Shown here in pieces: positions 1 to 64,000 of a DNA stretch of 64,000 nt. The DNA lies in NCBI RefSeq assembly GCF_023703415.1, contig NZ_JAGMTU010000003.1, forward strand, positions 1 to 64,000, given 5' to 3'. The notes under the pieces were generated by a model. The model was not told the DNA's origin and made no database searches. It saw nothing but the letters and a program-made list of their open reading frames with translations. The stretch's first letter is position 1, and each line of letters begins with the position of its first letter. Both the position numbers and the translations under genes were made by a program. This DNA comes from Microbacterium sp. USTB-Y. Lineage in GTDB: Bacteria > Actinomycetota > Actinomycetes > Actinomycetales > Microbacteriaceae.

Positions 1-190
1 TGGGTTCGGTGCTGTGGCGGGGTTCGGTGCTGTGGCGGGGGTTCGGTGCCCTGGCGGGGGTTCGGCGCCGTGGCGGTGGGTTCGGTGCTGTGGCGGGGTT
101 CGGTGCTGTGGCGGGGGTTCGGTGCCCTGGCGGGGGTTCGGCGCCGTGGCGGTGGGTTCGGTGCTGTGGCGGGGTTCGGTGCTGTGGGGG
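1..190. repeat. 76-bp G-rich tandem repeat
   Basis: Direct repeat of 76 bases beginning at 1, 77 and 153; the third copy is partial and the array probably continues before the window. Each unit is itself built of shorter GGTTCGGTG-type blocks. Because 76 is not a multiple of three, reading frames through it shift at every copy, which argues against a protein repeat. Confidence 0.9.
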
Positions 191-195
191 GGGTG

Positions 196-254
196 TCGCG
201 CACGCGCGCAGGTCGATCGCGCACGCGCGCGGGTCGATCGCGCACGCGCGCGGG
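196..254. repeat. 21-bp tandem repeat, three copies
   Basis: Units start at 196, 217 and 238. Each contains the alternating purine-pyrimidine run CGCGCACGCGCGC followed by a GGTCGA spacer. It directly follows the 76-bp array. Such CG/CA alternation can adopt Z-DNA, which is an inference only. Confidence 0.85.
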
Positions 255-349
255 GCTGCTCCCAGCATGGATCCGATCTCCCTGCAGGAAAAGCGATCAT
301 TCGCGCCGGGTATCATTCGGTTCTAACGAATGATTTGCCCGCACTGCCC

Positions 350-421
350 GCGAGACCGAACTTCCGTTCCGAGACCGCCGATCTCCCCGTCGGTCTCGTG
401 ACGCAGGTTCGGTTTCGCGGA
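350..421. repeat. Dispersed palindromic repeat, family A copy 1
   Basis: An imperfect inverted repeat with CGAGACCGAAC on the left and GTTCGGTTTCGCGG on the right, and inner CGAGACCG/CGGTCTCG arms. The same element recurs at 9840-9911 inside a gene and at 33709-33782 between genes. It sits just upstream of the LysR gene and may overlap its leader. Confidence 0.8.
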
Positions 422-472
422 CGATCATCGGGCGCAACGGCGCCGCGGAGACGCGCGCGGAAGGGGGCCGCC

Positions 473-1360
473 ATGTTCGAACTGCGGAGGCTGCGGCTGC
501 TGCACGAGTTCGCGCTGCGCGGCACGATCGCCGAGGTCGCGCACTCGCTCGCGTACAGCCCGTCCACGGTCTCGCAGCAGCTCGCCCTGTTGGAGCGGGA
601 GGCGGGCGTCCCCCTGCTCGAACCGGACGGACGGCGGATCCGGCTGACCGCCGAGGGCCGAGTCCTCGCCGCGCACGCCGCCCGCGCGCTCGAGCTCGAC
701 GAGCAGGCCCGGCAGCTGCTCGCCCAGGCGCCCGCGGAGGCCGTCCGGATCAGCGCCATGCCGACCGCCGCCGAGACGATCGTGCCCGCCGCGCTCACCG
801 CCGTCGCCGCAACGCACCCGCATCTACGCGTCGAGATGACCGAGGCGCCGCCCGAGGAGGGCCTGTTCGAGCTGACCGCGCGCCGCTTCGACCTCGTCAT
901 CGCGGAGCAGTACCCGGGTCACACCCGGGAGCGTCACGCCGGCAACGTGCACGAGCTGATCGGCGAGGATCGGATCCGGCTCGTGCTCCCTCCTGGCGAG
1001 GACCCCCTCCCCCTCGCGCTGCTGCGAGACCGGCCCTGGGTCATGGAGCCGGTCGGATCCGCCGCGCGGCAATGGGCGGTGCAGCAGTGCCGTGCGGCCG
1101 GGTTCGAGCCCGACGTGCGCTTCGAGGCGGCCGACCTGACCGCGCACGTGCGGCTCATCGAAGCCGGGCACGCGGTCGGGATGCTGCCCGACCTGATCTG
1201 GGGCGATGTCCCGCCGCCGGTGGTGCTGACCGACCTTCCCGGATCCCCCGTGCGCGAGGTGTTCACCGCGGTGCGCGAGTCGACACGCGGGTCCGAGGCG
1301 ATCGCGGCCGTCCACGCCGCCCTGGCCGGCGCGTTCGCCCAGCACCGCCCCCGTCGCTGA
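473..1360 (+). CDS. LysR-family transcriptional regulator
   Basis: A 295-residue protein of normal LysR length. Residues about 4-60 form the winged helix-turn-helix, with SPSTVSQQLALLERE as the recognition region; residues about 88-295 form the periplasmic-binding-like effector domain. The ATG at 473 follows the purine-rich stretch AAGGGGG at 461-467, a plausible ribosome-binding site. Earlier in-frame codons run back through the tandem repeats and are not believable as protein. The effector and target are not evident: no divergent partner gene lies upstream, only repeats. The next gene is convergent. Confidence 0.88.
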   Translation: MFELRRLRLLHEFALRGTIAEVAHSLAYSPSTVSQQLALLEREAGVPLLEPDGRRIRLTAEGRVLAAHAARALELDEQARQLLAQAPAEAVRISAMPTAAETIVPAALTAVAATHPHLRVEMTEAPPEEGLFELTARRFDLVIAEQYPGHTRERHAGNVHELIGEDRIRLVLPPGEDPLPLALLRDRPWVMEPVGSAARQWAVQQCRAAGFEPDVRFEAADLTAHVRLIEAGHAVGMLPDLIWGDVPPPVVLTDLPGSPVREVFTAVRESTRGSEAIAAVHAALAGAFAQHRPRR

Positions 1361-1748
1361 CCCCGCCGGGACGGGCGCCGGGTCGGTCGGGACGCCCGGA
1401 CGGGTCGGGGCGCCGGTTCGGGGCGCGACTCCGACGCTGGGTCGGGGCGCCGGGTCGGGGCGCGGCGCGCGCGATTCAGCGCGCGGCGGGTCGTGGCGCG
1501 GCTCCAATACCGGGTCGACGCGCGCCGCGGGTCCGGGTCGCTCCCCCGCGAGCGAGCCGCTCAGCCGCGCGCGCAGTCCGAGCCGGGGACCCCAACCCTG
1601 CACCGTGCGACGATCCGCACACCCTGTGACGATCGGCACAGATCCGGTCCGCATCCGTGTGCCGATCGTCGCACGGTGTGCCGATCGTCGCACGGTGTGC
1701 CGATCGTGACAGCGCGCGGAGCGCCGCGCCGCCGCGGGAGCGGGCCGC
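1361..1748. other. Convergent intergenic region, GC-rich and repetitive
   Basis: There is no credible gene between the LysR stop and the methyltransferase stop. The first 120 bases are low-complexity GGTCGGGGCGCCGG-type sequence. The second half holds the direct and inverted repeats listed separately at 1603-1715. Confidence 0.7.
1603..1715. repeat. 19-bp direct and inverted repeats between convergent genes
   Basis: GTGTGCCGATCGTCGCACG occurs at 1657 and 1676, with a third partial copy after 1694. Inverse forms (CGTGCGACGATC at about 1604 and GTGACGATCGGCACA at about 1626) lie just upstream. The transcript of either strand could fold into alternative hairpins, so the element may end transcription of both convergent genes. 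Confidence 0.7.
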
Positions 1749-2927
1749 TCAGCCTTCGCGCACCGTCGCGTGCGGGATCCGCTGGCGCATCACGCGCACC
1801 GCCTCCGCGCTCACGTCGACGAGCAGGGCGTCGCGGCCGAGCGCCGCGGCGACGGCGCCCGCGGTGCCGGATCCCGCGAACAGATCCAGCACCCGATCGC
1901 CGGGCCGGCTGGACGCCTGCACGATGCGGCGCAGGATCCCCTCCGGCTTCTGCGTGGGGTAGCCGGTCTTCTCCCGCCCCGTGGTCGGCACGATCGTGTG
2001 CCACCACACGTCGGTGGGGAGCTTGCCGCGTTCGCGTTTGGCGGCGCTGACCAGGCTCGGCGCCATGTACGGCTCGCGCTCGATGTCGTCGACGTTGAAC
2101 ACGTGCGCACCCGGGGTCTTCACGTAGACGAGGATCGTGTCGTGCTTGGTGGGCCAGCGCGTGCGCGGCTTGGCTCCGTAGTCGTAGGCCCAGATGATCT
2201 CGTTCAGGAAGCAGTCCCGACCGAACACGGCGTCGAGCATGACCTTGGCGTAGTGCGCCTCGCGGTAGTCGAGGTGCAGGTACAGCGTGCCGTCGTCGGC
2301 GAGCAGCCGCCAGGCCTCCTCGAGCCGCGGCATGAGGAAGTCGCCATAGTCGTCGAAGCGGTCGTCGTAGGCGTGCAGCAGCTCGCGCACGCGCTCGTAG
2401 CGGTGCCCGTGGAAGCCGTGGTTCACCTCACGCCCCGGTACAGAACGCAGGAGATCCGGTGTGTCGTCGGTGTTCGTCCCGCGTAATTCCGCGGGTCCAG
2501 GATCGCCGGCATCCGGCATCTCCTGCGTTGTGCCAGCCGGACGGTCGGCACGACGGCTCGAGACGGCGTGCCGCTCCTGCGTGCGGCCGGTGTTGAACGG
2601 CGGATCCAGGTAGATCAGCGTGAACGCGGAGTCCGGAAGGGTGCGGGCGACGTCGAGCGCCTCCCCGTGCACGATCTCGACGGCCCCCGGCGCGACCCCG
2701 GGCGACCCCGGCGACCCGGGCGACCCCGGCGCGGGCTCGACGGCCCCCGGCCCCGGCGCGGCGCCCGGCGACCCGGGCGACCCCGGCGCGGCCTCGACGG
2801 CCCCCGGCCCCGGCGCGGCACCGCGCGACCCAGGCGCGGCCTCGGCCCCGGGCGCCTCGACCGGCTCGGCGACCGGATCCGACGTCGTCCTCCGGCCCGG
2901 GGACACCCCCTCGGCGACCGGGCTCAC
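1749..2927 (-). CDS. Orphan site-specific DNA methyltransferase (N4/N6 amino-methylase type)
   Basis: Predicted to transfer a methyl group from S-adenosylmethionine to an exocyclic amino group of adenine or cytosine in DNA. Catalytic motif IV is DPPF at about residues 108-111, and the SAM-binding motif DLFAGSG lies near residue 350, so the order is IV, target recognition, I, as in beta-class enzymes. The start chosen is a GTG whose GTGA overlaps the stop of lplA, giving 392 residues. The first 80 residues are a Pro/Gly/Ala/Ser tail made of PGSPG and APGPGAVE repeats. Residues about 129-164 are encoded by a dispersed palindromic repeat (2434-2539). No restriction enzyme gene is nearby. A start inside the tail is possible, but no ATG precedes the conserved VEIVHGEALDV segment. 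Confidence 0.82.
   Translation of the reverse strand: MSPVAEGVSPGRRTTSDPVAEPVEAPGAEAAPGSRGAAPGPGAVEAAPGSPGSPGAAPGPGAVEPAPGSPGSPGSPGVAPGAVEIVHGEALDVARTLPDSAFTLIYLDPPFNTGRTQERHAVSSRRADRPAGTTQEMPDAGDPGPAELRGTNTDDTPDLLRSVPGREVNHGFHGHRYERVRELLHAYDDRFDDYGDFLMPRLEEAWRLLADDGTLYLHLDYREAHYAKVMLDAVFGRDCFLNEIIWAYDYGAKPRTRWPTKHDTILVYVKTPGAHVFNVDDIEREPYMAPSLVSAAKRERGKLPTDVWWHTIVPTTGREKTGYPTQKPEGILRRIVQASSRPGDRVLDLFAGSGTAGAVAAALGRDALLVDVSAEAVRVMRQRIPHATVREG
2434..2539. repeat. Dispersed palindromic repeat, family C copy 1, inside a gene
   Basis: Outer arms are ACAGAACGCAGGAGATCCGG on the left and CCGGCATCTCCTGCGTTGTG on the right. The same arm sequences occur in the intergenic copy at 14491-14571. Here the element lies in frame in the methyltransferase gene, between the DPPF motif and the next conserved block, adding about 35 residues without a stop. 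Confidence 0.75.
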
Positions 2928-3973
2928 GGGACCCGGTGCAGCCACGCCTCGGTGGCGAACTTCGTGCGCACGAGCTCCTCCGCGGCCGCGTACTCGTCGG
3001 CGGAGATCGTGCCGTCCTCGGCGCCCGTGAGCGAGCGGAACGTGCCCTTGAAGCGCTCGATGATCTCGGCGCGGCTGAGACCGGTCTGACTGCGCAGCGG
3101 ATCCACCCGCTTGGCCGCCGACGCCGTGCCCTTGTCGCTGAGCTTCTCGCGTCCGATGCGCAGCACCTCGGTCATCATCTGACCGTCGATGTCGTACGAG
3201 AGCGTGGCGTGGTGCAGCACTCCGCCGTTGGCCAGCCGCTTCTGCGCGGCGCCGCCGATCTTGCCGCTGGGGCCGGCGATGTCGTTGAGCGGCTGGTAGA
3301 CGGCGTCGATGCCGAGCGAGCGCAGGGCCTGCAGCACCCAGTCGTCGAGGAACGCGTAGGAGTCGGCGAAGGTCATCCCCTGTACGAGCGACGCGGGCAC
3401 GTAGAGCGAGTAGGTGATGATCTGGCCGGCGGCCATCATCATCGCGCCGCCGCCGGAGATCCGGCGCACGACGTCGAAGCCGTGCTTCGCAGCCCCTTCC
3501 GGATCCACCTCGTTGCGGTAGGACTGGAAGGATCCGATCACGACCGCGGACTCGTCCCACTCCCAGATCCGCAGGGTCGGACGGCGCCGACCCTCGCCGA
3601 CGCGGGTGGTGAGCACCTCGTCGAGCGCGAGGTTCATGCGCGGGGAGACCGCCTTCTCGTGCAGGATCTCCCAGTCGAAGTCGCGCCAGCCGGGCGCGGT
3701 CACCAGAGCGCGGCGGACGGCGGTGCCCACGGCCTCGGGCGTGAGGCCCAGCAGCTGCGCCCCCTCGGGGAGCGCCGCACGCACCGCGGCGGCGATGGCC
3801 GAGGCGTCGGTCTCCACAGGCAGGCCGGTGACGGCGGCGTTGATGTCGTCGAGCGCGTCGTCCGGCTCGAGGAAGAAGTCGCCCGCCAGCCGGAAGCCGG
3901 CGATCGCGCCGTCCGTCACCTCGAAGTCGACGACGACGAGCTTGCCGCCAGGAACCTTGTACTCACCGTGCAC
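2924..3973 (-). CDS. lplA: Lipoate-protein ligase A family protein
   Basis: Attaches lipoate (or octanoate) to lipoyl domains of 2-oxoacid dehydrogenases through an acyl-AMP intermediate. The 349-residue protein has its accessory domain first (about residues 1-85) and the catalytic BPL_LplA_LipB fold after it. RRISGGG at 170-176 matches the ligase loop, and GPSGKIGG places the substrate lysine at about 238. The usual tyrosine-histidine after the glycine loop is replaced by methionines, so substrate preference is uncertain. The GTG start at 3973 follows a TAGGCT -10 box by six bases, which predicts a leaderless message. The methyltransferase gene overlaps the 3' end by four bases. Confidence 0.85.
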   Translation of the reverse strand: MHGEYKVPGGKLVVVDFEVTDGAIAGFRLAGDFFLEPDDALDDINAAVTGLPVETDASAIAAAVRAALPEGAQLLGLTPEAVGTAVRRALVTAPGWRDFDWEILHEKAVSPRMNLALDEVLTTRVGEGRRRPTLRIWEWDESAVVIGSFQSYRNEVDPEGAAKHGFDVVRRISGGGAMMMAAGQIITYSLYVPASLVQGMTFADSYAFLDDWVLQALRSLGIDAVYQPLNDIAGPSGKIGGAAQKRLANGGVLHHATLSYDIDGQMMTEVLRIGREKLSDKGTASAAKRVDPLRSQTGLSRAEIIERFKGTFRSLTGAEDGTISADEYAAAEELVRTKFATEAWLHRVP

Positions 3974-4027
3974 CGGTCCAGCCTACGCGGCGGCACGGCG
4001 AGCGGCGGCGTGCCGGAGCTCCGGCCG

Positions 4028-4145
4028 TTCTGCAGGGAGGCCGAGGCGTTGTGCAGGGCCGGACGGCCGAGACCGAGTCTCGACCCGCGGAACGGCGAGG
4101 ATTTCCGGGCGACGCCCCTGCAGAACGCCGAAGGTCCCTGCAGAA
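4028..4145. repeat. Inverted repeat with CTGCAG-containing arms
   Basis: TTCTGCAGGGA at 4028-4038 is exactly complementary to TCCCTGCAGAA at 4135-4145, and a further CCCTGCAGAACG lies at about 4117. The element fills the gap between the 3' end of the hydrolase gene and the promoter of lplA, so it may act as the hydrolase terminator. Confidence 0.65.
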
Positions 4146-4166
4146 GAGCCCGGGTGGGGATCTGCC

Positions 4167-5036
4167 TCAGTCGCGCGGCGGCACGTGCTTGTCGAGCCAG
4201 GCGAGCAGGTCGGCGCGCACCTCGGCCTGCTGCAGCTCGTTGAAGATCTCGTGGCGCGCATCGGGGTAGACGAGCGTCGTCACATCGGTGAGCCCCGACC
4301 GGTTGCGGTAGTCGTCGGCGAGACGGTGCACGCTGCGCGGCCCGCCGACCGGGTCGTCGCGGCCGACCATGAGCAGCACGGGCACGTCTTTCGGGAAGTC
4401 CTTGCCGGGCCGTCCGTACAGCCGCGCGGCCTCGATCGGCCCGAACAGCTTGAGCAGCGGCACCTCGGTCGTCAGCGGATCGGCGCGGAACGCTTCCCAC
4501 ACCGCCGGGTCGCGCGTGAGCCACTCGAGCCCGTGGGCGTCCGGACCCTTCCACCGCGCGTTCAGCGGCATCGAGTTGAGGTCGGTCGGGGTGCGGTGGG
4601 CGGATCCGGTGAGGATCACCGCGTCGTAGGCGTCGGGATGCGCATTGAGCACCATCTGGGCGAGGAAGGATCCCCAGGAGTGACCGAGCAGCACGAGCGG
4701 CAGCCCGGGGTTCTCCGCACGGATGAGGTCGGTCAGCTGCCATTCGTCGGCCACGACCGCGCGCATGCCGCCGGGGCCGAGCCGCCCCAGCTTCGCCGCG
4801 TCGCCGTGCTGCTTCATGCCCGTGCGCCCATGGCCGCGATGGTCATCGGCATAGACCGTGAAGCCGGCCGCCGTGAGCTCGGCGATCACCGCCCCGTAAC
4901 GGCCCGCGTGCTCGCCGACGCCGTGCAGCAGCTGCACGACTCCCCGTGGGGTGACGCCGGAGGCGGCGGGGTGGACGTCGTAGACGATCGCGATGCCGTG
5001 TGCGTCGATGAACTCGGCGGTGCGGGACTCAGCCAT
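4167..5036 (-). CDS. Alpha/beta hydrolase, monoacylglycerol-lipase-like
   Basis: A 289-residue cytosolic hydrolase of the Hydrolase_4 (S33-like) group. HGVGEH at 38-43 forms the oxyanion region, GHSWGS places the nucleophile at Ser120, and VGRDDPVGG (Asp about 227) with ARHE (His262) complete the triad. This motif layout is typical of monoacylglycerol lipases and lysophospholipases; the substrate cannot be read from sequence. The ATG follows a TAGACT -10 box by six bases, so the message is probably leaderless. No operon partner is evident. Confidence 0.85.
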   Translation of the reverse strand: MAESRTAEFIDAHGIAIVYDVHPAASGVTPRGVVQLLHGVGEHAGRYGAVIAELTAAGFTVYADDHRGHGRTGMKQHGDAAKLGRLGPGGMRAVVADEWQLTDLIRAENPGLPLVLLGHSWGSFLAQMVLNAHPDAYDAVILTGSAHRTPTDLNSMPLNARWKGPDAHGLEWLTRDPAVWEAFRADPLTTEVPLLKLFGPIEAARLYGRPGKDFPKDVPVLLMVGRDDPVGGPRSVHRLADDYRNRSGLTDVTTLVYPDARHEIFNELQQAEVRADLLAWLDKHVPPRD

Positions 5037-5107
5037 GCCCCGAGTCTACGGATCCGGCTGCCGCACGCCGCATCGGGTCCGCAGATGACGCGGCCAGAGC
5101 CCCGCGG

Positions 5108-5869
5108 TCAGAGCCGCTGAGGCGCTCCGAGCCCGAGCGCGGCGCAGACGGCGCGGGCCTCCTCGAGGTCGGTCACCTCGTGGCCGCCGCCGTCGTCGGC
5201 CGCGGATCCCATCCGCACGGATCCCGAGGCCGCGACCGTGCGCTTGGCGGAGAAGTGCAGTGCATCGACGCCGGTCGCCGCGATCTCCGCCGCGTTCGCC
5301 GCGGTGATGCCGCTGCCGGCCATCACCTCGATGCGGCCGCCGGCGGTCGCGACCAGGGCGCGCAGCAGGTCCGCTCCGTCCTGCGCGGCCGAGGCGCCGC
5401 CCGAGGTCAGCACCCGGGTGAGGCCCAGGGAGACCGCGTGCCGGAGGCCCGCCAGCGGATCCGGGGTCACGTCGATGGCCCGATGCAGGGTGACCGCCGC
5501 CTCGGCGCGCACGTCGCGGGCCGCATCCCGCAGCCGCGCCAGGGCGTCGACTTCGAGCTCCCCATCGGCCGTCTGCGCGCCGATCACGACGCCGGTCGCG
5601 CCGTGGGCGAGCATCCACCGCACGTCCCGCACGGCGGTCGCGATCTCGTCCGCGTCGTAGTGGAACCCGCCGGCTCTCGGACGCACGAGCACGTGCACCT
5701 CGGGACCGCCGTGCGCCGCCTCCTCGACCGCGAGCTCGAGCGTCGCCGGCGAGGGCGTCAGACCGCCGAGTGCGAGCCCCTGCGTCAGCTCGACGCGGCG
5801 AGCGCCGATCTCGCGGGCGACGCGCACTCCGGCGGCATCCTGGACGGCGACTTCGAGCGCGAGGGGCAT
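5108..5869 (-). CDS. cutC: CutC-family protein
   Basis: A TIM-barrel protein of 253 residues, the usual CutC length. The family is named for copper homeostasis in E. coli, but that role is disputed and the enzymatic activity is unknown. Diagnostic segments include the N-terminal LALEVAVQDAAGV, the VLVRPRAGGFHY strand and the C-terminal MAGSGITAANAAEI with ALHFSAKR. The ATG at 5869 has GACAAT six bases upstream as a candidate -10 box. It is transcribed away from the MarR/MFS operon, and the 160-base gap between them contains the MarR operator. Confidence 0.88.
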   Translation of the reverse strand: MPLALEVAVQDAAGVRVAREIGARRVELTQGLALGGLTPSPATLELAVEEAAHGGPEVHVLVRPRAGGFHYDADEIATAVRDVRWMLAHGATGVVIGAQTADGELEVDALARLRDAARDVRAEAAVTLHRAIDVTPDPLAGLRHAVSLGLTRVLTSGGASAAQDGADLLRALVATAGGRIEVMAGSGITAANAAEIAATGVDALHFSAKRTVAASGSVRMGSAADDGGGHEVTDLEEARAVCAALGLGAPQRL

Positions 5870-6007
5870 TCGTCCATTGTCACGGGCGGACCGCACGAGC
5901 GGAACGGACGCGCCGCGATTTGTTCGGCATCTTTCGGAACATCGGATCCCCGCATTCGACCCGGATCCGGCGAGCACTCCCCCGGTCCGAGCCCACGAGG
6001 GGGAATA

Positions 6008-6026
6008 CTTAGTTAGGCTATCTAAG
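6008..6026. promoter_or_regulatory. 19-bp palindrome, probable MarR operator
   Basis: CTTAGTTAGGCTATCTAAG is an almost perfect inverted repeat with one mismatched pair and an odd centre. It contains TAGGCT (6014-6019), a plausible -10 box, and ends two bases before the MarR ATG at 6029. This is the classic position for autorepression of a MarR/MFS operon. Confidence 0.8.
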
Positions 6027-6028
6027 CA

Positions 6029-6475
6029 ATGGATGCCGAGAGACTTCACGAGACCGCGACCGAACTGCGTCTCGCCACGTTCCGGCTCGCCCGCCGCCTG
6101 CGCTCCGTGCGCGCCGTGGACAGCCGCAACGCCGCGATGAGTGACGCCCAGCTCGCCGTGCTCGCCGCACTCCGCGCCCACGGCAGGCACTCCCTGACCG
6201 CCCTCGCCGACCGCGAGCGCGTCACGGCGCCGACCATGAGCGCGCTCGTCACCGGCCTCGAGGAACACGGGTACGCGGTGCGGATCCCCGACGACCAGGA
6301 TCGCCGGCGCGTGCACGTCGAGATCACTCCCGCAGGCGAGAGCGTCGTGGCAGAGACCTTCGAGCGGCGCACGCAGCTGATCATGGCCGAGATCACGGAG
6401 CTCGATCTCACCGAGGACGAGCTGGGCGTGCTGCACGAAGCCAGCATCCTGATGCGGAAGCTGGCCGAGCTGTGA
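6029..6475 (+). CDS. MarR-family regulator of the downstream exporters
   Basis: A 148-residue winged-helix protein. HSLTALADRERVTAPTMSALVTGLEEHGY is the recognition region, followed by the wing DDQDRRRVHVEITPAGE. No Shine-Dalgarno sequence precedes the ATG, and the -10-like TAGGCT lies close, so translation may be leaderless. The stop overlaps the GTGA start of the first MFS gene, so regulator and exporter are translationally coupled. It probably represses the operon through the palindrome at 6008-6026 and responds to a transported drug or metabolite. Confidence 0.87.
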   Translation: MDAERLHETATELRLATFRLARRLRSVRAVDSRNAAMSDAQLAVLAALRAHGRHSLTALADRERVTAPTMSALVTGLEEHGYAVRIPDDQDRRRVHVEITPAGESVVAETFERRTQLIMAEITELDLTEDELGVLHEASILMRKLAEL

Positions 6476-8067
6476 GCCAGATGTTCCGCTCGTTCGGGGC
6501 GTTCAACTACCGGATCTGGTTCTTCGGGGCGATCGTCTCCAACATCGGCGGGTGGATGCAGTCCACCGCGCAGGACTGGGTGGTGCTGACCGAGCTCACG
6601 CACAACGACGCCACGGCCATGGGCGCCACGATGGCCCTGCAGTTCGGGCCACCCCTCGTGCTCGTCGGCCTCACCGGCCGCGTAGCCGACCGCTTCGACC
6701 GGCGGCGCATCCTGCTCGTCACGCAGACGACGCTCATGGTGCTCGCGCTGTGCGTGGCGGGCCTGCTGCTCACGCACGTGATGACGCTGCCGCTCATGCT
6801 CGTCTTCGCGGCGTGTTTCGGCGTCGCGAACGCGTTCGACGCCCCAGCCCGGCAGGCCTTCGTCTCCGACATGGTCTCGATGGAGAACGCCTCGAACGCC
6901 GTGGCGCTGAACTCCGCCTCCTTCAACATGGCCCGGCTGATCGGTCCGGCCGTCGGCGGACTCGCGATCGTCGCCCTCGGATCCGGCTGGGTGTTCGTCG
7001 CGAACGCGGCGACGTTCCTGGCGATGATCGTCGCCCTGATGCTCATCCGCACCCGCGAGCTGATGCCCCGCCCGAAGAACCCCCGCGCCGGAGGGCTCAT
7101 GGTGGGCCTGCGCTACGTGCGCAGCAGGCCCGATCTCATGGTCGTGTTCGTGATGGTGTTCCTCATCGGCGCGTTCGGCATGAACTTCCCGATCTTCGCG
7201 TCGACCATGGCGCTGGAGTTCCACAAGCAGGCCGACGGCTACGGCGTGCTGAGTTCGGTGCTCGCGATCGGATCCCTCACCGGCGCGCTGCTGGCTGCGC
7301 GCCGCGACCGGGCGAGGGTGCGGGTGCTCATGCTCGCGGCCGGCGGTTTCGGCGTCGCGTCGCTCGTGTCGGCGCAGATGCCGACGTACGTCTCGTACGC
7401 GATCACCCTCGTCTTCGTCGGCTTCTCCACGGTCACCATGCTCACCACCGCGAACGGGTACGTGCAGACCACCACGGATCCCGCCCTGCGCGGCCGGGTG
7501 CTCGCGCTCTACATGGCGGTCGTGATGGGCGCGACCCCGATCGGCGCCCCCATCGCCGGCTGGGTCGCCGACGCGTTCGGACCGCGCGCGGCGATCTCCG
7601 TGGGCGGCGCCGCCGGCCTCGCGGCCTTCGCGATCGGCGCGGGGTGGATGATGCATTCGGGTCGGCTGCACCGCCGGGAGGACGCGCGGTTCCTGCTGTC
7701 GCTGGACGAGACCCGTCCCGTGCGGGTCGTCGAGGCCATGCAGCGCGCGGTGACCCCGCCGATCACCAGCGCGAGCACGCCCATCCGCACGGAGCCGGAG
7801 GCGCCGCGCACCGAAGCCCCACGCACCAAGCCCCCGCGTGCGGAGCCCCCGTATGCGGAGAACCCGCGCACTGAGCCCGCGCGTGCAGAAGCCCCGCGGG
7901 CCGAGTCCGCGCGGGCCGAAGCGCCGCGCGCCGAAGCCCCGCGCTCCGACCGCGCGACCGAGCCGCCGCGCACCGAAGCGCCGCGGGCCGAAGCGCCGCG
8001 CGCCGAAGACCCGCGCTCCAACCGCGCGACCGAGCCGCCACGCACCGGATCGGGCGACGGCGCGTGA
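6472..8067 (+). CDS. MFS transporter with Ala/Pro/Glu/Arg-rich C-terminal tail
   Basis: A 531-residue membrane transporter of the MFS_3/DHA3 type (EntS-like efflux family), with about twelve membrane segments in the first 410 residues and the loop motif GRVADRFDRRR after the second helix. The GTG start forms a GTGA overlap with the MarR stop. From about residue 435 to the end, some 95 residues are a hydrophilic tail of imperfect APRAEAPR and DRATEPPRTEAPR units, unlike normal family members. Export of a toxic compound is the likely job; the substrate is unknown. The next exporter gene overlaps by four bases. Confidence 0.87.
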   Translation: MSQMFRSFGAFNYRIWFFGAIVSNIGGWMQSTAQDWVVLTELTHNDATAMGATMALQFGPPLVLVGLTGRVADRFDRRRILLVTQTTLMVLALCVAGLLLTHVMTLPLMLVFAACFGVANAFDAPARQAFVSDMVSMENASNAVALNSASFNMARLIGPAVGGLAIVALGSGWVFVANAATFLAMIVALMLIRTRELMPRPKNPRAGGLMVGLRYVRSRPDLMVVFVMVFLIGAFGMNFPIFASTMALEFHKQADGYGVLSSVLAIGSLTGALLAARRDRARVRVLMLAAGGFGVASLVSAQMPTYVSYAITLVFVGFSTVTMLTTANGYVQTTTDPALRGRVLALYMAVVMGATPIGAPIAGWVADAFGPRAAISVGGAAGLAAFAIGAGWMMHSGRLHRREDARFLLSLDETRPVRVVEAMQRAVTPPITSASTPIRTEPEAPRTEAPRTKPPRAEPPYAENPRTEPARAEAPRAESARAEAPRAEAPRSDRATEPPRTEAPRAEAPRAEDPRSNRATEPPRTGSGDGA

Positions 8068-9329
8068 GCGGCGCCGCCGCCGAGGAGGCCCGCGCCCGCC
8101 GTTCGCTGCTGCCCGCGCTCGGCGCGCTCTCGGCGTTCGGGCCGCTCTCGATGGACCTGTACATCCCGGCGCTTCCCCAGCTCGGCCGCGACCTGCACAC
8201 GACCGAGGCGCTCGCGCAGGTGACGATGAGCGCCTGCTTGATCGGGCTCGCCCTAGGCCAGCTGCTGTGGGGGCCGATCAGCGACCGCTACGGACGCCGC
8301 CTGCCGCTGCTCTGGGCCGTCGGCGGGTTCGCGGTCGCCTCGATCGCGTGCGCGTTCTCGCCGTCGATCGAGCTGCTCATCCTGGTCCGCCTGCTGCAGG
8401 GGCTCTGCGGCGCCGCCGGGATGGCGATCGCCCGCGCGGTCGTGCACGACGTGTTCAAGGGCCCCGCGGCGACGGCCGGGTTCGCCACGCTCACGGCGAT
8501 CTCGGGGGCGGCGCCGGTGCTCGCGCCGCTGCTCGGCGGCGCGCTGCTGACGTTCACCGACTGGCGCGGCCTCTTCGTCGCCCTGGGCGTGATCGGCGCC
8601 CTGCTGCTGCTCACCGCGGCGCTGTACGTGCCCGAGACGCACCCGCTCGCCGAGCGGACCACGGGCGGGCTCGGCAACGATCTGCGCGGGATCGGCGCGG
8701 CCCTCGGCAACGGGCCGTTCCTGGTGTTCGCCCTCACCCTGGGCCTGGCCTCGGCCGGATTCTTCGCCTATCTGCAGATGTCCTCGTTCGTCCTGCAGAA
8801 CCAGTACGGCGTCGACGCGCAGGGCTTCGCGCTCATCTTCGCGATGAACTCCGCGGGCATCGTGCTCGGCGCGTGGATCAGCCGCCGCCTCGCGCGTCGC
8901 CCTCCGCGCCCCGCGCGCACCCTCGGGGGCGCAGCCGCGGGGACCGCCGGCGAGCACCGCATCGACGGCCGCCGCATCGTGCTGACCTCGCTCTCGATCG
9001 GCACCGCGGCGGCCGCGGCCGTCCTGCTGAGCGCCCTGCTGCACAGCCCGCTGCCCTGGCTGCTCGCGCCGCTCTTCGTGCTCGTCGGCCTGCACGGCGT
9101 GAACAACCCCACGCTGACCGCGCTCGCCCTGTCCCGCATCACGCGCGGAGCCGGATCCGCCTCGGCCGTGCTCGGCACGCTCGCCGCCCTGCTGGGTGCG
9201 CTCCTGCCGCCGCTGCTATCAGGGACCGGGGTGTCGGCCGCGCTCATGGGCGCGACGATGCTGATCGCTTTCGCGTCCGCGCTCGTGCTGCTCGCCGCGA
9301 CCGGACGCATCACGCGTGCGCGAAGCTGA
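8064..9329 (+). CDS. Bcr/CflA-family multidrug efflux MFS transporter
   Basis: A 421-residue twelve-helix exporter of the DHA1 Bcr/CflA subfamily. The opening FGPLSMDLYIPALPQLGRDL is the subfamily hallmark, and GPISDRYGRRLPL is the loop 2-3 motif. A charged central loop separates the two six-helix halves. The GTG start overlaps the stop of the preceding MFS gene by four bases, so MarR and both exporters form one operon of two different efflux systems. Confidence 0.88.
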   Translation: MSGAAAEEARARRSLLPALGALSAFGPLSMDLYIPALPQLGRDLHTTEALAQVTMSACLIGLALGQLLWGPISDRYGRRLPLLWAVGGFAVASIACAFSPSIELLILVRLLQGLCGAAGMAIARAVVHDVFKGPAATAGFATLTAISGAAPVLAPLLGGALLTFTDWRGLFVALGVIGALLLLTAALYVPETHPLAERTTGGLGNDLRGIGAALGNGPFLVFALTLGLASAGFFAYLQMSSFVLQNQYGVDAQGFALIFAMNSAGIVLGAWISRRLARRPPRPARTLGGAAAGTAGEHRIDGRRIVLTSLSIGTAAAAAVLLSALLHSPLPWLLAPLFVLVGLHGVNNPTLTALALSRITRGAGSASAVLGTLAALLGALLPPLLSGTGVSAALMGATMLIAFASALVLLAATGRITRARS

Positions 9330-9398
9330 TGCCGCGAACTTCTTACGAATCCGTGATCTTCCCGAGCCGGGCGCCGCGAGGGTTCCTACGCTGAGGAC

Positions 9399-11117
9399 AT
9401 GACCGGATCCGCGTCGCGCGTCAGACTGCCGGCTGCCGCGGCCGGCGTCGCGGCGGCTCTGCTCGGCATCGGCGCCGGCGAGCTCGCCGCGACGCTGCTC
9501 GCGCCGTCGTCGAGTCCGTTCGCCGTCGTCGGCGGGTTCCTCATCGACGGCGCGCCCGCGTGGGCGAAGGACACGGCGATCGCGTGGTTCGGCACCGGGG
9601 ACAAGGCGGCTCTGCTCACCGGGATCGCCCTCGTGCTGCTCGCCGCAGCCGGCGCCCTCGGGCTCCTGCAGCGACGCTTCCGCGGGGTCGGGGTCGCCGG
9701 ATTCCTGGCGCTGGGCGCCGCCGTCGCGGTACTCGCCCCGCTGCGCGCCGACGCCGCCCCGCTGTCCTGGCTGCCCGCGCTGGTGGCCGGCATCGTCGCC
9801 GCACTCGTCGTGCGCGCCCTCGTGCGACGGCTCCCCGACCGCGAAACCGAACCTGAGTCCCGAGACCGCGCGACAGAACCGCTGTCTCGGGACGCAGGTT
9901 CGGTCTCGCGGTCCACCGCCCCGCAGCCCACCTCCCCGCCGTCAGCAGCCCCGCGCTCCGCCGCCCCACCGTCAGCAGCCCCGCGATCCACCGCCCCGCA
10001 GTCCGCAGCCCCGCCGCCCGTGGCCGCCGCCCCGGCAGCGGACGGTCCCACCCGCCGGCGCTTCCTCGCCTGGACCGCCGGGGCCGCCGCGGTCGGGATC
10101 CTCGCGACGGTCGCGGCGACGGCGGGCCGGGCCGGATCCGTCGCCGTGACCGCCGTGCGCACGGCGCTCCGCCTGCCGAAGCCGGCCGTGGCCGCCGCGC
10201 CGATCCCCGCCGGCGCCGCCCTGAAGGTCGACGGGATCAGCCCGCTGATCACGCCGAACGCCGACTTCTACCGCATCGACACCGCCCTCGTCGTGCCGCA
10301 GGTGGATCCGGCGCAGTGGCGGCTGCGCATCCACGGCCTCGTCGCGCACGAGGTCACGCTCACCTGGGACGAGCTGCTCGCGCTGCCGCTCGTCGAAGCG
10401 GCGGCGACCCTGTCGTGCGTGTCGAACGACGTCGGCGGCGACCTCATCGGCAACGCCGTGTGGCTCGGCTACCCGATCCGCGAGCTGCTCGCGAAGGCGC
10501 AGCCCGCCGCCGCCGCCGACATGGTGCTGTCCACCTCGGTCGACGGCTTCACGGCGGGCACCCCGATCGAGGCCCTGACCGACGACCGGAACGCGCTGCT
10601 CGCCATCGGCATGAACGGCCGGCCGCTGCCGATCGAGCACGGGTTCCCGGTGCGCATGGTGGTGCCCGGGCTGTACGGCTACGTCTCGGCGACGAAATGG
10701 GTCACCGATCTCGAGGTCACCCGATTCGACCGCGCCACGGCGTACTGGACCGCTCGCGGCTGGTCGGCGCGCGGCCCCGTCAAGCTCGAATCGCGCATCG
10801 ACGTGCCGAAGTCCGGCCGCGCGCTCCGGGCCGGGGACACCGTGATCGCCGGCGTCGCCTGGCAGCCGCACGCCGGCGTCTCCGCCGTCGAGGCGCAGAT
10901 CGACGACGGTCCGTGGCAGCGCGCCGAGCTCGCGCCCGCCATCTCGGCCGACACCTGGGTGCAGTGGCGCCTCCCGTGGGCCGCGACCGCAGGACAGCAC
11001 ACCCTCCGCTGCCGGGCGACGGGTGCGGACGGCACGGTGCAGACCGCGGATGTCGCTCCCCCGGCTCCCGACGGCGCGACCGGCTGGCACACGATCGACG
11101 TCTCGGTGAACGCCTGA
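9399..11117 (+). CDS. Membrane-anchored molybdopterin-dependent oxidoreductase (sulfite-oxidase family)
   Basis: A 572-residue protein. Four hydrophobic segments occupy residues about 5-145; a linker of about 70 residues follows; then RRRFLAWTAG near 218 begins a further, Tat-like membrane segment. The rest is the sulfite-oxidase molybdenum-cofactor domain, with the probable Mo ligand Cys340 in SCVSND, and a C-terminal Ig-like dimerisation domain. It should act outside the membrane; the electron donor is unknown. The linker contains a dispersed palindromic repeat (9840-9911) and APQS/AAPRS-type repeats. TACGCT at 9387-9392 lies six bases before the ATG, which indicates a leaderless message. 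Confidence 0.85.
   Translation: MTGSASRVRLPAAAAGVAAALLGIGAGELAATLLAPSSSPFAVVGGFLIDGAPAWAKDTAIAWFGTGDKAALLTGIALVLLAAAGALGLLQRRFRGVGVAGFLALGAAVAVLAPLRADAAPLSWLPALVAGIVAALVVRALVRRLPDRETEPESRDRATEPLSRDAGSVSRSTAPQPTSPPSAAPRSAAPPSAAPRSTAPQSAAPPPVAAAPAADGPTRRRFLAWTAGAAAVGILATVAATAGRAGSVAVTAVRTALRLPKPAVAAAPIPAGAALKVDGISPLITPNADFYRIDTALVVPQVDPAQWRLRIHGLVAHEVTLTWDELLALPLVEAAATLSCVSNDVGGDLIGNAVWLGYPIRELLAKAQPAAAADMVLSTSVDGFTAGTPIEALTDDRNALLAIGMNGRPLPIEHGFPVRMVVPGLYGYVSATKWVTDLEVTRFDRATAYWTARGWSARGPVKLESRIDVPKSGRALRAGDTVIAGVAWQPHAGVSAVEAQIDDGPWQRAELAPAISADTWVQWRLPWAATAGQHTLRCRATGADGTVQTADVAPPAPDGATGWHTIDVSVNA
9840..9911. repeat. Dispersed palindromic repeat, family A copy 2, inside a gene
   Basis: Arms CGCGAAACCGAACCTG and CAGGTTCGGTCTCGCGG enclose inner CCGAGACCG and GTCTCGGGACGC. 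It matches the intergenic copies at 350-421 and 33709-33782. Here it is read in frame and encodes the segment TEPESRDRATEPLSRDAGS in the linker of the oxidoreductase. Confidence 0.85.
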
Positions 11118-11148
11118 GATCCTCACGGAATCCATGCGCTTCACTTCC

Positions 11149-11177
11149 TTCACGAATTTGTGAAATCGGCGTAGCAT
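11149..11177 (+). promoter_or_regulatory. Promoter with overlapping operator for the ABC exporter operon
   Basis: TTCACGAATTTGTGAA (11149-11164) has perfect 5-base arms and an AATT core. Its first six bases fit a -35 element, and a 17-base spacer leads to TAGCAT (11172-11177) as the -10 box. Transcription would then start at or next to the ATG at 11185. The operator covers the -35 region, consistent with repression by the MarR/GbsR-type protein at the end of the operon. Confidence 0.75.
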
Positions 11178-11184
11178 CGCCGCC

Positions 11185-12165
11185 ATGAACACGATCATCC
11201 GCACCGACGGCCTCACCAAGCACTACGGCCGCGTGCATGCGCTCGACGGGCTGGACCTCGGCGTCGACGAGGGCCAGGTGCACGGCTTCCTCGGACCGAA
11301 CGGAGCCGGGAAGTCCACCACGATCAGGATCCTGCTGGGCCTGGCCCGCAAGACGGGCGGCACCGCGACGGTCTTCGGCGAGGATTCCTGGACCGCATCC
11401 GTCGGGATCCACCGGCGCGTCGCATACGTCCCCGGCGACGTCAGCGTCTGGCCGAACCTCTCCGGCGGAGAGGCGATCGACTTCCTCGCGCGCCTCCGCG
11501 GCGCCTCGACGAAGGACCCCGGCTACCGCGCCGAACGCGAGCGCCTGATGACGGCGTTCCAGTTCGACCCCCGCAAGAAGGGCCGCGCCTATTCGAAGGG
11601 CAACCGGCAGAAGGTCGCGCTCATCGCCGCCTTCGCCGTGCCGGCCGAGCTGTACATCCTCGACGAGCCGACGAGCGGGCTGGATCCGCTCATGGAGGTC
11701 GTCTTCCGCGACGAGGTGCAGCGGCTCCGGCGGGGCGGGGCGACCGTGCTGCTGTCCAGCCACATCCTCTCCGAGGTCGAGCTGCTCTGCGACCGGGTCA
11801 GCATCATCCGCGCCGGGAGGATCGTCGAGTCCGGCACGCTCGCCGAGCTCCGCCACCTCACCCGCACCGAGGTGTCGTTCGAGGCCGCGGACGAGTCCGC
11901 GCTCGCCGGGATCCCCGGAGCGCACGACGGCACGATCGACGACGGCCGGGCTCGGTTCACCGTCGACAGCGATGCGGTCCCGGCCGTGCTCCCCGTGCTC
12001 GCCCAGCGCGCCGTCACCGGCCTGCGCATCGAGCCGCCCTCGCTGGAGGAGCTCTTCCTGCGGCACTACGGCGACGACCTCGCCGCCCTCCGCGCCGCCG
12101 AGGAGGACTCCTCGCCGCATTCCGGCACCCGCGCCTCGCGCCGGGCCGCTGTGAAGGGGTCCTGA
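11185..12165 (+). CDS. ABC exporter ATP-binding protein
   Basis: A 326-residue nucleotide-binding subunit of the drug-resistance (DrrA-like) type. Walker A GPNGAGKS is at 37-44, the signature region is YSKGNRQKVAL, and Walker B is LYILDEPTSGLDPL; the last 100 residues form the usual C-terminal extension. The signature has KGNRQK in place of the common SGGxxQ, as in several exporters of this group. The predicted leaderless start lies directly after the operator-promoter. The stop overlaps the permease ATG by one base (TGATG). Confidence 0.9.
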   Translation: MNTIIRTDGLTKHYGRVHALDGLDLGVDEGQVHGFLGPNGAGKSTTIRILLGLARKTGGTATVFGEDSWTASVGIHRRVAYVPGDVSVWPNLSGGEAIDFLARLRGASTKDPGYRAERERLMTAFQFDPRKKGRAYSKGNRQKVALIAAFAVPAELYILDEPTSGLDPLMEVVFRDEVQRLRRGGATVLLSSHILSEVELLCDRVSIIRAGRIVESGTLAELRHLTRTEVSFEAADESALAGIPGAHDGTIDDGRARFTVDSDAVPAVLPVLAQRAVTGLRIEPPSLEELFLRHYGDDLAALRAAEEDSSPHSGTRASRRAAVKGS

Positions 12166-13778
12166 TGTCCGCCCTCCTCCGCCAGCGCCTGCGTCGCGAC
12201 TGGCTGCAGGTGCTGCTGTGGATCCTGGCCACGGTGCTCATGGCGTACGCGGGTTTCGCGGGCGTCACCCAGTCCTACGGGACGCTCAAGGATCGCGTCG
12301 AGGTGCTCTCCGCCGTGATGGCGAATCCGGTCATCATGATGTTCCGCGGCCTCCCCTCCGGCGCCTCCGAGGGGCAGTTCCTCTCCTTCGAGATCCTGCC
12401 GTGGCTGACGATGCTCGCGGCCCTCATGAGCACGTTCCTCGCCGTCCGCCAAACGCGGGGCGACGAGGAGGCGGGTCGCACCGAGCTCGTCGCCGCCACG
12501 CCGGTCGGACGCGCGCTGCCCACGGTCGCGACGATCGTCCACGGTGTCGCCGCGAACGTCGTCCTCGGCGTGCTGGTCGCGCTGGCGCTGATCGGATCCG
12601 GGCTCGACCCCGCCGGATCCTGGCTCATGGGCGCCACCTCGGCGACCACCGGCATCGCCTTCCTCGGCATCGGCCTCATCGCCGCCCAGCTCATGCGCAC
12701 CTCGCGCGGCGCCAACGCCCTGACGGTCTGGATCCTCGTCGGCACGTTCCTGATCAACGGCATCGGCAACGTCGCGGGGACCCCGAGCGACGACCTCACC
12801 CGCATCACCAGCTCCGGCCTCGTCTGGGCCTCGCCGTTCGGGTGGGCCGAGCAGGCCCGCCCCTATGACGCGGACAACGCCTGGCCCGCCGTGCTCGGAC
12901 TGGTCGTCGGGCTCGTCCTCGCCGGGGTCGCGGTCGCCCTGCAGTCGATGCGCGACATCGGCGAGGGCTTCGTCCCGGCCCGCCCGGGTCGGGTGCACGC
13001 CCGACCGGCGCTGTCCACGCCGCATGCGCTCGTGTGGCGGCTCACCAACGGCGCGATCATCGGCTGGGCGATCGGCGGCGCGCTCACCGGGGTGCTCGCG
13101 ACCACGCTGTCCGGGCTCGCCGGGCAGATCTCCGGGCAGAACCCGGCGGTGCAGCAGATCCTCGACAAGATCGGCAAGGCGGGCAACCTCGAGGAGACCG
13201 TGGTCTCGGTGTTCTTCACGATGATGGGGATCCTGGCCGCCTGCGCCGCGGTGCAGATCGTCGCGCGGGCACGGCAGGAGGAGGCGCACGGCACAGCGGA
13301 GGCCGTGCTGGCGCTGCCTGTCGGTCGCGTCCGGTGGCTCCTGGACTATCTGCTCGTCGCGACGTCCGCGATCGCGATCATCGTCGTGGCGGCGGCGATG
13401 CTTGCGGCCTACGCGGGTCTCGCGGGCAACAAGGACGCGGGGTCGCTCGTCCGGGTCGTCACGGTGGTCGGACTCGGGCAGGGCCTCGCCGCCTGCGTGT
13501 TCACCGTGCTCACGGCCCTGGTGTTCGTGCTGCTCCCGCGCGGCACGATCGGCATCGCCTGGGCTCTCGTGCTGCTCGCCACCGTGTTCGGCCTCTTCGG
13601 TCCGCTGTTCGGGCTGCCGGAGTGGACCACGCGGTTCTCGCCGTTCGCGGTCACCCCGATCGTCGACGGCAGCGGGACCGACCTCCGCGGGACGTGGTGG
13701 CTCGTGCTCGTCGTGGTCGCGGGCGCGGCCGCGTCGCTCGCCCTGATGCGCCGTCGCGAACTCCAGACCGCGGGATGA
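12165..13778 (+). CDS. ABC exporter permease
   Basis: A 537-residue integral membrane protein with about twelve hydrophobic segments in two related halves, of the kind annotated as exporter of polyketide antibiotics. Each half opens with a similar pattern and carries a charged ...DEEAGRTELVAATPVGR or ...QEEAHGTAEAVLALPVGR loop, which shows an internal duplication. It pairs with the ATPase immediately upstream and is followed within eight bases by a MarR/GbsR-like regulator. The substrate is unknown. Confidence 0.88.
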   Translation: MSALLRQRLRRDWLQVLLWILATVLMAYAGFAGVTQSYGTLKDRVEVLSAVMANPVIMMFRGLPSGASEGQFLSFEILPWLTMLAALMSTFLAVRQTRGDEEAGRTELVAATPVGRALPTVATIVHGVAANVVLGVLVALALIGSGLDPAGSWLMGATSATTGIAFLGIGLIAAQLMRTSRGANALTVWILVGTFLINGIGNVAGTPSDDLTRITSSGLVWASPFGWAEQARPYDADNAWPAVLGLVVGLVLAGVAVALQSMRDIGEGFVPARPGRVHARPALSTPHALVWRLTNGAIIGWAIGGALTGVLATTLSGLAGQISGQNPAVQQILDKIGKAGNLEETVVSVFFTMMGILAACAAVQIVARARQEEAHGTAEAVLALPVGRVRWLLDYLLVATSAIAIIVVAAAMLAAYAGLAGNKDAGSLVRVVTVVGLGQGLAACVFTVLTALVFVLLPRGTIGIAWALVLLATVFGLFGPLFGLPEWTTRFSPFAVTPIVDGSGTDLRGTWWLVLVVVAGAAASLALMRRRELQTAG

Positions 13779-13785
13779 TGGGGTC

Positions 13786-14280
13786 ATGAAGGCGAAGGAT
13801 CCGGCACCCGCCGTGCACCACGGTGTCGATGCCGCGGAGGCCGCGGCGGCGATGATCGCCGCCGTCGGCTTCCCGCGCATGCCCGGGCGCGTGATGATGG
13901 CGCTCATCGCCGCACCCGCGGACGGGTACACGGCGGCGGAGCTGGCCGATCGGCTGGGCGTCAGCGCGGCCGCCGTCTCGGGGGCGGTGCGCTATCTGCA
14001 GACGATCCAGGTGATCCGCCGCGTCTCCCGGCCCGATCGCCGGCGCGACCACTACGTCATCATCCCGGACACCTGGTACGGGCTGATGACGAACAACGGC
14101 CCCATCTACGAACGCCTCGCCGCGCACATCGAGGCGATCGGCGCGGAGCACGACGAGGACCACGCCGCCCGGGACCGGGCGGCGGAGATGGCCGAGTTCT
14201 TCCGTTTCATGGCGGGACGCATGCCCCAGCTGATCGCCGAGTGGGAAGCCCTGCGCGCGGCGCGGCGCGCGCCGGACTGA
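13786..14280 (+). CDS. MarR/GbsR-like transcriptional regulator
   Basis: A 164-residue winged-helix protein. The helix-turn-helix is about residues 45-75 (YTAAELADRLGVSAAAVSGAVRYL), followed by the wing RPDRRRDHYVI and a helical dimerisation segment with a HDEDHAARDRA charged stretch. It is the last gene of the ABC exporter operon, seven bases after the permease stop, so it probably controls that operon through the palindrome at 11149-11164. Confidence 0.85.
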   Translation: MKAKDPAPAVHHGVDAAEAAAAMIAAVGFPRMPGRVMMALIAAPADGYTAAELADRLGVSAAAVSGAVRYLQTIQVIRRVSRPDRRRDHYVIIPDTWYGLMTNNGPIYERLAAHIEAIGAEHDEDHAARDRAAEMAEFFRFMAGRMPQLIAEWEALRAARRAPD

Positions 14281-14289
14281 CCCGGCGAC

Positions 14290-14404
14290 TCCCTTACCCG
14301 TGGTTCCCTGACCCGTGGTTCCCTGACCCGTGGTTCCCCTACCAGTGGTTCCCTTGCCCGTGGTTCCCTTGCCCGTGGTTCCCTTGCCCGTGGTCCCCTT
14401 GCCC
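14290..14404. repeat. 15-bp tandem repeat array
   Basis: About eight units of GTTCCCTGACCCGTG and close variants (TTGCCCGTG, TACCAGTG) begin just after the regulator stop at 14280. This is the first element of a repeat-filled convergent intergenic region of about 600 bases. Confidence 0.85.
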
Positions 14405-14417
14405 CAGGGGTGCCGCC

Positions 14418-14491
14418 CGCGGGTTCCCCCGCCATCCGCGGTTCCCCCGCCGTCCGCGGGTTCCCCCGCCATCCGCGGTTCCCCCGCCGTC
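14418..14491. repeat. Paired 19/18-bp tandem repeat
   Basis: Two 37-base units, each made of GCGGGTTCCCCCGCCATCC plus GCGGTTCCCCCGCCGTCC. It follows the 15-bp array directly and runs into the family C palindrome. Confidence 0.85.
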
Positions 14492-14571
14492 CGGGACACA
14501 ACGCAGGAGAATCCCGTGGATTGCCGCCGGATCCTCTCCCGCGCCGGGGGTTCTCCTGCGTCATGTCCCGG
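14491..14571. repeat. Dispersed palindromic repeat, family C copy 2
   Basis: GGGACACAACGCAGGAGA on the left pairs with TCTCCTGCGTCATGTCCC on the right, with GGATCCTCTCCC in the loop. The element matches the in-gene copy at 2434-2539. Its position downstream of the ABC operon suggests that it could also act as a terminator hairpin. Confidence 0.85.
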
Positions 14572-14668
14572 ATCCCGGCGTGCCGGGTCGACACCAGGCC
14601 GGATGCGAGCCGCCCCCGCCGTGCGGTGCCGGAACCGGGTGCGGCCCGCACGACGCACTGCCTCCTAC

Positions 14669-14750
14669 GCCGAGACCCCCACGTGGCGTCGAAACCCCCA
14701 CGCCGCAGCGACTGCGTGTGGGGGTTTCGACGCGCCGTGGGGGCCTCGGC
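14669..14750. repeat. Long inverted repeat with 33-bp arms
   Basis: The left arm 14669-14701 and right arm 14718-14750 pair at 30 of 33 positions around a 16-base loop. The arm core is GTGGGGGTTTCGACG and its complement. It probably folds into a stable hairpin in RNA and may end transcription from both convergent genes. Confidence 0.8.
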
Positions 14751-14875
14751 GAGACCGGCCGTGCGCCACTCGGGCGTGCGCCACTCGGCCGGGCGAGACC
14801 GGCCAGACGCCACTCGGGCGTGCGCCACTCGGCCGGGCGAGACCGGCCAGGCGCCACTCGGGCGTGCGCCACCGG
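14751..14875. repeat. 44-bp tandem repeat
   Basis: Units begin with GAGACCGGCC at 14751, 14795 and 14839; each contains CGCCACTCGGGCGTGCGCCA. The array ends just before the rocD stop codon at 14888. Confidence 0.85.
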
Positions 14876-14887
14876 GGCGCTGCGGCG

Positions 14888-16117
14888 TCAGTGCTCCAGC
14901 ACGAACCTCAGCTGCTCGAGCGCCCAGTCCAGCTCGGTTGCGCGCACCACGATCGGCGGCGCGATCCGGATCGTCTGGCCGTGCGTGTCCTTCACCAGCA
15001 CGCCGCGGTCGAGGAGCTTCTCCGCGATCTCGCGGCCGGTGCCGCGGGACGGATCGATGTCGACGCCGGCCCACAGCCCCGCGACGCGCACCGCGGTGAC
15101 ACCGTGGCCGATGAGCGCTTCAAGCCCCTCGCGCAGGTGCACCCCGAGCGCCTTCGCGCGCTCCTGGAACTCGCCCGACTCGAGCATCTCGACGGCGCGC
15201 AGCCCGACGGCCGCCGCCAGCGGGTTCCCGCCAAAGGTGGATCCGTGCTCGCCCGGACGGATCACGCCCAGGACGTCCTCGTTCCCGACGACCGCCGAGA
15301 CGGGCAGGATCCCGCCACCGAGCGCCTTGCCGAGCAGATAGAGGTCGGGAACCACGCCCTCACGATCGCACGCGAAGGTCTCCCCGACCCGTCCGAGCCC
15401 GGACTGGATCTCGTCGGCGATGAACAGCACGTCGCGCTCGTCGCAGATCTCGCGGATGCGGCGCAGGTACCCGTCCGGCGGGATGATCACGCCGCCCTCG
15501 CCCTGGATAGGCTCGATGAGCACCGCGACCGTGTCCTCGGTGATCGCGGCCGCGATCGCCTCGGCGTCGCCGTAGGGCACGGCGTCGAAGCCGGGCGTGA
15601 ACGGACCGAACCCGTCGCGCGCCGAGTCGTCGTCGCTGAAACCGACGATCGTCGTGGTGCGGCCGTGGAAGTTGCCGTTCGCGACGACGATGCGCGCCGC
15701 TCCCTGGCGCACGCCCTTGACCCGGTACCCCCAGGCGCGGGCGACCTTGATCCCGGTCTCCACCGCCTCGGCGCCGGTGTTCATCGGCAGCACCAGATCC
15801 TTGCCGCACAGCCGGGCGAGCGCCTCGGCGAACGGCTCCAGGCGGTCGTTGCGGAAGGCGCGGCTGGTGAGCGCGACCCGGCCCAGCTGCTCCTCGAGCG
15901 CGGCGACGAGGGCGGGGTGGCGGTGCCCGAAGTTCACGGCCGAGTACGCGGCGAGCAGATCGAGGTAGCGCTTGCCCTCGACATCGGTCACCCAGGCGCC
16001 TTCGGCGCGGGCGATCGTCACCTCGAGCGGCGCATAGTTGCGGGCGACGTGCGGCTCGGGTGCTCCCGGTGCCTGAGCCTCGGCGGCCGAGGCCTCTCGG
16101 ACGGCGGCGGCTGTCAC
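14888..16117 (-). CDS. rocD: Ornithine aminotransferase
   Basis: A PLP enzyme that converts ornithine and 2-oxoglutarate to glutamate-5-semialdehyde and glutamate. The 409-residue protein has the class-III aminotransferase layout: NTGAEAVETGIKVAR for phosphate binding, IEPIQGEGG, ADEIQSGLGR and the Schiff-base lysine in LGKALGGG near residue 265. The GTG start chosen (16117) forms a GTGA overlap with the stop of the ddaH-like gene; an upstream codon would extend into that gene. Its product cyclises to P5C, which the neighbouring PutA oxidises, so these genes form an arginine/ornithine/proline catabolic block. Confidence 0.92.
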   Translation of the reverse strand: MTAAAVREASAAEAQAPGAPEPHVARNYAPLEVTIARAEGAWVTDVEGKRYLDLLAAYSAVNFGHRHPALVAALEEQLGRVALTSRAFRNDRLEPFAEALARLCGKDLVLPMNTGAEAVETGIKVARAWGYRVKGVRQGAARIVVANGNFHGRTTTIVGFSDDDSARDGFGPFTPGFDAVPYGDAEAIAAAITEDTVAVLIEPIQGEGGVIIPPDGYLRRIREICDERDVLFIADEIQSGLGRVGETFACDREGVVPDLYLLGKALGGGILPVSAVVGNEDVLGVIRPGEHGSTFGGNPLAAAVGLRAVEMLESGEFQERAKALGVHLREGLEALIGHGVTAVRVAGLWAGVDIDPSRGTGREIAEKLLDRGVLVKDTHGQTIRIAPPIVVRATELDWALEQLRFVLEH

Positions 16118-16992
16118 TTCGCACCGCGCAGTTCGAGCGTGCAGCACTTGATGCCGCCGCCGCCGAGCAGCAGTTCGCTGAGGTCGACGGTGAGCGGGTT
16201 GTAGCCGCGCTCGCGCAGCTGCTTCTCGAAGCCGGTCGCGCGCGGCGAGATGATGACGTTGTAGCCGTCGCTCGCCGAGTTGAGTCCGAACACGGCGCCG
16301 TCCTCGTCCGAGACGAGGATCGCGTCGGGGAAGCGCTCCTCGAGGATCGCGCGGCTCGCGTCGTCGAAGGCGTGCGGAAGGTAGGCGATGTTCGCCGCGG
16401 CCGGTCCGCCGTTCTCCTCGCCGATGACGGGGTCGAGCACGGTCAGGGCGGTGTCGAGGTGGTAGAAGCGCGGGTCGACGAGCGTCAGCGTGACGACCTC
16501 GCGGCCGAACACCTCGCTGACCTCGCGGTGGCTGTCCCCCGCGGAGCGGAAGCCGGTGCCGGCGAGGATCACGTCGCCCGCGAGCAGGAAGTCACCCTCG
16601 CCCTCGTTGATCTCCTTCGGCATCACCGTGTCGAAGCCGTTCGCGCGGAACCAGTCGGCGAACGCGGGGGACTCGCCCTGGCGCTGCTCGTAGTAGAACG
16701 AGGGGACGTAGGCACGGCCGCCGATCACGAAACCGCCGTTGGCCGTGTAGACCATGTCGGGGTAGCCGGCGAGCGGCTCGATGAGCTCGACCTCATGACC
16801 TAGCTCGAGATAGAGGTCGTACAGCTTCTGCCACTGCGCGACGGCCTTCGCGGTGTCGGTCGGGTTCGCCGGCTCCATCCACGGGTTGATGCTGTAGTTC
16901 ACCGTGAAGTGCTCCGGCTTGCACATCAGGTACCGGCGGTGGTGCGCGGTGCGGGCAGGCGTGGCGGCCGTGGCGGTCTCGGGCGTCGACAT
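16114..16992 (-). CDS. Dimethylarginine dimethylaminohydrolase-like guanidine hydrolase
   Basis: A 292-residue member of the amidinotransferase/DDAH superfamily, which cleaves guanidino groups through a cysteine adduct. Seen in sequence are MCKPEHFTVNYSINPWM at the N-terminus, TANGGFV, GEGDFLLAG, FYHLDTAL with the catalytic histidine, and GGGGIKCCTLE carrying the nucleophilic cysteine. It precedes and overlaps rocD, which suggests that it supplies ornithine or citrulline for catabolism; the exact substrate (dimethylarginine, arginine or another guanidine) is not decided by sequence. GAGGAG lies four bases before the ATG. Confidence 0.87.
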   Translation of the reverse strand: MSTPETATAATPARTAHHRRYLMCKPEHFTVNYSINPWMEPANPTDTAKAVAQWQKLYDLYLELGHEVELIEPLAGYPDMVYTANGGFVIGGRAYVPSFYYEQRQGESPAFADWFRANGFDTVMPKEINEGEGDFLLAGDVILAGTGFRSAGDSHREVSEVFGREVVTLTLVDPRFYHLDTALTVLDPVIGEENGGPAAANIAYLPHAFDDASRAILEERFPDAILVSDEDGAVFGLNSASDGYNVIISPRATGFEKQLRERGYNPLTVDLSELLLGGGGIKCCTLELRGAK

Positions 16993-17133
16993 GAGGCTCC
17001 TCAGAATCTCCGGTGGCGGACGCTGTCCTGAGGCCCGGCGGTCCTTCGATCCGTTGTGCGGAGAAGATGCGACACGGGCACGCCGCCGTCCATTCTCGCA
17101 CCCGACCCTGAACGTGGCCAGATCACCGGGCGT

Positions 17134-20100
17134 TCAGATGACCTCGGCGCTCCAGTCGTCCGGGTTGCCGTAGCGGTGCGCGGTGATCGCGATCGCCTGC
17201 TCGTGCAGGAAGGGCAGGAGCTCGATACGGCCCGCGGTGGTCACCTCTCCGGCGAGGATCGCGAGATCCGGATCCCCCTGCACGGCCTCGGCGAGCGTGG
17301 CGTGCAGGGAGGCGACGTCGTCGGCCGCGCCCACGATCCGCACGCGGTTCGGCCGCAGCGGCGCCAGGGCCTCGTCCAGGAGCCCGGCTCCGTTCCCGTC
17401 GCGATTCTTGCGGCTTTCCGCCCGGCTCTCCGACGATTTCTGCGACGGGAGCGGATCCGGCGACGGGCTCGACTCGGATCCGGCGGGACCCGTGAACCGC
17501 TCGATCCACTCCGCATCGCTCTCCACGAACACCGTGACACCGGCCTCGCCGAGCACGCGGCGCACCGCGGCGGGGAGGCCGATCGGCGAGGAGAGCGTGA
17601 AGGCGCCGCCGCCGCGGATCGCGGCGATCGCGACGCGCAGCAGCGCGCGCAGGGGCGCCTCCCCCGTGGCCCGCACCGCGACCGGCACGGCGCGATACCG
17701 GAACAGGTTGCGCTCCACGCCGAGGCGCGAGACGTCACGCACGCGTCCGAACTCGCGGTCCCATGCCAGGGCGTCCGACAGCGCCGCCCGGCGCAGCCAC
17801 TCGAACGCGGTGTAGTCCAGCGACGGCTGGGCCGCCTCGATGAGCGCGGTGATGCGCGAGTCCAGCCCGCGCAGGTGCAGGGTCGTGGATCCGCTGCCGC
17901 CCGTGTCGCGCCACGCGCCGAGGCCGATGAGGTGGTTCGGGCCGCCGGCCTTGGTACCACCGCCGACCGAGGAGCGCTTCCAGCCGCCGAACGGCTGGCG
18001 CTGCACGATGGCGCCCGTGATGCCGCGGTTCACGTACAGGTTCCCGGCCTGCACGCGGTCCAGCCAGAGCGCGAGATCCGCGGGATCCTGCGTGTGCAGG
18101 CCCGCGGTGAGGCCGTAGTCGACGCCGTTCTGCAGTTCGACCGCCCGCGCGAGCGTCGGGGCGTGCATGATGCCGAGCACCGGCCCGAAGAACTCCTCGC
18201 GGTGGAAGCGCGATCCCGGCTGCACGCCGAGACGGATGCCGGGGGTCCACAGCCGGCCTTCGGATCCGGGGATCTCGCGCGGCTTCAGCAGCCACTTCTC
18301 GTCGGGGCCGAGCTCGGTGAGGGCCCACTGCAGCTTGCCCTGCGGACGCTCGATCACGGGACCGACCTCGGCCCGCGGGTCGTCCGGCCACGCCACCCGC
18401 AGCGAGCGCGTGGCGTCGACGAGCTGCCGGGCGAACCGCTTCGAGCGCCCCACGGGCCCGACCAGGATCGCCAGCGAGGCGGCCGAGCACTTCTGCCCGG
18501 CGTGCGCGAAGGCGCTCTTCACGAGATCCGCGACGGCGAGGTCGAGGTCGGCGGAGGGGGCGATCACGAGGGCGTTCTTGCCGCTCGTCTCGGCGAGCAG
18601 GGGCAGGTCGTGCCGCCAGCTGCGGAACAGCGCCGCGGTCTCGAAGGATCCGGTGAGGATCACCCGGTCGACGTCGGGGTGCGCGATGAGGTCCCGGCCC
18701 AGCTCGCCCTCGGAGATGTCGACGAACGCGAGCAGATCGCGCGGGATCCCCGCGTCCCAAAGCGCGGCCGCGATCACGGCCGCCGAGCGCCGCGCCTGCG
18801 GGGCCGGCTTGAACACCACGCCGGATCCCGCGGCGAGCGCGGCGAGCACTCCCCCGGCGGGGATCGAGAGCGGGAAGTTCCACGGCGGCGCGACGACCGT
18901 GAGCCGCGACGGCACGAACGCGGCCCCCTGCACCGCGTCGAGCTCCCTGGCCCGCGCCGCGTAGTACTTCGCGAAGTCGACGGCCTCGCTCACCTCGACG
19001 TCGCCCTCGGCGAGCACCTTGCCGGTCTCCGCGGCGGCCACCTCGATGAGCTCCCCGCGACGGGACTCGAGCACCGCCGCGACGCGCAGCAGCACCTCCC
19101 CGCGTTCGGCGGCGGGGCGGGCGCCCCAGACGGCGGCCGCGCCGCGCACCCGGGCGAGGATGCGCTCGATCTCGGCGGGGTCGGTCACGAGCGCGCTGCG
19201 GACGAGCCCCTCGCCCGCGGTGCTCTCCGGGATGCGCTCCAGGATGCCGCGCGCCCACGCGCGGTTCGCCGGCAGCGCCGGGTCGCTGTCGGGGGTGTTG
19301 CGGAACCCGGGGGCGCCCGCGGCGACGGCGGTGTCGTCCTCGCGCGCGGCGAAGACCGCGGTCTCCACGAAGGTGTCGCCGGGGTCGACCGCCTGGGCGA
19401 TCCCCAGCACGGCCTGGGTGAGGGCGGCCGCCTCGGTGTCGGGGTCGGTGGTGAGCGCGGCGGACTCGTGCACGGGCGCGAGCCGATCCTGCCGGCGGCG
19501 GGGGCCGGACGGCAGACCGGGGTCGGCGGAGCGCTCCAGGGAGAGCGCGAACCGGTTGATCTCGCGGTCCAGCAGGTCGGGGTTCTCCTGCAGCCGGAAC
19601 GCGGCGGACAGGAAGTTGTCCTTCGACGCGTTCTCCTCGAGCCGGCGCACCAGGTAGCTGATCGCGACGTCGAACTCGCGCGGTCTCACCACGGGCACGT
19701 ACAGCAGCACGTGCCCCACCTCCCGGCCGACGGCCTCGACCTGGCCCTGCGCCATGCCGAGCAGCATCTCGAACTCGACGGGCGCGGATCCGGATGCCGC
19801 CTCCCCGGCTTCGGGGCGCACCCCTCGGTCGCCGGCGAGCAGCCAGGCGTAGGCGATGTCGAAGAGGTTGTGCCCGGCGACGCCGACGCGCACGGCGCGC
19901 ACGGACTCGGGGGTGAGCGCCGCGTCGAGGCAGCGCAGATAGTTCGCGTCGGTGTCGATCTTCGTGTCGTACGGGGCCGGGGTCCAGCCGTGCAGCGAGG
20001 CCTCCACCCGCTCCATGGCGAGGTTGGCGCCCTTCACGAGCCGCACCTTGATCGGCGCCCCGCCGTGGTCGACCCGGTCCTTCGCCCAGGCGGTCAGCTC

Positions 20101-20922
20101 GCGCAGCGCCGGCAGCGCATCGGGCAGGTAGGCCTGCAGCACGATGCCCGCCTCGAGACGGGCGAGACGCGGATCCTCCATGATCCTCGTGAACACCGCG
20201 ATCGTGAGGTCGAGGTCGCGGTACTCCTCCATGTCGAGGTTGATGAAGGTCGGGTGAGACCCGGCCGTCGAGTCCGCCGCGACGCCCGCGGCGGTGAGAT
20301 ACAGCGGCAGCAGCCGCTCGGCGACCTGCTCGACGACCTCGTCGAAGGCCCACATCGAGATGCGGCTCATGACGGCGGACACCTTGACCGAGACGTAGTC
20401 GACGTCGTCGCGGCGGATCAGCTCGTGGATCCCGTCGAGGCGGCGCTGCGCCTCGTCCTCGCCGAGCACGGCCTCGCCGAGCAGGTTGAGGTTCAGCCGG
20501 GCGCCCGTCGCGCGCAGCTTGGCGATCGCCGGACCCAGCCGGGCGGGCCGGGCGTCGACGATGAGGTGCCCGACCATCTCGCGCAGCACCGTGCGGGCGA
20601 TCGGCACGGTCGGCGCAGGAAGCCCCGGCGCCACCAGACCGCCGGCGCGCACCGCGGCACGCAGATACCAGGGCAGGAAGCCAGGAACGAGCGGGGCCAC
20701 ACGGTGCAGTCCCGAGGCGGCCGCGCCGAGGCTCTCCGGCCGCATCACGTCGTCGACGAAGCCGAGCGTGAACGGCAGCCCGTTCGGATCCCGCAGCACT
20801 CCGGCGAGCCGCTCGGCGGCGGGATCCGCATGGGAGGCGGCGGCCTCGTCGATCCAGCGCTGAGCGAGGGCGACGGCCCGGCGTGCGCGCTCGGTCTCCG
20901 AGGCGTTCAGCCACTGCGGCAT
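17134..20922 (-). CDS. putA: Bifunctional proline dehydrogenase / glutamate-semialdehyde dehydrogenase
   Basis: Oxidises proline to P5C with FAD and then glutamate semialdehyde to glutamate with NAD. The 1262-residue protein has the proline dehydrogenase barrel at about 60-480 and the aldehyde dehydrogenase at about 560-1060. The catalytic cysteine is in HAGQKCSAAS near residue 811, with the glutamate of LLAETSGKNA about 35 residues earlier. A C-terminal region of about 200 residues follows; there is no N-terminal DNA-binding domain. AAGGGAAGGA precedes the ATG. Residues about 1152-1177 (PSPDPLPSQKSSESRAE and onward) come from a dispersed repeat, family D. Confidence 0.93.
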   Translation of the reverse strand: MPQWLNASETERARRAVALAQRWIDEAAASHADPAAERLAGVLRDPNGLPFTLGFVDDVMRPESLGAAASGLHRVAPLVPGFLPWYLRAAVRAGGLVAPGLPAPTVPIARTVLREMVGHLIVDARPARLGPAIAKLRATGARLNLNLLGEAVLGEDEAQRRLDGIHELIRRDDVDYVSVKVSAVMSRISMWAFDEVVEQVAERLLPLYLTAAGVAADSTAGSHPTFINLDMEEYRDLDLTIAVFTRIMEDPRLARLEAGIVLQAYLPDALPALRELTAWAKDRVDHGGAPIKVRLVKGANLAMERVEASLHGWTPAPYDTKIDTDANYLRCLDAALTPESVRAVRVGVAGHNLFDIAYAWLLAGDRGVRPEAGEAASGSAPVEFEMLLGMAQGQVEAVGREVGHVLLYVPVVRPREFDVAISYLVRRLEENASKDNFLSAAFRLQENPDLLDREINRFALSLERSADPGLPSGPRRRQDRLAPVHESAALTTDPDTEAAALTQAVLGIAQAVDPGDTFVETAVFAAREDDTAVAAGAPGFRNTPDSDPALPANRAWARGILERIPESTAGEGLVRSALVTDPAEIERILARVRGAAAVWGARPAAERGEVLLRVAAVLESRRGELIEVAAAETGKVLAEGDVEVSEAVDFAKYYAARARELDAVQGAAFVPSRLTVVAPPWNFPLSIPAGGVLAALAAGSGVVFKPAPQARRSAAVIAAALWDAGIPRDLLAFVDISEGELGRDLIAHPDVDRVILTGSFETAALFRSWRHDLPLLAETSGKNALVIAPSADLDLAVADLVKSAFAHAGQKCSAASLAILVGPVGRSKRFARQLVDATRSLRVAWPDDPRAEVGPVIERPQGKLQWALTELGPDEKWLLKPREIPGSEGRLWTPGIRLGVQPGSRFHREEFFGPVLGIMHAPTLARAVELQNGVDYGLTAGLHTQDPADLALWLDRVQAGNLYVNRGITGAIVQRQPFGGWKRSSVGGGTKAGGPNHLIGLGAWRDTGGSGSTTLHLRGLDSRITALIEAAQPSLDYTAFEWLRRAALSDALAWDREFGRVRDVSRLGVERNLFRYRAVPVAVRATGEAPLRALLRVAIAAIRGGGAFTLSSPIGLPAAVRRVLGEAGVTVFVESDAEWIERFTGPAGSESSPSPDPLPSQKSSESRAESRKNRDGNGAGLLDEALAPLRPNRVRIVGAADDVASLHATLAEAVQGDPDLAILAGEVTTAGRIELLPFLHEQAIAITAHRYGNPDDWSAEVI
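17391..17467. repeat. Dispersed palindromic repeat, family D copy 1, inside putA
   Basis: GTTCCCGTCGC (17392-17402) and GCGACGGGAGC (17442-17452) are the arms, with CGATTCTTGCGGCTTTCC between them. The intergenic copy at 43122-43204 has the same arms and the same outer GGATCCGG/GGACCGGG flank. On the minus strand both copies read PLPSQK...NRDG or GRDRDG in the same phase. Confidence 0.8.
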
Positions 20923-21044
20923 CGGTGGTCCTTCCCTTCCCGCACCCTTCGGGTGGGCGCGCGCGTGCTCCCTCCCAGCATGGCGCTCCCCCGGCCGGGC
21001 GAAGAGGCGGCACGCCCGCCGGGGCGCCTGAATATGCTGTACCC

Positions 21045-21734
21045 GTGGGGGAAGAGGACGAAGCGGATGCCGCGGCGCGTGCGGCGTCGGAAGCCGACGT
21101 CTCTGCGTCTGCCGCAGCGAGCGCGACCGCGAAGAGGCGCGGACTCATCCGTCGCGGCTTCGACCTGATCCCCACATCCTGGTTCGCCGCCGGAGTTACC
21201 GCGATCTTCCTCGCCGTGACGGCCGCCTTCGGAGGGCTCGCCACCGTCGAGGATCCCGTTGCACATGTTCTGCCCGGCGAGGACTTCCACGGCGCCGGAT
21301 TCGACATGAGAGTCACCGGTGCAACGATCGTGGATGCGCGCAAGGTCACGAGCTTGCAGCCGGGCGCCGGCCAGCGCGTGCTACTCGTCGCCCTGGATGC
21401 GACGGTCACCGAGCCGAGCCCGCGCGTCACCGCGGACGACGGATCACTGCAGGGGATCCGCGTCGAGGGCGTCGAGGCCAAACCCGTGATCATCCGTCCG
21501 GACGACAACGCCCTCGCGACGATTCTGCAGCCGGGCGTGCGGACATCGCTGCTGCTCGCCTGGCTGGTGCCCTCCGATCTGCAGGGCGAACGGGTGACCG
21601 TCCGGCTCCCCCTGGCGGACGAGGCGAAGAACAACATCCGATCGGGCACGCGTTGGGACTTCATCCGGTTCGGGGCCGAGACCCAGGTCACCGTGGTCGA
21701 CGGCGGCCGCGGGGATCCGGAGCCGACCGCATGA
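21045..21734 (+). CDS. Conserved membrane-anchored protein of unknown function (first gene of a three-gene set)
   Basis: I do not recognise a family. The 229-residue protein begins with an acidic, Ala-rich segment, has one membrane segment at about residues 42-64 (SWFAAGVTAIFLAVTAAFGG) and a beta-rich outside domain with VTGATIVDARKV and FIRFGAETQVTVVDG. The GTG at 21045 lies six bases after TATGCT (21033-21038), so the message is probably leaderless. Its stop overlaps the next ATG by four bases. The beta-rich exposed domain resembles DUF4352-type immunoglobulin-like folds in pattern only. Confidence 0.7.
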   Translation: MGEEDEADAAARAASEADVSASAAASATAKRRGLIRRGFDLIPTSWFAAGVTAIFLAVTAAFGGLATVEDPVAHVLPGEDFHGAGFDMRVTGATIVDARKVTSLQPGAGQRVLLVALDATVTEPSPRVTADDGSLQGIRVEGVEAKPVIIRPDDNALATILQPGVRTSLLLAWLVPSDLQGERVTVRLPLADEAKNNIRSGTRWDFIRFGAETQVTVVDGGRGDPEPTA

Positions 21735-22306
21735 TCGGGCCGCGCAGACGCGCCCTGCTCGGCTGGACCGCCGGCGCCGCGATGATCGCGGCCTCCGCCG
21801 CACTCGTCGCGGTCACTCCCGGACCGAACGTCGACCCCGCCCCGTTCGTCGTCACCGTCGCACAGGGCGAGCGCGGGGTCGGGCGCAACATCGATGTCAC
21901 GGTCGGGGACGTGCGGCGGACGCAGGAGATCTCGGTCCCCTCGTACACGAAATGGAGCGCCACGGGCAACTGGCTCGTGGTCGACCTGAAGGCGGCCGCG
22001 GTCGTGACCCAGTCCGGCGCGAGCCTCTCCGGCGCCCAGTTCCTCATCGACGGCAAGACCTACACCGCGTCGAACCGCCCGGACACGCTCTTCACCCTTC
22101 TGCAGAATTCACTCGTACCCGGCGTTCCCAGGGCAGGAGCGATCGTCTTCGAGCTCCCGGGAAGCCTGACCTCGGGAACCGGCGAACTCGCCTTCTCGGT
22201 CAGCAGCGACGTGCGGGCGGACTCGCAGATCCGCGTCCCGATCGACCTCGCAGAGGTGCCGACCACGGATTCCGTCGAGCTCCCGCGCGTGGGGTGGTCC
22301 CGATGA
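21731..22306 (+). CDS. Exported or membrane-anchored protein of unknown function (second gene)
   Basis: 191 residues. RRRALLGWTAGAAMIAASAALVAV at the N-terminus is a Tat-like or uncleaved signal anchor; the remainder is a beta-rich domain with VTVGDVRRTQEISVPSY and WLVVDLKAAAVV, similar in pattern to the domains of both neighbours. The ATG overlaps the upstream stop (ATGA) and its own stop overlaps the next ATG in the same way, so the three proteins are made together and probably form one complex. Function unknown. Confidence 0.7.
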   Translation: MIGPRRRALLGWTAGAAMIAASAALVAVTPGPNVDPAPFVVTVAQGERGVGRNIDVTVGDVRRTQEISVPSYTKWSATGNWLVVDLKAAAVVTQSGASLSGAQFLIDGKTYTASNRPDTLFTLLQNSLVPGVPRAGAIVFELPGSLTSGTGELAFSVSSDVRADSQIRVPIDLAEVPTTDSVELPRVGWSR

Positions 22307-22887
22307 CAGCACCGGATGCGCCGTCGCCCGCCAGCACTGTGGAAGCGGGCAGGATCCGCGAACGTCCTTCTCGGGAGAGGCGAGCAGGCACGCTGCTCTC
22401 GCTCGGCGCCCTCGTGCTGCTCATCCCCGGTGTCCTCCTTGCGACGGGTCTCACCCCGTGGACCGAGGATCGTCCTGAACCCGTCGTGGCGGGAGCATCC
22501 GGCACGGCCGAGGTCGGCGACGCGACCTGGGGACCGGTGAAGGCCGTCATCCTCGAGGACACCACGGGCCTGGACGTGCCTTCCGGGTCGAAGCTCATCG
22601 CCGTGAAGGTGCCGGTGGCACCGCACGACCCGGCCGCTCATCCGGTGCACTGCCAGTCTCCTCGCCTCGTGGAGCAGCGCACCGGACGCACGTGGGAAGA
22701 GGCCACGCTCGACATCGGGGTGCCTTACAGCGCGACGGAGCCCGTGCGATGCAACCCGGACGAACCGAACGCGGCGCTCATCGTCGCCTTCGTCGTCCCC
22801 GCGGGTTCCACCGGGCCCTATTGGGTCGATGTGCCGTTGACGGTGGGCGACTCGACGCCGTTCCCGCGCTTCTCCGTCATGCCCTGA
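22303..22887 (+). CDS. Membrane-anchored protein of unknown function (third gene)
   Basis: 194 residues with a basic N-terminus, one membrane segment at about 30-50 (LLSLGALVLLIPGVLLATGL), and an exposed beta-rich domain. Two cysteines (HCQSPR and VRCNPD) could form a disulfide. The pattern GDATWGPVKAVILEDTTGLDVPSG parallels the start of the exposed domain in the two preceding proteins, which suggests that the trio arose by duplication. The 3' end overlaps the 3' end of the convergent membrane-protein gene by 70 bases. Confidence 0.7.
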   Translation: MTAPDAPSPASTVEAGRIRERPSRERRAGTLLSLGALVLLIPGVLLATGLTPWTEDRPEPVVAGASGTAEVGDATWGPVKAVILEDTTGLDVPSGSKLIAVKVPVAPHDPAAHPVHCQSPRLVEQRTGRTWEEATLDIGVPYSATEPVRCNPDEPNAALIVAFVVPAGSTGPYWVDVPLTVGDSTPFPRFSVMP

Positions 22888-24248
22888 GGCGCAACCGATG
22901 CGTCGGCCGCCAGTGCCGCGTCCACCGCATCGGGCACGACCTCGTCGACGACCTGCGCGGCTTGCAGCACCGCCGCCGCAGCTGCCTCCTGCGGCGTGGC
23001 GCCCCCGGCGACCGCGCTCTCCACGGCTTTCACGGCAGCTCCTCGGCGCAGCGCCCCGAGCGTCGCGTCGTAGCCGGCGGCGACCACCGCGATCCGCACC
23101 GGCTCCACGATCATGGGGACCAGCAGGAAGATCGGCGTCTGGTAGCGCATCCAGAAGGTCGCCATGTCCTGCGGACCGATGAGCGTGACGATCCAGCCCG
23201 GACCGAACCCCTGGATCGCGAGCACGACCGTGTACAGCAGGACATAGCTGCCGATCACCACGGGGCCGGCGCGCCACATGAGCAGCAGTGAGCGCCCGAT
23301 CGGACGAAAGCGATCGAGCAGATCCTCCCCGATGTCGCCGAGGCGTGTCCGCGCCCACTCGGGCAGCACCGTGTAGCGCCTCTGCACGGTGCGCACGTAG
23401 CGGTTCCCGGCGTACCGGGTGGAGACGGTGATCCGCTCCGCCGCGATCGCCTGTCCGTAGATGACTCCCGCCACGGCGAGCCAGGCGAGAGGCTGCAGCA
23501 GGACGCCGCCGAGCTGCCCGATCAGCCACAGCACGCCGTCCCAGACCCAGCCCAGGACCGCGATCCGCTCGGCCACCCAGGCGTGCACCTCGCCAATCCA
23601 CACCATGGCCGCACGGTGCGCGACCCAGTCCCCGACCGTGCGGGTGATGTCGCCGAGAGTCCACACGAAGAAGAAGAGCCACACGGCTTCGAGGTACACC
23701 GCGACCAGGGACAGCGACCGCGGCAGTTTCTCGTCCCAGCGCTTCCACGCCCAGCGGAGGCCGTACGCGACCACGATGATCACCCAGGTCCAGACCCCGA
23801 ACCCGGCGGAGCTCACGTCCTCGCCGGACACGTCCTCGCCCGCCCAGATCCTCCCCGTGTGGACTTGGAGGGCGAGCCGCACGTACTCGAAGAAGTCGTC
23901 GCGCAGGAATCCGTATGCGGCGTACACGGCGAAGAAGGGCAGGACTCCGGCGAGCAGAGAGTTTACGAACGTCGCCACGCGCTCCCGGGCGCTCTCCGGA
24001 ACCGAGGCGATGAACCCCAGTTCGCGCAGCGCACTGCGTGCGACGAGGAACATCGCCACGAAGCTGACGAGACGTGCCAGCACGGCCAGCGGCAGCAGGA
24101 GCAGACCGCCTGTGCTCCACCAGCCTCCGACGAACCCCGCCAGTTGCAGAGCGAAGTGATTGCCGAGCCAGCCGGCCAGGAACCACGCGAGCAGCTGAGG
24201 GGCGGAGCGCAACAGCACCCGACCGACCGTTCGAAGTATGTCCCCCAC
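22818..24248 (-). CDS. Polytopic membrane protein of unknown function
   Basis: About 476 residues with around ten hydrophobic segments, a central basic stretch (YAGNRYVRTVQRRYTVLPEWARTRLGD) and an Ala-rich cytosolic tail of about 60 residues. I do not recognise a family. The GTG at 24248 follows GATAAT (24258-24263) by nine bases, so I prefer it to the GTG at 24269, which lies upstream of that box. It converges with, and overlaps, the three-gene set of exported domains, and a functional link to them is a reasonable inference from the shared locus. Confidence 0.72.
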   Translation of the reverse strand: MGDILRTVGRVLLRSAPQLLAWFLAGWLGNHFALQLAGFVGGWWSTGGLLLLPLAVLARLVSFVAMFLVARSALRELGFIASVPESARERVATFVNSLLAGVLPFFAVYAAYGFLRDDFFEYVRLALQVHTGRIWAGEDVSGEDVSSAGFGVWTWVIIVVAYGLRWAWKRWDEKLPRSLSLVAVYLEAVWLFFFVWTLGDITRTVGDWVAHRAAMVWIGEVHAWVAERIAVLGWVWDGVLWLIGQLGGVLLQPLAWLAVAGVIYGQAIAAERITVSTRYAGNRYVRTVQRRYTVLPEWARTRLGDIGEDLLDRFRPIGRSLLLMWRAGPVVIGSYVLLYTVVLAIQGFGPGWIVTLIGPQDMATFWMRYQTPIFLLVPMIVEPVRIAVVAAGYDATLGALRRGAAVKAVESAVAGGATPQEAAAAAVLQAAQVVDEVVPDAVDAALAADASVAPQGMTEKRGNGVESPTVNGTSTQ

Positions 24249-24292
24249 TGGGCGCAGATTATCGTGCACGCGAGCTGAGCCTCCGATGCGAC

Positions 24293-24334
24293 AGCTGGGT
24301 GATCCTTCGGGCCGATCTGAAGGATCACCCAGCT
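24293..24334 (-). terminator. Perfect 16-bp hairpin
   Basis: AGCTGGGTGATCCTTC at 24293-24308 is fully complementary to 24319-24334, with a ten-base loop. It lies 33 bases after the stop of the small secreted protein gene on the minus strand and upstream of the next minus-strand gene, so it most likely ends the upstream transcript. No long U-run follows, as is common in high-GC actinobacteria. Confidence 0.75.
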
Positions 24335-24366
24335 CAGGTGCCGCCTATTCTGAACCAAACAGCAGG

Positions 24367-24810
24367 TTAGAAGCGTCCACGTGCGCCAGAGTCCCCATGT
24401 TGATACGCATACGCGGCGTTCTCAATTGCCTGCGCGATTCTGTTTGCAGTGCTGGCCGCCGAAGACCTGTTGCCCTGCCCAATGTAACCCTGAAGATTGC
24501 TCACCGTCTGAAGGAATGTCGAAGCTGCGGAACCCAGAAAGATGGGCCTACCGCACTCAGTTCCTGATTGGGCGTAGCTTCTCGCGCGTCCGAAGTCGCC
24601 TCCGCTTGCCGCCGAAGCTGCGCTTCGGAAGTTTTGCGCACACGCTATCCATGCGTTCACGTTGGGCACGTAACCTGCCTGGATTGTTCCGGCGCTGACG
24701 TGCACAGTAGCCGCTTCAGAAGCTATTGCCGGGGAACCTGTCATCATGACCGCAGCGAGAACCGGAGCAGCCAAAAGCGTGATTCTGTTGATGACCTTCT
24801 TTGTCTTCAT
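24367..24810 (-). CDS. Small secreted protein of unknown function
   Basis: 147 residues. A clear signal peptide (MKTKKVINRITLLAAPVLAAVMM, cleavage probably after AIASEA) is followed by an Ala/Ser-rich, mostly helical mature domain of about 110 residues with two cysteines (IACAQN and TECGRP) that may form a disulfide. AGGAGGG lies five bases before the ATG, an unusually strong ribosome-binding site here. The gene and its leader have lower GC (lines I counted range from 45 to 63%) and codon use unlike the neighbours, which suggests acquisition by transfer. Secreted effector, antimicrobial or surface protein are all open. Confidence 0.75.
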   Translation of the reverse strand: MKTKKVINRITLLAAPVLAAVMMTGSPAIASEAATVHVSAGTIQAGYVPNVNAWIACAQNFRSAASAASGGDFGRARSYAQSGTECGRPIFLGSAASTFLQTVSNLQGYIGQGNRSSAASTANRIAQAIENAAYAYQHGDSGARGRF

Positions 24811-24978
24811 ACGTACCCTCCTAGGTTTGCGTCCTTGTCTCAAGGATTGCTTCACCAACGTAACAGGGGGCCTCCGACACCAACGGCCCTCCAAATCGGG
24901 AGGGTCCGGTCTAGTCACATCAGCGGCATGCCGCTCAGACAAGGACGAGACTAAGCCCAGTCGAACAGACTGCAGCCC
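24811..24978. other. Leader region of the secreted-protein gene
   Basis: This stretch holds the Shine-Dalgarno sequence and a perfect 14-base palindrome, AGCGGCATGCCGCT (24922-24935), about 110 bases upstream of the start. The palindrome may be an operator or the terminator of the thioesterase gene on the same strand. No gene is seen. Confidence 0.5.
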
Positions 24979-25542
24979 TCAGTCCGCCCAGACGCTCGGC
25001 GCAGGTGCCTTGGTCGGGGGCAGGGCCGAGGCGGCGGCCCAGTCGTGGATCCAGTCCTCGACGTCCGGCACGTCCTCGGGGCGGCCGAGAGCCCCGAAGA
25101 ACTCCTCGTGCGAGACGGTCCCTCCCGTGCGTCGCAGCATACGCGCACGCACGATCACCCGGGCGTACACCTCGCCGTCCACGACGGCGCGATGCTCCAT
25201 GAACAGCGCCTTGTCGTCGTGCCCGATGAAGCGCGACTCGATGTCGAAGCGCTGCCACAGCTCGAGGGACTTGCGGAACGTGACGGTCTCGCTCGAGACC
25301 ACGGCGTACCAGCCGCGCTCCTTCATCGCGTCGAACAGCCCGGTGCGGATCAGGAGGTCCCACCGTCCGAGGTCGAACAGGGACAGATACCGACCGTTGT
25401 TCATGTGCCGCAGGATGTCGAGATCCGTCGGCAGCGTGGTCAGGCGGATCCGCCCGACGGCGGTCGGCGCGAGGGTCCGCCCCCGGCGGGCGCGCCGGCG
25501 AGCGGAGAGGACGACGAGCAGGGTGCGCCAGATCACGTTCAC
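24979..25542 (-). CDS. Thioesterase-family (hotdog fold) protein
   Basis: 187 residues. A basic N-terminal helix precedes the hotdog domain; DLDILRHMNNGRYLSLFDLGRWDLL is the acyl-CoA thioesterase signature, with the catalytic aspartate in TDLDILRHMNN. FIGHDDKALFMEHRAVVDGEVYA is the second conserved strand pair. It should hydrolyse an acyl-CoA. The GTG at 25542 lies six bases after TACGCT (25549-25554), which indicates a leaderless message. It is divergent from the acetyltransferase gene. Confidence 0.82.
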   Translation of the reverse strand: MNVIWRTLLVVLSARRRARRGRTLAPTAVGRIRLTTLPTDLDILRHMNNGRYLSLFDLGRWDLLIRTGLFDAMKERGWYAVVSSETVTFRKSLELWQRFDIESRFIGHDDKALFMEHRAVVDGEVYARVIVRARMLRRTGGTVSHEEFFGALGRPEDVPDVEDWIHDWAAASALPPTKAPAPSVWAD

Positions 25543-25683
25543 ACGAGGAGCGTAGTGAATCCGGCACGGATCCCCGTGATCGTTTGTCGGATCCTCACAG
25601 TCCCTCAGGAGTCGGAAACCGCGTCGAAACAGACCTCGGCCCTCGATTTCGCGTCGGCGCACGGCGCGCGTAGAGTCACGATC

Positions 25684-26190
25684 ATGAGCGCCGAAGCCCT
25701 TCCCACCGTCACCGTCCGGCCTGTTCGCGATGTCGATGCCGAAGCGCTCGGCCGTGTGCACGCGAAGTGCTGGCACGAGACCTACGACCACCTCATCAGC
25801 ACCGCGACGCTCGAGGCCGTGTCGCCCAAGCGCCTCGCCGAGCTGTGGACGCACTGGGCCTCGCAGGGCGAGGAGTACCGCATGAGCGCGGCGCTCGTCG
25901 ACGGCGAGATCGTGGGCTTCGTCGGATCCGGCCCGGCCCGGGACGAGAACCCGCCGGCAGAGCGCGAGCTCTACTTCATCTACCTCCTGGACGCCTGGCA
26001 CGGCACCGGCATCGGACAGCGGCTGTTCGACGCGGCCGTCCACAAGGGCGAGTCGAGCTACCTCTGGGTCGCCGAGGACAACCCCCGCGCGCACCGCTTC
26101 TACGTCCGCAACGGCTTCGCGCTCGACGGCGCCAGCCAGCAGGAGCCCTTCCTCGGCGAGACCATCAAGGAAGTCCGCTTCGTACGCTGA
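25684..26190 (+). CDS. GNAT-family N-acetyltransferase
   Basis: 168 residues with a single GNAT domain: VTVRPVRDVDAEALGRVH as beta-1, ELYFIYLLDAWHGTGIGQRLF as the acetyl-CoA pyrophosphate-binding motif A, and ENPRAHRFYVRNGF style motif B (here EDNPRAHRFYVRNGF). The GxGIG pattern is intact. TAGAGT (25671-25676) lies seven bases before the ATG, suggesting a leaderless message. Substrate unknown. Confidence 0.85.
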   Translation: MSAEALPTVTVRPVRDVDAEALGRVHAKCWHETYDHLISTATLEAVSPKRLAELWTHWASQGEEYRMSAALVDGEIVGFVGSGPARDENPPAERELYFIYLLDAWHGTGIGQRLFDAAVHKGESSYLWVAEDNPRAHRFYVRNGFALDGASQQEPFLGETIKEVRFVR

Positions 26191-26234
26191 CCGCTCCGCG
26201 CGCCCGTGCGGCGCGCTTCGGCCCGGTCCCCGTC

Positions 26235-26308
26235 GAGGCCCCCTCTGAGCACCCGCGCCCCCTCGGGCGTGCGGCGCCAGGAGGGGGCCTCGGTGCTGCG
26301 AGGGGGCG
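26235..26308. terminator. Overlapping inverted repeats between convergent acetyltransferase genes
   Basis: GAGGCCCCCTC (26235-26245) pairs with GAGGGGGCCTC (26281-26291), and CGCCCCCTCG (about 26256) pairs with CGAGGGGGCG (about 26299). The two hairpins are mutually exclusive. They lie between two convergent genes, so a bidirectional terminator is likely. Confidence 0.65.
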
Positions 26309-26362
26309 TCGGGAAGCCAGGCGCACTGGCGCCCGCGTGCAGCGCTCGCGGGCCGGGCCGGC

Positions 26363-26905
26363 TCAACGCGCAGCGGCGTAGATGAGCACCTTTCCGGTGT
26401 CCTCGTCGCGCTCGCCGCGCAGCGTGTACCCGAGGCGGTCCAGGATCCGGATCGAACCGGCGTTGTCCGCATCGACGGTCGCCCAGACCTCGGGCAGCCC
26501 GAGCCCGAAGCCGTAGGCGGTGACGGCACGGGCGAGCTCGGTGCCGATCCCCTGCCCCCACTGCGACCGCGCGAGGACGTAGACGAGCTCCCAGCCGGGC
26601 ACGTCGTCGCTCGGCGAGGGCTTGATCTCGGCGTGCCCCACGACCGCCCCGTCGCGCTCGACCGCCCATACGGCGAAGCGCTCGGCCGGATACACGGTCT
26701 CGAAGATCCGCCCGAACAGCGCACGGTCCTCCTGCTCGGCCTGCAGGCCGTCGCCGACGTAGCGGGCGACGTCCGCGTCCTGGAAGAGCGCGACGAACGC
26801 CTCCTCGTCGGCGCGCGCGTAGGCGCGCAACCGCAGCCTCGCGGTCTCCAGCGCCGCGGTCGGCGCCGACGCCAAGCCGCCCTTGGCCGGCTCCTCCGTG
26901 GTCAC
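26363..26905 (-). CDS. GNAT-family N-acetyltransferase (RimJ-like)
   Basis: 180 residues. The opening [25 protein letters not shown] and the [15 protein letters not shown] acetyl-CoA motif mark the RimJ/RimL-like acetyltransferases; [18 protein letters not shown] is the terminal strand pattern. The GTG start forms a GTGA overlap with the stop of the b-type cytochrome gene, so the two are co-translated. There is no obvious functional link to electron transport. Confidence 0.83.
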
Positions 26906-28740
26906 CGTCCGGATACCTGCCCGAAGAGCTTCGCGATGGGGGCGAGGACGAGGGGCCGGGCGGCGGCCCATCCTGCGGCGATCACGACGAGGGAGAGCAG
27001 GAACACCCAGAACCCGGTCCAGGTCACGGCGTCTTGCGCGGCGAACATGTGGTTCAGGTTGCGCAGCATGCCGGTGAGCAGCACGAGCGCCACGTGCACC
27101 ACGATGAACGCGGTGAAGAACAGCATCGTCGGGAAGTGCACCGCGCGGGCGATCTCGATCGGATAGGCCTTCGACAGGCCCGCCGCCTTCTTGGGCCAGA
27201 GCCCCGACATCCGGAACCCGGTGGCGATGGCCACGGGCGCGGCGAGGAAGACGATCGTGAAGTAGGCGAGCTGCTGCAGGCTGTTGTAGTTCACCCAGCC
27301 GTTCTCGGTCGGCCAGTCGAAGGAGACGTACTGCAGAGCCGCCGAGAGCGCGTTCGGGAACACGTCCCAGCTCGTCGGCACGATCCGCATCCACTGGCCG
27401 GTGACGAACAGCAGCACCACGAAGATCACGCCGTTGACGATCCAGAGCAGGTCCAGCCCCTGGTGGAACCACAGGGTCAGGCTGATCTTGCCCTTCGGGT
27501 TGCCCCGCGGCGTCCAGAACGCGGTCGGCCGCTTCTCGCTGCGCACGCGCAGGCCGGAGCGGATGATCAGCGTCATCAGGAACACGTTGAAGAAGTGCTG
27601 CCAGCCGATCCACCCGGGGATCCCGACGGGCGCGCCCGCGGGCAGGTGGTACTCGCCCGGATAGGTCGTGAGGAAGTCCTGCATGAACGGCAGGCTGAGG
27701 AACGCCCGCACGATCGCGATCGCGGCGCCCGCGAGGACGGCGAGGCCCGCCGCGGCGAACAGCCCGCCGATCGCCTGCGGCCAGGTGGGACGCAGCTTCG
27801 ACGCCGCGGGCTCCGCCGCGACGTGACGGGGGGCCGAGCCGTTCCAGACGGTGCGCGTGAACGGCAACGGCGCAGAGACATCCGGGCGCACAGCGACGGC
27901 GGATCCGGCCCCGGCATCGTTGAGCGAGGACGCCGCAGCCCGCACGGGGTCGTTGAGCGAGGACGCCGCAGGCGCCCGAGACGAAACGCCGTCCGGCACG
28001 GACCGTGCATCGTCTCGCTCGGCGACCACGACGACCGTCCCGGCCGGCGGCCACGGCTCACCGCCGGCCACGCGCGGCAGACCGCGACGCAGGACGGATC
28101 CGGTCGCGGGGGCACTCGGCGCGGCCGCCGCGGACGACGCCGCAGCCCCCACGGAGTCGTTGAGCGAGGACGCCGCAGGCGCCCGAGACGAAACGCCGTC
28201 CGGCACGGACCGCGTTTCGTCTCGCTCCGCTCGCTCGACGACCCCGGGGGCGCTCGGTACGACCACCGTCGCAGCGCCCGCCGGGGGCCACGGCTCACCG
28301 CCGGCCACGCGCGGCAGACCGCGACGCAGGACGGATCCGGTCGCGGGGGCACTCGACGCGACCGCCGCCGCACCCCCGGGAGCCGCCGCCGAGGACACCG
28401 AAGCCCCCACAGGGTCGTTGAGCGAGGACGCCGCAGGCGCCCGAGACGAAACGCCGTCCGGCACGGACCGCGTTTCGTCTCGCTCCGCTCGCTCAACGAC
28501 CCCGGGGGCGACAGTCACCCGGGTCGCCTCGGCCTCGGGCCCGGGGGCGACAGTCACCCGGGTCGCCTCGGCCTCGGGCCCGGGGGCGGCAGCCGGCTCC
28601 GCCGACGCTCGCTCGACGACCCCGGGGGCGACGACCCCCGGAGCGGCGACCGCGTCGAGCGCACTCGCCGCGACCACTCCGGCCGGCGGCCAGGCCTCGC
28701 CGCCTCGGATACGGGGCAGTCCCCTGCGCACGGTCGTCAT
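26902..28740 (-). CDS. Cytochrome b/b6-domain membrane protein with repeat-built N-terminus
   Basis: 612 residues. The C-terminal 320 residues carry about five membrane segments with histidines in WQHFFN, WFHQGLD, AVHFPTM and VVHVALV, the expected ligands of two b hemes in thiosulfate-reductase or hydrogenase-type cytochrome b subunits. The first 290 residues are hydrophilic and repetitive: [15 protein letters not shown] occurs three times, each followed by [19 protein letters not shown] blocks that come from dispersed repeat family B, plus a tandem [13 protein letters not shown]. The gene follows etfA after two bases, so it may pass electrons between ETF and the membrane; this is inference. 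Confidence 0.8.
27914..28504. repeat. Three in-gene copies of dispersed palindromic repeat family B
   Basis: Copies at 27946-28034, 28153-28247 and 28412-28504, with a half copy at 27914-27937. Each begins GTCGTTGAGCGAGGACG, passes through CGAGACGAAACG and GTTTCGTCTCG, and ends in a complementary CGCTCAACGACC-type arm. The spacing of about 200-260 bases includes the [15 protein letters not shown] coding block, so the whole compound unit has been duplicated. All copies keep the cytochrome gene in frame. Confidence 0.9.
28501..28592. repeat. 39-bp tandem repeat in the cytochrome gene
   Basis: Units at 28501-28539 and 28540-28578 are identical and a third begins at 28579. Each encodes 13 residues ([13 protein letters not shown] phase) and so keeps the reading frame. 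Confidence 0.88.
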
Positions 28741-28742
28741 GG

Positions 28743-29744
28743 TCAGCTCTTCCGTGCGCGCAGCGCCTCGATCACCTGCGGCACGACCGTGAACAGATCG
28801 CCCACGATCCCGAAGTCCGCCACATCGAAGATCGGCGATTCCGGATCCTTGTTGATCGCGACGATCGTCTTCGCCGTCTGCATGCCCGCACGGTGCTGGA
28901 TCGCGCCCGAGATCCCGACCGCGATGTACAACTGCGGCGACACCGACACACCCGTCTGACCCACCTGATGCGCGTACGGGATGTACCCCGCATCGACCGC
29001 GGCACGGGAGGCGCCGATCGCCGCACCCAGCTCGTCGGCGAGCTCCTCGACGAGCGCGAAGTTCTCCTGGGATCCGAGCCCGCGCCCGCCCGACACGACC
29101 ACCTTCGCGCCGCGCAGCTCGGGCCGCGACGACGCGGCCTCGACCGCCTCGATCGGCTCACCGGTCGCCGCGGCGGCACCCGACGCCGCCACCGCAAGCT
29201 CCTCGACACGGGCATCGGCGACGGCCTCGGCGCGGGCGTCGATCGCGCCCTGGCGCACCGTGATCACCGGGACGCCGAACGTCGGAGCCGAGTCGGTGAG
29301 GAACGCCCCGCCATAGACCGAATGATGCGCGACCACGCCCTCGTCGTCGCGGGAGACCCCGATCGCATCGACCGACAGCGCCAGGTGCTCGCGCACGGCG
29401 AGACGCGCAGCGGCGTCGCGGCCGGCGATCGAGTTCGAGACGAGCACCGCGTCGGGGCCGACCGCACGGTACGCGGCCTGCAGCGCGTCGACCACCGGCA
29501 CGGTCACCGACCCGCCGTCGACATCTGCGGTGAGCACGACCTGCGCACCTGCCGCGACAGCCGCGTCGACCGCCGCCTGTGCGGTCCCGGAGGGGGCGGC
29601 CACGAGCGCCACCGGGGCGCCGAGCTTGGCCGCGGCGCCGAGCAGACCCGCGGTCGAGGGCGCGGCGCCACCGGCCGGGGTCACGTCGACGAGGACGAGG
29701 ATCGCCGCAGCGCCGTCTACGAACTCGGGGTACGCCATGCTCAC
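28743..29744 (-). CDS. etfA: Electron transfer flavoprotein alpha subunit
   Basis: Holds FAD and, with EtfB, carries electrons from acyl-CoA dehydrogenases to the membrane. The 333-residue protein has the N-terminal ETF domain and a C-terminal FAD domain with [28 protein letters not shown] and [25 protein letters not shown], all family hallmarks. The GTG at 29744 overlaps the etfB stop (GTGA); an ATG two codons later is the alternative. The order etfB-etfA-cytochrome-GNAT is one tight minus-strand transcription unit. Confidence 0.93.
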
Positions 29745-30517
29745 ACCAGCCTGTTCTGCGCGAGGAACTCGACGAGCTGTGCGGCCGCGTCCCCTTCGTC
29801 GGTGATCTTCACGCCCGCCGCTCGCGGAGGCTTCTCGGCCACGGCGGTGAGGATCGTCTGCGGCGCCTCTGCGGGATCGGCGCTGACGCCGAGGTCGGCG
29901 AGGGAGAGCACCTCGAGCGGCTTCTTCTTCGCCGCCATGATGCCCTTGAAGTTCGGGAAACGCGCATCAGGCAGCGCCTCGGTGATCGAGATCACGGCGG
30001 GCAGCGGCGCGCTCACCTGCTGGGATCCGAAGTCCGTCGCCCGGGTGCCGGTCACGGCGTCGGCGCCGATAGACACGGCGCTGAGGGCGGTCGCCTGCGC
30101 GTAGCCGAGATGCTCGGCCAGCATCGCCGGGATCACCCCGCCGGATCCGTCGGTCGAGAGGTTCCCCGTGATCACCAGATCCGGCCCGCCACGACGGACC
30201 GCCGCTGCGAGCACCGCTGCGGTCAACCCCAGATCAGCCCCGCGCAGCGCCTCATCCACGACATGCACCGCAGACCCGGCACCGATCGCCAACGCCCGGC
30301 GGATCGACGCGGTCGCCGACTCCGGAGCCATCGACAACGCCACGACCTCGGTGCCAGGGTTCGCATCGGCATAGCTCAGGGCAACCTCGAGGGCACGCTC
30401 GGTGATCTCATCCAGCACCACCTCACCGGCACCGCGATCCGCGAGCCCCGTCTCCAGGTCGAGCTTGCGGTCCCCGTAGGTGTCCGGCACCTCTTTCGCC
30501 AAGACGAAGATCTTCAT
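29741..30517 (-). CDS. etfB: Electron transfer flavoprotein beta subunit
   Basis: 258 residues with the AMP-binding beta-subunit layout: [20 protein letters not shown] at the start, [14 protein letters not shown], and the signature region [35 protein letters not shown] lies five bases before the ATG. It pairs with EtfA immediately downstream. The acyl-CoA dehydrogenase at 34.7-35.9 kb is a plausible electron donor to the pair. Confidence 0.94.
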
Positions 30518-30775
30518 CGAGCCTCCTCACGCGACCTCGGTCGGCCGTTCGGCCGCGGGCGGAATCACCCGGTTACCGGGCGATAACGTGGTGCCAGCGT
30601 ACCTCAGCGAAGGGGCCGGATCCGACCGTCCCGCCCCTCCGCCGGGAGGTCCTGGCACAACCCTCCAACCCGCACGCCGCGCCGGGGCGCGCGCTTTGGC
30701 GGAGCGCCACGAACGCCCCCGGACCTGGTCCGCCGGAAGCCGGGGATCCGCCGGCCGCCCCGGTAACGTAGGGAC
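30518..30775. promoter_or_regulatory. Divergent promoter region with 13-base palindrome
   Basis: It separates etfB (minus) from a MarR gene (plus). CCCGGTTACCGGG (30568-30580) is a perfect palindrome around one central base and lies about 60 bases from the etfB start, a good candidate operator. TAACGT (30764-30769) is the -10 box of the MarR gene. No other gene fits in the gap. Confidence 0.6.
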
Positions 30776-31312
30776 ATGGCCCGCCCGCATCCGCTGCCCG
30801 TCGACCCTCTCGCCGAGGCGAAGCGGCAGTGGCTCGCGCACGGCTGGACCGACGCCGCCGACGGCATGTCCCTGGTGACCTCGGTCATGCGCGCGCAGCA
30901 GCTCCTGCTCGCCCGGGTCGACGCGGCGCTGCGGCCGTTCAGTCTGTCGTTCGCCCGGTACGAGGTGCTGCGGCTGCTCGCGTTCAGCCGCACCGGAACC
31001 CTCCCGCTGTCCAGCGTCGTCGCGCGCCTCCAGGTGCACGCGACCAGCGTGTCCGGGACGGCCGACCGGCTCGTCCGCGACGGTCTCATCGCCCGCCACC
31101 GCGACCCGCACGACGGACGCGCGGCGCTGCTCGAACTCACCGAGGCCGGGCGCGAGCTCGTCGAGCGCGCCACGACGGCGCTCAACGACGAGGTCTTCGC
31201 CGAGCCGGGGATCTCCTCGGACGACACCGCGGACCTCGTCGCGATCGTCGCGCGCATGCGCAAGGCGGCCGGCGACTTCGCCGATCCGCGCCCCCAGCCG
31301 GATCCGCTCTGA
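30776..31312 (+). CDS. MarR-family transcriptional regulator
   Basis: 178 residues with the winged-helix region LPLSSVVARLQVHATSVSGTADRLVRDGL and wing RHRDPHDGRAALLELTEAG. TAACGT lies six bases before the ATG, giving a leaderless start. The stop overlaps the next ATG by one base (TGATG). Because it is divergent from etfBA, it may control that operon; the palindrome in the gap supports but does not prove this. Confidence 0.87.
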   Translation: MARPHPLPVDPLAEAKRQWLAHGWTDAADGMSLVTSVMRAQQLLLARVDAALRPFSLSFARYEVLRLLAFSRTGTLPLSSVVARLQVHATSVSGTADRLVRDGLIARHRDPHDGRAALLELTEAGRELVERATTALNDEVFAEPGISSDDTADLVAIVARMRKAAGDFADPRPQPDPL

Positions 31313-31785
31313 TGGGTTCGTTCGTCCTCGAACGGACGATCGCCGCACCGGTCGAGCGGGTGTTCGCGCTCTCCCTCGACGTCGGCGTGCACGTCGACTC
31401 GATGGCGACGCATGCCGAGCGCATCGTCGGCGGCGTGCGCTCCGGGCAGATGGCCGAGGGCGACACGGTGACGTGGTCGGCCCGGCATTTCGGGATCCGA
31501 TTCCGGATGACCTCGCTCGTGTTCGACGTCGATGCCCCGCAGAGGTTCTCGGACCGGCAGCTCCACGGCCCGTTCGCCGCGTTCCGGCACCGGCACACGT
31601 TCGTGCCGCTCCTGGCCCCTGACGAGCCCGAAGCGTCCCGCACCCTCATGCGCGACGAGATCGAGTTCCGCTCGCCGTTCGGTCCGCTGGGGCGCCTGGT
31701 CGACGCCCTCATCATGCGCCGCCATCTCATCCGCCTCATCGAGCAGCGCAACGACGCCCTCGCCGCACGGGCGAGCGCGTCGTAG
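31312..31785 (+). CDS. SRPBCC-family ligand-binding protein
   Basis: 157 residues of the START/Bet-v1-like fold: FVLERTIAAPVERVFALSLDVGVHVDSM at the start, SFRSPF-like DEIEFRSPFGPLGRLVDALIMRRHLIRLIEQRN at the long C-terminal helix. Such proteins bind small hydrophobic molecules; no catalytic residues are evident. It is translationally coupled to the MarR gene and may bind the same effector. Confidence 0.82.
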   Translation: MGSFVLERTIAAPVERVFALSLDVGVHVDSMATHAERIVGGVRSGQMAEGDTVTWSARHFGIRFRMTSLVFDVDAPQRFSDRQLHGPFAAFRHRHTFVPLLAPDEPEASRTLMRDEIEFRSPFGPLGRLVDALIMRRHLIRLIEQRNDALAARASAS

Positions 31786-31795
31786 GCTGGCCCGC

Positions 31796-32236
31796 ATGAC
31801 CGAACTGCGGATCCGCACCGTCCTCGAGCCCTTCGGCCCCGCCGGCGCCATCGTCCTCACCGACGAGCAGGTCGCCGAGATCAGCACCGCAAAGGCGTTC
31901 CCGGTCGTCGTCACGATCGGCGCCAACTCCGCACGGCTGCGCCTCGGCCGGATGGGCGGGAAGAACTGCATCGGGTTCAGCAAGGCCAATCGGGCGGCGA
32001 TGGGCATCGATCTCGGCGACGAGTTCGACGCCGTGATCGCGCCCGACACCGCCGAGCGCACGGTCGAGGTGCCCCCGGAGCTGACGTCCGCCCTCGCCGC
32101 CGCAGACCTGACGGCGGCCTACGAGGCGCTGAGCTTCACGCGCCGCAAGGAGATCGCCGTCTCGGTCGCGGATGCGAAGCAGGAGGCGACGCGCGAGCGG
32201 CGCATCGCGAAGGCCCTGGACGAGCTGCGCGGCTGA
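31796..32236 (+). CDS. YdeI/OmpD-associated (DUF1905 plus YdeI) protein
   Basis: 146 residues. The N-terminal DUF1905 barrel (RTVLEPFGPAGAIVLTDEQV, VVTIGANSARLRLGRMGGKNCIG) is followed by the C-terminal YdeI helices (LTAAYEALSFTRRKEIAVSVADAKQEATRERRI split here as visible blocks). Function of the family is not established. TAGGCT (31783-31788) lies seven bases before the ATG; its first three bases are the stop codon of the SRPBCC gene. Confidence 0.82.
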   Translation: MTELRIRTVLEPFGPAGAIVLTDEQVAEISTAKAFPVVVTIGANSARLRLGRMGGKNCIGFSKANRAAMGIDLGDEFDAVIAPDTAERTVEVPPELTSALAAADLTAAYEALSFTRRKEIAVSVADAKQEATRERRIAKALDELRG

Positions 32237-32243
32237 CGCGCCC

Positions 32244-32267
32244 CGGATCCTCCCGCGGGAGGATCCG
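32244..32267. terminator. 24-base perfect palindrome between convergent genes
   Basis: Two 12-base arms, CGGATCCTCCCG and its exact complement, meet without a gap; three or four central bases would form the loop. It begins eight bases after the YdeI stop and ends four bases before the stop of the convergent Imm5-like gene, so it can serve both. Confidence 0.75.
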
Positions 32268-32270
32268 CCG

Positions 32271-32816
32271 TCAGTCCCCCTCGTACACGTAGGCGTCGAA
32301 CCGCGCCGGGATGTTCATGCGCTGCCAGGCGAGCTCCTCGTCGCGGCGCGAGCGGTCGCCGGGGAAAGCCCGGGCCGTGTGCCGGGGCACCTGGCGGCTG
32401 TGCCCCGCGAGGTGCGCGACGGCCACCGCCTGTCCGCACACGCGCGCAGCGGCGACGGCGCTCGGATCCTGCGCCTGGCGTGCGGCCTCGTGACAGGCGA
32501 ACGCCTTCTCCCGCACGGCGTCGATGTCGAGCTCGCCGCGGAGGAACGCCTCCGCGGCGGCGAGCGCCTCCCGCGGACGGTCGTCGTCGGGACGCTCGGC
32601 CTGGAACAGCGGCAGCAGCCGCTCGGCGCACGCGATGGTCCAGCCGACCAGCTCGCGCCGGTCGTCTTCGCTCAGGCGCAGGTCCGAGACGTCCGGCAGC
32701 GCTCCGTCGGCGAACAGGGGCACGACGTTGGATGTCTCGGCGTCGCGCCCGGCGGACGCGGGCCGGCGCGGATCCGAGGGGCTTCCGAGAGTGCGGAGGT
32801 CGGGCACGTCGATCAC
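32271..32816 (-). CDS. Imm5-like putative immunity protein
   Basis: 181 residues. The core [37 protein letters not shown] with the later [32 protein letters not shown] block resembles the helical Imm5-like family, which was named from toxin-immunity loci but is also common alone. Last gene of the valine operon, with a GTGA overlap on the enoyl-CoA hydratase stop. No toxin gene is visible nearby, so an immunity role is doubtful. The first 40 residues are variable. Confidence 0.68.
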
Positions 32817-33589
32817 CGGTTCACGAACTGGGGCGGGCGCTTCTCGCGGAAGGCGGCCATGCCCTCCTTCTGATCGACGGTGTCGAACAGGGACGCGAAG
32901 GCCTCGCGCTCGATGTCGAGACCGACAGCGAGGGGGGTCTCCATGGCGGCGTCGAGCGCGGCCTTGGCGGCGATGATCGAGGGCAGCGACTTGGCGGCGA
33001 TCGACTCGGCCAGCGTCCCCGCCTCGGAGAGCAGGTCGGCCGCGGGGACGACGCGCGAGACCAGCCCCGCCCGTTCGGCCTCCTCGGCGCCCATGATCCG
33101 CCCCGAGAGCACCAGTTCTGCGGCCTTGTAGTACCCCACGGCGCGGATGAGACGCTGCGTGCCGCCCATGCCGGGGATCACGCCGAGGTTCACCTCGGGC
33201 TGGCCGAACTTCGCCGTGTCCGCGGCGAGGATGATGTCGCACATCATCGCGAGCTCGCATCCGCCGCCCAGGGCGAAGCCGGACACGGCGGCGATGACCG
33301 GGGTGCGCACGGCGGCGAAGTCGCGCCACACGCCGAAGTGGTCGGTCGCCACCATCTCGGCGGCCGACATCGACTCCATCTCCTTGATGTCCGCGCCGGC
33401 GGCGAAGGCCTTCTCCGACCCGGTGACCACGATCGCGCCGATGCCCGCGTCCGCGTCGAAGGCGGTGGCTGCGGCGGTGACCTCCTCAGCGACCTGGGAG
33501 TTCAGGGCGTTCAGGGCGTGCGGTCGGTTCAGGGTGATCCAGCCGACCCGTCCGCGCTGCTCCGTGAGGATCGTCTCGTCTTCGGCCAT
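32813..33589 (-). CDS. Enoyl-CoA hydratase/isomerase
   Basis: 258 residues of the crotonase fold. [10 protein letters not shown], the oxyanion segments [10 protein letters not shown] and [16 protein letters not shown], and [12 protein letters not shown] with the two catalytic glutamates (GGGCE and PE/PG region) are intact. In this operon it probably hydrates methacrylyl-CoA to 3-hydroxyisobutyryl-CoA. The ATG at 33589 is preceded by AAGGGA; an upstream start would add an unlikely basic peptide. Confidence 0.88.
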
Positions 33590-33708
33590 GTCGTTCCCTT
33601 CGCCGCGCCTTCGTGGCACTTCCAGTATCCCCGATGCCGGTGAACGGGGGGTGTCCGCTCCCTCTCCGGCCCGCCCGCTCCCGCCCGCTCCCGTCCACCC
33701 TCTCTTCT

Positions 33709-33782
33709 CCGCGAGACCGAACCTCGCGCACGAGACCGACGGAACAACCCACGGTCTCGGGACGCAGGTTCGGTCTCGCGGA
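33709..33782. repeat. Dispersed palindromic repeat, family A copy 3
   Basis: CCGCGAGACCGAACC on the left pairs with GGTTCGGTCTCGCGG on the right; inner arms are CACGAGACCG and CGGTCTCGGGACG. It lies between mmsB and the enoyl-CoA hydratase gene, which are otherwise in one operon, and is followed by GGATCGAGG-type short repeats. Confidence 0.88.
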
Positions 33783-33845
33783 AGATCGAGGGGATCGAAG
33801 GGATCGAGAGGGATCGAGGGGATCGGGCTCCCGCCGCGGCTGCGG

Positions 33846-34730
33846 TCAGGACGCGTCGCGGATGTCGGTGATGATGCCGGAGAAGTCGCGCCCGGCTCCC
33901 GAGCCGGCGGCGAACGCGGCGTAGATCTCCTGCGCCAGTCGTCCCATCCGCGCCTCGGTCCCGGTGCCCTCGATCGCCTGCAGCGCGAGACCCAGATCCT
34001 TCGCCATGAGCGCGCCGGCGAAGCCCGGCTGGTAGTCGCGGTTCGCGGGGCTCGTCGGCACCGGTCCCGGCACGGGGCAGTTCGTCGTGATCGCCCAGCA
34101 CTGGCCCGACGCCTGCGACACCACGTCGAACAGCGCTTGATGCTCCAGCCCCAGCCGCTCGCCGAGCACGAACGCCTCCGCCACGGCGATCTGCGAGATG
34201 CCGAGGACCATGTTGTTGCAGACCTTGGCGGCCTGACCGAGGCCGGGCCCGCCGCAGTGCACGATCCGCTTGCCCATGACCTCCAGCAACGGCAGCGCCG
34301 CGGCGTAGTCCTCGTCGGATCCGCCCACCATGAACGCGAGCGTGCCGTTCTCGGCGCCCACCACGCCGCCCGAGACGGGGGCGTCGACGTTGCGGTGCCC
34401 CGCCTCGACCGCGAGGGCGTGCGCGGTGCGCGCCTCGTCGACCGCGATCGTGGAGCTCTCGATGAAGAGCGTGCCGGGATCCGCAGCGCCCAGCAGCTCG
34501 TCCTGATAGGCGGCGATCACGTGCTTACCGGCTGGGAACATCGTGATGACGACCTCGGCGCCCGCGACCGCGTCCACGCCGAACTGCACGACCGGCACGC
34601 CGGCCGCCGAGGCGGCATCGACGGCGGCAGGCACCACGTCGAAGCCGCGCACCTCGTGCCCGGCCTTGATGAGGTTGAGGGCCATGGGAAGGCCCATGTG
34701 CCCGAGACCCAGGAAGGCGACGCGGGTCAT
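33846..34730 (-). CDS. mmsB: 3-Hydroxyisobutyrate dehydrogenase
   Basis: 294 residues. Oxidises 3-hydroxyisobutyrate to methylmalonate semialdehyde with [18 protein letters not shown] is the Rossmann and family signature, [16 protein letters not shown] and [22 protein letters not shown] the substrate site, and [10 protein letters not shown] carries the catalytic lysine. The ATG overlaps the acyl-CoA dehydrogenase stop (ATGA). Fits directly between MmsA and the dehydratase step of valine breakdown. Confidence 0.92.
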
Positions 34731-35935
34731 GATGCGCTCCGCATCTGGTCTCCGCCGCGCTGCTGGGTCTGGGATCCGGAGGGGCGCAGCATCTCGCGTC
34801 CGACGATGAGTCTCATGATCTCGTTCGTCCCTTCCAGGATCTGATGCACCCGCAGATCGCGGACGACCTTCTCGATCCCGTAGTCCTGAAGGTACCCGTA
34901 CCCGCCGTGCAGCTGAAGGGCCCGGTTGGCGACGTCGAAGCCGGCGTCGGTCGCGAAGCGCTTCGCCATCGCGCAGCGCATCGTGGCGTCCGGCGCCTTC
35001 TCGTCGACGGCCTGCGCGCCGTCGCGCACCATAAGCCGCGCGGCCTGCAGGTCGGTGCGCATGTCGGCGACCGCGAACAGGATCGACTGCTTCTCGGCGA
35101 GCGGCTCGCCGAACGCCTCCCGCTCGTGCACGTACTGCACGGCGCGGTCGAGGGCCCACTGGGCGCCGCCGATCGAGCACGCCGCGATGTTGAGCCGGCC
35201 GCCGTTGAGCGCGCTCATCGCGATCGCGAAACCCTGCCCCTCGGAGCCGAGCATGCTCGTCGCGGGCACCCGCACGCCGTCCAGGATCACCTGACGGGTG
35301 GGCTGGGCGTGCCAGCCCATCTTCTTCTCCAGGGCACCGAAGCTGAGCCCGGCGGCGTCGCCGGGCACGAGGAAGGCCGAGATGCCGCGCGCGCCGGCCG
35401 CACCCGTCCGCGCCATCACGATGTAGACCGCGGCCTCGCCGGCACCCGAGATGAACTGCTTCACCCCGGTCAGGAGGAAGTCGTCGCCGTCGCGGGTCGC
35501 ACTCGTCGCGAGCGCCGCGGCGTCGGATCCGACCCCGGGCTCGGTGAGGCAGTAGCTGCCCAGGCCCTCCATCGTGGTGATCTCGGGCATCCAGCGCGCG
35601 AGCTGCGCCTCGGTGCCGTAGGTGTCGATCATCCAGACGACCATGTTGTGGATGGAGATGTAGGCGGCGATGGTCGGATCGCCCTTCGCGAGCTCCTCGA
35701 AGATCGCGACGGTGTCGACGCGCTCGAGCCCGGTCCCTCCGGACTCCTCACGCACGTAGATCCCGCCGAGTCCCAGCTCGCCGGCGCGCATCAGGGTGTC
35801 GCGCGGGAACAGGTGCTTCTCGTCGCGCTCGGCGGCGAACGGGGCGAGCTCGGTCTCGGCGAACTCGCGCACGGCGCCGAGGATGGCGGCGCGCTCCTCG
35901 CTGGTCATCGTGATCGGGGTGGCGACGGTGGTCAT
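34727..35935 (-). CDS. Acyl-CoA dehydrogenase (probable isobutyryl-CoA dehydrogenase)
   Basis: 402 residues. FAD-dependent desaturation of an acyl-CoA, with ETF as acceptor. YCLTEPGVGSDAAAL is the FAD-binding signature, LNGGRLNIAACSIGGAQWALD the middle helix, and YGIEKVVRDLRVHQILEGTNEIMRL the C-terminal signature with the catalytic glutamate region. Being encoded between mmsA and mmsB, isobutyryl-CoA is the likely substrate. AAGGA precedes the ATG at 35935. Confidence 0.9.
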   Translation of the reverse strand: MTTVATPITMTSEERAAILGAVREFAETELAPFAAERDEKHLFPRDTLMRAGELGLGGIYVREESGGTGLERVDTVAIFEELAKGDPTIAAYISIHNMVVWMIDTYGTEAQLARWMPEITTMEGLGSYCLTEPGVGSDAAALATSATRDGDDFLLTGVKQFISGAGEAAVYIVMARTGAAGARGISAFLVPGDAAGLSFGALEKKMGWHAQPTRQVILDGVRVPATSMLGSEGQGFAIAMSALNGGRLNIAACSIGGAQWALDRAVQYVHEREAFGEPLAEKQSILFAVADMRTDLQAARLMVRDGAQAVDEKAPDATMRCAMAKRFATDAGFDVANRALQLHGGYGYLQDYGIEKVVRDLRVHQILEGTNEIMRLIVGREMLRPSGSQTQQRGGDQMRSAS

Positions 35936-35973
35936 GTCGTGTCCTTCTGGCGTTTCGGCGGGGTGCGGCCGGG

Positions 35974-37488
35974 TCAGTGCATCGTGGGGATGACGAAGCT
36001 GGCGCCTTCGCGGACGCCTGCGGCAGGCCACCGCGAGGTGACCGTCTTGGTCTTCGTGTAGAAGCGGAAGGCGTCGGCGCCGTGCTGGTTCAGGTCGCCG
36101 AACCCGCTGCGCTTCCACCCCCCGAAGGTGAAGTACGCGATCGGCACCGGGATCGGCACGTTCACGCCGACCATGCCGACGTTCACGCGGGCGACGAAGT
36201 CGCGCGCCGCGTCGCCGTCGCGGGTGAAGATCCCCACGCCGTTGCCGAACTCGTGCTCGGAGGCCATCCGCAGCGCCTCTTCGTAGTCCGCCGCACGCGC
36301 GACGACGAGCACGGGTCCGAAGATCTCCTCGCGGTAGATCGACATGTCGGTGGTCACCCGGTCGAACAGGGTGGGGCCGAGGTAGAAGCCCTCCTCGTGG
36401 CCGGGGACGACGAACCCGCGCCCGTCCACGACGAGCTCGGCGCCGGCGTCGATCCCCTGCTGGATGTAGCCGGTCACGCGGTCGACGGCGGCGGCGTTGA
36501 CGAGCGGGCCGTAGTCCATCCCCGGCTCGAGCGACGGCCCCACCTTCAGGGTCGCGATCCGCTCCACGAGCTTCGCGGTGAGGGCGTCGGCGGTCGCCTC
36601 CCCCACCGGCACTGCGACGGAGATCGCCATGCAGCGCTCCCCCGCCGAGCCGTATCCGGCGCCGATGAGCGCATCCGCCGCCTGGTCGAGGTCGGCGTCC
36701 GGCATGACGACGAGATGGTTCTTCGCCCCGCCGAAGCACTGCGCGCGCTTGCCGTGCGCGTTGGCCGTCGAGTAGATGTACTCGGCGATCGGGGTGGATC
36801 CGACGAAGCCGATCGCGCGCACGCGCTCGTCGGTGAGCAGCACGTCGACGGCCTCCTTGTCGCCGTGGACGACGTTGAGGATCCCGGCGGGCAGACCCGC
36901 CTTCAGGAACAGCTCGGCGATCCGCACGGGGACCGAGGGGTCGCGCTCGCTGGGCTTGAGGATGAACGCGTTGCCCGCGGCGATCGCCGGGCCCATCTGC
37001 CAGAGCGGGATCATCGCGGGGAAGTTGAACGGGGTGATGCCGGCGACCACGCCGAGGGGCTGGCGCAGCGAATACACGTCGATGCCGGCGCCGACGGCCG
37101 TGGAGTACTCCCCCTTGAGCAGGTGCGGGGCGCCGATGCAGAACTCGATCACCTCGACGCCGCGCTGGATGTCGCCCTTCGCGTCGTCGAGCGTCTTGCC
37201 GTGCTCGCTCGACAGGAGCGCCGCCAGCTCGTCGGTCTCGTCGCGCAGCAGCTCGAGGAAGCGCATGAGCACCCGCGCGCGCTTCTGGGCGTTGGTCGCC
37301 GCCCATCCCGGCTGCGCGGCCTCCGCGTCGGCGATCGCCGCGCGCACCTCATGCGCGCTCGCGAGCGGTACGCGGGCCTGGACCGCGCCGGTCGACGGAT
37401 CGAAGACCTCCCCCCAGCGTCCCCCGTTCGACTCCGGGCTGCCGGGGATCTCGGATCCTCCGATGAAGTGGCTGATGTCGCGGACCAT
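35974..37488 (-). CDS. mmsA: CoA-acylating methylmalonate-semialdehyde dehydrogenase
   Basis: 504 residues. Converts methylmalonate semialdehyde to propionyl-CoA, CO2 and NADH. GVVAGITPFNFPAMIPLW, FGGAKNHLVVMPDADLD and GYGSAGERCMAISVAV (catalytic cysteine) are characteristic of the MmsA branch of aldehyde dehydrogenases; the lack of the usual general-base glutamate at the ALDH position fits the CoA-acylating type. CAGGAG lies six bases before the ATG at 37488; the ATG at 37509 is a weaker alternative. First gene of the valine operon; its product can feed PrpC encoded 25 kb away. Confidence 0.93.
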   Translation of the reverse strand: MVRDISHFIGGSEIPGSPESNGGRWGEVFDPSTGAVQARVPLASAHEVRAAIADAEAAQPGWAATNAQKRARVLMRFLELLRDETDELAALLSSEHGKTLDDAKGDIQRGVEVIEFCIGAPHLLKGEYSTAVGAGIDVYSLRQPLGVVAGITPFNFPAMIPLWQMGPAIAAGNAFILKPSERDPSVPVRIAELFLKAGLPAGILNVVHGDKEAVDVLLTDERVRAIGFVGSTPIAEYIYSTANAHGKRAQCFGGAKNHLVVMPDADLDQAADALIGAGYGSAGERCMAISVAVPVGEATADALTAKLVERIATLKVGPSLEPGMDYGPLVNAAAVDRVTGYIQQGIDAGAELVVDGRGFVVPGHEEGFYLGPTLFDRVTTDMSIYREEIFGPVLVVARAADYEEALRMASEHEFGNGVGIFTRDGDAARDFVARVNVGMVGVNVPIPVPIAYFTFGGWKRSGFGDLNQHGADAFRFYTKTKTVTSRWPAAGVREGASFVIPTMH

Positions 37489-37551
37489 CGTGTGCTCCTG
37501 GTTCCGCATCGTCGTCGATGCAGGATCCAGAATACATGGCCTCCCAACTAC

Positions 37552-37571
37552 TTACGATGGATCCCATGTAA
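37552..37571. promoter_or_regulatory. 20-base inverted repeat upstream of mmsA
   Basis: TTACGATGGATCCCATGTAA has perfect TTAC/GTAA ends and a GGATCC core. It lies about 65 bases before the mmsA start in an AT-richer patch, where a TetR or GntR repressor could bind. No regulator gene is adjacent. Confidence 0.55.
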
Positions 37572-37754
37572 TTCATCGACATCTGTCGGCGCGTTCACCT
37601 GCCGGCCACCTTCGGCACGTAGAAACGGAGCTGCGCGGGCCGCAGACGCTGACCGGATCGGGTGCTCGTCTTCCCCGCGCGAGGGGATCCGCCCGGCTTT
37701 CTCGCTCGGGCCCCCGGCGGTCGGCCCCCGAGGTCTCTCGAGGGGCGAAACCGC

Positions 37755-37788
37755 AGGACCCCCGCCGAATCGGGTCGGCGGGGGTCCT
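37755..37788 (-). terminator. Strong GC-rich hairpin
   Basis: AGGACCCCCGCCGA and its exact complement form a 14-base stem around a six-base loop. It lies 22 bases beyond the stop of the Pro/Gly/Gln-rich membrane protein gene on the minus strand, and is followed by CTCTCG rather than a U-run. Confidence 0.8.
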
Positions 37789-37809
37789 CTCGTTCGCGGG
37801 GTCGGTCGC

Positions 37810-39594
37810 TCAGCGCTCCCAGGTGACCTGCGGGTCCGCCTTGCCGAAGTCCACGGTCGGAGTGTCCAGATACCCGCCGAACGTGACCGTGTAGGTCTGG
37901 CCGTCGCTGCCCTGCAGGCTCATGTCGACCGGGATCGAGTCGTACGCCGACACGACCGTCGGCGAGGATCCGTTGCTCTCCGGCTCGAGCGTGTCGAGCG
38001 CCGCGCTGCCGTCCGCCGTGAGCGTGCGGGTGACCGTGCCCTCCACCGCGGTCGCCCCGGACAGGTCGATCCCGGTGATGTCCATGCCGCACGGCGTGGA
38101 TAGCGTCTTCAGCGCCACGCAGGACTCGACGGCGCTGCGCACGAGGGAACGGAACTCGGAGACTCCGGCGTCGTTGAGCTTCGTCGACACGTCGTAGAGC
38201 TCCGAGGCGTCGTCCGAGGACGCGATCGTGAACGTCGAGTCGCCGTCGATCGAGAAGTACTTCGAGTTCAGCTCGATCTCATAGGAGCCCGGGAAGACGT
38301 ACGCGTCCGTGATGCCGTCGGCGGAGACCCCGTTGAAGGTCGCGTCGAGGCCCCGCAGGGCGTCGAGCGAGATGGGCGTGACGCCGTTCGCGATCTTCCA
38401 GGTGTCCTTGACCTTGTACACCTCGTACGTGGTCGACACCGAGCGGTCGCCGACCTCGAAGGTCGCCCGGACCGAGCCCGAGTACTTGCTCTCGCTGCCC
38501 TTCGCCACCGAGATGTGGCTGACGCCGCCGAGCTTGTCGGAGGCCTTCAGCACCTCGTCGGTGAGCAGCTTCTTGTCGGGGACGCCCTCGAGATAGCCGA
38601 GCGCCGTCTTCGCATCGCCCTTCGAGACGGCCGTCAGATACGCCTTGACCGAGTCGGCGGCCGTGACTGAGGAGCGTGTGATCGCGGGGACCACGAGCAG
38701 CGCCACGATCAGGATCAGGACGATCAGCACGGCGACCCCGCCGCCGATCAGTCCCCAGATCAGGCCCTTCGAGGTCTTCTTCGGCGGCTGCCCTCCGGCC
38801 TGGGCGGCGTAGGGCTGCCCCGGGTAGGGCTGGCCGGGCTGCGCCCCGTAGGGCTGCCCCGGATACGGCTGGCCCGGCTGCCCTGGGTAGGACGGACCTG
38901 GCTGCGCCCCGTAGGGCTGACCCGGCTGACCCGGGTACGGCTGGCCCGGCTGCGCCGGCTGCCCCGGCTGACCCGGGTACGGCTGGCCCGGCTGCGCCCC
39001 GTAGGGCTGGCCCGGCTGCCCCGGGTACGGCTGGCCCTGGCCCGACTGCCCCGGGTAGGGCTGAGCGCCGTCGGCTGGACCGGCGCTGCCCGGAACGATC
39101 TGCGGATACGGCTGCCCCGGCGTCGGCTGCCCCGGTACCTGCGCGCCCGGGACGGCCGGTGCGGGGTACGCCCCCGGAGGCGGGAACGCCTCGGTGGGGT
39201 ACGCCTCGGTCGTCTGCTCGGACGCGGCCTCCCCGCCCGAGGGCGTGGAGAGCGTCGCAGGCTCGGCCGCCGGCTCCGGTTGTGCAGGCTGTGCCGCGGG
39301 CTCCGGGTGTGCGGGCGGGGCGGTGGGCGAAGGCACCCCCGGGGCATCGCCCGAAGCGGTCGGGGCGTCGCCCGAAGCGAGCGCGGCGTCGCCCGAAGCG
39401 AGCGCGGCGTCCGAAGCGGGCGCAGCGTCCGAAGCAGGCGCGTCGCCCGAAGCGGGCGGGGGGACGTCGCCCGGAGCCTGGCTCCCCGCCGTCGATGCCG
39501 GCGGAGTCGCGGGCGGCGGGGTCGTCCGACCCTGCTCCCCGGATCCGAAATCGAGTTCGTGCCCGCCCTGCGGCGATTCCCCGTCCGTTGCCAT
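37810..39594 (-). CDS. Membrane protein with Pro/Gly/Gln repeats and a C-terminal exposed domain
   Basis: 594 residues, family not recognised. Residues 1-270 are disordered: an Ala/Ser/Pro segment with repeated ASGDAPAS units, then about fifteen PYPGQPGQ or QPYGAQPGQ units. One membrane segment spans about 276-305 ([19 protein letters not shown]). The remaining 290 residues form an exposed domain that starts [22 protein letters not shown], as in DUF4878-like lumazine-type folds, with a cysteine pair (ESCVAL, STPCGM). TAGTCT lies six bases before the ATG, so the message is probably leaderless. The cytosolic repeat tail resembles those of actinobacterial envelope and cell-division proteins. Confidence 0.78.
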
Positions 39595-39906
39595 GGTTTC
39601 AGACTAGCGAGCGGTCCGATCCAGTTCGATGGGCAGAACTGCCCGCGCCACCGCCGAGGCCCGACGTCTGCGCCACGGATCCGGATCCGTTCCGGTCGCA
39701 GAAGATGTCGTTGACGCCCGCTCTGGGCGACATCTTTTGCGACCGGAACGAAGGAATTGCGACCCGAACGAAAGGATTGCGACCCGAACGAAGGAATTGC
39801 GACCGGAACGAAGGATCTGCGACCCGAACGAAGGAATTGCCCCGAACGAAGGAGACGCGCGACAACCGGAACGGCGGAGATGCGTGCGGCGGGGCAGGCG
39901 GCAGAT
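39595..39906. other. Intergenic region dominated by hairpin and tandem repeats
   Basis: No gene is seen between the leaderless start of the upstream gene and the araA stop. The repeat array at 39689-39848 fills most of it; the rest is unremarkable. Confidence 0.7.
39689..39848. repeat. Inverted repeat plus five 20-bp tandem repeats
   Basis: GTTCCGGTCGCAGAAGATGTCG-type left arm (39689-39710, 22 bases) and its complement (39727-39748) differ at one position and enclose a 16-base loop. The right arm is the first of five 20-base units of GAACGAAGGAATTGCGACCC (39746 onward). The GTCGCA/TGCGAC core relates it to family E elsewhere in the sugar region. It lies downstream of araA. Confidence 0.82.
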
Positions 39907-41430
39907 CTACAGCCCCTGCGCGAGCCGGTAGTACGCCTGGTTCCAGCGCACCTGCTTCTGGAACTCCGCCAGGGTCGTGCTGTCGTCGATCACCAGCAGC
40001 TCGACCTCGGCCATCTCGGCGAAGTCGCGGAACACGTCGACGCCGACCGCGGTCGACATCACCGTGTGGTGCGCGGCGCCGGCCGTCAGCCACGCGGCCG
40101 CGGAGGTCGCGAAGTCGGGCTGCGGCTTCCACACCGCGCGGCCGACCGGCAGCTTCGGCAGGGCGGCCCGGGGCGCGACGTTCTCCACGACGTTCGCGGT
40201 GAGGCGGAACCGGTCCCGCAGGTCGCTGAGGGCGACGACGACGGCGGATCCGGGATCCGCGGTGAAGACCAGGCGCACCGGGTCGTCCTTGCCGCCGATG
40301 CCGAGCGGGTGGATCTCCAGTGTCGGCGTGCGCGTGGTCAGCGACGGCGACACCTCGAGCATGTGCGCACCGAGGATGAGCTCGTCGCCGGGGGTCAGGT
40401 CGTAGGTGTAGTCCTCCATGAGGCTCGCGCCTCCGGGCAGCCCCGCACCCATGACGTTGGCGATGCGCACGAGCAGGGCGGTCTTCCAATCGCCCTCGGC
40501 GCCGAAGCCGTACCCCTCGGCCATGAGGCGCTGCACGGCGAGGCCCGGCAGCTGCTTCAGTGCGCCGAGATCCTCGAACGAGGTGGTGAAGGCGCCGAAG
40601 CCGCCCTCCTCCAGGAACGAGCGCAGTCCCAGCTCGATCGCCGCGCCGTCGCGCAGGGACAGGTGCCGCTCGCCTCCCTTGCGCAGCTCGGGGACGACGT
40701 CGTACAGCCCCTCGTACTCGTCGACCAGTGCGTCGACGTCCGCCTCCGAGACCGCGGCCACGGCGTCGGCGAGCTCGTTCACGCCCCAGGTGTTCACCTG
40801 CACCCCGAAGCGCAGCTCTGCCTCCGTCTTGTCGCCCTCGGTGACCGCGACGAAGCGCATGTTGTCGCCGAAGCGGGCGAGCTTCATCGACCGGGATGCC
40901 GCCAGGCCCGCGGCGGCCCGCTGCCAGGTCCCCAGCTCCCACTGCACCCGCGGATCGGACGCGTGGCCGACGACGGTCTTGCGCGGGACGCCGAGCCGCG
41001 TCTGGATGTAGCCGAACTCACGGTCGCCGTGCGCGGCCTGGTTCAGGTTCATGAAGTCGAAGTCGATGTCGGCCCAGGGCAGCTCGACGTTCGCCTGCGT
41101 GTGCAGATGCGCGAGCGGCTTCTGCAGGGCGTCGAGCCCCGCGATCCACATCTTGGCCGGGCTGAAGGTGTGCATCCACGCGATCAGGCCGATGACGCGG
41201 TCGTCGGCGTTGGCCTCGAGCACCGTGCGCCGGATGGCGGCAGCGTCGGTGAGCACCGGCTTTCCGACGATCCGCACCGGCACCCCTGCCGACTCGTCGA
41301 GGATCCGCGCGATCCGCTGCGACTGGTCGGCGACCTGCGCGAGCGTCTCGGGACCGTAGAGGTGCTGACTGCCGGTGAGGAACCAGACCTCGTAGTCGTC
41401 GAGCGAGGTGGTGAGCGAAGTGCGGGTCAT
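39907..41430 (-). CDS. araA: L-arabinose isomerase
   Basis: 507 residues, the usual length. Converts L-arabinose to L-ribulose with a Mn ion. [11 protein letters not shown] at the start, [33 protein letters not shown] (visible in two blocks), [18 protein letters not shown] with catalytic glutamate and [16 protein letters not shown] with the second are all intact; MEDYTYDL and HHTVM supply metal ligands. The ATG at 41430 follows GGAAGA. Third gene of the araD-araB-araA operon. Confidence 0.95.
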
Positions 41431-41512
41431 CGGGTTCTTCCGTTCGGAGGGGCGGTCGGGCGGACCCGTGATCGGCGTGTTGCGGATCACCGGTCCCGGT
41501 GATGCGGAGCGT

Positions 41513-43099
41513 TCAGAGTGCGGCGACGGCGGCGGCCTCGATGGCGAGGCCCGCCCGGTAGCGGTCGAGGTAGGCCGAGAATCCGGCGACATCGACAGGA
41601 TCCGGATCCACGACGGCGACGGCCGCCGAGGCGAACACCTGTCGGTCGAGGTAGTCGCCGAGGCTCTCCTCGCCGGCGTGCGCGAGGTAGGACGCGAGCA
41701 CCGCGATCCCCCACGCCCCGCCCTCGGACGCCGCCTCCCCCACGGCGACAGGCGCGTCCAGGGCACCAGCGAGGAAGCGCTGCGCGATGCCCGCGGTGCG
41801 GAACATGCCGCCGTGGGCATACATCCGGTCGAGCTGCACGCCCTCCGCGGCCAGAACCTGCATGCCGAGGGCGAGTGCGCCGAACACCCCGTAGAGCTGC
41901 GCGCGCATGAAGTTCGCCAGGGTGAAGGCGCTGTCCGGGGTACGCACGATGAGCGGGCGCCCCTCGGCGAGACCGGCGACGGGCTCTCCCGCGAGGTGGT
42001 TGTAGGCGAGCAGTCCGCCGGCGTCGGCGTCGCCGGCGAGCGCCTCATGGAACAGCGCCTCGAAGGCGGTGTCGTCGCCGATCGGGCTCCCTGCGGCGGC
42101 CGCGAAGCGGGTGAACAGCCCCGCCCAGGCCGCGAGCTCGCTCGCGCCGTTGTTGCAGTGCACCATGGCGACGGCGTCACCCGCCGGGGTCGTCACGAGG
42201 TCGAGCTCGCGATGCAGACCGCAGAGCGGCCGCTCGAGCACCACCATCGCGAAGATGCTCGTGCCGGCGGAGACGTTGCCCGAGCGCGGGGCGACGGCGT
42301 TGGTCGCCACCATGCCGGTGCCGGCATCTCCCTCGGGCGGGCAGAGCGGAATGCCCGCCGCGAGGGATCCGGACGGATCCAGCAGCAGCGCACCCTCGGC
42401 GGTGAGCGTCCCCGCCTCGGCCCCCGCGAGGAGCACCTCGGGGAGCAGGACGCTCAGCGGCGCGGGAAGCCGGCCCGCGGCGAGCGCCTCGTACGCGGCG
42501 AGCAGGGCCGCGTCGTAGTCGCCGGTCGCCGAGTCGATCGGGAACATCCCCGAGGCGTCTCCGACGCCGATGACCCGCCGGCCCGTGAGCCGTTCGTGCA
42601 CGTAGCCGCCGAGGGTGGTCAGGCTCGCGATCCGCGGCACGTGCGCCTCGGCGTCGACCACGGCCTGGTGCAGGTGCGCGATCGACCAGCGCAGCGGGAT
42701 GTTCACGCCGAGCAGATCGGTGAGCTCCGCCGCCGCGACCCCCGTGTTCGTGTTGCGCCAGGTGCGGAACGGCACGAGCAGGGCGCCGTCCTCGTCGAAG
42801 ACGAGGTAGCCGTGCATCATGGCGGAGATCCCGATCGCGCCGAACGTCGCCGGCCGCACGCCGTGGCGCTCCTGTGCGTCGGCGACCAGGACGGCATAGG
42901 CCTCCCGGATCCCGGCCCAGACCTCATCCAGGCCGTAGGTCCACAGCCCGCCCTCGAGCCGGTTCTCCCAGGAGGAGGATCCGGTCGCGAGCACGGCGGA
43001 CGGATCGGATCCGATCAGGCACGCCTTGATGCGCGTGGAGCCGAGCTCGATGCCCAGGCTCGTCCGCCCCGCGAGGATGTCGTCGCGTGCCGAGTTCAT
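41513..43099 (-). CDS. araB: FGGY-family L-ribulokinase
   Basis: 528 residues. Phosphorylates L-ribulose to L-ribulose 5-phosphate. [16 protein letters not shown] is the N-terminal phosphate-binding loop, [12 protein letters not shown] and TWRNTNTG the sugar-site segments, and [22 protein letters not shown] the C-terminal ATPase region (GGMF in place of the commoner GGGAK). Together with AraA and AraD on either side the assignment is firm, although the sequence is of the divergent actinobacterial type rather than the E. coli one. AGAGGGA precedes the ATG. Confidence 0.88.
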
Positions 43100-43121
43100 C
43101 GTGGATCCCTCTCGCCCTCGT

Positions 43122-43204
43122 GCTCCCGTCGCGATCTCTGCCGTTTCCCCGCCCTGGTTCCGGCACTTTCTGCGACGGGAGCGGACCGGGAACCGGCGAC
43201 GTGA
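43122..43204. repeat. Dispersed palindromic repeat, family D copy 2
   Basis: GCTCCCGTCGC (43122-43132) pairs exactly with GCGACGGGAGC (43172-43182). The same arms and flanking GGACCGGGAACCGGCGACG correspond to the copy inside putA at 17391-17467. It fills the gap between araD and araB within the operon. Confidence 0.85.
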
Positions 43205-43208
43205 GCAC

Positions 43209-43931
43209 TCATCGGCGGGCGTCCGTGCTCTGGCCGTACACGTGCTGGTACCGGTCGTAGAGGCGGTCGATCGCCTCCTGCGGGATCGGGATGAGCGGCC
43301 CCGCCTCGCGGGCGAGGTGCACCGTGCGGGCCGCGTCCTCCACCATGACGGCGGCCTTGACGGCGTCCGCGGCGTCCGCGCCGATCGTGAACGGGCCGTG
43401 GTTCTGCATGAGCACGGCACGGCTGCGATGCCCGCGCAGGGTCTGGACGATCCCCCGGCCGATCGAGTCGTCGCCGATCACCGCGAACGGGCCGACCGGG
43501 ATCGGACCGCCGAACTCGTCGGCCATCGCCGTGATCACGCAGGGGATCTCCTCGCCGCGCGCCGCCCAGGCCACGGCGTAGTCGGAGTGCGTGTGCACGA
43601 CGCCGCCGACCTCGGGCATGTTCCGGTAGACGTAGGCGTGCGCGGCGGTGTCGCTGGACGGGGCGCGGTCGCTGCCGACGCTCCCGGGGATGACCGCGCC
43701 GTCGAGGTCGCAGAGGATCAAGTTCTCGGGTGCGAGGTCGTCGTAGCCGATGCCGGAGGGCTTTATCACGAACAGATCCCCGCTGCCGTCCTCGGAGAGC
43801 CGGATCCGGCCCGACACGTTCCCCCCGGTCCAGACCACGAGGCCGTAGCGCACGAGCTCGGCATGCAGCCGCGCCACGTCCGCGCGGATGCCGTCGATCG
43901 CCTGCGCGATCTCGGAAGCGAAGGGGGTCAT
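43209..43931 (-). CDS. araD: L-ribulose-5-phosphate 4-epimerase
   Basis: 240 residues, a class II aldolase-fold enzyme that converts L-ribulose 5-phosphate to D-xylulose 5-phosphate. TGGNVSGRI, IKPSGIGYDDL, PSSDTAAHAYVYRNMPEVGGVVHTHS (seen in two blocks) with the zinc histidines HTHS, and LMQNHGPFTIG with the third histidine are present. AGAGGA lies about six bases before the ATG. First gene of the araDBA operon, directly behind two palindromes. Confidence 0.94.
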   Translation of the reverse strand: MTPFASEIAQAIDGIRADVARLHAELVRYGLVVWTGGNVSGRIRLSEDGSGDLFVIKPSGIGYDDLAPENLILCDLDGAVIPGSVGSDRAPSSDTAAHAYVYRNMPEVGGVVHTHSDYAVAWAARGEEIPCVITAMADEFGGPIPVGPFAVIGDDSIGRGIVQTLRGHRSRAVLMQNHGPFTIGADAADAVKAAVMVEDAARTVHLAREAGPLIPIPQEAIDRLYDRYQHVYGQSTDARR

Positions 43932-43963
43932 CCGGATCCTCTCGTGACGCTCCGGTCAGAACT

Positions 43964-44000
43964 GTGACCGGTCACGGAGAGTGTGTCATCACACTCTCCG
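43964..44000 (-). promoter_or_regulatory. Two adjacent palindromes in the ara promoter region
   Basis: GTGACCGGTCAC (43964-43975) is a perfect 12-base palindrome with a central CG, as in LacI-type or GntR-type operators. CGGAGAGTGTG (43975-43985) pairs exactly with CACACTCTCCG (43990-44000) around TCAT. They lie 33-69 bases upstream of araD. A LacI-family regulator encoded at 45590-46684 is the obvious candidate binder. Confidence 0.72.
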
Positions 44001-44439
44001 TCCCGTCAAGGGGGCGCCGACGCGACGTCGACGCGGCGTCACCCGGCACGCTCGGGAGGACGCACTCCCCCTTACCCGTCCCGGAAGCTCCCCCGGTTCC
44101 GGACCCCCGTTCGGCGCTCTCCCCGTTCCGGCCGCCCGGTTCCGGACCCCCGGTTCAGGACCCCGTTCCGGACTCCTCCCCCGTTCAGACCCCTCCCCGT
44201 TCCGTCCCGTTCAGACCCCCTCCCCTTCTCCGACCCCCGTTCAGGTCGCACTTTCGGCTCCATCTGGATCCCACAAGCCGCAGAAACTGCGACCCGAACG
44301 AGGGAAGTGCGACCCGAAGCGGCAGGACGCCCTCGCACGCGCGCTCGGTACGCGCTCGCGGCAGGAGGCCATCGCACGCGCGCTCGGCGCGCGATCCGGG
44401 CCGTGGATCCGCGCCGTGGATCCGTCGCAGAGCGCGCAG
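44001..44439. other. Repeat-rich intergenic region
   Basis: No gene is seen. 44085-44240 is a run of CCCCGTTCCGGACC and CCCCGTTCAGACC variants of about 14-20 bases. 44239-44317 is a family E element: TTCAGGTCGCACTTTCGGC on the left, AAACTGCGACCCGAACG on the right. 44318-44400 repeats CGCACGCGCGCTCGG twice. Confidence 0.7.
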
Positions 44440-45390
44440 TCAGAGGCCGAGCGCGCGCCGGATGCGGCCGAGCAGCTCAGCCGGATCCGCGAGGAGCTCC
44501 GCCGTGACCTCGATCACGGTCCACCCCGCCGCGCGAAGTCGTGCCAGCCGCTCCACGTCGGCTCCCCAGCTGTTCGCGTGCACCCGGCCCAGGTACTCTA
44601 TCGCCACCTTCCGCGCAGGGTAGACCAGGTCGACGCAGCCCAGGAAGCCCGCACCGTCGAACAGATCGACGTTGAGCTGGGGCTCGGGCAAGCCCGCCGC
44701 GCGGATCAGGCAGCGCAGCTCGGACTCCCGCGGCGACCAGGAGTCCTCCCGGATCCATTCGATCGCCTCGCGCAGCATCGGTCCGCCGAGCCGACGCCCC
44801 GCACCGATGTTGGCACGGAGTTCGGCGACGGTCGCCAGCTGCGGCTTCCCGACGTGCGGGCGACCCACGCCTGGTCGCCATGCCCGGCAGAAGTGGTCGC
44901 CGAGAGCCACCAGCGCGAAGAACGGCAGGTGCCCCATCTGCGTCCACGTCGAGGCGGGCGATGCGACAGGGAGGCCGAGATCGGTCCGCACGCGGACGAG
45001 CCGCGGGTCCCCACGATGGCGCACGACGCCCGCGGCCCGCACGAGCGGACCGTCACCGAGGGTGCTCACGTGCACGCCGACGGTGGCGTCCTCACGGGCG
45101 ATCGGCAGCGGTCCGCCCCAGAGCGCCGCGGCCGTCTCATGGCTGAAGTACTGACCGGGGCGCAGCCTCGGCGCGTAGGCGAGCGCATGCTCGACGCGGA
45201 TCCGTCGCTGCGCGGCGAAAGGATCCTCGTCCCGTTCCGGCGTGGAGCCGGAGCGGCGGGTACGCAGACCCGAGTAGGGGCGAAGCAGGTCGGATCCGCG
45301 CAGGCGCCCCGCGCTCACGCCGAGGGCCTGAGCGTCGCGGACGGCGAACGAGGAGCCGAGCGCATCGGGGAGACGTCGGGGGCGGGGCAC
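44440..45390 (-). CDS. AbiEi-antitoxin-like / DUF559 domain protein
   Basis: 316 residues. The N-terminal 100 residues resemble the winged-helix AbiEi antitoxin domain (SFAVRDAQALGVSAGRLRG, YFSHETAAALWGGPLP). The C-terminal 90 residues are a DUF559, Vsr-like nuclease fold: ESELRCLIRAAGLPEPQLN, FLGCVDLVYPARKVAIEYLG and AAGWTVIEVTAELL. The GTG at 45390 is the most upstream likely start, with GGGGGA next to it. No toxin partner (AbiEii-like nucleotidyltransferase) is adjacent, so a solitary regulator or nuclease-like protein is all that can be said. Such orphans are common in actinobacteria. Confidence 0.75.
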   Translation of the reverse strand: MPRPRRLPDALGSSFAVRDAQALGVSAGRLRGSDLLRPYSGLRTRRSGSTPERDEDPFAAQRRIRVEHALAYAPRLRPGQYFSHETAAALWGGPLPIAREDATVGVHVSTLGDGPLVRAAGVVRHRGDPRLVRVRTDLGLPVASPASTWTQMGHLPFFALVALGDHFCRAWRPGVGRPHVGKPQLATVAELRANIGAGRRLGGPMLREAIEWIREDSWSPRESELRCLIRAAGLPEPQLNVDLFDGAGFLGCVDLVYPARKVAIEYLGRVHANSWGADVERLARLRAAGWTVIEVTAELLADPAELLGRIRRALGL

Positions 45391-45481
45391 TCCCCCACCG
45401 TGCCAGCATCGACGCCCGGCGTCGGAGGTTATCCACAGGCGGCCTCGCGCAAGAGGACGGGTGGCGCTCGCGCGTCGGGCG

Positions 45482-45563
45482 CCTCAGGTCGCATTTCGGT
45501 CGCTCAGGTCGCACTTTCGGCTGCATGAGCACGCCGGAGAGAGCGGAAACTGCGACCTGAACG
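45482..45563. repeat. Family E hairpin repeat
   Basis: CTCAGGTCGCATTTCGG and GCTCAGGTCGCACTTTCGGC occur in direct repeat, followed by GGAAACTGCGACCTGAACGG in inverse orientation. It lies after the stop of a LacI gene on the minus strand. Confidence 0.85.
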
Positions 45564-45589
45564 GGCTGTGCCTGCTGCGAATCGCAGGG

Positions 45590-46684
45590 TCAGCCCGCGG
45601 GCGGGACCACCGAGTCGCGCACGACGAGCACGGGTGCGATCGGATCCGACGACGCAACCGACGCAACCGCGACCGGATCCGACGATCCCGACGATCCCGA
45701 CGATCCCGACGATCCCGACGACGCAACCGCGACCGGATCCGACGCGGTCGCGCCGGATCCGCCCAGCGCGATGACGCGCGCGACGGCCCGCCGGGCGAGC
45801 TCCTCGAAATCCTGCCGCACGGTCGTGAGGGGCGGCCAGGCGTACGCCGCCTCCGGCACGTCGTCGAAGCCCACGATGCTGATCTGCTCCGGGACATCCA
45901 CCCCGGCCGCGCGCAGACCGCCGATCAGCCCGAGCGCCATCTGGTCGTTCGCGGCGAACACCGCGGTCGCGCCGGAGGCGATCACCTCCGCCGCGGCCCC
46001 GTGACCCGAGCGCGGACTCCAGTCGCCCGAGAAGACCGGGCCGGCGGGCAGGCCGCGCGCGGCGAGCTCCTGGGCGAAGCCGGTCGCTCGCCCTTCGGCC
46101 TCGAGCCAGTCCGCGGGCCCGGCGAGATGTGCGATCCGCTGATGGCCGGCATCGGCGAGCGTCGCCACGGCGAGGCGCGCACCCGCCCTCTGATCGACCG
46201 AGAAGTCCGCGCGCTCGGCGGCGTGCAGGATCACGGTCGGGATCCCGATGCGCAGGGCGTCGAGCACATCGAGCGTGCGCGCATGCGGCGCGAACACGAT
46301 CAGCCCGTCCACGGCCTGCGCGCGCAGGTGCTCGATCGCCTGGCCGACGGAAGCCTCGTCGCCGGAGTCCGCGAACGCCGCGGTGATCCAGTATCCGGCC
46401 TCGCGCGCCGATGCCTCGATCGCCGCCATGCTGCGGGAGGGCCCGTACTGCAGCGCGTCCGAGGCGAGGACGCCGATCGTGCGCGTGCGATGGGTGCCGA
46501 GGGCCCGCGCCGCGTTGTTCATCCGGTAGCCGAGCTCCTCCATCGCCGACACCACACGGGCACGGGTGTCGGGCGCGACGTCGGGATGATCGTTCAGCAC
46601 GCGGGACACGGTCTGCCGGGAGACGCCTGCGAGCGCGGCGACGTCCCGCACCCCGACGGCGCGCTGCGGCTTCGACTCACTCAC
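45590..46684 (-). CDS. LacI-family transcriptional regulator
   Basis: 364 residues, with helix-turn-helix VRDVAALAGVSRQTVSRVLND at about 11-31 and a periplasmic-binding-like effector domain ending in the usual TTVRQDFEELARRAV and LVVRDSVVPPA. Between those two blocks lies an insert of about 45 residues, mostly SSG repeats from a 9-base GATCCCGAC tandem on the plus strand. TACACT lies seven bases before the GTG at 46684, so the message is probably leaderless. Its place next to araDBA makes it a candidate arabinose repressor. Confidence 0.85.
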   Translation of the reverse strand: MSESKPQRAVGVRDVAALAGVSRQTVSRVLNDHPDVAPDTRARVVSAMEELGYRMNNAARALGTHRTRTIGVLASDALQYGPSRSMAAIEASAREAGYWITAAFADSGDEASVGQAIEHLRAQAVDGLIVFAPHARTLDVLDALRIGIPTVILHAAERADFSVDQRAGARLAVATLADAGHQRIAHLAGPADWLEAEGRATGFAQELAARGLPAGPVFSGDWSPRSGHGAAAEVIASGATAVFAANDQMALGLIGGLRAAGVDVPEQISIVGFDDVPEAAYAWPPLTTVRQDFEELARRAVARVIALGGSGATASDPVAVASSGSSGSSGSSGSSDPVAVASVASSDPIAPVLVVRDSVVPPAG

Positions 46685-47040
46685 GCCTGCGAGTGTACGG
46701 GGACGGCGTCGTCCGCCGGCGACGGCGCCGGTGCGCGGCGCCGGTGCGCGGCGCCGGTGCGCGGCGCCCGGAGCCCTCCACCGTCCTTTCCGTCCGCCGG
46801 TCCAAGACCGGCGCCGTAACTCCTGCCACCCGCACGGCCCATCCAGGTCGCAATCCGGGCGTTCAGGTCGCGATCCATGAGCTCAGGTCGCGATTTCGGC
46901 TCCAACAGGGCCTGCGGAACAGCAGATAGTGCGACCTGAACGATCACGACGGGACCAGGCAGGACCAGACGAGGCCAGGCGGGGCCAGGCGCGGGCACGG
47001 GGCCGCACGGGGCCGGGCACGGGACCGCACCGGGAGTCGG
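46685..47040. other. Intergenic region with three repeat types
   Basis: 46724-46770 is a 13-base tandem of GGCGCCGGTGCGC (about 3.5 copies). 46852-46942 is a family E element with three TCAGGTCGC direct copies and one GTGCGACCTGAACG inverse copy. 46950-47035 is an irregular GGCCAGGCG and CACGGGGCCG repeat. No gene is seen. Confidence 0.75.
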
Positions 47041-48294
47041 TCAGCGCCCCAGCCCGAGCCGCTCCAGGTACGCGTTCCGGAACCGGCCGACCGGATCCAT
47101 CTGGTCCGCGAGCGCGGCGAAGTCCCCCCAGCGCGGAGTGCGGCGGCGGATCTCGGCCGGATCGAGCACGGACAGCTTGCCCCAGTGCGGGCGCGCGGTG
47201 TCGGGCAGCGCGGCCTCGATCACAGGCAGCAGCGCCTCGACCGCGGGCTGGTCCCGGCGCCAGGTGAAGTGGATCCCGACGGCGCCCTCGCCGTACGAGG
47301 AGCTCAGCCAGAGGTCGTCGGCGGCGACCGTGCGGATCTCGTTCACGAGCAGCAGCGGCGCGATCCGGTCGGCGAGCGCGCGCACCGCCTCGATCGCGCG
47401 CACCGCGTCGCGTCGCGGCACGAGGTACTCGCTCTGCAGCTCCTCCCCTGCCGAAGGGGTGAAGCCCAGCTGGAAATGCGGCAGCCGCTCGTGCCAGGGC
47501 CCTGGTTCGCCGAGCTGCGGGGTGCAGGCCTCGGCCGAGACCCCCAGGATGGGGTGCCGCTGCTCGACGGCCGGCGTGGTTCCGAGGCGGGCCAGCAGGG
47601 CCTCGTCCGCGGCGACGCCGCCGACCCGGTTCTTGATCCAGAGCTGGTCGGCGCGATCGCGACCGGTCCAGCGGCTGAAAATGCTGACGCTGGTGCCGAG
47701 CGCGGTGACCCGGTCGAACTCGGCGAGCACCGCATCCCACGCGGGCCCCTCGTGCACCGTCTGCGCCACGTCGTACGCCGGCTCCACGTCGAGCTCGAGC
47801 TCGACGATCACCCCGAGCGCGCCGAGCGACACGACCGCCCCGTCGAAGTCCGCGTCCCCGCGGCGCAGGGTGCGCTCGCCGTCCGGACCCGCGAGGGTGA
47901 GCGCCCGCACCGCGCTGGCGAGGGAGCCGATCGCGTCGCCCGACCCGTGCGTCCCCGTGGACACGGCGCCGGCGACGGAGATGTGCGGCAGCGAGGCGAG
48001 GTTCGCGAGGGCCAGGCCCCGCCGCTGCAGCTCCGCGCCGAGGTCGCCGTAGCGCACGCCTGCCGGAACGCGCACCGCATCGGGCGCGACCTGCTCGATC
48101 CCGCGGGGCATCGCGGAGAGGTCGATGAGCGTGCCCGTGGTGTCGGCGATCGCGGTGAAGCTGTGGCGGGAGCCGAGCGGGCGCAGCGGCCCGGACGAGG
48201 AGAGGACGTCGTGCAGCTCCTCGCGGGTGCGCGGTCGCCCGATCGCCGCCGCGCGGTAGGCGAGGTTGCCGGCCCAGTTCGTCCCGATGCTCAT
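47041..48294 (-). CDS. FAD-linked alditol (xylitol-type) oxidase
   Basis: 417 residues. SIGTNWAGNLAYRA at the start, GSRHSFTAIA (His44, the expected covalent FAD attachment site), LASLPHISVAGAVSTGTHGSG and PGPWHERLPHFQLGFTPSAGEELQSEYL match the streptomycete alditol oxidase AldO closely in pattern; HWGKL is near the end. Such enzymes oxidise xylitol, sorbitol or arabitol with O2, releasing H2O2. TATGAT (48301-48306) ends six bases before the ATG at 48294, so that start is preferred over the GTG at 48300. Divergent from a LacI gene, with an operator in the promoter. Confidence 0.85.
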   Translation of the reverse strand: MSIGTNWAGNLAYRAAAIGRPRTREELHDVLSSSGPLRPLGSRHSFTAIADTTGTLIDLSAMPRGIEQVAPDAVRVPAGVRYGDLGAELQRRGLALANLASLPHISVAGAVSTGTHGSGDAIGSLASAVRALTLAGPDGERTLRRGDADFDGAVVSLGALGVIVELELDVEPAYDVAQTVHEGPAWDAVLAEFDRVTALGTSVSIFSRWTGRDRADQLWIKNRVGGVAADEALLARLGTTPAVEQRHPILGVSAEACTPQLGEPGPWHERLPHFQLGFTPSAGEELQSEYLVPRRDAVRAIEAVRALADRIAPLLLVNEIRTVAADDLWLSSSYGEGAVGIHFTWRRDQPAVEALLPVIEAALPDTARPHWGKLSVLDPAEIRRRTPRWGDFAALADQMDPVGRFRNAYLERLGLGR

Positions 48295-48300
48295 CGCCAC

Positions 48301-48328
48301 ATCATAGAGCGTCGTTACATCGATAGAA
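48301..48328 (-). promoter_or_regulatory. Promoter and LacI-type operator of the oxidase gene
   Basis: On the minus strand TATGAT is the -10 box. TTACATCGATAGAA (48315-48328) lies in the spacer and fits the LacI-like palindrome TTACATCGATGTAA in its left half. The right half of the same palindrome recurs at 49521-49534. Binding here would block the promoter of the oxidase and may also affect the divergent LacI gene. Confidence 0.68.
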
Positions 48329-48373
48329 GCCGGTGCGGATCCCGGATCCGATGGGCGGGCTTAGGCTGAGCGC

Positions 48374-49420
48374 ATGGCAGGGAGCACGCGGGCGACGATG
48401 CGCGACGTCGCGTCGCTGGCCGGCGTCTCCGCGAAGACCGTGTCGAACGTGGTCACCGGCACCGTCTTCGTGCGCGAGGACACGCGCGCCCGCGTCGAGG
48501 ACGCGATGCGCAAGCTCGACTTCGTGCCCAACCTGAGCGCGCGCAGTCTGCGCAACGGCCGCTCCGGAGTGATCGCCCTCGCGCTCCCCTATCTCGCGAC
48601 CTCGTTCTCCGCCGAGCTGCTCGACCACATCGTCCAGGCCGCCCGACTGAAGGGCTTCGCCGTCCAGGTCGAGCAGACCGGATCCGAGCCGCGCCGCGAG
48701 CGCGAACTGCTCTCCCGCGCCCGCGCGCACCTCGTCGACGGCCTGATCCTGAACCCCATCCGCCTCGAGGACAGCGCGCTCACCGACCAGGACCGGCAGC
48801 TGCCCGTCGTCCTGATCGGCGAGGTCGAGCAGCAGCTCGCCGACCACGTCGGGATCGACAGCGTGGCGGGCGCCGCCGCGATGACGCGGCACGTGATCGA
48901 ACGCGGCGCCCGGCGGATCGCGGTCGTCGGCGGCGACGACCAGCACGCGATCGCGACGGCGACCAGCCGACTCCGGCTGCAGGGCGTGCGCCAGGCACTG
49001 GCCGAGGCGGGCCTTCCCGCGGACCCCCGCCTCACCGTCAACCACGCCGACTGGACCATCTCCGGGGGCGCGGAGGCGACCGTCGAGCTGCTCTCCCGCG
49101 GCACGCCGTTCGACGCCGTGCTCGGCTTCACCGACTCCCTCGCCGCCGGCGCTCTGCACGTGTTGCACAGCCGCGGGATCCGCGTACCCGACGACGTCCT
49201 GGTGACGGGGTTCGACGACGTCGAGCTCTCCCGCTTCACCGAGCCGGCGCTGTCGACCGTGCGGATCGACCGCGCCGCCTTCGCCTCCTCCGCCGTCGAC
49301 CTGCTCGCCGAGCGGATCGCGGATCCGACCGGGACCCCGCGCACGATCACCGTGCCGCACCGGCTCATCGTCCGCGACAGCACCGCCGCCGCCCCGCGCG
49401 GCTGGACGCCCGAGCACTGA
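48374..49420 (+). CDS. LacI-family transcriptional regulator
   Basis: 348 residues. MRDVASLAGVSAKTVSNVVTG is the helix-turn-helix, followed by the hinge NLSARSLRNGRSGVIALALP and a sugar-binding-type effector domain ending VTGFDDVELSRFTEPALSTVRID. TAGGCT (48362-48367) lies six bases before the ATG (leaderless). It stands between the alditol oxidase and the sugar importer operon, and both have a copy of the same palindrome in front of them, so it probably represses both. Confidence 0.88.
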   Translation: MAGSTRATMRDVASLAGVSAKTVSNVVTGTVFVREDTRARVEDAMRKLDFVPNLSARSLRNGRSGVIALALPYLATSFSAELLDHIVQAARLKGFAVQVEQTGSEPRRERELLSRARAHLVDGLILNPIRLEDSALTDQDRQLPVVLIGEVEQQLADHVGIDSVAGAAAMTRHVIERGARRIAVVGGDDQHAIATATSRLRLQGVRQALAEAGLPADPRLTVNHADWTISGGAEATVELLSRGTPFDAVLGFTDSLAAGALHVLHSRGIRVPDDVLVTGFDDVELSRFTEPALSTVRIDRAAFASSAVDLLAERIADPTGTPRTITVPHRLIVRDSTAAAPRGWTPEH

Positions 49421-49520
49421 CCCGTCACCGGACGGCGCGATCCCTCTCCCGGCCCGCCCGCGCCCGCCGGGCCATCCACCCCGTTCCGTGACCGGTCTCA
49501 GAAACCTCTTGCGCACTCCA

Positions 49521-49534
49521 TTTCATCGATGTAA
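49521..49534. promoter_or_regulatory. LacI-type operator before the importer operon
   Basis: TTTCATCGATGTAA shares the CATCGATGTAA core (in inverse orientation) with 48315-48328. It lies 40 bases upstream of the substrate-binding protein start, close to where the promoter should be. Confidence 0.68.
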
Positions 49535-49573
49535 TGATGTCGGAGTTCCCTGATCGTCCACGAAGGAGTGACG

Positions 49574-50908
49574 ATGACACCACCTCTCGATCTGAATCGG
49601 CGGCAGTTCCTCGGCGCCGCGGGCCTCACCGCCGGCGCCGCGCTGCTCGCCGGATGCGCTTCGACCTCGGCCGCCGCGTCCGGCACCCGCACCCTGCAGT
49701 TCTGGCACCTGCTCTCCGGCGGCGACGGCGTGACGATGTCCGGCCTGCTGGACGGCGTGAACACGGCGCAGTCGGCCTACCGGATCCGTCCGACCGTGCT
49801 CGCCTGGGGCACGCCGTACTACACGAAGCTCGCCATGGCCTCGGCCGGCGGCCGCGCCCCCGACGTCGCGATCATGCACGCCACCCGAGTGCTCGGCTGG
49901 GCTCCGGGCGGTCTCCTGGACGACTGGGACACCGGCCGCCTCGCGGATCTCGGCGTGGACGCGTCCGCGTTCCCGGATCCGATCTGGAAGAAGGGCGACG
50001 TCGACGGGCGGCGCCTCAGCATCGCGCTCGACGCGCACCCCTTCGTGCTCATGTACAACACGGAGGTCTGCGAGAAGGCGGGCGTGCTCGACGGGGACGG
50101 ACGCCTGAAGGAGGCGGCGAACCCCGAGGACTTCCTCGCGATGGTCGACGCGATCGCCGGGGTCACCGGCGGACACGGCCTGTCCTACGGCTATCTCGGC
50201 GACGGCTCCCAGATGTGGCGCCTGTTCTACACGCTGTACACACAGCACGGCATCGAGATGGAGATGCCGCAGGGCGGTCCCGCGGTGATCGACAAGGACG
50301 CGGCCGTGGCGTCTCTCGCCTTCATGCAGAAGCTGCTCGACGGCAAGCGGGCGGCCAAGCAGGCCGACTACGGCACCGCGGTGGCGGAGTTCGCGACCGG
50401 GAAGAGCGGCATGTTCCTCAGCGGGGTGTGGGAGCTGCGCACGATGCAGGCGGCCAAGATCCCCTTCGACGTCGCGATGATCCCGCCGGTGTTCGGCACG
50501 CGCACGGCCTACGCCGACTCGCACTCCTTCGTCCTGCCGCACCAGTCGCACCCGGATGCGGCAAGCCGCGACCTCGTGTACCGCTTCGTGGCCGACATGC
50601 TGAAGGGCTCCTTCGGCTGGGCGGAGGCCGGGCACATCCCCGCCTTCCTCCCGGTCACGGAGTCGGCGAAGTACGCGAAGCTGCTTCCGCAGGCCCACTA
50701 CGCCGACGCGGCGAAGCACGTGCGCTACGACCCGCCCGCGTGGTTCACGGGGTCCGGATCCAACTTCCAGGGCCAGTTCGGCGCCGCCGCCCAGCCCGCG
50801 CTTCTGGGCGGAGGCAGTCCCGCCGAGGCCGTCGCCCGCTTCGAGGCCGCCGTCAAGCGCTTCCTCGCCCAACCCAATCCCGCCGATCCGGAGGGAGCCC
50901 GGAGATGA
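49574..50908 (+). CDS. Sugar ABC importer, substrate-binding lipoprotein
   Basis: 444 residues of the family 1 extracellular solute-binding proteins. RRQFLGAAGLTAGAALLAGC is a Tat signal with a lipobox; Cys28 is the lipid anchor. The mature domain has the usual two-lobe pattern with VLMYNTEVCEKAG and GKSGMFLSGVWEL. AAGGAG lies five bases before the ATG. The operon also holds two permeases and an arabinofuranosidase, so the ligand is probably an arabino-oligosaccharide. Confidence 0.9.
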   Translation: MTPPLDLNRRQFLGAAGLTAGAALLAGCASTSAAASGTRTLQFWHLLSGGDGVTMSGLLDGVNTAQSAYRIRPTVLAWGTPYYTKLAMASAGGRAPDVAIMHATRVLGWAPGGLLDDWDTGRLADLGVDASAFPDPIWKKGDVDGRRLSIALDAHPFVLMYNTEVCEKAGVLDGDGRLKEAANPEDFLAMVDAIAGVTGGHGLSYGYLGDGSQMWRLFYTLYTQHGIEMEMPQGGPAVIDKDAAVASLAFMQKLLDGKRAAKQADYGTAVAEFATGKSGMFLSGVWELRTMQAAKIPFDVAMIPPVFGTRTAYADSHSFVLPHQSHPDAASRDLVYRFVADMLKGSFGWAEAGHIPAFLPVTESAKYAKLLPQAHYADAAKHVRYDPPAWFTGSGSNFQGQFGAAAQPALLGGGSPAEAVARFEAAVKRFLAQPNPADPEGARR

Positions 50909-51858
50909 CCTCGACGACCCCCACCACCACGACCATCGTCACCGGTCGTGCGGCCACCCGCGCGACCCGGCGCCACGCCGGCGGATCCCGTCACGGAGAG
51001 CAGCTGATCGGCTGGGCGTTCCTCGCCCCGTTCCTCCTCGCGTTCGCGCTCTTCCTCGCCTGGCCGATCCTGCACGGCCTCTACCTGAGCTTCACCGACC
51101 AATCCCTCACCGGGTCCGGCGGCGGCTTCGTCGGACTCGCGAACTACGTCGAGGCCCTCGCGGATCCGGTGATGTGGGGATCGCTCGGCAACACCGTGTG
51201 GTTCACGCTGCTGTCCACCGTCCCGCTCGTGGTCGTCGCCCTGCTCATGGCCGTGCTCGTCGATCGCGGGCTTCCCGGCCAGTGGCTCTGGCGGCTCTCG
51301 TTCTTCATGCCGTATCTGCTCGCCTCCACCGTGATCTCGCAGATCTGGGTCTGGATCTTCAACCCGCAGATCGGGGCGGCGAACAACGTCCTGAAGGCCT
51401 TCGGCCTCGAGCCGATCGCCTGGCTGCAGGATCCGAAGACCAACATGATCGCGATCGTGATCGCGACGGTCTGGTGGACCGTCGGGTTCAACTTCCTGCT
51501 CTACCTCGCAGCCCTCCAGAACATCCCGCAGCAGCAGTACGAGGCGGCGTCGCTGGACGGCGCGGGCGGATGGCGGCAGTTCACCGCGATCACGCTCCCG
51601 CAGCTGGGACCGGCGACCACCCTCATCGGCCTGCTGCAGATCCTCGCGTCGCTCAAGCTGTTCGACCAGGCGTACCAGATGCTCGGCGGCCTCTCCAGCG
51701 ACACCACCCGCTCGATCGTGCAGTACATCTACGAGACCGGCTTCGTCGGGTACCGGTTCGGCTACTCCGCCGCGCTCTCCTACGTGTTCTTCGCGATCAT
51801 CATCATCCTCGGCGTCGTCCAGGCGCTGATCACCCGTCGGCGGAAGGACGCCCGATGA
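50905..51858 (+). CDS. Sugar ABC importer permease (MalF-like)
   Basis: 317 residues with six membrane segments. The EAA loop is YEAASLDGAGGWRQFTAITLP, which contacts the ATPase. A Thr-rich and basic N-terminal tail of about 30 residues precedes the first helix. ATGA overlap with the stop of the binding-protein gene. No ATPase gene is present in the operon. Confidence 0.92.
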   Translation: MTSTTPTTTTIVTGRAATRATRRHAGGSRHGEQLIGWAFLAPFLLAFALFLAWPILHGLYLSFTDQSLTGSGGGFVGLANYVEALADPVMWGSLGNTVWFTLLSTVPLVVVALLMAVLVDRGLPGQWLWRLSFFMPYLLASTVISQIWVWIFNPQIGAANNVLKAFGLEPIAWLQDPKTNMIAIVIATVWWTVGFNFLLYLAALQNIPQQQYEAASLDGAGGWRQFTAITLPQLGPATTLIGLLQILASLKLFDQAYQMLGGLSSDTTRSIVQYIYETGFVGYRFGYSAALSYVFFAIIIILGVVQALITRRRKDAR

Positions 51859-52751
51859 CCACCGCGACCCGCACCCTCGTCGTCCCCGGCGCCGCGCGCG
51901 CCCGCACCCGCCGGCCGATCGGCCGTCGCCTCACCGTCCTCACCGTGCTCGCCTTCGCGGTGCTGCTGATCCTCGCGATCGGCTGGCTGCTGCCGTTCCT
52001 CTGGGCGGTCGCCACCGCGTTCAAGACCGAGACCGACGCCGCCTCCGGGGACGCCGGCTGGATCGGCGCGAGCGGGCCGACGGTGCAGGCGTTCAGCGCG
52101 ATCCTCTCGCAGGGCAACGTCTACCTCTGGGCGTGGAACAGCCTCTGGACCGCGACGGCCGTGACGGTGATCACCGTCACGATCTCGGCCCTCGCCGCCT
52201 ACGCGTTCTCCCGCCTCGACTTCCGTGGCCGGAAGTGGCTGTTCGTGGTGATCATCGCCGCGATCGTCGTCCCCCCGCAGGTGCTGATCATCCCGCTGTT
52301 CTACGAGATGCTCGCGATGGGCCTGGTCGACACGCACTGGGGCCTCATCCTGCCGCAGGTGGTGGCGCCGGCGATGGTCTTCATCCTGAAGCGGTTCTTC
52401 GACGCGATCCCCGTCGAGCTCGAGGACGCGGCGCGCGTCGACGGTGCGAGCAGGTTCCGGGTGTTCTGGTCGATCGTGCTGCCCCTGTCCCGGCCGATCC
52501 TCGCCTCCGTCGCGATCTTCGTGTTCATCGGAGCGTGGAACAACTTCCTCTGGCCGTTCCTCGTCATCAACGACACCGGCCTGATGACCCTGCCCGTCGG
52601 CCTGCAGACCGTCATCAGCGCCTACGGCGTCCAGTACGCGCAGGTCATGGCCCAGGCCGTCCTCGCCGCCCTGCCCCTCATCATCGTGTTCCTCATCTTC
52701 CAGAAGCAGATCGTCAAGGGAGTCGCCACCAGCGGCTTCGGCGGTCAATGA
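51855..52751 (+). CDS. Sugar ABC importer permease (MalG-like)
   Basis: 298 residues with six membrane segments. The EAA loop is LEDAARVDGASRFRVFWSIVLP, and FIGAWNNFLWPFLVIND is the usual MalG-type helix. ATGA overlap with the preceding permease. It forms the second half of the translocation channel. Confidence 0.92.
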   Translation: MTTATRTLVVPGAARARTRRPIGRRLTVLTVLAFAVLLILAIGWLLPFLWAVATAFKTETDAASGDAGWIGASGPTVQAFSAILSQGNVYLWAWNSLWTATAVTVITVTISALAAYAFSRLDFRGRKWLFVVIIAAIVVPPQVLIIPLFYEMLAMGLVDTHWGLILPQVVAPAMVFILKRFFDAIPVELEDAARVDGASRFRVFWSIVLPLSRPILASVAIFVFIGAWNNFLWPFLVINDTGLMTLPVGLQTVISAYGVQYAQVMAQAVLAALPLIIVFLIFQKQIVKGVATSGFGGQ

Positions 52752-54307
52752 CCCGAACGGATCGGATCCCCATGTCCCACGCCCGCATCACCATCGACCG
52801 CGACTTCTCGATCGCCGACGTCCCGCGCCGCCTGTTCGGCCAGTTCGTCGAGCACATGGGCCGCTGCGTCTACACCGGCATCTACGAGCCCGGCCACCCG
52901 GCGGCGGACGCCCGCGGCTTCCGCACCGACGTGCTCGAGCTCGTGCGCGAACTCGGACCGACCGTCGTCCGCTACCCCGGCGGCAACTTCGTCTCCGGCT
53001 ACCGCTGGGAGGACGGCGTCGGGCCCGTCGCCGATCGTCCCGTGCGCATCGACGGCGCCTGGCACACGATCGAGACGAACGCGTTCGGCCTGCACGAGTT
53101 CATGGACTGGTCCCGCGAGGCCGAGGTCGAGGTCATGGAGGCCATCAACCTCGGCACCCGGGGCGTCGAGGAGGCCCGCGCACTCGTGGAGTACGCCAAT
53201 CACCCGGGGGGCACGTACTGGTCGGACCTGCGCCGGCGCAACGGCGCCGAGGATCCGTTCGACATCAAGCTGTGGTGCCTGGGCAACGAGCTGGACGGCC
53301 CCTGGCAGATCGGCCACAAGACCGCGCACGAGTACGGCCGTCTCGCCCAGGAGACCGCCAAGGCGATGAAGCTCGTGGATCCGACGATCGAGCTCGTCGC
53401 GGTCGGATCCTCGAGCCGGCAGATGCCGACGTTCGGCACCTGGGAGCACACCGTGCTCACGCATGCGTACGACGAGGTGGACTACGTCTCGATGCACGCG
53501 TACTACCAGGAGCACGACGGCGACGTCGCGTCGTTCCTCGGCGACGCCGTCGACATGGATGCGTTCATCGACGGCGTGGTCGCCACGATCGACGCGGTCA
53601 AGGCCGCCGGCAAGCACACCAGGCAGGTGGACATCTCGTTCGACGAGTGGAACGTCTGGTACCAGTCCGGCCTGGACAGCGAGGACCAGCCGCACCAGGT
53701 GGAGAAGGCCTGGCGCGAGCACCCCCGGCTCATCGAGGACGCCTACAACGTCACCGACGCGGTCGTGGTCGGCACGTTCCTGCACAGCCTGCTGCGGCAC
53801 GGCGACCGGGTGAAGATCGCCAACCAGGCGCAGCTCGTGAACGTGATCGCGCCGATCCGCTCGGAGGAGGGCGGACCCGCGTGGCGGCAGACCATCTTCT
53901 GGCCGTTCGCCCGGATGGCGCGGATGGCGCAGGGCCGGATCCTGCGCCTCGCCGTCTCATCGACGAAGACGCCCACCACCCGTCACGGGGACGTGGACGA
54001 CGTGGACGCCGTGGCCACGTGGGACGAGGAATCGGGCCGGCTCGCGCTCTTCGTCGCGAACCGCTCGCTCGACGGGGAGGCGACCGTCGACCTCGACCTG
54101 TACGGCCTGCGCGCGACCGCGGTCCGTTCGGCCGAGGTGCTCACCGTCCCGGAGGACGGGGACCGGCTCACCGCGAACCTCGTCGGCGCGCCGGACGCGG
54201 TCGGGCTGCGGCCGCTCGACGGGGTCGCGCTCGACGACGGCGCGGTGCGCCTCACCCTCCCCGCGCTGTCCTGGTCGGCCGTGGAGTTCGACGTCGCGCG
54301 GAGCTGA
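52748..54307 (+). CDS. abfA: Intracellular alpha-L-arabinofuranosidase, GH51
   Basis: 519 residues. Releases L-arabinose from arabino-oligosaccharides by a retaining mechanism. LFGQFVEHMGRCVYTGIYEP at the start, WCLGNELDGPWQIGH with acid/base Glu181, and FDEWNVWYQ with nucleophile Glu300 are intact; the last 110 residues form the beta-sandwich. There is no signal peptide, so it works on imported sugar. ATGA overlap with the permease stop; an ATG eight codons later is possible. The released arabinose feeds AraA. Confidence 0.94.
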   Translation: MTRTDRIPMSHARITIDRDFSIADVPRRLFGQFVEHMGRCVYTGIYEPGHPAADARGFRTDVLELVRELGPTVVRYPGGNFVSGYRWEDGVGPVADRPVRIDGAWHTIETNAFGLHEFMDWSREAEVEVMEAINLGTRGVEEARALVEYANHPGGTYWSDLRRRNGAEDPFDIKLWCLGNELDGPWQIGHKTAHEYGRLAQETAKAMKLVDPTIELVAVGSSSRQMPTFGTWEHTVLTHAYDEVDYVSMHAYYQEHDGDVASFLGDAVDMDAFIDGVVATIDAVKAAGKHTRQVDISFDEWNVWYQSGLDSEDQPHQVEKAWREHPRLIEDAYNVTDAVVVGTFLHSLLRHGDRVKIANQAQLVNVIAPIRSEEGGPAWRQTIFWPFARMARMAQGRILRLAVSSTKTPTTRHGDVDDVDAVATWDEESGRLALFVANRSLDGEATVDLDLYGLRATAVRSAEVLTVPEDGDRLTANLVGAPDAVGLRPLDGVALDDGAVRLTLPALSWSAVEFDVARS

Positions 54308-54365
54308 TCGGCGGCCCGTCCCGCCGCCGGGGCGCAGTCGATTCGTTCAGGTCGCACTCTGGCGA

Positions 54366-54424
54366 TTCAGGTCGCAGAATCGGCTGTTCCCAGGCCCCGG
54401 GAACAGCCGATTCTGCGACCTGAA
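54366..54424. terminator. 26-bp perfect hairpin containing a family E repeat
   Basis: The left arm 54366-54391 and right arm 54399-54424 are exactly complementary over 26 bases with a seven-base loop. The outer part is TTCAGGTCGCAGAATCGGC, as in the other family E elements, with an extra TTCAGGTCGCACTC half copy just upstream at 54345. It lies 59 bases after the abfA stop, a fitting place for the operon terminator. Confidence 0.85.
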
Positions 54425-54532
54425 CGGGATCCGGACCCGAGTAGAGGATCCTGATCCGAGCAGGCAGGCCGCGCCCAGGGCGGCGGCGGAGGTCTCCCAC
54501 ATCCCCCGCCGCCCCCTGATCCGTCCGAGGGC

Positions 54533-54580
54533 TTGACGTGTGCGCTTCTGGAATCTATAAAGAAACTTAGCTAATAGATT
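54533..54580 (+). promoter_or_regulatory. Strong promoter with overlapping inverted repeat (ROK operon)
   Basis: TTGACG (54533-54538), a 17-base spacer and TATAAA (54556-54561) form a near-consensus promoter. AATCTAT (54552-54558) and ATAGATT (54574-54580) are perfect inverted arms, with TTAGCTAA (54567-54574) between them. The operator covers the -10 box and start site. This AT-rich block contrasts with its surroundings. A normal ribosome-binding site, AGGAG, follows at 54583-54587. Confidence 0.85.
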
Positions 54581-54592
54581 TCAGGAGCTTCG

Positions 54593-55750
54593 ATGACGTC
54601 CTCCCCCGCCCCCGGCACCCCCGGCTGGCTCGCCCTCCGCAACGACCAGGCCGCCCTCTCGCTGCTCCTCGACGAGGGCCCGCTCACGCGCAACCGCATC
54701 GGCGAGCTGACCGGGCTCTCCAAGCCGACCGCGGCGCAGATCGTGACGCGCCTGGAGGAGGCCGGGTTCATCCACCCCGCCGGCGAGCTCTCCGCCGGCC
54801 GCGGCCCGAACGCGGTCACCTACGACGTGCGGCTGGACCGGAGCCTGGGCGTCGCGATCGACGTCGACGAGACCGTGCTGCGCGCGACCGTCGTCGACGC
54901 CCGCGGCACGGAGCGCCCCGTCGCGACGATCCCGATCGACGCGGCGCACCCGCGCTCGGCCGAGGGCGACGTGCGCCGGGCGATCGACGCCGCCTGCCGC
55001 GCGGCCGACGTCGACGCCGGCGCCGTCGTCGAGATCGTGATCGGCGTGCAGGCCGCCAACGACCCCGCCGCGGATCGTCTGAACTTCACCGACACCCTCG
55101 ACGGCTGGCCCATGCAGAACGCGCGCGGCGAGCTGGAGGCGGGCCTCGGCATCGCCGTCACGCTGGAGAACGACGTGAATCTCGCCGCGATCGCCGAACG
55201 CGCCGAGGGCGCGGGCGCCGACGCCCCGGGATTCGCGCTGCTCTGGCTCGGCGAGGGCCTCGGCCTCTCGATCGACCTGGACGGCACGATCCTGCACGGC
55301 GCCACCGGTGGTGCGGGCGAGATCGGCTACCTGCCCGCGCCCCGCACGGCGATGGCGATCGACCCGGACGCGGAGGACCTGCAGGAGCTGGTCGGCGGAT
55401 CCGCCGTCGCACGCTCGGCGACCTCCGCCGTCGGCAGCCCGCTCGACTACGCCGGGGCTCTCGCCGCTCTCGCGAGCGCGCCGGATCGGATCGTGCCCGA
55501 CCTCGCCGCGCGCATCGCGCTGGCCCTCACGCCGGTCATCGCCGTGCTGGATCCGTCGCTGGTGATCCTCGGCGGCCCCACCGGGGTCGCCGGCGGGGCC
55601 GCGCTGGCGGACGCCGTGTCCGCCGCGCTGCGCGCCTCGTCGGGCTGGGACCCCGCGGTGCGCACCACGGGAGCCCCGGCCGATGCCGTGCTCCTCGGCG
55701 CCCGGCACGTGCTCGTGTCACGCCTGCGCGGACGCCTGCTCCCCGAGTGA
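54593..55750 (+). CDS. ROK-family transcriptional regulator
   Basis: 385 residues. The N-terminal winged helix (LTRNRIGELTGLSKPTAAQIVTRLEEAGF region, seen in two blocks) is followed by a ROK sugar-kinase-like domain with GVAIDVDETVLRATVVD and LENDVNLAAIAE. The zinc-binding CxCGxxGC motif normal for ROK proteins is absent; the stretch GGAGEIGYLPAPRTA replaces it. It is the first gene of the cluster and probably represses it through the palindrome over its own promoter. Confidence 0.88.
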   Translation: MTSSPAPGTPGWLALRNDQAALSLLLDEGPLTRNRIGELTGLSKPTAAQIVTRLEEAGFIHPAGELSAGRGPNAVTYDVRLDRSLGVAIDVDETVLRATVVDARGTERPVATIPIDAAHPRSAEGDVRRAIDAACRAADVDAGAVVEIVIGVQAANDPAADRLNFTDTLDGWPMQNARGELEAGLGIAVTLENDVNLAAIAERAEGAGADAPGFALLWLGEGLGLSIDLDGTILHGATGGAGEIGYLPAPRTAMAIDPDAEDLQELVGGSAVARSATSAVGSPLDYAGALAALASAPDRIVPDLAARIALALTPVIAVLDPSLVILGGPTGVAGGAALADAVSAALRASSGWDPAVRTTGAPADAVLLGARHVLVSRLRGRLLPE

Positions 55751-55809
55751 TTCGCAGCACGGCCGACCCCCGGCCGTGCCGCCAGATCCCCCTGAACAGA
55801 GAGGTTCAC

Positions 55810-57144
55810 ATGAAACGCCACACCCGGCTCCGCATCGGAGCCATCGCCGCGCTCTCCGTCACCGCCGTCGTCCTCGCGGGCTGCTCCGGCGGATCCGACA
55901 CCACCGTCGCCGCCACGGCGCCCGACCATCTGTCCGGCACGGTCACCCTCTGGGAGTTCTTCAGCGACCGCGAGGCCGGAGTCGTCCAGTCCGTCATCGA
56001 CGACTTCCACAAGAAGTACCCGGATGTGAAGGTCGACGTGCGCACCGGTCAGGAGGACGACAAGATCATCAAGGCCATCGCGGCCGGCAACGATCTCGAC
56101 GTCGCGATCTCGGGCGCCGTCGACAACGTGGGCGCGTTCTGCTCGTCGGGAGCGCTGCGCGACCTCACGCCCTACATCGAACGCGACGGCGTCGACCTCT
56201 CGCAGCTGTCCGATGTGGCGCGCAGTTACACCTCCTTCGACGGCAAGCAGTGCGCGCTGCCGATGCTCGCCGACGTGCAGGGCCTCTACTACAACACCGA
56301 CCTGCTGCAGGCGGCGGGCTACAGCGCACCGCCGAAGACGCTCGGCGAGCTCGAGGCGATGGCGGTCAAGCTCACGACCTACAACACCGACGGATCCATC
56401 AAGACGCTCGGCTTCAACCCGCTCATGGGCGCCTACGAGAACGCCCCGACCGTCTTCGGAGCCGCCGCAGGCGCCGAGTGGATGAAGGACGGCAAGAGCG
56501 CGATCGCCTCCTCCCCCGCCTGGAAGGAGCTGATGACCTGGCAGAAGAAGTTCATCGACGAGATCGGCTACGACAAGCTCAAGGCGTTCACCGCCGGTCT
56601 CGGAGACGAGTTCTCCGCGGGTCAGGCGTTCCAGACCGGCCAGCTCGCGATGAACCTCGACGGCGAGTGGCGCGTCGCCTTCCTCGCCGATCAGGCACCC
56701 GATGTGAAGTACGGGGTCGCGCCCTTCCCCGTGCTGGACGGCCACGAGGACCTCTACGGCGGCGGGTTCTCCTCCGGCACGATCGCAGGCGTCTCCAAGG
56801 GCTCCAAGAACCCCGAAGCCGCCTGGGCGCTGCTGCGCTATCTCACCCTCGACACCGATGCGGTCGTGAAGCTCGCCAACGGCCTGAAGAACGTCCCGAC
56901 CACGAAGGACGCGCTCGCGTCCTCGAAGCTCGACCTCCCGGAGCAGTTCGGGACGTTCCTCGACATCGCGAAGAGCCCGCACCTGACCTCGATCCCGGCG
57001 ACCGTGATCGGCAGCGCGAACCAGGTCGCGCTCTCCGGCTACTGGACCAGGTTCCAGTCCGGCGGCGGGGGCGACATCGACGCCGGCCTCAAGAAGGTCG
57101 ACAAGGACATCGACGACCAGCTCGCCCTGAGCGAGGGCCCGTGA
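55810..57144 (+). CDS. Sugar ABC importer, substrate-binding lipoprotein
   Basis: 444 residues. The signal peptide ends in VVLAGC (lipid-anchored Cys25). The mature protein shows the family 1 solute-binding pattern: LWEFFSDREAGVVQSVIDDFHKKYPDVKV (two blocks), YYNTDLLQAAGYSAPPKTL and GGGFSSGTIAGVSKGSKNPEAAW. AGAGAGG precedes the ATG. The ligand is probably a disaccharide or glycoside because a GH4 enzyme follows. Confidence 0.9.
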   Translation: MKRHTRLRIGAIAALSVTAVVLAGCSGGSDTTVAATAPDHLSGTVTLWEFFSDREAGVVQSVIDDFHKKYPDVKVDVRTGQEDDKIIKAIAAGNDLDVAISGAVDNVGAFCSSGALRDLTPYIERDGVDLSQLSDVARSYTSFDGKQCALPMLADVQGLYYNTDLLQAAGYSAPPKTLGELEAMAVKLTTYNTDGSIKTLGFNPLMGAYENAPTVFGAAAGAEWMKDGKSAIASSPAWKELMTWQKKFIDEIGYDKLKAFTAGLGDEFSAGQAFQTGQLAMNLDGEWRVAFLADQAPDVKYGVAPFPVLDGHEDLYGGGFSSGTIAGVSKGSKNPEAAWALLRYLTLDTDAVVKLANGLKNVPTTKDALASSKLDLPEQFGTFLDIAKSPHLTSIPATVIGSANQVALSGYWTRFQSGGGGDIDAGLKKVDKDIDDQLALSEGP

Positions 57145-58148
57145 TGACCGCGACCCTCGCGCCGGGGCGCGCGGAGCCCCCTCCGCGCGCCCCGGGCGCC
57201 ACCGCCCGCCGACGCGGATCCGCCGTCCGCCGTCGTCGATGGAGCATCGCCCTGATGCTGGCTCCGACGCTCCTCGGCCTCGCCGTCTTCTTCGTCTACC
57301 CGCTCGTGGCGAACCTGTACTTCTCCTTCACCCGGTACGACCTCGTGTCCGCGCCGCAGTGGAACGGCCTGAACAACTACGTCTACCTGTTCACGAAGGA
57401 TCCGCGGATCGCCACGGCGGCCCTGAACACCCTGTGGTTCGTCGTGATCCTGGTGCCGGTGCGGATCGTCTGCGCCCTCGCGGTCGCCGGGCTCCTGCTG
57501 CGCGCCCGCAGCGCCGGCGGCGTGTGGCGCACGATCTTCTACCTGCCCGCGCTCGTGCCGCCCGTGGCGTCGGTCGTCGCGTTCGTGTTCCTCTTCAACC
57601 CGGGGACGGGCCCCGTCAACCTCGTGCTGAAGAGCCTCGGCATCCCCGGTCCGCTCTGGTTCAACGACCCCGCGCTCGCGAAGCCCTCGCTCGTGCTGCT
57701 GGGCGTGTGGGTCATGGGCGACGTCATGATCATCCTGCTCGCGGCACTCCTGAACGTGCCGCGCGACCAGTACGAGGCGGCCTCGCTCGACGGGGCGAAC
57801 GGCGTGCAGAAGGTGCGCTACGTGACGATCCCGTCGATCGCCCCTGTGCTGCTGTTCGCCCTGGTGACCGGCATGATCGCGGCGCTGCAGTACTTCACCG
57901 AGGCTGCCGTGGCGTCCGGCGTCGCGTCCGGTCGCTCGGGCGCCGCCTCGGGCGGGCTCGCCGCCGACATCGGGTATCCGGAGGACTCGCTGCTCACCTA
58001 CACGCAGTGGCTGTACGTGCGCGGGTTCGCCAACTTCCAGCTCGGCTACGCCGCGGCCATGGCCGTGGTGCTGTTCCTCGTCGCCAGCGTGTTCGTCGCC
58101 CTGCTGCTGCGCAAGTCGCGGGCCTTCTCCCCGGAGGACTTCTCATGA
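57144..58148 (+). CDS. Sugar ABC importer permease (MalF-like)
   Basis: 334 residues with six membrane segments after a basic tail. The EAA loop is YEAASLDGANGVQKVRYVTIP. A Gly/Ser/Ala-rich outside loop (SGVASGRSGAASGGLAAD) lies between helices five and six and is longer than usual. TGATG overlap with the upstream stop. Confidence 0.92.
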   Translation: MTATLAPGRAEPPPRAPGATARRRGSAVRRRRWSIALMLAPTLLGLAVFFVYPLVANLYFSFTRYDLVSAPQWNGLNNYVYLFTKDPRIATAALNTLWFVVILVPVRIVCALAVAGLLLRARSAGGVWRTIFYLPALVPPVASVVAFVFLFNPGTGPVNLVLKSLGIPGPLWFNDPALAKPSLVLLGVWVMGDVMIILLAALLNVPRDQYEAASLDGANGVQKVRYVTIPSIAPVLLFALVTGMIAALQYFTEAAVASGVASGRSGAASGGLAADIGYPEDSLLTYTQWLYVRGFANFQLGYAAAMAVVLFLVASVFVALLLRKSRAFSPEDFS

Positions 58149-59026
58149 CCGCGACCGCGCTCATCACCACGGGATCCGCGCGCCCCGCGCGCCCGGTGCG
58201 CGGGGGCCGGCGCATCCTGATCTGGATCGCGGACCACACCGTGCTCTCCGTGCTCGCGGTGCTGTTCCTCGCACCGATCCTGTTCGTGCTGCTGACCTCG
58301 TTCATGTCGGGCAAGCAGACGCTGACCGCCTCGATCTGGCCGCAGCCGTGGGACCTCTCCAACTACGTCCGCGCGTTCACGCAGGTGCCGCTGGGGCTGT
58401 GGTTCCTGAACTCCGCGTTCTACGCGGTGCTCGCCACCGCGTTCATGCTGGTCTCCTCGGTGCCCGCGGCGTACGTCCTCGCGAAGATCCGCTTCCGCGG
58501 GGCGAACATCGTCTTCCTGGCGATCATCGTGGCGATGCTGCTGCCTCCGCAGGTCACGATCGTGCCGGTGTACGTGATGTTCGCCAAGCTCGGCCTCACG
58601 GGGACGCTCTGGCCGCTGATCCTGCCGAACCTGCTCGGCGATGCGTTCTCGATCTTCCTGCTGCGGCAGTTCTTCCTGACCATCCCGTCCGCCTACGCGG
58701 ACGCCGCGCGGATCGACGGCAACGGCGAGTGGGGCGTGCTCTGGCGGGTCATGGTGCCGATGACCAAGCCCGGCATCGCCTCGGCCGCGATCTTCCTGTT
58801 CTTCAACTCGTGGAACGACTACTTCGGCCCGCTCCTGTACGCCTCGGAGAACCCCTCGGCGTGGACGGTCGCCTACGGTCTGTCCACCTTCCACGGCACC
58901 CACGGCACCGACTGGGGGACGACCATGGCCGTGACCATGCTCGTGACGATCCCCGTGGTGATCGTGTTCTTCTTCGCCCAGCGCGTGTTCGTCGAGGGCA
59001 TCAACCTGACCGGAGTGAAGGGCTGA
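58145..59026 (+). CDS. Sugar ABC importer permease (MalG-like)
   Basis: 293 residues with six membrane segments. The EAA loop is YADAARIDGNGEWGVLWRVMVP, and FFNSWNDYFGPLLYASE is the late-helix signature. ATGA overlap with the other permease. As in the arabinoside importer, no ATPase gene accompanies the pair. Confidence 0.92.
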   Translation: MTATALITTGSARPARPVRGGRRILIWIADHTVLSVLAVLFLAPILFVLLTSFMSGKQTLTASIWPQPWDLSNYVRAFTQVPLGLWFLNSAFYAVLATAFMLVSSVPAAYVLAKIRFRGANIVFLAIIVAMLLPPQVTIVPVYVMFAKLGLTGTLWPLILPNLLGDAFSIFLLRQFFLTIPSAYADAARIDGNGEWGVLWRVMVPMTKPGIASAAIFLFFNSWNDYFGPLLYASENPSAWTVAYGLSTFHGTHGTDWGTTMAVTMLVTIPVVIVFFFAQRVFVEGINLTGVKG

Positions 59027-59027
59027 C

Positions 59028-60302
59028 ATGAAACTCACCGTCATCGGAGGCGGATCCACCTACACCCCCGAGCTCACGGACGGCTTCTCGCGGCTGCGCG
59101 ACGTGCTCCCGATCGACGAGCTCTGGCTCGTGGATCCCGACGACCGGCGCCGGGAGCTCGTCGCCGGGGTCTCGCAGCGGATGTTCGCGCGCGCCGGGCA
59201 CCCGGGCCGGATCAGGGCCACCGCCGACCTCGTCGCGGGCGTCGCGGACGCGGACGTGGTGCTGATCCAGCTGCGGATCGGAGGGCAGGCCGCCCGGCTC
59301 GGCGACGAGACCTGGCCGCACGAGGCCTGCTGCATCGGTCAGGAGACCACGGGTCCCGGCGGGCTCGCCAAGGCACTGCGCACGGTTCCCGTGGTGCTCG
59401 AGGTCGCCGAGGCCGTGCGCCGGCATGCGAAGCCCGGCGCCTGGATCGTCGACTTCACGAACCCGGTCGGAATCGTGACCCGCGCGCTGCTCGAGGAGGG
59501 CCATCGCGCGATCGGCCTGTGCAATGTGGCGATCGGATTCCAGCGCCGCTTCGCCCGGATGCTCGACGCGGATCCTGCCCTCGTCCGCCTCGAGCACGTC
59601 GGACTGAACCACCTGACCTGGGAGCGCGGCGTGCTGCTCGACGGCGTCGATGTGCTGCCGGGGCTGCTGCGGGAGCGCCTGCCCGAGCTCGCGGACGAGG
59701 TGGAGCTGCCGGCTCCGCTGCTGCAGAACCTCGCGATGGTCCCCTCGTACTACCTGAGGTACTTCTACGCCCACGACCGGGTCCTCGAGGAGCAACGGCA
59801 CGAACCGCCGCGCGCGGAGAAGGTGATGGAGGTCGAGCGGGAACTGCTCCGCCTCTACGCGGATCCGTCCGTCGACGCCAAGCCCGCCGTGCTCGCCGAA
59901 CGCGGCGGCGCGTTCTACTCCGAGGCGGCGGTGGATCTCATCGCGTCGCTGCTCAGCGACCGCGGCGATGTGCAGGTCGCGAACCTCCGCAACGGCGGCA
60001 CTCTGCCGTTCCTCCCCGACGACCACGTCGTCGAGGTGTCCGCCACGATCGGCGCCGCCGGTCCCGTCGCCGTGCCCACAGCTCCCCTGCCGGGCGACGT
60101 GCAGGGGCTGATCGGCCATGTCGCGGGCTACGAGCGGCTCGCCCTCGACGCCGCACGGCACACCGGATCCGCCGAGCGCGGGCGGCGGCTCGTCGAACGC
60201 GCGCTGCTCGCCCACCCGCTCGTCGGCCAGTGGGACCGCGCGGAGAAGCTCGCCGATCTGCTCATCGACCACAACCGGGATCACCTCGCGTGGGCGCGGT
60301 GA
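59028..60302 (+). CDS. GH4 family 6-phospho-beta-glucosidase
   Basis: 424 residues. GH4 enzymes cleave phosphorylated glycosides by an NAD- and Mn-dependent redox mechanism. LTVIGGGSTYTPELTDGF is the NAD-binding start typical of the 6-phospho-beta-glucosidase branch; VDFTNPVGIVTRAL, GLCNVAIG (metal cysteine) and GLNHLTWERG (metal histidine) follow. Its neighbours are an ABC importer and a kinase rather than a PTS, which is unusual for this family. The gene begins one base after the permease stop. Confidence 0.9.
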   Translation: MKLTVIGGGSTYTPELTDGFSRLRDVLPIDELWLVDPDDRRRELVAGVSQRMFARAGHPGRIRATADLVAGVADADVVLIQLRIGGQAARLGDETWPHEACCIGQETTGPGGLAKALRTVPVVLEVAEAVRRHAKPGAWIVDFTNPVGIVTRALLEEGHRAIGLCNVAIGFQRRFARMLDADPALVRLEHVGLNHLTWERGVLLDGVDVLPGLLRERLPELADEVELPAPLLQNLAMVPSYYLRYFYAHDRVLEEQRHEPPRAEKVMEVERELLRLYADPSVDAKPAVLAERGGAFYSEAAVDLIASLLSDRGDVQVANLRNGGTLPFLPDDHVVEVSATIGAAGPVAVPTAPLPGDVQGLIGHVAGYERLALDAARHTGSAERGRRLVERALLAHPLVGQWDRAEKLADLLIDHNRDHLAWAR

Positions 60303-61339
60303 GCGGCACGGCGGTGCGGACCGGGCAGGGACTCCCGCCGACGCACCCGGAAGGGATCGTCGTCGCCATCGACGGCGGCGGCACCAAGACCGACGCCGTC
60401 GCGCTCGATGCGACCGGTGCGGTCGTCGCCCATGTGCGTCTGGGCGCGTCCGATGTGCACCCCGGACGGGAGGGGGAATCGGCCGCCGTCGTCGACGCGG
60501 CCGTCCGGCGGGTGCACGCCGAGGCCGGAGGGGGGCCGCTGCTGAGGGTCGGCGTGTTCCTCTCCGGCCTCGACCACGAGGACGAGTTCGCGGCGTTCCG
60601 CGCGCGGATCCTTTCGCTGCCGTGGTTCCTCGGCGAGGACGGCGTGGAAGCCCACGTGGAGAACGACATGTTCGCCCTGCTGCGGACGGGCACGCTCGCG
60701 CCCGACGCGGTCGCCGTGGTCTGCGGCACCGGGCTCAACGCGATCGGCGTGCGCGCCGACGGCACGACGGCCCGCTTCCTCGCCTGGGGCGCGGTATCGG
60801 GCGACTGGGGCGGCGGATCGGACATCGGCGCGGAAGCGCTGCGCCTGGCCGCCCGGGCGCTCGACGGCCGGGGACCGGAGACCGCGCTGACCACGGCGCT
60901 CCCCGAGTCGTTCGGGCGCTCCGACCTCACCGCGCTCATCGAGGACGTGCACTTCGGCCGCCTTCCGGAGGAGCGGCTGGCCGAGCTCGTGCCGGTGGTG
61001 TTCACGGCCGCCGACCACGGCGACGTCGTGTCCCGCGCGCTCGTGGAGCGGCAGGCGGAGGAGATCGTGGCGATGGCGGCGAGCGCGGCCCGGCGACTGG
61101 GGCTCGATCGGGATCCGATCCCGGTCGTGCTCGGCGGCGGGGTGCTCGCGGCACGCCAGCCCCTGCTTCTCGACGGGGTCGTGCAGCGGCTCGCCGCCGC
61201 GCTGCCCTCGGCCGTTCCGACGGTGGTCGACGCCCGGCCCGTGGTCGGCGCGGGGCTCGCGCTGCTGGAGCAGCAGGGCGCCGCGGACGAGGTGCTGCGC
61301 CGCGCCCGTGCGGCGCTCGAGCGCACCGTCCCCGCCTGA
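60299..61339 (+). CDS. BadF/BadG/N-acetylglucosamine-kinase-type sugar kinase
   Basis: 346 residues of the ASKHA fold. VVAIDGGGTKTDAVALDATG is the phosphate-1 loop (two blocks), VAVVCGTGLNAIGVR the phosphate-2 region, AWGAVSGDWGGGSDIGAEAL a hallmark of N-acetylglucosamine-kinase-like proteins, and VVLGGGVLAARQ the adenosine motif. The GTG start overlaps the GH4 stop (GTGA). In this operon it probably phosphorylates the imported sugar so that the GH4 enzyme can act, or phosphorylates a released monosaccharide. Confidence 0.88.
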   Translation: MSGTAVRTGQGLPPTHPEGIVVAIDGGGTKTDAVALDATGAVVAHVRLGASDVHPGREGESAAVVDAAVRRVHAEAGGGPLLRVGVFLSGLDHEDEFAAFRARILSLPWFLGEDGVEAHVENDMFALLRTGTLAPDAVAVVCGTGLNAIGVRADGTTARFLAWGAVSGDWGGGSDIGAEALRLAARALDGRGPETALTTALPESFGRSDLTALIEDVHFGRLPEERLAELVPVVFTAADHGDVVSRALVERQAEEIVAMAASAARRLGLDRDPIPVVLGGGVLAARQPLLLDGVVQRLAAALPSAVPTVVDARPVVGAGLALLEQQGAADEVLRRARAALERTVPA

Positions 61340-61369
61340 GCGCCGCTCGCCGGTCCTGCGCCGCTCATC

Positions 61370-61503
61370 GTTCAGGTCGCACTTCTGGCGCTGCCGACCA
61401 CCCTGGGGCCGCCGAAAGTGCGACCTGAACGGGCGGAGTGCGACCTGAACGGGCGGAGCACGACCTGAACGGGCGGAGTGCGACCTGAACGGGCGGAGCG
61501 CGA
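61370..61503. repeat. Family E hairpin with four tandem copies of one arm
   Basis: GTTCAGGTCGCACTTCTGGC on the left is answered by AAGTGCGACCTGAACGGGC, and that arm is then repeated three more times with a 20-base period (GCGACCTGAACGGGCGGAGT). The array starts 30 bases after the kinase stop and may serve as the operon terminator. Confidence 0.88.
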
Positions 61504-61588
61504 CGCACGGCATCCTGCAACATCCGGGAAACACGGGATGCGTACACTCGGGGACGCCACAAGCACGCACTCCCCCGAAGGACCCACC

Positions 61589-62185
61589 ATGTCCGGTACG
61601 CCGTCATCCGCGCCCATCACCGTCTCCATCCGCCGCGAGGTCGACCCCGCCCGCATCGCCGAGGCCACGGCCTGGGTGCAGACCGGGGTGAACCTCGCCA
61701 GCTCGCATCCCGGCTTCCTCGGATCCGGATGGGTGCGCGACGGCGACGACTCGCACCACTGGCACATGCTCTACCGCTTCGCGGACGAGGCGGCCCTCGA
61801 CGCCTGGGAGGCCTCGCGCGAGCGCGCCTGGTGGCTGTCGATGGGCGAGGGGTTCGTGCGCAGCGAGCGCACCCGGCGGCGCACCGGGATCGAGGGCTGG
61901 TTCGACGAGCCGTCGACCGAGACGATCACCGTGCCGACCTCGACCGGGGCGACCACGGTGATGGTCGCCCCGTCGCCGCCCCGCTGGAAGCAGGCCGTGT
62001 CGATCTGGCTCGGATTCTTCCCGGTGAACCTCGTCTTCACGTACCTGATGAGCCCGGTGCCCGGCTGGAACGCCCTGCCGATCTGGCTGCGCGTGCTCGC
62101 CACGACGGTCGTGCTGACGCCGATCATGACCTACTGGGTGCTGCCCTGGGTGACCCGCTCGCTGCGGCGCTGGCTGAACCGGTAG
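61589..62185 (+). CDS. Antibiotic-biosynthesis-monooxygenase-domain membrane protein
   Basis: 198 residues. Residues about 8-105 form an ABM-type ferredoxin-like domain (ITVSIRREVDPARIAEATAW, SHHWHMLYRFADEAALDAWEAS as blocks); two membrane segments follow at about 132-153 and 163-188. Proteins of this architecture are widespread with unknown function. GAAGGA lies six bases before the ATG, and TACACT at about 61541 is a possible -10 box. Confidence 0.82.
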   Translation: MSGTPSSAPITVSIRREVDPARIAEATAWVQTGVNLASSHPGFLGSGWVRDGDDSHHWHMLYRFADEAALDAWEASRERAWWLSMGEGFVRSERTRRRTGIEGWFDEPSTETITVPTSTGATTVMVAPSPPRWKQAVSIWLGFFPVNLVFTYLMSPVPGWNALPIWLRVLATTVVLTPIMTYWVLPWVTRSLRRWLNR

Positions 62186-62201
62186 CGCCGGAAGAGAGGA
62201 T

Positions 62202-62254
62202 GATCGTCATTCCACAGGACGGATCCGGCCGGATCCTCCTGCGGAATGACGATC
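62202..62254. terminator. Bidirectional terminator between convergent genes
   Basis: GATCGTCATTCC (62202-62213) pairs exactly with GGAATGACGATC (62243-62254), and the inner sequence is itself palindromic (GGATCCGGCCGGATCC). It lies between the stop of the ABM gene and the stop of prpC. Confidence 0.85.
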
Positions 62255-62308
62255 ACCCTGTGGAAACGCGTCGAGCCGAGCGGGTCGAGCCGAGCGGGAC
62301 CGGGTCCG

Positions 62309-63436
62309 TCAGCCCTCGATGTGCCGCTCGTCGACGCCGTTGTAGGCGGACAGCGGGCGGATCAGCGCATTGGACGCGGCCTGCTCCATGATGTGCGCGG
62401 TCCAGCCCGTGATGCGGGCCGCGATGAACAGCGGCGTGAAGATCTCCGTCTCGAAGCCGAGCAGGTGGTACGCCGGCCCCGACGGGTAGTCGAGGTTCGG
62501 ATAGATGCCCTTGCGCGCGACGAACTCGGCCTCGAGCGTGTCGTACAGCTCGGCCAGATCCGTGCGGCCGGTGTCGGCGATGAGCCGGTCCAGCGCCGCC
62601 TTCATGGTCGGCACCCGCGAATCGCCGCTCTTGTAGACCCGGTGGCCGAAGCCCATGATCTTGCGCTTGCTCGCCAGGGCGTCGTCGAGCCACGGCACGA
62701 CCCGGTCGGCGGATCCGATCTCCTCGAAGATGTGCATCACGGCCTCGTTCGCCCCGCCATGCAGCGGGCCCTTCAGCGCACCGATGGCGCCGACGACCGC
62801 GGAGTACAGGTCGGCCGTGGTCGATGCGATCACCCGCGCCGTGAAGGTCGAGGCGTTGAAGGAGTGCTCAGCGTACAGCACCATCGAGATCCGGAACACG
62901 TCCACGGCCGCCTCCGAGGGCAGCACCCCGAACGTCATCCAGAGGAAGTTCGTCGAGTAGTCGAGATCGGCACGCGGATCGATCGGCGCGAGCCCCCAGC
63001 GGCGGCGCTGCACGGCGGCGACGATCGTCGGGATCTGCGCGAGCAGGTACACGGAGCGGCCGAGGTCGAGCTCGCGGTCGGTCCAGCCGCCCGGGCGGTG
63101 CAGGCTCGGGTCGAACGTGCCGAGCTGGCTGACCGCCGTGCGCACCACGTCCATCGGGTGCGCGTCGAGCGGGATCAAGTCGAGCAGGGCGAGGGTGCGC
63201 GGATCCAGCGGACGGAACGCCCTCTCCTGCGCCTCGAACGCGGCCAGCTGTTCGGGCGTGGGCAGTTCCCCGTTCCAGAGCAGGTAGGCCACGGCCTCGA
63301 ACGACTGAGTCGCCGCGAGCTCCTGCACGGGATAGCCGCGGTACAGCAGGCTGTTGGTCTCGGGGTTGACCTTCGAGATCGCCGTCGTGTCGACGACGAC
63401 GCCCGCGAGGCCCTTCTTGATGTCGGGGTCGCTCAT
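62309..63436 (-). CDS. prpC: 2-Methylcitrate synthase
   Basis: 375 residues of the short citrate-synthase type. Condenses propionyl-CoA with oxaloacetate. KGLAGVVVDTTAISKVNPE at the start, YAEHSFNASTFTARVIAST, LHGGANEAVM with the first catalytic histidine, IMGFGHRVYKSGDSRVPTMK with the second, and YPSGPAYHLLGF near the end are typical of PrpC. Linkage to prpB supports this over ordinary citrate synthase. AAAGGAG precedes the ATG at 63436. Confidence 0.9.
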   Translation of the reverse strand: MSDPDIKKGLAGVVVDTTAISKVNPETNSLLYRGYPVQELAATQSFEAVAYLLWNGELPTPEQLAAFEAQERAFRPLDPRTLALLDLIPLDAHPMDVVRTAVSQLGTFDPSLHRPGGWTDRELDLGRSVYLLAQIPTIVAAVQRRRWGLAPIDPRADLDYSTNFLWMTFGVLPSEAAVDVFRISMVLYAEHSFNASTFTARVIASTTADLYSAVVGAIGALKGPLHGGANEAVMHIFEEIGSADRVVPWLDDALASKRKIMGFGHRVYKSGDSRVPTMKAALDRLIADTGRTDLAELYDTLEAEFVARKGIYPNLDYPSGPAYHLLGFETEIFTPLFIAARITGWTAHIMEQAASNALIRPLSAYNGVDERHIEG

Positions 63437-63465
63437 GGTTCTGCTCCTTTGCAATACGCCCGCCC

Positions 63466-63568
63466 GGGGTCGTTGAGCGAGGACGCCGCAGGCGACCGAG
63501 ACGAAACGGGGTCTCCTGCTGATCGCCGCGTTTCGTCTCGTCGCTGCGCTCCTCGCTCAACGACCCCG
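63466..63568. repeat. Dispersed palindromic repeat, family B copy 4
   Basis: A full copy: GGGGTCGTTGAGCGAGGACG and CGAGACGAAACG on the left; CGTTTCGTCTCG and CTCGCTCAACGACCCC on the right. It lies between prpB and prpC and overlaps the last codons and stop of prpB by 12 bases. It could form a hairpin in the prpBC message. Confidence 0.9.
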
Positions 63569-64000
63569 TAGCGGGGTGGTGTCGATGCGGAAGTTGAAGA
63601 CGTTCGTGTCGAAGTGGTTGTAGGACTCGTAGTCGATGAGGTCGTACAGGTCCGCCCGGTGCTGCATCTCGCCGAGCTTCGAGGTCAGATGCCCCTCCTC
63701 GTTCAGCGTATCCAGCGCGCGCCCGGTCGCGCCCATCGCGATCCGCAGCATCGAGACCGGCCAGATCACGATGCTCACGCCGGCGTCCTTCAGCTGCTGC
63801 GTCGTGAACAGCTCGCTCTTGCCGAACTCTGTCATGTTCGCCAGGATCGGCACGTCGAGCTCGGAGGCCATCCGCTCGAACTCGGCGAGCGTGCGCATCG
63901 CCTCCGGGAAGATCGCGTCGGCCCCCGCGTCGACGAGAGCCTTGGCCCGGTCGACGGCGGCGTCCATGCCCTCCACGGCGCGGATGTCGGTGCGCGCCAT
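63557..64000 (-). CDS. prpB: Methylisocitrate lyase, C-terminal part (gene runs past the window end)
   Basis: The visible 147 codons are the C-terminal half of the PEP-mutase-type lyase that splits 2-methylisocitrate into pyruvate and succinate. MARTDIRAVEGMDAAVDRAKALVDAGADAIFPEA (several blocks), ILANMTEFGKSELFTTQQL and IVIWPVSMLRIAMGA are characteristic; the N-terminal half with the KKCGH-type motif lies beyond 64000. The stop codon TGA comes from the GTTGAGC of the family B repeat, so the final residues (RGR) are partly repeat-derived. Confidence 0.92.
   Translation of the reverse strand: MARTDIRAVEGMDAAVDRAKALVDAGADAIFPEAMRTLAEFERMASELDVPILANMTEFGKSELFTTQQLKDAGVSIVIWPVSMLRIAMGATGRALDTLNEEGHLTSKLGEMQHRADLYDLIDYESYNHFDTNVFNFRIDTTPLRGR

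Follow-up and report, generated by a model that had tools for sequence, protein, structure and literature searches.

A dispersed REP-like palindromic element lies in frame in the linkers of a Microbacterium cytochrome gene

Rickettsia palindromic elements of ~105-150 nt comprise several families and occur both between genes and fused in frame in conserved genes (PMC2229807, PMC10969869). Short mobile repeats of free-living bacteria (ERIC/RU-1, YPAL, Correia) were likewise described as fused in frame to other ORFs (PMC2229807), coding palindromes were described in Pseudomonas aeruginosa (PMC4496055), and palindromic amphipathic repeat coding sequences are a further case of palindromic repeats described as coding (PMC2996958). 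GTAG and CGTC REPs are paired short hairpins, often arranged head to head, that are present in many copies and occur also as intragenic units, and the CGTC REPs are described as lacking a dedicated transposase (PMC3733652). The same paper, whose main text does not contain the string 'actinobact', mentions untagged REP-like sequences in Mycobacterium tuberculosis, so that REP-like repeats in actinobacteria are as such not new.

Here, we describe a dispersed palindrome of ~100 nt from Microbacterium that occurs between and within genes, including in-frame insertions in conserved genes for which orthologues without the insert exist. The best reading is that it would work like the Rickettsia elements, which it resembles in layout and placement. 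It differs from them in its host, a free-living actinobacterium, as well as in its double-stem design, its GNA-looped lateral hairpins and its tandem arm arrays. Inverted pairs of short hairpin monomers liken it to REPINs and, as with the CGTC REPs, no RAYT family match accompanied it (23 genomes), whereas, in contrast to the GTAG and CGTC REPs, its monomer has a variable lateral hairpin with a GNA loop, and no unpaired GTAG or CGTC tag was identified in it. The in-frame fusion is shared with ERIC/RU-1, YPAL, Correia and the P. aeruginosa palindromes, but those are other elements from other phyla. Wolbachia palindromic repeats are also said to have been described as coding. Among the titles and abstract beginnings listed in a literature search, none reported protein-coding palindromes in actinobacteria, which is weak evidence given that few subscription journals were covered, and a search with four short pieces of the element sequence returned no paper. 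What is new is the present architecture and scale in a free-living actinobacterium rather than the principle, because repeats fused in frame have already been published for free-living bacteria (PMC2229807, PMC4496055).

Within the window (the whole 64,000-nucleotide stretch of DNA that was analysed), the element has three copies in the gene of a b561-type membrane cytochrome (Table 1). PF01292 matched residues 382-566 of this ORF (E 2e-9, above the curated cut-off), and the gene comes after an etfA-like gene, the NCBIfam matches of which lie below their cut-offs. The first ~285 residues of the cytochrome consist of three GLPRxxGGExWPP blocks joined by linkers, and in orthologous cytochromes the conserved RRGLPR block directly follows the ATG. 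Three or more GLPRxxGGExWPP blocks were present in 60 of 80 orthologous loci (exactly three in 58), while several of the remaining 20 loci start near a contig end. Hence, the triplication of the blocks is older than the element copies, and the proposal that duplication of a compound unit gave rise to the block repeats had to be abandoned. Between our genome and the 58 orthologues, the blocks showed 1063 synonymous and 340 nonsynonymous codon differences, indicating that they are translated; because the blocks upstream of residue 285 thus evolve as protein, the true start does not lie past that residue, a contrary possibility that the original prediction had raised. In our genome, blocks 2 and 3 share 98% identity, versus 69-90% in 12 other orthologues, and have been homogenised. 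The extended motif RRGLPRxxGGExWPP (window 28039-28740) is a conserved short motif of the etf-linked cytochrome, found usually three times in Microbacterium and in two or three copies in Arthrobacter and Sinomonas loci; a regular-expression scan found no further copy elsewhere in the window.

Table 1. Positions of the cytochrome gene, its conserved blocks and the palindromic repeats in the window.
Feature	Position	Strand	Basis	Remark
b561-type membrane cytochrome, 612 aa	26902..28740	minus	ORF and PF01292 match	
Conserved block 1	28678..28740	minus	orthologue comparison	ancestral
Conserved block 2	28276..28329	minus	orthologue comparison	ancestral
Conserved block 3	28039..28092	minus		ancestral; 98% identical to block 2 in own genome
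In-frame element copy 1	28413..28505	minus	sequence match, arm pattern, translation	linker 1
In-frame element copy 2	28156..28247	minus		linker 2; 99% identical to copy 1
In-frame element copy 3	27948..28036	minus		linker 3; 90% identical to copy 1; one arm decayed
Extra arm	27916..27932	minus	17-mer arm search, translation	peptide ASSLND
Arm-like fragment	28606..28651	minus	window repeat families (D11)	linker 1; peptide GVVERA
39-bp direct repeat	28501..28592	minus		linker 1; its 13-residue peptide occurs twice
Intergenic copy, same family	63466..63570	no strand		between two minus-strand genes
Second palindrome, five copies	44238-44300, 45501-45563, 46880-46942, 54364-54426, 61369-61431			

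Blocks and elements alternate along the cytochrome N-terminus, as had been claimed, and all three predicted in-frame copies, each ~93 nt long, were found in the N-terminal linkers of the 612-aa ORF. The shared peptide beginning ETRSVPDG that had been ascribed to each of them holds for two copies but not for the third, with its decayed arm. Linker 1 additionally carries arm-like fragments which, together with the direct repeat, span 28501-28660. Upon searching the window with the 17-mer arm at up to two mismatches, we obtained six matches, a number reached by none of 100 shuffles. The intergenic copy predicted at 63466-63568 is real: it lies just past the end of one gene, whose called end at 63557 overlaps the last bases of the element, and ahead of the start of the next. 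Rfam gave no match at E 0.1 for 27850-28750 and, for 63350-63700, only three microRNA models, all far below their gathering scores.

Other repeats were also observed in the window. A second dispersed palindrome (CGTTCAGGTCGCACTTTCGGCT...AGTGCGACCTGAACG) is present in five copies (Table 1), and arrays of its 20-bp arm lie at 39737-39860 and 61418-61501; a third palindromic family (CCGCGAGACCGAAC...GTTCGGTCTCGCGG) has three copies at 348-426, 9839-9917 and 33709-33787. The contig start (window 1-190) consists of tandem repeats of the GGGTTCGGTGCTGTGGCGG type with a 19-bp step (family D2), and GC-rich repeats of family D1, whose step is mostly 24 or 15 bp, occupy window 38779-39061, which may be a repetitive coding region.

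The element is a head-to-head pair of ~45-nt monomers, each composed of an outer arm, a GNA-looped mini-hairpin and an inner arm. Along a full copy, an outer stem (GGGGTCGTTGAGCGAG) is followed first by a lateral mini-hairpin and next by a central stem (CGAGACGAAACGCGG), whose loop is variable; the mirror image completes the copy. The arms also occur in tandem arrays. Among 88 parsed copies from our genome, G065, G059 and other genomes (four loci being counted twice), there were 71 distinct lateral sequences. Read from the outer to the central arm, a GNA triloop was present in 116 of the 127 lateral hairpins having at least two pairs, and another 41 short lateral hairpins had the form C-GNA-G, which the arms complete to GCGNAGC. 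Among 32 distinct hairpins selected for having G-N-A at the centre, the four stem positions paired in 78% of cases versus 51% when the halves were re-dealt, with 65% as the highest value among 2000 re-dealings. Copies that occupy one and the same site in different species differ in their lateral hairpins, so that insertion ages are not directly readable.

DNA mini-hairpins of the d(GCGAAGC) type are extraordinarily stable, the rule for them being a GNA loop with at least two G-C pairs (PMC4686876). Most lateral hairpins of the element follow the same rule, although those mini-hairpins are synthetic oligonucleotides and the element is a genomic repeat family. Both strands of two tested copies folded as DNA 7.6 to 10.2 SD below shuffles (for copy 1, z values of -7.6 and -8.9 as DNA and of -8.0 as RNA). 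ViennaRNA with DNA or RNA parameters gave no clear advantage of the GNA strand over its complement, and the folding energies favoured neither DNA over RNA nor one strand; the tie to the mini-hairpin rule is therefore taken from PMC4686876. We infer that the element acts, and presumably spreads, as folded single-stranded DNA, moved by a putative trans-acting enzyme.

With an E limit of 10, and with fragments and both strands included, the element matched the 4.1-Mb genome 140 times, in line with the claim that this is a dispersed DNA element and not a protein domain. By arm pattern, at least 33 distinct full copies were present in ~0.2 Mb of stretches fetched from our genome, with at least one further copy outside these stretches, which disposes of the idea that copies elsewhere in the genome might not exist. 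The element was matched in 16 of the 22 genomes reached via cytochrome orthologues. Of 44 Microbacterium genomes, own included, 25 had matches, from 1 to 112 per genome, with the highest count in G008. A family-wide search, in which at most two candidates per genome were scored, gave a weak lower bound of at least 7 matching genomes out of 299, own included, two of them from other genera and matched in short pieces. The element has spread in part of the genus Microbacterium. None of 50,697 phage records matched, and 72,556 plasmid records contained one match, from Microbacterium, over 44% of the query.

To place the copies, we used gene calls from a codon-usage script that recognises in-gene copies in in-frame cases only. 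After four duplicate loci, one copy each, had been dropped from 97 copies, 93 were placed (32 own, 24 from G065, 22 from G059 and 15 from others, the relatives' copies being taken from best hits). Intergenic positions accounted for 72 copies, of which 37 lie between convergent, 32 between codirectional and 3 between divergent genes; convergent gaps make up 6 of 39 in the window, and their excess among the intergenic copies was significant both by count (p 1e-12) and by length (6e-9). The median distance to the nearest stop codon was 19 nt over 73 copies, a set that includes the later-dropped duplicates and two cytochrome copies counted as intergenic.

The other 21 copies lie in frame inside 15 different genes of the sample, in agreement with the likeness to Rickettsia palindromic elements that the original prediction had pointed out. 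In our genome, the hosts are the cytochrome (three copies), KdpB, a DUF993 protein, an NAD-kinase-like protein and a putative ABC-exporter-like ORF, as well as CysN at its N-terminus and CobA and a molybdopterin oxidoreductase at their C-termini. Relatives add a Lhr-type helicase, an HrpA-like helicase, an L-aspartate-oxidase-like and an amine-oxidase-family flavoprotein, an ABC ATPase, a permease (N-terminus) and a VWA protein (near the N-terminus). The family profiles of KdpB and DUF993 each match in two stretches, the best of which ends at most 6 residues from the element, and on chain B of PDB 6hra the extra residues of KdpB map between positions 434 and 437. For the DUF993 protein, an AlphaFold model had a mean pLDDT of 50 and was discarded. 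Judging from open frames and conserved flanks, the in-gene inserts are probably translated.

Empty sites could be aligned for KdpB and DUF993. The KdpB insert is present in our genome, G059 and G065 and absent from G060, G061, G062 and G063, with G062, counted as empty, having a 9-base arm-like stretch at the insert site. The inserted stretch of KdpB also holds ~14 residues after the element. The KdpB and DUF993 alignments showed no clear target-site duplication, the most being TCGGGG at both ends of the inserted KdpB stretch. The DUF993 loop contains the element in our genome and G062 and a rearranged element in G059, and is empty in G065 and G014. In G060 and G063, this loop is occupied by a repeat with another outer arm and 32 and 58 genome matches, some of which are only the 22 bases common with the element family; we had considered this repeat unrelated, but rejected that view and regard it as a relative of the family because of the 22 shared bases. 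G061 has another insert there, which is not clearly dispersed (2 matches with itself). At the CysN N-terminus, the element is found in our genome and G065 and about half of it in G059, while G064 has two copies of a different repeat. Across species, the cytochrome linkers, the CysN N-terminus and the DUF993 loop have each taken up different or variant repeats.

Codon comparisons separated the KdpB enzyme from its insert. Between our genome and G059, the core showed 136 synonymous and 33 nonsynonymous codon differences and the insert 0 and 7 (Fisher p 2e-5). The comparison of our genome with G065 was weaker (core 147 and 72, insert 1 and 4; p 0.046), and G059 versus G065 gave 165 and 65 for the core and 0 and 4 for the insert. 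The enzyme core is under purifying selection, and the inserted peptide is without sign of selection, although the hairpin pairing itself may forbid silent changes in the insert.

Across the genus, element presence and copy number vary among the cytochrome orthologues. After 4 sequences without a block had been removed from 81, 16 of 77 cytochromes (own included) carried the element family in their N-terminal DNA, and 9 of 77 a second repeat family (query from G005, which has 63 matches). One or the other was present in 24 of the 77 linker regions and in none of 47 cores, which remained from 80 loci when 33 without the anchor used to cut the core were excluded. The nearest relative, L061 (97% identical over the matched 349-aa query), carries a single element copy, in linker 1; no copy of the element family was detected in the loci L062-L066, of which L065 and L066 match the second repeat family, and L067 has element pieces in linkers 1 and 3. 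The repeats are thus not common to all orthologues. In L073, L078 and L098, half-elements flank block 2, as if the block occupied the palindrome loop.

The three cytochrome copies of our genome have the same central loop. Because of this shared loop, the near identity of blocks 2 and 3, and the single copy of L061 in linker 1, the sequences suggest one insertion followed by local copying. Insertion into the first N-terminal linker would have come first, after which linkers 2 and 3 were probably filled by recombination between repeated blocks or elements, an order of events that we infer; separate insertions into linkers 2 and 3 may have occurred instead. More generally, the element has spread through part of the genus, chiefly into the gaps behind stop codons, and copies that came to lie in frame within flexible loops or linkers were retained and are probably translated.

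We weighed this account against a role of the element peptides as protein, for example in block spacing or partner binding. Three blocks with linkers between them are the usual layout, and an acidic RDET-type frame at the left central arm is used by 20 of the 21 in-gene copies, as a protein role would have it. These copies do not, however, count as independent, since five genes contribute more than one of them, and the frame preference, read by eye, may amount to avoidance of an Arg-rich alternative frame. Moreover, 53 of 77 cytochrome N-termini show neither tested repeat family and the KdpB insert changes at nonsynonymous sites whereas the enzyme does not, which makes a protein role quite unlikely. 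Other systems can bypass hairpins located within coding sequence, and the cytochrome N-terminus might accordingly be untranslated or its hairpins hopped over in translation. We consider this extremely improbable, as the blocks evolve as protein on either side of the elements and between them, and as the translated in-gene copies are open with the frame kept (only in-frame cases being recognised), which bypass would not need.

The hairpins could alternatively have been selected for an action in mRNA, that is, slowed translation, message protection or intragenic transcription attenuation. Their stable RNA folds and the preference for 3' ends, with the many copies between convergent genes, would suit such an action, and the folding energies leave room for it by favouring neither DNA over RNA nor either strand. 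Yet the hosts of the in-gene copies are unrelated proteins in which the copies occupy different positions, and the triloop rule agrees with the known rule for DNA mini-hairpins (PMC4686876), so that selection on mRNA appears unlikely. Head-to-head hairpin monomers, arm arrays and the 3'-end preference would equally fit a classical REP/REPIN moved by a RAYT (Y1 transposase), but PF01797, the RAYT family, was without a match in 23 of 23 genomes, in a search whose control matched 5 of 14 known genomes. This explanation is largely contradicted, barring a Y1 enzyme too distant for the PF01797 model, and is very improbable. We therefore consider it highly likely that a REP-like, non-autonomous palindromic DNA element has spread within Microbacterium, has been kept in frame in linkers and has been locally copied in the cytochrome gene. 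A broader proposal is tentative and more doubtful than not: GNA-looped palindromes would be replicators that spread as folded single-stranded DNA by means of a putative trans-acting enzyme, and repeats of several families would feed disordered linkers.

In-frame palindromic repeats are best known from Rickettsia, and here they occur in high-GC Microbacterium, in 15 genes of our sample. With filled and empty sites available in related species, several of them isolates, the tolerance of enzymes to sudden inserts of ~30 residues becomes testable, as does the origin of disordered linkers. Furthermore, the adherence of naturally varying hairpins to the GNA rule suggests a role for the DNA single strand and offers a handle on the mobiliser.
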